Assembly: GCA_001781275.1 (NCBI GenBank)
Contig: MFLH01000052.1
Coordinates: forward strand, 1-19,315
Length of the DNA stretch: 19,315 nucleotides
Reading direction: 5' to 3'
Source: Candidatus Kaiserbacteria bacterium RIFCSPHIGHO2_02_FULL_54_11b
GTDB lineage: Bacteria > Patescibacteriota > Minisyncoccia > Phycocordibacterales > UBA2100
Of the stretch, positions 1-19,315 are shown in pieces (position 1 is the first letter of the stretch; the number at the start of each line of letters is the position of its first letter). The notes beneath the pieces were generated by a model. The model saw only the letters and a program-made list of their open reading frames with translations, was not told the origin of the DNA and made no database searches. Both the position numbers and the translations under genes were made by a program.

Positions 1-732
1 AAGATTCGAGGTGATGGCGAACGCTCCGACGACACCGTCGAGCGAGAACGCGGCATCGAGTATGTTGAGGTAGACAAAGAGGGCGATACTGCTTTTGGCA
101 ACGACCATGCCCGCCTGCATCTCGAATGCCTGTGCGATACCCTCGATACCGATGAAGAGGATAACGCCGATAAGCCCCGCGACGAGAATGGTCGCCGCCG
201 AAAGCGGCACAAGGAAGGCGCAGAGCAGCAAGATCGCAAGCGTGAGTGCGACCTCGATCGCCTCGATGCCGCCCCAGCGGGAAAGATATTTCTCGATGAT
301 AACGATCCAATGCACAATCTTGCGGTCGTTGAAAAAATACTTGAGCGAGACGAGGAGCAGAAAGGCGCCGCCGAACGACGCGATAGCGATGTGTGCCGCT
401 TCGAGATAATGTCCATACTGCACCGGATCGAAGATCGCGAGGTTGAGCACGACGAGCGGCCCGAGTCCCGCAGCCGCCGCGACGATGAATATGGGGAGCA
501 CGAAACGCGTACCGAAGACGGCAACGGGTATGCCCCACTGCAGGAAGCGCTTCTGCCAGATCGGCTCCATCCGCTGGAGTACCTTGGCGTTCACGACCGC
601 GTTGTCGAAGGAGAGGGTCGTCTCCAAGACGGCAAGGAGCGCGACCGTAAAGAGCGCGGCCCATCCGCCCCAGATAAAAGCGGCGATGCACGCTGCAACA
701 GCGACAACAGTCGGAAAGATGAGGATTCCCAT
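1..732 (-). CDS. DUF475 / TerC-superfamily integral membrane protein (partial, C-terminus outside window)
   Basis: The reverse strand is open from an ATG at 732 to the window edge, giving 244 residues with no stop. The protein starts MGILIFPTVV and is a string of hydrophobic helices. Two acidic membrane motifs characteristic of DUF475 are visible: ETTLSFDNAVVNAKVL near residues 37-52 and DAAFSLDGVVGAFAI near 227-241. DUF475 members are relatives of TerC, which are thought to move or sense metal ions or to assist insertion of exported proteins; the precise role is unknown. Full members are roughly 340-390 residues, so about the last third is missing. No clear Shine-Dalgarno precedes the ATG. 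A possible CATAAT -10 lies at 773-778 on the reverse strand, with a weak TTGTAT about 15 nt upstream of it. The gene is divergent from the lpxC-like gene. Family call is confident, function is not. Confidence 0.88.
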   Translation of the reverse strand, partial: MGILIFPTVVAVAACIAAFIWGGWAALFTVALLAVLETTLSFDNAVVNAKVLQRMEPIWQKRFLQWGIPVAVFGTRFVLPIFIVAAAAGLGPLVVLNLAIFDPVQYGHYLEAAHIAIASFGGAFLLLVSLKYFFNDRKIVHWIVIIEKYLSRWGGIEAIEVALTLAILLLCAFLVPLSAATILVAGLIGVILFIGIEGIAQAFEMQAGMVVAKSSIALFVYLNILDAAFSLDGVVGAFAITSNL

Positions 733-821
733 ACGCGGGCATGGTACCACACGCTGTTTTTGCACGTAAGAAATTATGCTAAGCTCCCGACGGATACAAA
801 TCGTTCCTTCAGGAGGACGCG

Positions 822-1682
822 ATGCAAAGTCTGACTCTTAGAGAACCCGTAGTTGTTGACGGATACGGCTTCCTTGGCCAAAGGACCGGGATCCGACTCG
901 CTCCACGGAATCAAAGGGGCTGGTGTGTTCGTACGATGCACCCGCTCCTCGGCACATACGATCACGAGATATCTGTCGCACAAATACGCAACGGAGCCCA
1001 TTGCCTCTCAGTCGCCGGAGGGGCATGGGGAGGGTGGCGACTCGATATTGTCGAACACCTGCTGGCACTTCGGAGCGGCATGCACGTCGATGGCATCGTG
1101 ATATGTTTTCCTACACATGGCATACCCTACACGGGGCACGCCGAGAACTTCGTCAGAGCCGCAAAACCTCTCCTCGAAGAAGGGCCACAGCTCTCTGCGT
1201 ATACAACAACGCGGACAATACCGCGCATCTACACGGAAGACCGTGCCGGTTACGTCGAGTTCGAACCCGCCACGCGAGGAGGACTTGTCGTCCATGTATC
1301 GGTGGACTACAAGAAGCTCGGAGGCTACAGAGAGTTTGTGTGGGACTCTTCAAAAGACTCCTTCGAGGCGATCGCGAGTTCGCGCGGTGAACTCCGCCCG
1401 TCTTTGCGCCTCGTCCGACGAGCAGCCGTGGAGTTTGGATGGCCGCACAAGGGCGCGTTCGTTGATGCGCGAACTACTCCGGGTCCGCAATTCTTGCGTG
1501 AAGTACTGGAACATCGCGTCATCGACGCACTGGGAGCACTTAGCGTTGTGACGCCGGGTGGCGGGCACCTCATCGGTCGATACCGCTGCCACCGTGCGGG
1601 ACATGGTCCTGATACTCTCCTCGTGCGAGCGATCGCGCAGGGGCTCGTCGAGGTCCGCAACTCCACCAAGGTCGCAGCGTAG
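822..1682 (+). CDS. lpxC: LpxC-like UDP-3-O-acyl-N-acetylglucosamine deacetylase
   Basis: This 286-residue protein resembles LpxC, the Zn-dependent deacetylase that commits UDP-acyl-GlcNAc to lipid A synthesis in Gram-negative bacteria. Length (family about 300) and order of motifs agree. Seen directly: VEHLL at 77-81, giving the E78/H79 general base and Zn ligand; HRVIDALG at 231-238, giving Zn ligands H231 and D235; and RAGH at 258-261, giving the catalytic H261. Differences from typical LpxC are an Ala at 239 where the Asp that pairs with the catalytic His usually sits, and TGHAENFV at 104-111 in place of the usual DGSA-containing segment, so the acyl-sugar site is altered. The ATG is fixed by AGGAGG at 811-816, a strong Shine-Dalgarno. 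It is a single-gene unit ending in a strong terminator. No other lipid A gene is nearby, so the real substrate may be another N-acetylated sugar. Confidence 0.8.
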   Translation: MQSLTLREPVVVDGYGFLGQRTGIRLAPRNQRGWCVRTMHPLLGTYDHEISVAQIRNGAHCLSVAGGAWGGWRLDIVEHLLALRSGMHVDGIVICFPTHGIPYTGHAENFVRAAKPLLEEGPQLSAYTTTRTIPRIYTEDRAGYVEFEPATRGGLVVHVSVDYKKLGGYREFVWDSSKDSFEAIASSRGELRPSLRLVRRAAVEFGWPHKGAFVDARTTPGPQFLREVLEHRVIDALGALSVVTPGGGHLIGRYRCHRAGHGPDTLLVRAIAQGLVEVRNSTKVAA

Positions 1683-1709
1683 AAATCTCGATTGGCATCG
1701 ACCAAAACT

Positions 1710-1748
1710 GGCTACCTGCGCTCCGCGCGCAGGTAGCCAAGCTTTTTT
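1710..1748 (+). terminator. Rho-independent terminator of the lpxC-like gene
   Basis: A perfect 12-bp stem (1710-1721 with 1727-1738, GGCTACCTGCGC and its complement) closes a 5-nt TCCGC loop and is followed by six T at 1743-1748. It lies 28 nt after the lpxC-like stop codon. Confidence 0.95.
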
Positions 1749-1757
1749 CGTAAGACG

Positions 1758-1766
1758 TGATATAGT
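1758..1766 (+). promoter_or_regulatory. Extended -10 promoter for pnp
   Basis: TGA followed by TATAGT (1761-1766) makes an extended -10 element directly after the upstream terminator. No TTG-type -35 is seen at 16-18 bp. Transcription would begin near 1773 and give pnp a leader of about 90 nt that includes the imperfect palindrome at 1810-1827. Confidence 0.55.
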
Positions 1767-1809
1767 GTTCGGCATACAAGATAACCGTGGTGTTTGGATA
1801 GGCAGCTTG

Positions 1810-1827
1810 CCCTGAGCGTGTCGAGGG
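1810..1827 (+). repeat. REP-like imperfect palindrome in the pnp leader
   Basis: CCCTGAGCGTGTCGAGGG is a near match to the short dispersed palindromic repeat CCCTGAGC(n)TGTCGAAGGG that recurs in many bacterial genomes. The outer CCCT/AGGG pair, and flanking CAGC (1803-1806) can pair with GCTG just downstream (1834-1837), so a larger hairpin is possible in the pnp 5' leader. Only one copy is in this window, so dispersal cannot be tested here. Confidence 0.5.
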
Positions 1828-1862
1828 GTGGAGGCTGAAATCTAAACATCACCCAAAAGACA

Positions 1863-4040
1863 ATGGAAAAGAAGGTGTATTCTCTCGAGATTGGGGGAAA
1901 GACGATGTCTGCCGAGTTCAACGACTGGGCGGATCAGGCAAACGGTTCGGTTTTGGTGCGGTATGGCAACAGCGCGGTTTTGGCAACCGCTGTCATGGGC
2001 CGCGAATCGGACAAAGATTATTTCCCGCTCTCCGTCGAGTACGAAGAGAAGTTTTATGCCGCAGGTGCCATCCTCGGCTCGCGATTTATGCGCCGCGAAG
2101 GGCGCCCGTCGGACGAGGCGATTCTCTCCGGTCGCATCGTCGACCGCACCATACGCCCCTTGTTTCCCAAAGGAATGAAGAGAGAGGTGCAGGTCATCAT
2201 CACCGTACTGTCTATTGAGGAATACGACACCGACATCTTGGCGGTCAACGCCGCATCCCTTGCAATAGCGACCTCCGATATTCCGTGGAACGGACCCGTC
2301 TCATCGCTGCGCATCGGCCTTGAGGAGGGAAATGAGGCATTCATCGTGAACCCCACGTACAAACAGCGCGAAGAAGAGCTCCCACCGAAAGCGCTCATGG
2401 ATCTCACCGTCTGCGGAAAGGACAATCTCATCACCATGATTGAAGTGGGCGCACGCGAAGTAAGCGAATCGACACTCGAGAGATCCCTCGCGCTCGCAAG
2501 CGAGGAAATCGAAAAAATGCAGGCGTGGCAGAAAATGATTATTGCCGAACGAGGGAAGACAAAGTGGGAATTCAAGGCGCCGGAGGCGACGCCTGAGCTC
2601 ATCGCGACATTCGAGGAGCTCGTCAATCCAAAGCTCAAGGCTTCGGGCGGCAAACTACCGAAACAAGAACTCGGTCCGATGAAATCCGAATGGATGAAAG
2701 CGGCAACCGAGAAACTTCCCGATATGCCGAAAGGGCAAATTGATTCATACTACGAGGAGCGTTTGGATGCATTCGTGCACGAGCTCGCCATAAGTGAAGG
2801 AAAGCGTGTCGATGGCCGTGCCCTCGACGAAATTCGTCCGCTCTTCGCGCAGGCCGGCGGCGTTTCGCCCGTCATCCATGGCACAGGCATTTTCTATCGC
2901 GGAGAGACCCATGTCTTGGCGGCCCTGACCTTGGGCGGCCCCGGAGATGCACAGCTCCTCGATACGATTGAGAACCAAGATACGAAAAAGTCATTTATGC
3001 TCCATTACAATTTCCCGCCGTTCTCGGTAGGGGAAACAGGTCGCGTTGGCGGATTCAATCGCCGCATGACAGGTCACGGTGCACTCGCCGAGAAAGCACT
3101 GCGAGTCATGATGCCTTCGAAAGAAGCGTTCCCGTATACGGTCCGCATCGTTTCTGAGTGTCTCGCCTCCAATGGTTCCACCTCAATGGCCACGGTCTGT
3201 GCAGGCTCAATCGCGCTCATGGATGCTGGAGTCCCTATCACACGCCCAGTCGCGGGAATCGCGATGGGTATGATGTCTGACGGAAAGACACACAAAGTTC
3301 TCACCGATATTCAAGGCCCAGAAGACCATCACGGAGATATGGACTTCAAGGTAGCGGGCACGTCCGAGGGTGTGACCGCAGTCCAAATGGATGTGAAGGT
3401 AGAGGGCGTGCCGCTCAAAGTGCTCGCCGAAGCATTCGCGCAAGCAAAGAAAGCGCGTTTGCAGATTCTCGACGTCATCACAAAGGAAATCGCAGCTCCG
3501 CGCCCTGACATCAGCGAGCGCGCGCCGAAGATCCTCACTATTGTCGTCAAGAAAGACCAGATCGGACTCGTCATCGGTCCCGGAGGCAAAATGATCAATG
3601 GCATTCGTGAACGCACTCTAGCAGACGACATCACGATCGAAGAGGACGGAACGATATTTATCACCGGAAAAGGCGGTGCGGCCGAAGCAGCGCTCAAAGA
3701 GATCGCAGAGCTCACGCGTGAATACATGGTCGGCGACAAACTTGAGGGTCCGGTCGTCCGCCTTATGGACTTCGGTGCCTTTGTGAAGCTGGGGCCGACC
3801 GCAGACGGACTCGTACATGTCTCGGAGGTTGCTCCGTTCCGGATCGGTAAAATATCTGACGCGGTTGCGATTGGGGACATCGTCCCCGTGGTTATCAAAG
3901 AGATCGACGAGAAAGGAAGGTATAATCTGTCAATCAAAGCTGCCGATCCGGAATGGGCCGCACGCAAGGGGCTCAAACCGGATACGAGCGGCGGCGAATA
4001 CAATGGCGGACGAAACGAAAGACCCCGGAGGAAATTCTAA
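1863..4040 (+). CDS. pnp: Polyribonucleotide nucleotidyltransferase (PNPase)
   Basis: PNPase degrades RNA 3' to 5' by phosphorolysis and works as a trimer in the cytoplasm. At 725 residues the protein has the complete family architecture: first RNase PH domain (about 10-140, with the RRxGRPSDEAILSGR segment), helical linker, second RNase PH domain (about 310-535), KH domain (about 560-600, with IGPGGKMI) and S1 domain (about 620-690, with DFGAFVKL and GLVHVSE). Catalytic-site residues corresponding to E. coli D486, D492 and K494 are present as D488, D494 and K496 in the segment EDHHGDMDFK. The start ATG lacks a clear Shine-Dalgarno, although the first residues MEKKVYSLEIGGK fit the family N-terminus. 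The last 38 nt overlap the next gene, so the two are probably co-transcribed. Nothing is missing; this should be an active enzyme. Confidence 0.98.
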   Translation: MEKKVYSLEIGGKTMSAEFNDWADQANGSVLVRYGNSAVLATAVMGRESDKDYFPLSVEYEEKFYAAGAILGSRFMRREGRPSDEAILSGRIVDRTIRPLFPKGMKREVQVIITVLSIEEYDTDILAVNAASLAIATSDIPWNGPVSSLRIGLEEGNEAFIVNPTYKQREEELPPKALMDLTVCGKDNLITMIEVGAREVSESTLERSLALASEEIEKMQAWQKMIIAERGKTKWEFKAPEATPELIATFEELVNPKLKASGGKLPKQELGPMKSEWMKAATEKLPDMPKGQIDSYYEERLDAFVHELAISEGKRVDGRALDEIRPLFAQAGGVSPVIHGTGIFYRGETHVLAALTLGGPGDAQLLDTIENQDTKKSFMLHYNFPPFSVGETGRVGGFNRRMTGHGALAEKALRVMMPSKEAFPYTVRIVSECLASNGSTSMATVCAGSIALMDAGVPITRPVAGIAMGMMSDGKTHKVLTDIQGPEDHHGDMDFKVAGTSEGVTAVQMDVKVEGVPLKVLAEAFAQAKKARLQILDVITKEIAAPRPDISERAPKILTIVVKKDQIGLVIGPGGKMINGIRERTLADDITIEEDGTIFITGKGGAAEAALKEIAELTREYMVGDKLEGPVVRLMDFGAFVKLGPTADGLVHVSEVAPFRIGKISDAVAIGDIVPVVIKEIDEKGRYNLSIKAADPEWAARKGLKPDTSGGEYNGGRNERPRRKF

Positions 4041-5685
4041 CGACGACACAAAGCCGAAGGCGACTTCGGTGCCGCAACCGCAGCCACAGCAAAAATCCAT
4101 CCTGCCAGAGTTGGGCGAATCCGACGTGCGCATTCTCGAAGAGCACGTGACGCATGCAGCATCAAAACCCGCTCCGCCATCCCAACCAGAACCTCAGCAG
4201 GGCATGCCGAAGCCTAGCGAGCCGCCAGTGAGCACTGTGCCGCCCCCGCCGAGCGCACCGGCTGTACCAGAAAGTGTGCCTGAAATAAGACTTCCTCCTG
4301 CACCTGCAGCACCACCGCCGCCCACCCCTACACCTCCAAAAGCGACGACGCCTGCTCTGGTAATTCCGCCGCCGCAAATACCCCAATCTGATCCTATCGC
4401 CGAGGATGTGGGCCTTGTTCTTCCAGCACGCAATCCGGCTCCTCCTCCGGTCCCCATGCCACCGCCTGCCCCACCATCCGTACCGATCCCCACGCCGCCA
4501 CCAGCGCCAGCTCCTGCAGCACCTCCGGCCATGCCGCCTCCAATGCCGCAGACAGCGATCACGCCTAATCGAAATGTTCCTGCGATAGGTAACGATATTG
4601 CAAAAATCCTTGCAGACGTGAAGCTGCCCGAGCGCCGCGAGCCGGTGATCTCAGGTGAAAAAACGATAGCGGAGGCGCAAAAGAAATTTGATACAAGCAT
4701 CGTGGGCTCCGCGATGCACGACCCTGCGGATAAAGCTGCCGGAGCGGCGCCGGCCGCGAATACCGTGAGCCAAAGCGGACCAAAAGAAGCTGAAAAAAAC
4801 CCGAGCAGCGTCGCCGCTGTCCACACGCTAAAAAATGATCTTCAAGGTGTCGTTCAGGACAAAAAAATATCACTGGTAAGAGCCGTTTCCCTCGAAGAAG
4901 ACCGCAGGGCCCGCAAAGTGGCGCCGGTAGAAACGCCGGCCACACAGCAGCGTTCAAAACGGACATTCGCGATCATATTTACCACGCTTATTCTCCTGGG
5001 ACTCGGTGTCGCAGCGCTCTTCGGCGTTTTCTTCGTCATGAACCAATCACAGGCACCGCTCCCGACCGATACGAGCTCGTCGATACTTTTCGCAGAACAA
5101 AGCGTCCTGCTTCCGCTCGAGGGTCAATCTCCCGGCGACCTCAAACGCCTCCTCGAGTCAGGCCGCGCGGGCTCTGGTGGGGCGCTCGGTTCCATTACAC
5201 GCATTATCCCCGTGATCGTGGCAGCGTCCACTGACGATCCGGTACAAAACCGCGCTGCGACATTCGGAGAATTTATGACAGCCATCGGAGCACATCCGCC
5301 GGAAGAGCTCCTCCGTGCTCTGGGGGGCGATTTCTTCTTCGGAATACACACGGCCGACGAGAACGCTCCGCTCTTTGTTGTTCCCGTCACATCACACGAC
5401 CACGCGTTCGCAGCGATGCTCAATTGGGAAGAGGTCTTGAATGCTGATCTTGCCCCCGTATTCACCTTCGTCCCCACTCTCGCGTCCGACGCAAACGGCC
5501 TGCCAGTGCAGCGCACGTATCAAGATGTCGTTATGCGCAACTACGACGTACGCGCGCTCAGAGATGATGCGGGTGATATCCAGCTCTACTACTCGTTCCC
5601 GACACAAAATATCCTTGTCATCGCAGAAAGCCCGTATTCATTCACCGAAATACTGAGCCGTCTGCAGGCCGGCCGCAAACTCTAG
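4003..5685 (+). CDS. Proline-rich single-pass membrane protein, function unknown
   Basis: The ATG at 4003 (MADETKDPGG) was chosen over an upstream in-frame ATG at 3817, which would lie deep inside pnp and add a basic, unrelated 62 residues. The 560-residue product has a low-complexity N-terminus that is Pro/Ala/Val-rich from about 80 to 183 and contains at least seven runs of three or more prolines. A charged linker follows, then one transmembrane helix at about 322-346, preceded by basic RSKR. This predicts a cytoplasmic proline-rich tail and an outer C-terminal domain of about 210 residues (starting near SSILFAEQSVLLPL, with LLRALGGDFFFGIH further on). I recognise this arrangement as recurrent in Parcubacteria but know no assigned function. 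Translation of the PPP runs would be expected to depend on EF-P. Overlap with pnp implies coupling; no strong terminator follows. Confidence 0.85.
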   Translation: MADETKDPGGNSNDDTKPKATSVPQPQPQQKSILPELGESDVRILEEHVTHAASKPAPPSQPEPQQGMPKPSEPPVSTVPPPPSAPAVPESVPEIRLPPAPAAPPPPTPTPPKATTPALVIPPPQIPQSDPIAEDVGLVLPARNPAPPPVPMPPPAPPSVPIPTPPPAPAPAAPPAMPPPMPQTAITPNRNVPAIGNDIAKILADVKLPERREPVISGEKTIAEAQKKFDTSIVGSAMHDPADKAAGAAPAANTVSQSGPKEAEKNPSSVAAVHTLKNDLQGVVQDKKISLVRAVSLEEDRRARKVAPVETPATQQRSKRTFAIIFTTLILLGLGVAALFGVFFVMNQSQAPLPTDTSSSILFAEQSVLLPLEGQSPGDLKRLLESGRAGSGGALGSITRIIPVIVAASTDDPVQNRAATFGEFMTAIGAHPPEELLRALGGDFFFGIHTADENAPLFVVPVTSHDHAFAAMLNWEEVLNADLAPVFTFVPTLASDANGLPVQRTYQDVVMRNYDVRALRDDAGDIQLYYSFPTQNILVIAESPYSFTEILSRLQAGRKL

Positions 5686-5703
5686 CGCAAGAGCCGGACA
5701 CTT

Positions 5704-5712
5704 TGCTATACT
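5704..5712 (+). promoter_or_regulatory. Extended -10 promoter, leaderless start of dksA-like gene
   Basis: TGC plus TATACT (5707-5712) forms an extended -10 whose last base is 7 nt before the ATG at 5720. Transcription would start at or within a base or two of the start codon. No convincing -35 is seen. Confidence 0.7.
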
Positions 5713-5719
5713 CTGGGAC

Positions 5720-6082
5720 ATGAAACACATCACCGAAGAACAGCTCGAAGAATTACGCGGGGCTTTGGGCGCGGAGCGCGATTCGGTCGAGGAAGAATTG
5801 GCTACGTACGGTCGCGTACAGAATGATGCCGGTGATTGGCAGGGGAGCACGAGTGTCGACGGTCAGGAGCCCGACCCGAATGATGCCGCGGACCAGATCG
5901 AGGAGTTGGCCGTCAATGTCCCGCTTGTAGAAGAGCTCGAGAAACGCCATCGGGATATCGTGGACGCACTCGAGAAAATGGAAGATGGCACCTACGGCAT
6001 CTGTGAGGGGGGCGAAGAGGAGATTCCGTTCGATCGCCTTGAGGCGAATCCTGCCGCGCGCACGTGCGTGCAACACGCCTAA
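5720..6082 (+). CDS. DksA/TraR-family transcription regulator with degenerate zinc finger
   Basis: The 120-residue protein has the DksA/TraR plan: an N-terminal helix, a coiled-coil with an acidic tip, and a C-terminal zinc-finger region YGICEGGEEEIPFDRLEANPAA (described from 92 to 113). The tip motif D52-x-x-D55-x-A is present, the segment by which DksA reaches through the RNA polymerase secondary channel, so modulation of initiation is a reasonable inference. The metal site is incomplete: C95 and C116 remain, but the partners expected at 98 and 119 are Gly and His. It may bind zinc weakly through C95, C116 and H119, or fold without metal as in Cys-poor DksA variants. There is no Shine-Dalgarno; the TATACT box sits 7 nt upstream, implying a leaderless mRNA. 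A strong terminator follows, so it is a single-gene unit. Confidence 0.88.
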   Translation: MKHITEEQLEELRGALGAERDSVEEELATYGRVQNDAGDWQGSTSVDGQEPDPNDAADQIEELAVNVPLVEELEKRHRDIVDALEKMEDGTYGICEGGEEEIPFDRLEANPAARTCVQHA

Positions 6083-6104
6083 ATCTCATTCACATATGTG
6101 CAAC

Positions 6105-6135
6105 GCGGCGGCGCCTGTGGGCGCCGCCGCTTGTT
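6105..6135 (+). terminator. Terminator of the dksA-like gene, touching the comM promoter
   Basis: An 11-bp all-GC stem (6105-6115 with 6120-6130) closes a TGTG loop and is followed by TTGTT. The T tract is also part of the TGTTAGAAT extended -10 of comM, so the two signals overlap. Confidence 0.85.
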
Positions 6136-6140
6136 AGAAT
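6132..6140 (+). promoter_or_regulatory. Extended -10 promoter, leaderless start of comM
   Basis: TGT plus TAGAAT (6135-6140) ends 6 nt before the comM ATG at 6147. The position where a -35 would lie is occupied by the GC-rich terminator stem, so recognition would rest on the extended -10. Confidence 0.65.
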
Positions 6141-6146
6141 TGCACG

Positions 6147-7703
6147 ATGGGGGAGAAGCAGAAAATCGCTTCCGGATTCGCGCGCGTCTTCGGCGCGCAG
6201 CCGATGCTGCCAAAAGGTACTGTCGTCTCGGTAGAGTGCGACATCGTGAAAGGCTTACACGCCTACACGATTGTTGGCCTGCCTGACAAATCAGTGGAGG
6301 AGGCAAAGGACCGCATCGCCGCCGCGATAAAGAATACCGAATTCGGGGGAGAAGAACTCGAGTCGCCCAAACGCAGCAACAAGAAGATCGTGCTCTCTCT
6401 CGCCCCTGCAGCGCTCAAAAAAGAAGGTGCAGTTTTTGATCTGCCGCTTGCTCTTTCATTTCTTCTAGCCTCCGAACAGATCCGCTTCGACCCGACAGGC
6501 AAGATGTTTGCGGGGGAGCTCTCGCTCGACGGTACGCTCTCTCCCATCCTTGGATGTCTTTCGATCGCATCGGCCGCGCGCGACGCCGGATTTACCGACC
6601 TCTACGTTCCGGAAAATAACGCCGCGGAAGCATCGCTCATTTCCGGATTGCGCGTGCATCCGGCTTTCTCTCTCGCCGACGTGCTCGAGCAACTCACAAA
6701 ACCCGATACAAAGAGATCCGTTCGACGAGCACCTCCTGTGCACGTGCACGACGACACGGCGCTCGACGAGATCCGCGGGCAGGCCAGCGCCAAGCGCGGA
6801 CTCATTATTGCAGCAGCGGGCGGACACAACATCGCGCTCTATGGTCCACCGGGTACGGGGAAAACCTTGCTTGCCCGCGCAACCGTCTCGATCCTCCCCG
6901 ATCTATCCGAGGAAGAGATGATAGAGGTGACGACCATCCATTCGCTTTCGGGCACTCTAAGCGGGCACGCGATATTTCGGCCGCCGTTCCGCTCTCCCCA
7001 CCACACCTCGTCGTACGCCGCACTCATTGGCGGCGGCTCTACGGGCATCCGCCCGGGCGAAGCAACGCTCGCGCACCGCGGAGTTCTTTTTACTGACGAG
7101 TTCCCCGAGTTCCACCGAGATGTCATCAATGCTCTGCGCGAGCCCCTTGAGGATCGGGTAATATCCATCGCTCGCGCACATGGCTCGGCGATATTTCCTG
7201 CAAATTTCATGCTCATCGCCGCCTTGAACCCGTGCCCCTGCGGATTTTGGGGGACACAGCGGTGCCGTTGTATGCCGCACCTCGTAGAAAAATATCGGAG
7301 AAAAATTTCCGGTCCAGTTGCCGACCGTATCGACATGTGGGTCTCCGTAGGCGAAATGTCGCCCGAGACACTTTCGACGCAGAAAAAGGTCGGCTCGGGA
7401 GAGACGAAGCGTGCACGCGAGACGGTCGCGGCAGCCCGCGAGAGACAGCGTGCGCGATTCAAGGGTGTGCACAACACATCCACCAACGCCGACATGGGCC
7501 CCAAAGAGATCGAATCGCTCGCGGGGCTCACGCCAAAGGCGGAAGAAACGCTGCAGGGCGCGGCGCGCTCGATGAAACTCTCGCCGCGCGGATACCATCG
7601 CACTATCAAACTCGCGCGCACCATCGCCGACCTCGCCGCGAGTAATACGATTGAACCATCGCACATGTTAGAGGCACTCCAATATAGAGCCCGCGAATTA
7701 TGA
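6147..7703 (+). CDS. comM: ComM-type Mg-chelatase-like AAA+ ATPase (YifB family)
   Basis: ComM is a hexameric AAA+ helicase that extends branch migration when incoming single-stranded DNA recombines with the chromosome during natural transformation. The 518-residue protein is full length. An N-terminal ComM domain carries GLHAYTIVGLPDKSVEEAKDR (from about 35 onward, 18-20 residues typical of the family). The AAA core has Walker A GPPGTGKT at about 233-240 and Walker B LFTDEFPEF near 314-322. The family Cys cluster NPCPCG...RCRC precedes the SGPVADRIDMWV arginine-bearing segment, and the C-terminal domain has YHRTIKLARTIADL. No Shine-Dalgarno is present; the start is placed by the N-terminal family match and the -10 box 6 nt upstream. 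The final eleven codons, encoding LEALQYRAREL, reappear 100 bp downstream with synonymous changes (see repeats). Not linked here to other competence genes. Confidence 0.96.
   Translation: MGEKQKIASGFARVFGAQPMLPKGTVVSVECDIVKGLHAYTIVGLPDKSVEEAKDRIAAAIKNTEFGGEELESPKRSNKKIVLSLAPAALKKEGAVFDLPLALSFLLASEQIRFDPTGKMFAGELSLDGTLSPILGCLSIASAARDAGFTDLYVPENNAAEASLISGLRVHPAFSLADVLEQLTKPDTKRSVRRAPPVHVHDDTALDEIRGQASAKRGLIIAAAGGHNIALYGPPGTGKTLLARATVSILPDLSEEEMIEVTTIHSLSGTLSGHAIFRPPFRSPHHTSSYAALIGGGSTGIRPGEATLAHRGVLFTDEFPEFHRDVINALREPLEDRVISIARAHGSAIFPANFMLIAALNPCPCGFWGTQRCRCMPHLVEKYRRKISGPVADRIDMWVSVGEMSPETLSTQKKVGSGETKRARETVAAARERQRARFKGVHNTSTNADMGPKEIESLAGLTPKAEETLQGAARSMKLSPRGYHRTIKLARTIADLAASNTIEPSHMLEALQYRAREL
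7668..7703 (+). repeat. Direct repeat copy 1: last codons of comM
   Basis: Codons for LEALQYRAREL plus stop TGA at the end of the intact comM gene. It is repeated at 7768-7803, an offset of exactly 100 bp. The two copies differ at six sense-codon positions and in the stop codon. Confidence 0.95.
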
Positions 7704-7720
7704 ACCGAGCATATGTTCCC

Positions 7721-7751
7721 GATTTGTCCACGCATAGCGTGGGTACAAATC
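7721..7751 (+). repeat. Inverted repeat between the two comM ends
   Basis: GATTTGTCCACGC (7721-7733) pairs with GCGTGG-GT-ACAAATC (7737-7751) through a 3-nt ATA loop: 13 bp with a 2-nt bulge. A smaller TCCCC-TT-GGGGA hairpin follows at 7756-7767. There is no T run, so it does not look like a standard terminator. It could be an element end, a recombination site or a stabilising 3' hairpin on the comM mRNA. Confidence 0.8.
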
Positions 7752-7767
7752 GCAATCCCCTTGGGGA

Positions 7768-7803
7768 CTAGAGGCACTCCAATACAGAGCACGGGAGCTA
7801 TAG
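7768..7803 (+). repeat. Direct repeat copy 2: orphan comM 3' end
   Basis: A detached twelve-codon stretch that again reads LEALQYRAREL then stop (TAG). Relative to copy 1 it has CTA/TTA, TAC/TAT, GCA/GCC, CGG/CGC, GAG/GAA and CTA/TTA differences, every one silent. Similarity stops abruptly at both ends. It has no start or upstream coding of its own, so it is a gene remnant or an att-like footprint. The stretch 7704-7910 holds no gene otherwise. Confidence 0.92.
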
Positions 7804-7854
7804 AATGGGTGCGGCGGCCTGTTAGTCCAACAATCTGAAAGAGTTTCACGGGTG

Positions 7855-7879
7855 GCCGAGGCTCTGCCGCCTCGGCTTT
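7855..7879 (+). terminator. Possible rho-independent terminator downstream of comM
   Basis: GCCGAGGC (7855-7862) and GCCTCGGC (7869-7876) form a perfect 8-bp stem with a 6-nt TCTGCC loop, followed only by TTT then CCC. The short T tract makes it weaker than the two other terminators on this strand. It sits just before the 7911 promoter. Confidence 0.6.
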
Positions 7880-7898
7880 CCCGAAATCGTTTATTCTG

Positions 7899-7904
7899 TA
7901 TACT
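7899..7904 (+). promoter_or_regulatory. -10 box, probable leaderless start of 7911 gene
   Basis: TATACT ends 6 nt before the GTG at 7911. No Shine-Dalgarno and no good -35 are seen. An ATG at 7920 in the same frame would leave a 9-nt leader and cannot be excluded. Confidence 0.6.
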
Positions 7905-7910
7905 GCTGCC

Positions 7911-8585
7911 GTGAAAACGATGTCACGCAACAAAAAGTTCGTACTTGGCGCCAGCGTCCTTCTGTGCGCAGCTGCATGGCTCTATAGCAACCCTCCTACG
8001 CAGGAACCGCAACCCGAATCTGTTCGTCAAACAACCACGGAAACGATCTCCGACGGCACTGTTACACTCTCGTACTCTCCAAAAGAATTTGGGCTTGCTG
8101 TTTCCTCTGAGCAAATCCTGAATCGCGCCTATATCCCTCCGTGCGATCCTGACTTCGAGTATTGCCTCTACTACATCGGACCCGATTATCAGAGCACGAA
8201 TTTTGACGGTGCGGGAATGCGCGTAAAGAGGCGTGCCGATCTCGCGACACAAGCATTGTGCCTACAAACACTTCCGCCAGAAGGCAATACAAATACCACT
8301 TCAAGCATGTCGACCTCCCGAGATTTCGCCACGAGCATCATCGCACCGCTCGGGAACGCGGCAGCCGGACACTACGCGAATGGTGCGCTCTTCCGGCTCT
8401 CATACAAAGGCTCGTGCTATGAATTCGAGACTCGCATCAGCGCCTCACAGTATGCGAATTATCCGCGAGGTTCGATCAAAGAATTCATGCCGTGGGATCA
8501 GAGGGCAATGAACGAGAAGCTTCTGCAGCTTCTCAAAGAGATGACCCTGCCCGGGGGCGTGAAGCCATTTTTGGATGTGCCGTAA
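7911..8585 (+). CDS. Secreted or membrane-anchored protein, function unknown
   Basis: The 224-residue product (GTG start; alternative ATG three codons later) begins with a basic KTMSRNKK stretch and a hydrophobic helix at about 11-25, a signal peptide or N-terminal anchor. The rest is polar and probably outside the membrane. It contains four cysteines beyond the helix, in IPPCDPDFEYC (about 76-86), ALCLQT and GSCYEF, which could form two disulfides. I recall similar SPKEFGLAV / YYIGPDYQSTNF patterns in other Parcubacterial secreted proteins but know no function. It follows the comM-end repeat and is convergent with purA, the stops being separated by only 9 nt with no terminator between them. 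Leaderless expression is inferred from the TATACT box. Confidence 0.82.
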   Translation: MKTMSRNKKFVLGASVLLCAAAWLYSNPPTQEPQPESVRQTTTETISDGTVTLSYSPKEFGLAVSSEQILNRAYIPPCDPDFEYCLYYIGPDYQSTNFDGAGMRVKRRADLATQALCLQTLPPEGNTNTTSSMSTSRDFATSIIAPLGNAAAGHYANGALFRLSYKGSCYEFETRISASQYANYPRGSIKEFMPWDQRAMNEKLLQLLKEMTLPGGVKPFLDVP

Positions 8586-8594
8586 GCCGTACGA

Positions 8595-9602
8595 TTAGAT
8601 CGTTTCCTTGCTGTCGGAGAAAAAGATATTCGCTTTTTTGATGTCGAGGGATTTCAAGCGTTCCGAGACAAATTCCTGCATCGCTTTCTCGCTTTTAAAT
8701 TCGATGACTTTCGTATCATCAATAACCGCCCATGCACTCACCTCGCGCAGGACATCCGTCTTACTGAAGACGATATGTGTGACACCGTTCATCCGGATGG
8801 CACGTTCGAGTGTTTGCATGTTCATCCAATTGGTCTGGCGGCGGCGGCCGGTCGTGGAGCCGAACTCTTCTCCGATATCGCCGATCTTGTTGAATACTTC
8901 ACCTGCCGGCTGGAATTCCTTGCTGCCAACGTACGTCTCGTAGATCTTTGCCACTCCCCATACATCACGAATAGCATTGGCCGGCAGACCGTTTAAGAGC
9001 GCGCCGGCTGCCGTACAGTGGCTCGAAGTAACGAACGGATAATCGCCCCAATCAATGTCGAGTCCGAACCCCTGCGCTCCTTCGGCGAGGATGTGTTTGT
9101 CGCCCGTGGTCTCAAACCACTCCTCGTAGAGATCGATGAGATACGGTTTGAGTTCGGGAATAGTCTCCGCACGCACGCCAGTGCGTCCGTACTTTTCGCG
9201 ATAGGCGGGGCCGTTGCCTCTGCCCGTCGTACCGATCGCGGCACCAACCTTCTTGTCCTCCTCTTTATGCGCCGAGGTAATGATGTGTGCGTTTTCCGCG
9301 ACGAAAATCTTTCCTGTTGTATCAATGCCACCGTCTTCGAGCATTTGCAGCTCCTTGAAAAATTGTTCCGGATCGACGACACAGCCGTTGCCGATGACGG
9401 ATCTCACACCAAAAAAAACGCCCGCCGGTATCTGATGGGTGACGAATTTCTTCCCGTTATGAAAAATCGTGTGGCCCGCGTTCGCGCCGCCGTTGTAGCG
9501 GAGCACGTGGGTATAGGAGTTTTTGTGGCTTAAATAGTGGGCGACTTTGCCTTTTCCGCAATCTCCGTACTGGAGATCGACTATGACATCCATCGTTAAC
9601 AC
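8595..9602 (-). CDS. purA: Adenylosuccinate synthetase, short archaeal-type
   Basis: PurA joins IMP and aspartate using GTP to make adenylosuccinate on the way to AMP. At 335 residues it is about 100 shorter than the usual bacterial enzyme and near the length of archaeal forms. Visible motifs: P-loop-like GDCGKGK at 13-19, GGANAGHT at about 38-45, IGTTGRGNGPA, EGAQGFGLDIDWGDYPFVTSS, STTGRRRQ and the guanine-specificity segment SKTD. The P-loop is normally GDEGKG; here the second acidic residue is Cys, while the catalytic Asp is kept. The GTG at 9602 is preceded by GAGG five nt upstream; ATG at 9593 (MDVIVDLQYG) is an alternative that fits the family N-terminus equally well. The next enzyme, PurB, is not in the window. 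CPR bacteria usually lack de novo purine synthesis, so this probably serves salvage from IMP. Confidence 0.95.
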   Translation of the reverse strand: MLTMDVIVDLQYGDCGKGKVAHYLSHKNSYTHVLRYNGGANAGHTIFHNGKKFVTHQIPAGVFFGVRSVIGNGCVVDPEQFFKELQMLEDGGIDTTGKIFVAENAHIITSAHKEEDKKVGAAIGTTGRGNGPAYREKYGRTGVRAETIPELKPYLIDLYEEWFETTGDKHILAEGAQGFGLDIDWGDYPFVTSSHCTAAGALLNGLPANAIRDVWGVAKIYETYVGSKEFQPAGEVFNKIGDIGEEFGSTTGRRRQTNWMNMQTLERAIRMNGVTHIVFSKTDVLREVSAWAVIDDTKVIEFKSEKAMQEFVSERLKSLDIKKANIFFSDSKETI

Positions 9603-9611
9603 AACTGCCTC

Positions 9612-9640
9612 AATCTATCATTTTTGCAGGCGAAGTACAA
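9612..9640 (-). promoter_or_regulatory. Promoter of purA
   Basis: On the reverse strand, TTGTAC (9635-9640) is followed after 17 nt by TAGATT (9612-9617) carrying a TGA extension. The -10 ends 9 nt before GTG 9602, so the leader would be two or three nt, or about 11 nt if ATG 9593 is used. Confidence 0.65.
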
Positions 9641-9717
9641 GCGCAAAATAGATGCCGCGCTGTTAGAGGAGTGCCCGAAGTATGAGAAACACTGTCTGTA
9701 AAAGATTGTGCATACGT

Positions 9718-10779
9718 TTAGAATGGGTTGCGGATACCGTTGCGGATCTCGAAGTGGAGATGCGAACCTGTTGATTTGCCGGTCGAACCCACGTAGCCGA
9801 TAACCTCCCCCCGCTCAACCTGCTGTCCCGGCGATACGGCGACTTTCGATTGATGCGCGTAGAGTGTCTGGCTTCCATTGCCGTGTTGGATGACAACGTA
9901 GTTACCATACCCTCCGTTCCACCCACCCTGCTTGGCTACCATGACCTCGCCTCCTGCTGATGCGAGGATCGGGGTACCGATCGGTGCGGCGAGGTCCACG
10001 CCGTTGTAGCCGTGGACACCCTGAGTCTTTACGTAACGTGCAAGCGGGATCATGTAGTACCCGATCTCGGCCGCAGAACCTTTCGGGCCTGAGCTCAAGA
10101 CGGGGCTCGTGCCTGCAGAGTTTTTCTTCACAGAGGCGGGGGCAACCGCGATTTCACCGTCGGGGATGAGGATGTCTGTCCCGACGACGAGGTTTGCGTC
10201 GTCAATATCATTAAACGTTGCTATTTCGGTTGCGTCTCCTTTAAATTTCTTTGCGATGGAAGCAAGCGTGTCGCCCTTCTTCACCGTATATTTCACGCCG
10301 GTGACAGGCAAAATGGTGAGTCGTTGTCCTATTCTTAATACGCTTCCTCGTGGCATGTCGTTGGCCCAGAGGATGGTGTTGGGAGAGACTTGGAAGAGCT
10401 TCGCGATGCCATTCAAGGTATCGCCTTCGCGTACGACGTACACGCTGATCTTCGAATTCTTCGGTTTCTCGAGATCGGCGATAGTGCCTGATGGACCTTC
10501 CGCAGGCATGAGCGCCGAATCGTCGACGATGACAATATCGCCGCCGCCACGGCCTGCCGTGGGATTGGCATTCATCGCGGGCTTCGGAAGCGCCATCGTC
10601 TGAAGGTTTCCGCCGCCCGAGGATGCTTCTCTCTGCTTTTCGGGAGCGTGAAGGATGGCGGCAACAAAATCGCCGATGACGCCGGCTCGTGCGGTCGCAG
10701 GGCTGAGTGCCCCGAGAACCAATAACAGGGATATGAGAGTAGCCGCCGAACGAGCGGGTCTGAGTGATCTATATTTCAT
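9718..10779 (-). CDS. LysM-LysM-M23 peptidoglycan hydrolase-like protein, secreted
   Basis: The ATG at 10779 gives 353 residues beginning with a clean signal peptide (basic KYRSLRPAR, hydrophobic 12-25, cleavage near ATARA/G at 32). An upstream in-frame TTG at 10878 would bury the signal. Two LysM domains, which bind glycan, lie at about 113-158 (YVVREGDTLNGIA) and 163-207 (YTVKKGDTLASIA). The M23/LytM domain (about 255-350) has VDLAAPIGTPILAS, LYAHQS and STGSHLHFE. H309, H340 and H342 match the family catalytic and metal residues, and D262 is in place. The usual first Zn ligand four residues before that Asp is Tyr258, with a His at 256 instead, so metal binding may be altered or the protein may be a non-enzymatic activator. 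No Shine-Dalgarno is obvious. It is preceded by an unusual 315-nt leader (10780-11094). Confidence 0.93.
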   Translation of the reverse strand: MKYRSLRPARSAATLISLLLVLGALSPATARAGVIGDFVAAILHAPEKQREASSGGGNLQTMALPKPAMNANPTAGRGGGDIVIVDDSALMPAEGPSGTIADLEKPKNSKISVYVVREGDTLNGIAKLFQVSPNTILWANDMPRGSVLRIGQRLTILPVTGVKYTVKKGDTLASIAKKFKGDATEIATFNDIDDANLVVGTDILIPDGEIAVAPASVKKNSAGTSPVLSSGPKGSAAEIGYYMIPLARYVKTQGVHGYNGVDLAAPIGTPILASAGGEVMVAKQGGWNGGYGNYVVIQHGNGSQTLYAHQSKVAVSPGQQVERGEVIGYVGSTGKSTGSHLHFEIRNGIRNPF

Positions 10780-10826
10780 CGCTCGCGGACGTGAGAAGTC
10801 CCGCTGCGAATCATTATGGTTACTTA

Positions 10827-10847
10827 CTGATATAAGCCGTTTCGATG
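10827..10847 (-). repeat. Leader repeat copy 2 (CATCG..AAACGGCTTAT..ATCAG)
   Basis: Read on the reverse strand this stretch has CATCG, AAACGGCTTAT and ATCAG in immediate succession. The same three blocks, spaced by two short insertions, occur at 10935-10971. Both copies are complementary to the 5' AAGCCG and CGATG segments of the predicted leftward RNA, so the two may compete for the same partner. Confidence 0.65.
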
Positions 10848-10911
10848 CTTTTCTGTCTGCTGAATTACAGACAAGCAAGACCTCACAGACTTTTCATCAT
10901 GCTCCACGGGG

Positions 10912-10936
10912 AAAAGGGGTCTTTGGTACCTCCCCT
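10912..10936 (-). terminator. Intrinsic-terminator-like hairpin in the M23 leader
   Basis: On the reverse strand AGGGG (10936-10932) pairs with CCCCT (10919-10915) around a 12-nt loop containing GGTACC, and TTTT follows. It lies about 160 nt downstream of the predicted start and 130 nt before the M23 ATG, so it would stop transcription before the gene. The stem is only 5 bp, so strength is uncertain. Confidence 0.5.
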
Positions 10937-10971
10937 GATATAGCTAGACGATAAGCCGTTTTTCAACGATG
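10935..10971 (-). repeat. Leader repeat copy 1 (3' arm of predicted closing stem)
   Basis: On the reverse strand: CATCG, then TTGAA, AAACGGCTTAT, an 11-nt insertion and ATCAG. It shares its three blocks with 10827-10847. CGGCTT and CATCG here are the predicted partners of the RNA 5' arm. Confidence 0.6.
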
Positions 10972-11099
10972 GCGCGTAGGATGATCTGGAATATGGCTCA
11001 AAATCTCGCTTTTATAGAGACTCGGCCTCAGGACTAGTTCAGCAATGCCACCGCTCGGTTCACTGTACCTTCATCGAGATACACGTCAACCGGCTTAAA

Positions 11100-11128
11100 A
11101 CTATACCAGTGGATAACTATTCTGTCAA
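11100..11128 (-). promoter_or_regulatory. Near-consensus sigma70-type promoter reading left
   Basis: On the reverse strand a perfect TTGACA (11123-11128) is followed after exactly 17 nt by TATAGT (11100-11105), with a TGG extension before the -10. It is the best promoter in the window, yet no gene begins within 300 nt; it drives the leader described at 10912-11094 and then the M23 gene. Confidence 0.85.
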
Positions 11129-11144
11129 TACTTTGAGCGGCTCG

Positions 11145-11153
11145 TGCTATAGT
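11145..11153 (+). promoter_or_regulatory. Extended -10 promoter, leaderless start of uvrD
   Basis: TGC plus TATAGT (11148-11153) ends 6 nt before the GTG at 11160. Its -35 position overlaps the TTGACA of the opposing promoter, so the two divergent promoters may compete for polymerase. Confidence 0.7.
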
Positions 11154-11159
11154 GGCCGA

Positions 11160-13070
11160 GTGAAGTATCTCGAAGGCTTAAATGCGGCTCAAAAAGAGGC
11201 TGTTTTGCATACTCAAGGCCCACTTTTGATCATCGCGGGAGCCGGAGCCGGCAAAACCAAGACCATCACGCACCGTATTGCGCATCTAATGGAAGAGGGT
11301 ATTCCCGCTTCGTCAATACTCGCCGTCACGTTTACGAACAAGGCGGCGGGTGAAATGCGTGACCGTGTCCGCGCACTCATTCCGGAGAGGCGCGGCGGGT
11401 TACCGGTCATTGCTACGTTCCATTCGCTTGGAGTGCGCCTTCTGCGGGAATTCAACGAAGAAGCTGGGATATCGCGCAACTTTAGTATTTGGGATCACGA
11501 CGACAGCCTGCGGGCGGTGCGGGCAGAACTCAAGCGGCTCGAGACGGAAGAGTGGACCCCGCGGCAAATTCTCGCTGCCATCTCGCGGGAGAAAGGGGGA
11601 GGACGTACGCAGAGAGACTACGACGAGCGCGCCTCGACGCGTCGAGAACAAATGGTAGCGAGGATCTGGGAACGATACGAACAAGAACTCGCTACGCAAA
11701 ATAGCCTCGACTTCGACGACCTCCTGGTGCGCACGCTCACCCTTCTGCGTGAGTCGCCACGCACGCTTTCGCTTTTACAAAATCGATGGCACTACCTCAC
11801 GGTCGACGAGTACCAAGACACGAGCAACGTGCAGTACGAGATGGTAAAGCTCTTGAGCAATGCGCACAACAACATATGCGTCGTCGGTGATCTCGATCAG
11901 TGCATCTACACGTGGCGACAGGCGGAGATCGGAAATTTACTTTCTTTTGAACGCACGTTCCCCGATGCAAAGGTTGTGCGGCTCGAACAAAACTACCGCT
12001 CTACGCGGACGATCCTCGCCGCGGCGAATGCGATCATCGAGAAAAATACGAACCGCATCCCGAAGACGCTCTTTAGCGAGGGCGGGACGGGTGACCCAAT
12101 CGTCGTGCATGGCGCCTTGGATGAGCGGTATGAAGCATGGTTTGTCGCGGAGAGGGCTACGTCACTCATCGAACGTGGCGTCGGACCGCGTGAGATAGCC
12201 GTCCTCTATCGGGAGAATTCGCAATCGCGCGTACTCGAAGAAGCGCTCCTGCACGCAGGGTTACCGTATCAGGTCCTGGGCACACGCTTCTTTGAACGCA
12301 AGGAGGTAAAAGATGTACTCTCGTATCTGCGCGCAGCCCTGAATCCGAAAAGCACGAACGACATCGTACGCATCGCGGGGGTGCCGCCGCGCGGTATCGG
12401 TCGTGTCACGCTGGAGAAGATGTTTGGTGGACAGCCGCTCGGGTCGGCAACCGCAAAAGTAGTCGCGTTCCAGGCAACTCTTGCAAGTATCCGACATGCG
12501 ATCAATACGCTTCCCGCGTCGGATACTGTGCGATTTTGCATCGAGGCGAGCGGCATTCAAAACATGTACGGTGGTAAGACCGAGGAGGACGCTGAGCCCC
12601 TCGGCAATGTGCGCGAACTCGCGAATCTCGCCGTAAAATACGACAGTATTGAGCCGCCCGCAGGGATCGAACGGCTTTTGGAAGAGGCAGCGCTTCAAAG
12701 CGAGCAGGATGAACTCGATATGGAGAAGGGCAAGGGCGGCATATCGCTCATGACCGCACACGCGGCGAAGGGATTGGAATTTGATGCGGTTTTCATCGTC
12801 GGGCTCGAGCAGGGTCTCTTTCCTTCAGTGCGCAACGACGAAGGACGTGACCCGGAGGAAGAGCGGCGACTCTTCTACGTCGCGCTCACACGAGCGCGCA
12901 AGTATGTATTTTTGAGCTACGCCTTCGAGCGTACAAAATACGGCACGCGTGAGCGGGCACTGCCTTCAGAATTCATCTCCGACATCGACCAACGATTATT
13001 CGCAGAAACAGAAAGCGCACCGCTGCAGAAAAAGCGCGGGCTACTCGATGACTTCTATGAGATCCGGTAG
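11160..13070 (+). CDS. uvrD: UvrD/PcrA/Rep-family superfamily 1A DNA helicase
   Basis: A 3'-5' DNA helicase of the UvrD/PcrA type, used in repair and in removing proteins from DNA. The GTG at 11160 (VKYLEGLNAAQKEAV) was preferred to ATG 11109 because it starts right at the family N-terminus and 6 nt after a -10 box; the extra 17 residues would be encoded by promoter sequence. All helicase motifs are seen in the 636-residue product: Q motif LNAAQ (7-11), Walker A GAGAGKT (27-33), TFTNKAA (57-63), TFHSLG (86-91), motif II DEYQD (216-220), motif III around GDLDQCIYTWRQ (243-254), QNYRST (277-282), TAHAAKGLEFD (about 531) and ALTRAR (about 573). Motif III has Cys and Gln where DQSIY and WRG are usual. 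No C-terminal Tudor-like tail is evident. Its end overlaps rsmA. Confidence 0.96.
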   Translation: MKYLEGLNAAQKEAVLHTQGPLLIIAGAGAGKTKTITHRIAHLMEEGIPASSILAVTFTNKAAGEMRDRVRALIPERRGGLPVIATFHSLGVRLLREFNEEAGISRNFSIWDHDDSLRAVRAELKRLETEEWTPRQILAAISREKGGGRTQRDYDERASTRREQMVARIWERYEQELATQNSLDFDDLLVRTLTLLRESPRTLSLLQNRWHYLTVDEYQDTSNVQYEMVKLLSNAHNNICVVGDLDQCIYTWRQAEIGNLLSFERTFPDAKVVRLEQNYRSTRTILAAANAIIEKNTNRIPKTLFSEGGTGDPIVVHGALDERYEAWFVAERATSLIERGVGPREIAVLYRENSQSRVLEEALLHAGLPYQVLGTRFFERKEVKDVLSYLRAALNPKSTNDIVRIAGVPPRGIGRVTLEKMFGGQPLGSATAKVVAFQATLASIRHAINTLPASDTVRFCIEASGIQNMYGGKTEEDAEPLGNVRELANLAVKYDSIEPPAGIERLLEEAALQSEQDELDMEKGKGGISLMTAHAAKGLEFDAVFIVGLEQGLFPSVRNDEGRDPEEERRLFYVALTRARKYVFLSYAFERTKYGTRERALPSEFISDIDQRLFAETESAPLQKKRGLLDDFYEIR

Positions 13071-13851
13071 AAAAGGTGCTCGACTAGGACAACATTTCCT
13101 TACGGGGGCTTGGGCAGCGCGCTCGCTTGCACAAGCGGTGAATGTGCGTCCGAACGAAACTATTCTCGAGATAGGTCCGGGGAAAGGCGCGCTCACGAAA
13201 GAATTATTGGCAACGGGCGCGCATGTTATCGCAATTGAAAAAGACAGGGCGCTTGTCGAAAAGCTCTCGCAAACATTCGCGCAAGAAATCTCCGAGGGGA
13301 GGCTTCGGCTTGTCGAAGACGACGTTAGGAATTTCGAACCTGGTAGCTCGAAGCTCGAAGCTCGAAGCTATGTTCTTGCGGCGAATATTCCGTACTACAT
13401 TACGGGAGAAATTATCCGTCAATTTCTGGAAACTACCGCGCAGCCGCGCGCAATGGCGCTCCTCGTGCAAAAAGAGGTCGCGGAGCGCATTGTCGCGCGC
13501 GATCACAAGGAGTCTATCCTCTCGCTTTCGGTCAAGGCGTATGGCTCGCCCAAGATCGTCGCAAAAGTATCGCGTGGGAATTTTTCTCCACCGCCTTCGG
13601 TGGACTCGGCGATACTACTTATCACCAATATATCGAAAGAATCCTTCGGTGACGTTGCTGAAGATGGGTTCTTCAAGGTCGTAAAAACGGGATTCGCATC
13701 AAAAAGGAAATTCCTCGCGAACAATTTAGCGGTTGTGTTCGGGAAAGATGAGACTCTGCGTGCGCTCACCGCCTGCAACCTATCGTCCAAGGTACGAGCC
13801 GAGGACGTGCCGCTCGAAAAATGGCGGGGCATTGCGCGGGAGTTATCGTGA
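13048..13851 (+). CDS. rsmA: 16S rRNA (adenine1518-N6/adenine1519-N6)-dimethyltransferase
   Basis: RsmA (KsgA) dimethylates two adjacent adenines in helix 45 of 16S rRNA late in 30S assembly, using S-adenosylmethionine. The 267-residue protein matches the family in length and motifs: GQHFL at 14-18, SAM-binding LEIGPGKGALT at 40-50, acidic E64 in AIEKD, D91/D92 in VEDDVRNF, catalytic NIPYY at 113-117, and FSPPPSVDSAI at 179-189. ATG 13048 overlaps uvrD by 23 nt; ATG 13057, three codons later, is an equally possible start. Neither has a good Shine-Dalgarno, so translational coupling to uvrD is likely. An unusual feature is a tandem heptamer AGCTCGA at 13345-13369, encoding SSKLEARS between the acidic strand and the NIPYY motif. 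Confidence 0.96.
   Translation: MTSMRSGRKGARLGQHFLTGAWAARSLAQAVNVRPNETILEIGPGKGALTKELLATGAHVIAIEKDRALVEKLSQTFAQEISEGRLRLVEDDVRNFEPGSSKLEARSYVLAANIPYYITGEIIRQFLETTAQPRAMALLVQKEVAERIVARDHKESILSLSVKAYGSPKIVAKVSRGNFSPPPSVDSAILLITNISKESFGDVAEDGFFKVVKTGFASKRKFLANNLAVVFGKDETLRALTACNLSSKVRAEDVPLEKWRGIARELS
13345..13369 (+). repeat. Tandem heptamer repeat inside rsmA
   Basis: AGCTCGA occurs three times in tandem (13345-13365) plus AGCT (13366-13369). The 7-nt unit is not a multiple of three, so gain or loss of one unit would shift the rsmA frame upstream of its catalytic motif. Confidence 0.95.
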
Positions 13852-13880
13852 ATGCCGCGTTTCCCACTCGTGGCATGGCG

Positions 13881-13886
13881 TATAAT
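13881..13886 (+). promoter_or_regulatory. -10 box, leaderless start of 13893 gene
   Basis: A consensus TATAAT ends 6 nt before the ATG at 13893, inside the 41-nt gap after rsmA. No Shine-Dalgarno is present. This probably begins the envelope gene cluster. Confidence 0.7.
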
Positions 13887-13892
13887 GTTTGC

Positions 13893-14204
13893 ATGCGGAC
13901 CGTGCTCCTCTTTTCACTCGTCCTCACATTTCTTTTCCCTACTTTTGCGTTCGCGTTTCCATTCGGTGGGCAAGTAGGCCTCGCGGTGCCGTGCTACAAC
14001 CTTGCCATTTACGCCAATGTGGGACCACCCCGCGGCGGCCCTTTCATATGGACGCCAGCGACGAAGACGTATGCATTTGGTGCGCCATCTTCTGGACGAT
14101 GGCTTTTGGGTCTCGCCGGCGCACCATACTATTGCATCGTCTCTATCCAGCCGGTCATCGTCTGGCCGGGAACTTATATAACCATGATGGGCTCAAGCCA
14201 GTAG
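13893..14204 (+). CDS. Small secreted protein, function unknown
   Basis: The ATG at 13893 gives 103 residues that open with a textbook signal peptide (MRTVLLFSLVL... ending AFA/FPFGG near residue 21). A longer in-frame version from 13821 would overlap rsmA and bury the signal, and the TATAAT box fits only the short form. The mature part of about 80 residues is rich in Gly, Pro and aromatics and has two cysteines, in VPCYN and YYCIV, likely one disulfide. Segments PRGGPFIWTPATKTY and TYITMMGSSQ look like a family I have met in Parcubacteria next to pilus or T4SS-like genes; no function is known. It is followed after one base by the ATG of the next gene, indicating an operon. Confidence 0.85.
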   Translation: MRTVLLFSLVLTFLFPTFAFAFPFGGQVGLAVPCYNLAIYANVGPPRGGPFIWTPATKTYAFGAPSSGRWLLGLAGAPYYCIVSIQPVIVWPGTYITMMGSSQ

Positions 14205-14205
14205 T

Positions 14206-15063
14206 ATGGAGTGGATTCGTGCGCACCCGTATGTCTCCGCGCTGTGCGCAGCGGGAATTCTTGTGGTCGTTGGAATACTTATCGTCGATTGGCGCTCGAC
14301 GAGGCCCGTGCAAAGACAAGCGACTGTTTGGGGAGGAGGCGGGACGGGGCTCCTGAACCCTACATCGTATGACCCCACACAAAATACTACATCGCAGGGT
14401 GGTGGATCCATCATGGAGCAGGTGACGAGTGGGCCGCCTTATACCTACACCCCGCCGGTCGGCGTCGCAGAGTCCGCACCTTCTCAAAATACGGGCCCGT
14501 ATGATTTTGAAACATTTGTTGCGATGCTCATAAAAGAAACGACGCCAAAAAAACAAGGGGGCACAGGCGCAGATAGCTCCGTGATAGAGGCCTACTCATA
14601 CATTCCGCGCGGACTCATAAGCACGACGACGCCCACCGTCTCGCGAACGGCGCTCCAGCAAGCACTCTATGAATACGGCAATGATATCGGCTCAAGTATC
14701 GAATCGTTCGAGCAACAGCATTCAAATATGGTGCAGCTACTCAAAGAGCAGGTCGAGGACCGAGGAAATGCCGACAAGGCAGAAGCGGTGGTCAATCTTG
14801 GTCGTTCGTTCCAAGGCCTTGGAACGAACCTCGCCAGCATGGACTCGGTGCCCTCCGCTATTGTCTCTGCACACCAAGCACTCGCACAAAGCTATATCGA
14901 GATCGGAAAAAAGCTTGCGCTAGTGCCGCAGGCGGAGCGTGATAGTGATTTTATCGAGGCGATCAAGACCTACAACGCCGCAGCCGATACCTTTACGAAG
15001 AACTACATCCAGATCGCGGCGCTCTTCGGGGCACACGGTGTCATATTTGCCTCGATGGACTGA
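14206..15063 (+). CDS. Membrane-anchored extracytoplasmic protein, paralog of 15223 gene
   Basis: A 285-residue protein with a short N-terminus and one hydrophobic helix at about 9-27, then WRSTR, predicting an anchored protein whose bulk is outside the membrane. Residues 40-100 are low-complexity (Gly, Ser, Thr, Pro). The C-terminal half (about 150-275) is helical and contains a pattern shared with the 15223 product: V-P at 215-216, H223, D248 and Y256-N257 with nearly the same spacings. Function is unknown. The start follows the previous stop by one base, so translation is probably coupled. No strong terminator follows; a weak CAG/CTG hairpin with ATTTT lies near 15080-15098. Confidence 0.85.
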   Translation: MEWIRAHPYVSALCAAGILVVVGILIVDWRSTRPVQRQATVWGGGGTGLLNPTSYDPTQNTTSQGGGSIMEQVTSGPPYTYTPPVGVAESAPSQNTGPYDFETFVAMLIKETTPKKQGGTGADSSVIEAYSYIPRGLISTTTPTVSRTALQQALYEYGNDIGSSIESFEQQHSNMVQLLKEQVEDRGNADKAEAVVNLGRSFQGLGTNLASMDSVPSAIVSAHQALAQSYIEIGKKLALVPQAERDSDFIEAIKTYNAAADTFTKNYIQIAALFGAHGVIFASMD

Positions 15064-15185
15064 GGACGGGTCTTCACATTCAGTCCGACTGGATTTTAAG
15101 TCTTAGGTGCCATACCTCATGAGATACTAGGGCCGCATCGTCTTGTTGGTGTCGCCCGCCTTCTACACACTTTGATGAATTAAGA

Positions 15186-15197
15186 GCGTCAGGACGC
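15186..15197 (+). promoter_or_regulatory. Short palindrome overlapping the -35 zone of the 15223 promoter
   Basis: GCGTC-AG-GACGC is a perfect 5+5 palindrome with a 2-nt centre, 13 nt upstream of the TATACT box and covering the place where a -35 would sit. It could be an operator, but one such palindrome can occur by chance. The rest of the intergenic stretch 15064-15185 shows no gene or recognised signal. Confidence 0.3.
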
Positions 15198-15210
15198 CTA
15201 TCTCACAGGG

Positions 15211-15216
15211 TATACT
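15211..15216 (+). promoter_or_regulatory. -10 box upstream of 15223 gene
   Basis: TATACT ends 6 nt before the in-frame GTG at 15223. If the true start is instead ATG 15265, the same promoter would give a leader of about 42 nt. Confidence 0.6.
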
Positions 15217-15222
15217 AACTGT

Positions 15223-16032
15223 GTGGAAAAAGAACGCGCCTACAGAAGCGTGAGTTTTTGCATTATGAATCGAGGATTTTCCCCCATTTTCATTACCGCA
15301 GCGATCTCGATCGCGGCACTTCTCGCGGTCGCAGGGTGGCAGATCGACGCTTCGCTACGTGAGAGAAGCGCCGCGACTTCGTATGTCGCCGAGACAAATG
15401 CTTCGAGCACATCGCTCCTCGATACCTCCGCGAGCTCGATACTTTCTTCTGACCCGTCGACGACCCCGCTCGGCTCCGCGGTCTTCGATGAGCTCGTTGC
15501 GCAATACCTTTCTCTACAAGATGGCGGACTCTATACGCCCGAGACGGGGGAAAGGGCCGCAGAAAAAATGGCAGAAGAACTTAAAGTTCCCATCTCATAT
15601 CGCGCATATACTGCTGCGGACATTTCGACCGATCCGGACTCATCGTACGTACGCATGCTCGCGTATCGCGGTGAGCTGCAAGAGTCGCTTGCGCCACTCC
15701 TCCGAAATACACAGGCCGAGTACGAGATATTCGCATACTATGTAAATACAAAAGACAAGACGTATCTCGAAAAATTGCAGCGGGCCGCGCAAAATTACCG
15801 CGCTGCTGCGGGTGCGACCGCACTCGTCGTCCCGCCACAAGATGCGTTCGGACAACACCTCGGCATTTTGAATGCGATGGGAGAATTCGCAGCGACGCTC
15901 GATGCGCTTGTCGCCAATGCCGACGACCCGTTCGCCGCCGTGGTACTTTTGCGCACCTACAACGAGGCAGAAGCGCGAGTGCTCGCGTCTTTCCAAGCGC
16001 TCGCAAAGTACTACCGAGAGAAACAATCATGA
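15223..16032 (+). CDS. Membrane-anchored extracytoplasmic protein with prepilin-like N-terminus
   Basis: From GTG 15223 the product is 269 residues; ATG 15265 would give 255. The N-terminal region has MNRG-FSPIF followed by a hydrophobic helix (about 19-38), resembling the G/F cleavage site and helix of type IV prepilins, although the usual Glu at position 5 is Phe. The outer part begins with a Ser/Thr-rich linker (about 50-85). The helical C-terminal half shares V-P (203-204), H212, D234-D235 and Y246-N247 with the 14206 product, so the two are likely paralogs. The choice of GTG rests on the TATACT box 6 nt upstream; there is no Shine-Dalgarno for either start. The stop overlaps the next gene (ATGA), so they are co-translated. 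Function unknown. Confidence 0.8.
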   Translation: MEKERAYRSVSFCIMNRGFSPIFITAAISIAALLAVAGWQIDASLRERSAATSYVAETNASSTSLLDTSASSILSSDPSTTPLGSAVFDELVAQYLSLQDGGLYTPETGERAAEKMAEELKVPISYRAYTAADISTDPDSSYVRMLAYRGELQESLAPLLRNTQAEYEIFAYYVNTKDKTYLEKLQRAAQNYRAAAGATALVVPPQDAFGQHLGILNAMGEFAATLDALVANADDPFAAVVLLRTYNEAEARVLASFQALAKYYREKQS

Positions 16033-17723
16033 AAAAGATATTTCTTACCATACTCATCGCCATTTTCTTTGCGCCGTCTTTTGCGGGTGCGCAGGCCAAC
16101 ACCCTACTACGCCAAGGAATATTTGATTGCAATCAGAACGGGGCCTACGCAATGAGCGTCGGCTCGCTCGGAGCAACGGGTGGTGTGTACGTGCCTGTCG
16201 CTGATTCCACGGTTGAACTCAACACGGGCACGCTTCTGTACAAAGAATGTGTGCTGCGCGAAGTGATAATCCGCGAGCGCGAAGCGGCAATGGCAGGATT
16301 TACAAAAAAAGCTGCGCTTTCGATCCAGACAGGTCGTAATGGTAATCCGCAGTACGTGGTTAATCAGGGGCAAGAGCTGCTCACGCAGGCGAGTGACCCT
16401 GCGTTCTTGGGTTTCTTGCAGGGCGGTGCCCTGCAAACTCTGAACCCCGCCCTACAAGGGCCCATCACGCGCGCAATGGTGCGTTACTACGAAGGAGAAA
16501 CTCGTTTGCCTCAAGCGACATCACTCAAATGTCCGTACACGGGCGACCTCCTCGGATACCAGAACGGGCAAGTCCGCTTCACAATTGCTGACTTCCTTGC
16601 TGCTTCAGCGCCGCAGTGCAATCCGGTATTCGCCCTCTTTCTCGCGCAAGATATCGCCGATGGCCGCATCGCGCAAGCGGTCCAATACCAGACCGACCAA
16701 TGGAACTGGAATAACGGGTACTATTCCCAAACTGATGGCGCCATAGATCCGTTGCGCCGGAGGATATTGACGCCGGGAATAAACATCCAGCAGTCCTTTC
16801 AGACGATACTCGACAGTCCCGTCCGCCAACTCGAGAGCGCCAATGACATCGGCCAGATGATCAACGCGCTCTACGCGGGCATGACGACACAGATAATCTC
16901 CGACAATCAGGGGCTTTCAGGCCTCACGCAGTCGATCGGGGGCCAGCCAAGCTATATCGATAGGGTGGTGCAGGAAGCGTCGCGGGGACTGCGCGATGCC
17001 GCGACCAATGTCGCCCTACAAAACCTCTTGGCAGCACAGCGGGTGGAGGCTGCGTACCTGCAGATCGTAAATGCGATCGGGACAGCGCTTACAACGGCGA
17101 TACTACAATTGAGGAGTGCAGAGAAGCAGTGTTGGGACCTCATCATCTATCAGAATGACGGGAAGCCCGAGCGCCACGTCTGTAGTGGCCCGCTTGCCGC
17201 CGACAACACCTGCACGTCATTCGCCGGCGCATGTACGATCGATCCCACAACCGGCCAGCAAACATGCCCGACAGGAGCAGCCCTCAAAATCGCCACCTCG
17301 ACCGCCTTCTCGCAGCCGATCATCAGCTCCCAAATAGCCCCCATCGCGACCTCGACGGTCGCGCGTATCCAAGCATCGCAAAACGCGCTCGGACTCATCG
17401 CCAAACTGATCGAGGCGGTGACGGGGACTTCACTCGATGCGCAGCGCCTCGCGATCGTGCAGCTCAACAACCTCGTCGCTCAAAAGCTCCTCCACATCCA
17501 GCCCGACATCGATGGTCCGAATGGCGTCCAGAAACAATTGGATAGCGTGCAGACGGCAATGCTCGGCTCTGAAGGGCTCATTTTGAGTACGGTAAAGCTC
17601 TGGGCGGATTCCGAGACGGTGCGCCCCGGCTGGTGCAACGTGAATAATCCTGCGGTCCTCGAAGCGTGGAAGAAATGCTGGGATAAGAATAACCCGGACA
17701 AAGCGGCGTGCCCCACACCATAA
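16029..17723 (+). CDS. Cysteine-rich secreted protein of the T4SS-like cluster, function unknown
   Basis: The 564-residue protein begins with a signal peptide (KK, hydrophobic core, cleavage near FAGAQA/N at about 23). The mature chain has twelve cysteines, an even number, with a cluster of five between about 376 and 415 (KQCWDL, HVCSGP, NTCTSF, GACTID, QTCPTG) and three at the C-terminus, suggesting disulfide-stabilised folding outside the membrane. Central segments such as YAGMTTQIISDNQGLSGL and long Gln/Ala-rich helices recall the periplasmic VirB5/TrbJ-type subunits of type IV secretion systems, but this is resemblance only. ATG overlaps the stop of the upstream gene as ATGA, and GAGAGA lies about 8 nt upstream as a weak ribosome site. 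The VirB6-like gene follows after 52 nt. Confidence 0.85.
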   Translation: MKKIFLTILIAIFFAPSFAGAQANTLLRQGIFDCNQNGAYAMSVGSLGATGGVYVPVADSTVELNTGTLLYKECVLREVIIREREAAMAGFTKKAALSIQTGRNGNPQYVVNQGQELLTQASDPAFLGFLQGGALQTLNPALQGPITRAMVRYYEGETRLPQATSLKCPYTGDLLGYQNGQVRFTIADFLAASAPQCNPVFALFLAQDIADGRIAQAVQYQTDQWNWNNGYYSQTDGAIDPLRRRILTPGINIQQSFQTILDSPVRQLESANDIGQMINALYAGMTTQIISDNQGLSGLTQSIGGQPSYIDRVVQEASRGLRDAATNVALQNLLAAQRVEAAYLQIVNAIGTALTTAILQLRSAEKQCWDLIIYQNDGKPERHVCSGPLAADNTCTSFAGACTIDPTTGQQTCPTGAALKIATSTAFSQPIISSQIAPIATSTVARIQASQNALGLIAKLIEAVTGTSLDAQRLAIVQLNNLVAQKLLHIQPDIDGPNGVQKQLDSVQTAMLGSEGLILSTVKLWADSETVRPGWCNVNNPAVLEAWKKCWDKNNPDKAACPTP

Positions 17724-17775
17724 CTATGGTACGTATCAAAAAACATTGGACGGAAAGACGGGTGGAGGAAATAGT

Positions 17776-19315
17776 ATGAGAAACCCCAAGATTCTTTCTG
17801 TTATTTTTCTTTCGATTCTAACGGTTACTCCGTTTTTGTCGGTTTCTTTTTTCCCACGTCCTGTTTCTGCTCAAACATTGCCCACGTGTATCGATGGTCA
17901 ATATTATTCACCTCCTTTGAGCGGCGTCAACCTCGGATGGGATGGTCTTACTGCTCGTTTTTATAACAATTCAGATAGAGCGGAATGCGCTCCAACCGCA
18001 GCACAAAGGGCAGCTCGCCCCTACACTGGAATTGCTGCTCCGGCGGTCTGTACGGGCATCGTAAGTTGTATTACGCTCCTTCCCCGGCTCTTGTTCCAAT
18101 ACGGAACCGCGGCCATAGCCCTCGTGTTTGTTTCTCTCAGCTCGTTGATCCTTTCTATCGCGGCGCTGCTCTTCAACTGGCTTGTCGACCATACCATCAT
18201 CCAATTCGGTACAACATATACAGATGCAGTAAAAAAGGCGGTGGAGACCGCATGGACCGCATTCCGCGATATAGCCAACATTCTCATCATCGGCATTTTC
18301 ACCTTCATCGCGATTTCCATCATCCTCGGCCTTAAGGAGTACGGGCAGAAGAAAATGATAGCGCACGTGCTCATCATCGCGGTTCTCATCAACTTCAGTC
18401 TGCTCTTTACAAAGATGATTATCGACGGTTCGAATTACACCGCGACACAAGTCTACACGGCGGCGGGGCTCGGCAGCACGCAGGCAAAGGGCGCAACGGT
18501 AAATAACAGTACGCAATACGGGATAGCAGACCAATTCATGAATTTGCTTGGCGTCAGCACTCTTGCGAATGCGTGGAAAACGGTCAACGATACCGCAGTT
18601 GCACAAAACGGCTGGTGGGGCCCGTTCGTGCATGGCATTTTGTTGACGGTCATCCTTCTGGGCGCAGCGCTCGTACTTTTCTATGGATGTTTTCTGCTCG
18701 TCTCGCGTTTGATCATGCTGATTTTTCTCATGATGACCGCGTCTATCGCATTTGCGAGCTACCTCGTCCCGAAATGGGCAGGGAGCAGTTATGGATGGAG
18801 CGCGTGGTGGAGCTCGCTTATCTGGTGTGCTGCGTTCGCCCCAATACTCATGTTCCTCTTGTGGATGACTCTGAACGTCTCTAGTGCTCTCAAGAACAAG
18901 ACGACGGGGACTTTGGGTGGAGCACTTTCGGATCCGGCGGGGGGTAACAATATGAGCGCACTCTTTGCGTACCTCATAGTACTCGGCCTTCTCTATGCGA
19001 CCTTCAAGGTCTCGAGTATGGCCGCCAACAAAATCGGCGGATTTAATATAGCGTCACTGGCAACTGCATTGCCGTTTACTATGGGTTCACGCTTCCTTGC
19101 AGGCGGTTTGGGACGACTAGCAATAGGAGCTCCTGCATATTTTAAGGCAAAGAGCCTCACGAAAGAAGCTCGAACAGCGCGTGATGCTGCGGCCGTAGCC
19201 GAAAGGGGGGCTCGACGACACGATAACGCAGGGAACTTTGCGCTCGGAGCCCAGGCTCGCGCAGAAGCCATACGACAAAAGGAGATCGCGAGACAGAAAA
19301 TGAAAACTGCTGGGC
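17776..19315 (+). CDS. VirB6/TrbL-like polytopic membrane protein (partial, runs off window)
   Basis: The frame is open from ATG 17776 to the window end (513 residues). GGAGG at 17764-17768, 7 nt before the ATG, is a strong Shine-Dalgarno. A signal peptide ends near PVSAQ (33), followed by an outer segment with cysteines at 38, 71, 92 and 98. Transmembrane segments are seen at about 108-136, 166-186, 194-216, 285-330 (probably two), 348-368 and 394-414. After about 455 the chain becomes highly charged and basic with Ala-rich helices (KAKSLTKEARTARDAA), a cytoplasmic tail. This layout (multiple helices plus long soluble tail) matches VirB6/TrbL channel components of type IV secretion systems, seen in CPR genomes next to VirB4 ATPases. 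Class is inferred from topology and context, not from a diagnostic motif. Confidence 0.75.
   Translation, partial: MRNPKILSVIFLSILTVTPFLSVSFFPRPVSAQTLPTCIDGQYYSPPLSGVNLGWDGLTARFYNNSDRAECAPTAAQRAARPYTGIAAPAVCTGIVSCITLLPRLLFQYGTAAIALVFVSLSSLILSIAALLFNWLVDHTIIQFGTTYTDAVKKAVETAWTAFRDIANILIIGIFTFIAISIILGLKEYGQKKMIAHVLIIAVLINFSLLFTKMIIDGSNYTATQVYTAAGLGSTQAKGATVNNSTQYGIADQFMNLLGVSTLANAWKTVNDTAVAQNGWWGPFVHGILLTVILLGAALVLFYGCFLLVSRLIMLIFLMMTASIAFASYLVPKWAGSSYGWSAWWSSLIWCAAFAPILMFLLWMTLNVSSALKNKTTGTLGGALSDPAGGNNMSALFAYLIVLGLLYATFKVSSMAANKIGGFNIASLATALPFTMGSRFLAGGLGRLAIGAPAYFKAKSLTKEARTARDAAAVAERGARRHDNAGNFALGAQARAEAIRQKEIARQKMKTAG

Follow-up and report, generated by a model that had tools for sequence, protein, structure and literature searches.

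Introduction

Structured RNAs and unusual start codons have each been described in systems that resemble the one treated here. The ydaO/c-di-AMP riboswitch stands before LysM/M23 genes, and the dicistrovirus intergenic-region IRES is characterised by a pseudoknot beside a non-AUG start.

Non-canonical bacterial starts for which an experimental characterisation exists are very few (PMC5472188). Those under the control of IF3 include the AUU, AUC or AUA of infC and the AUU of pcnB (PMC5472188, PMC13009471), as well as the GUC start of Streptomyces sigR, which is repressed by IF3 (PMC5472188). Similarly, Staphylococcus cvfC1 (AUU) and ccpN (AUA) have conserved non-canonical starts that lower expression (PMC13009471). 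In the sections of these two papers drawn on here, the non-AUG starts are repressed or limited and are accompanied by strong Shine-Dalgarno sequences (PMC5472188, PMC13009471). Bacteria without CCUCC are already known from a report whose passages used here make no mention of Patescibacteria (PMC10783764).

The locus and its neighbours

The window, i.e., the whole stretch of DNA that was analysed, comprises 19,315 nucleotides of a Candidatus Kaiserbacteria genome (Patescibacteria; assembly of 0.74 Mb, 83% complete), and its locus is labelled L010 in the locus survey. A preliminary description of the window had placed in it a near-consensus promoter and a structured, terminator-bearing leader before a peptidoglycan hydrolase. 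Pfam gives two LysM domains and an M23 peptidase downstream of the leader. The features of the locus are as follows.

9718..10833, minus strand: LysM-LysM-M23 peptidase, proposed full coding sequence (Pfam M23 and LysM, frame survey)
10831..10838, minus strand: GGCTT-ATA, copy 2, with the proposed translation start AUA at 10833-10831 (in frame, open in relatives)
10888..10957, minus strand: variable hairpin insert P3, including the supposed terminator 10936-10912 (comparison)
10951..10957, minus strand: GGCTTAT copy 1, 37 nt after the AGCC of P2 (by eye), at the start-site position of relatives that have no insert
10965..10973, minus strand: helix P1, 3' strand (covariation)
10995..11027, minus strand: hairpin P2, GGC 11027-11025 with GCC 10997-10995 and GTCTC 11021-11017 with GAGAT 11007-11003 (11 pairs)
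11047..11055, minus strand: helix P1, 5' strand, predicted 5' end of the RNA (9 pairs covary)
11062..11089, minus strand: conserved promoter TTGACG-16-TACAGT (alignment), with a predicted RNA start near 11055
11100..11128, minus strand: TTGACA-17-TATAGT promoter of the preliminary description (present; -10 not conserved)
11108..11128, minus strand: conserved box TTGACA-N6-TTATCCACT, DnaA-box-like, one mismatch to TTATCCACA (comparison and window match)
11160..13070, plus strand: uvrD/pcrA-type helicase gene, divergent and leaderless-like, TATAGT at 11148-11153, GTG start at 11160 (Pfam UvrD)

The leader is conserved in the genus. A nucleotide search matched 6 of 60 genomes, its own included, with 68-76% identity in the long matches, and a covariance model built from five sequences matched 41 of 52 genus genomes at one place each (weakest E = 0.07). 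Gene context played no part in the covariance-model search; an M23 gene was nevertheless found downstream of 40 of the 41 genus matches, the contig of the remaining one (L018) ending before it, and uvrD lies divergently upstream in 38 (exceptions L030, L038 and L045). As the M23 gene follows the leader so regularly, a stand-alone ncRNA, which had been considered as an option, is unlikely. The same model run over 297 order genomes matched six, all from this genus. Among the 11 genus genomes that it left unmatched, six have an M23 ortholog, four have only a weaker paralog-like match and one has none; the leaders of those six orthologs, together with one sister-genus leader, were read by eye.

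A comparison with Rfam yielded nothing for the whole window at gathering scores and nothing for 10700-11200 with E values of up to 5. No paper on the leader or its start codon was found in literature searches, which were not exhaustive. The earlier surmise of an undescribed structured leader was thus borne out, the leader being conserved, covarying in P1 and P2, gene-specific and without an Rfam match, so that its novelty is not rejected by a known family. Judged from the sequence comparisons below, it is real, conserved and new to Rfam; the riboswitch with a terminator that had been proposed is, however, not what it represents.

The UvrD protein encoded beside the leader showed a peculiarity of its own in other genomes. 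In G017 (L003, 1882-3366), it has an apparent intein-like insertion after GDLDQ (a CLVAGTEI... stretch), and the UvrD matches of G012 (L024) and G023 (L031) end at residues 249 and 259, respectively, which points to an intein-like insertion in these as well.

Reading frame and proposed start codon

The promoter had been said to start no ORF for about 315 nt. This did not hold, as the M23 frame runs without a stop as far upstream as 10893 and appears by comparison to be coding from 10833, while the nearest canonical in-frame starts in the window are TTG 10878 and ATG 10779. On this comparative reading, the 3' part of the supposed leader is coding and the conserved start of its frame is non-AUG, both of which the first reading had missed.

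The frame was assessed by a frame-neutral test that took, within 200 nt of the signal-peptide core, whichever GGCTTAT lay closest to it in 46 genus and 81 other-family loci. A perfect GGCTTAT was missing from this range in 13 genus and 35 other-family loci; among those having one, it lies in the M23 frame in 32 of 33 and 45 of 46, respectively (77/79 in all), and each of the two exceptions (L026 and L113) has a degenerate copy that is in frame. From GGCTTAT onwards, the M23 frame is open in 76 of the 77 loci, against 24 of 154 for the other two frames. In control windows inside the gene, GGCTTAT occurred once in 127. The codon that follows GGCTT in the 77 in-frame loci is ATT in 43, ATA in 21, ATC in 13 and ATG in none; a conserved non-canonical codon, as found in IF3-type starts, is hence present, and it would itself be the start. 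At the matching place, L144, L157 and L165 have ATG (by eye).

Canonical starts are frequently missing upstream. None lies between the stop and AUH in 53 of the 77 loci, and none at all was found in 22 of these 77 (nearest-GGCTTAT set) and in 25 of 81 loci of the order-survey set, for which 108 of 118 genomes were matched, 89 non-genus loci read and 81 parsed. In a further set of 99 loci, anchored by at least four of the five GGCTT letters, 26 are without ATG, GTG or TTG between the in-frame stop and the signal peptide (uvrD control, 0/75), and 11 of these 26 have a stop within four codons of AUH. Among 64 anchored loci, the in-frame stop stands at most three codons upstream of ATH in 15, and there is no canonical start between the two in 39. 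A figure of 32 of 106 loci without a canonical start was set aside because the automatic signal-peptide finder had misplaced a few (L009, L020 and L061). Two observations at the protein level speak for coding. The Ser of the N-terminal [DE][SP] motif, read by eye, is encoded by TCN in most loci but by AGC in two of them, L028 and L053. Substitutions at codon positions 1, 2 and 3 number 171, 174 and 236 in 26 non-independent pairs, a modest excess at the third position.

The alternative that survives best is an ordinary 5' UTR, in which translation would begin at a canonical start nearer the signal peptide (ATG 10779 in the window) and GGCTTAT would be a non-coding RNA motif. We regard it as unlikely, though serious enough to be weighed: at least one canonical start is present between the stop and the signal peptide in 73 of the 99 anchored loci, the window included, and ATG or GTG occupies the MK/VK position in L010-L013 and L019. 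Against it stand the locking of GGCTTAT to the M23 frame with the frames open, the 26 anchored loci without any canonical start, and the position of the first canonical codon at, in or after the signal-peptide core in L014, L032 and L041. The start at AUH is therefore proposed because frame, conservation and missing canonical starts argue for it, comparatively rather than experimentally.

The infC gene was used as a yardstick, its motif being recovered from no more than 12 of 27 loci. In Kaiserbacteria, an in-frame ATG is present in infC in five of five readable genus loci, which thus give no sign of the known kind of IF3 autocontrol. In L222 and L231, which belong to other families, the apparent start of infC is CTG or TTG, followed by ST.TRINHQI, with no ATG in the open frame upstream, making it a further rare-start candidate in the order.

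Recurrence across the order

A related module, composed of a hairpin, a distance of 36-39 nt and GGCUU-AUH, recurs across the order as judged by its sequence pattern. A hairpin of the form GGCYN...NAGCC stands upstream of AUH in 32 of 57 other-family anchored loci, as against 2 of 57 in the control; most of the loci with this hairpin then have AUU or AUA, and in 28 it is located 52-67 nt before AUH. AGCC and GGC are separated by 36-39 nt in 23 of the 28 loci that could be measured within 80 nt; among the Kaiserbacteria loci measured, 29 of 39 have this separation.

A model built for the module matched 142 of the 397 genomes of the order with E values of up to 0.1, a count that includes many weak matches and second places left unchecked, and it matched none of the 11 own-genus genomes drawn. 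Among the 30 strongest matches, 14 were checked: M23 follows in all 14, and the spaced module is readable by pattern in 12. Ten of these 14 come from genomes that had not contributed to the training set, and each of the ten is followed by M23.

Many of the loci L151-L170, most of them named Nomurabacteria, possess a different, strongly conserved leader before M23, CGTGAGAACCTTTGTTTGCAG...GGTCGTCCTG...AAATCTCGCGATA. It again has a TTT-ATA frame start, and in several of these loci there is no canonical start.

Promoters, leaderless-like genes and the ribosome

The near-consensus promoter described at 11128-11100 is present in its letters, with TG before the -10, and TTGACA-17-TATAGT is the best of eight promoter-like sites in the window, where 9.8 are expected by chance. 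Its -10 hexamer, however, is kept in few relatives, with T1, A2 and T6 all retained in 3 of 45 parsed loci. In the 41-row alignment, the most conserved letters are TTGACA...TATCCaC, followed by TTGAC...GgTA..GTgaa. A conserved promoter thus appears at 11089-11062, 39 bp downstream of the one first described and below the DnaA-box-like site, and the TA and GT of its -10 hexamer are found in at least 90% of the 41 aligned loci. The support for this promoter is the alignment, because its score of 45/45 came from loci preselected for it and is not independent. In the loci that could be parsed (45 of 48), TATCC precedes the second TTGAC by 26 nt in 43 cases and by 27 nt in two.

The upstream box pattern occurs in 37 of 52 genus genomes and at the leader locus in 35 of them (places sorted by eye), with eight matches elsewhere and three for the reversed control pattern. 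In other families, a DnaA box is found in 48 of 81 order loci, compared with 5 and 7 of 81 gene windows and 7 of 81 shuffled sequences, and the strict TTATCCACA in 17 of 81 compared with none. The ninth base of the box is A in 34 of 37 order loci, whereas it is C or T in 48 of 48 genus boxes; by its letters, the box of the other families is a better DnaA box than that of the genus. Box and promoter are 25-27 or 15-16 apart in 28 of 37 measured order loci, two spacings that differ by about one helical turn, so the box has the conserved, helically phased place of a DnaA-regulated promoter. We infer that transcription is controlled by this putative DnaA site.

The divergent uvrD gene of the window has its -10 six nt ahead of the start codon, and in uvrD relatives a TAnnnT hexamer stands 6-8 nt ahead of the start in 56 of 72. 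As leaderless-like genes put the -10 6-7 nt before the start codon, the leader RNA is predicted to begin near 11055, which is the first base of P1. Window genes 5720, 7911 and 15223 (+) are also leaderless-like, with TATACT 6-7 nt before ATG or GTG, and GGAGG is absent from the 25-nt stretches upstream of these three genes (by eye).

CCUCC is absent from the 16S tails in all nine that were readable (10 scanned of 12 16S loci). Before AUH there is no G-rich Shine-Dalgarno-like stretch either, as G is a minority at -13 to -6, with no position reaching more than 15 of 64 loci. These cells thus seem to be without the anti-Shine-Dalgarno and to use leaderless-like genes. In L306 (G039), the match to 16S rRNA is 2360 bases long, as though the gene contained an insertion or intron.

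Fold of the leader and the hairpin insert

The closing helix P1 pairs AGCGGTGGC with GCCATCGTT (11055-11047 with 10973-10965). In the 41-row alignment, which was fitted by the model and hence leans towards it, all nine pairs of P1 changed on both sides, with 91.1% of cells paired, as did 10 of the 11 pairs of P2, whose two helices have 98.3% and 71.8% of their cells paired. Together with one isolated pair, P1 and P2 reach 84.9% standard pairs, and 20 of the 21 pairs changed on both sides. None of 500 shuffles reached any of the covariation measures, and sliding the partners by 1-3 columns lowered the pairing from this value to 33-48%. A looser P1 search without position limits gave a mean of 20.6 for cognate and 19.4 for non-cognate strands, 33% of the non-cognate scores reaching the cognate median, so cognate was not separated from non-cognate; since this search did not discriminate, the claim for P1 and P2 rests on covariation in the fitted alignment. 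The folding energy is unremarkable (z -0.42 and -0.97).

Three stems had been named in the preliminary description, of which GTCTC/GAGAT is real, being part of the covarying P2. The other two, AAGCCG/CGGCTT and CGATG/CATCG, are unsupported because AAGCCG and CGATG belong to the promoter and so precede the RNA start predicted near 11055. For a local helix AAGCC:GGCTT just ahead of copy 2, the support is modest, with 23 of 41 full pairings versus 8.0 expected. A pseudoknot AGCC:GGCUU was also considered; its spacing fits, but it is not claimed, as it is without compensatory change, and L027 and L030 break the pairing (by eye).

The letters of the supposed terminator are there at 10936-10912, but it is unlisted by the terminator scan and not conserved, and its T-run sits within the P3 hairpin that is flanked by the two GGCTTAT copies. 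By our reading, other hairpins occupy this position in 29 of 41 relatives and none does in 12, which carry a single GGCTTAT copy. In some species, the insert is a REP-like palindrome that is also present elsewhere in genus genomes, and in others it differs. As a dispersed element, it gave nothing above control with a strict pattern; blastn found it at 24 places in 18 of 52 genus genomes, six of them being the M23 leader itself, and 14 of the other 18 matches were read and look like REP-like palindromes. Such palindromes, CTAGCGAAGCGAG...CTTCCGAGCGAGCGACG, occur elsewhere in Kaiserbacteria genomes (L076-L089), and a similar insert is present in the M23 leader of several species.

These results bear on a riboswitch or ligand-sensing attenuator, in which P1-P2 would bind a metabolite and control the terminator, and make it distinctly improbable. 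Such a device would fit the 5'-terminal closing helix, the conserved letters between the helices and the gene-specific leader, and a covarying conserved fold is present on the model-fitted alignment, but a conserved terminator with a U-tract is missing from the scan and from an insert that is variable or absent, Rfam gives no match, and a single place per genome leaves no regulon. The riboswitch/attenuator architecture originally put forward fails on the same points, and the c-di-AMP (ydaO) type mentioned with it fares no better, the covariance model of that family being unmatched in the window or in 10700-11200.

It is very unlikely that the conservation is of DNA only, i.e., that of a promoter with a DnaA site to which the similarity of P1 was added by chance. 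The promoter boxes do carry the strongest conservation and the loose P1 test did not discriminate; the compensatory changes in P1 and P2 and the near-constant spacing from hairpin to start speak against it.

Hardly credible at all is programmed translational bypassing, in which ribosomes would read GGCTTAT copy 1, skip the stop-containing hairpin insert and take up translation again at copy 2, for although identical 7-nt flanks surround a hairpin and TAG stands two codons past copy 1 in REP-type inserts, the frame into copy 1 is without ATG, GTG, TTG or CTG in L010 (window), L011, L015, L017 and L026, which therefore do not have the open frame with a start into the take-off site of T4 gene 60-type bypassing, and copy 1 is altered to GGCTATAA or GGCTGTAA in L025, L028, L041 and L042, where copy 2 keeps its in-frame ATH.

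Proposed mechanism

The reading that we favour, and consider probable, is that a conserved non-AUG start under a gene-specific structured leader controls the amount of the LysM/M23 hydrolase. Transcription from the 11089-11062 promoter would start near 11055, below the DnaA-box-like site, through which DnaA could exert control. The RNA would then open directly with P1 enclosing P2, a fold shown by covariation and a 5' end predicted from the promoter. Translation of the hydrolase would start at the AUH directly after GGCUU (AUA 10833 here), and the weak codon and the structured leader would most likely keep it low and conditional; IF3 acts in this manner on other non-AUG starts and may do so here. 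In this lineage, a hairpin insert between two GGCTTAT copies would have shifted the start downstream by 119 nt. The inputs to this control are likely to be IF3 and DnaA.

A bolder version, which we hold only tentatively and think rather doubtful, is that the P1-P2 hairpin, the 36-39 nt and GGCUU form a ribosome-positioning RNA, a bacterial counterpart of an IRES, that would select the non-AUG codon of a single gene in an order without the anti-Shine-Dalgarno, the gene being that of a cell-wall hydrolase whose transcription DnaA would couple to chromosome replication.

If the favoured reading of a non-AUG start under a structured leader is true, it describes an unusual protein start in cells whose ribosomes seem to be without the usual landing signal, and gene finders, which use ATG, GTG and TTG only, misplace the N-terminus of this LysM/M23 protein. 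It would suggest how reduced bacteria limit a dangerous enzyme, perhaps coupling it to the cell cycle. Furthermore, an AUH start across many families without Shine-Dalgarno pairing would make it testable how ribosomes select internal starts once the anti-Shine-Dalgarno has been lost.

Comparison with known systems

Like ydaO, the present RNA is a leader before a cell-wall hydrolase; unlike it, the leader has no Rfam match and no conserved terminator. With the dicistrovirus IRES, it shares a structured RNA before a non-AUG start without Shine-Dalgarno, but it is part of a bacterial mRNA, and a pseudoknot at its start has no covariation support.

The conserved AUH codons also recall cvfC1 and ccpN, which rely on extended Shine-Dalgarno pairing in the parts of the source used here (PMC13009471), whereas the readable 16S tails of these bacteria are without CCUCC. 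The sigR gene is similar in having a conserved rare start codon that gene finders misplace and differs in its strong AGGAGGTG site, as given in the cited passages (PMC5472188), G being a minority at -13 to -6 in the present loci. In infC and pcnB, as is proposed here, a conserved AUH start keeps the gene weakly translated; the gene treated here encodes a cell-wall hydrolase, has a structured leader and no Shine-Dalgarno-like stretch, and may be subject to IF3. The compensating strong or extended Shine-Dalgarno of IF3-type starts was found neither in the 64 loci nor in the nine of nine tails, and because it is absent, the leader start is best placed as a variant, rather than a member, of the infC/sigR type.
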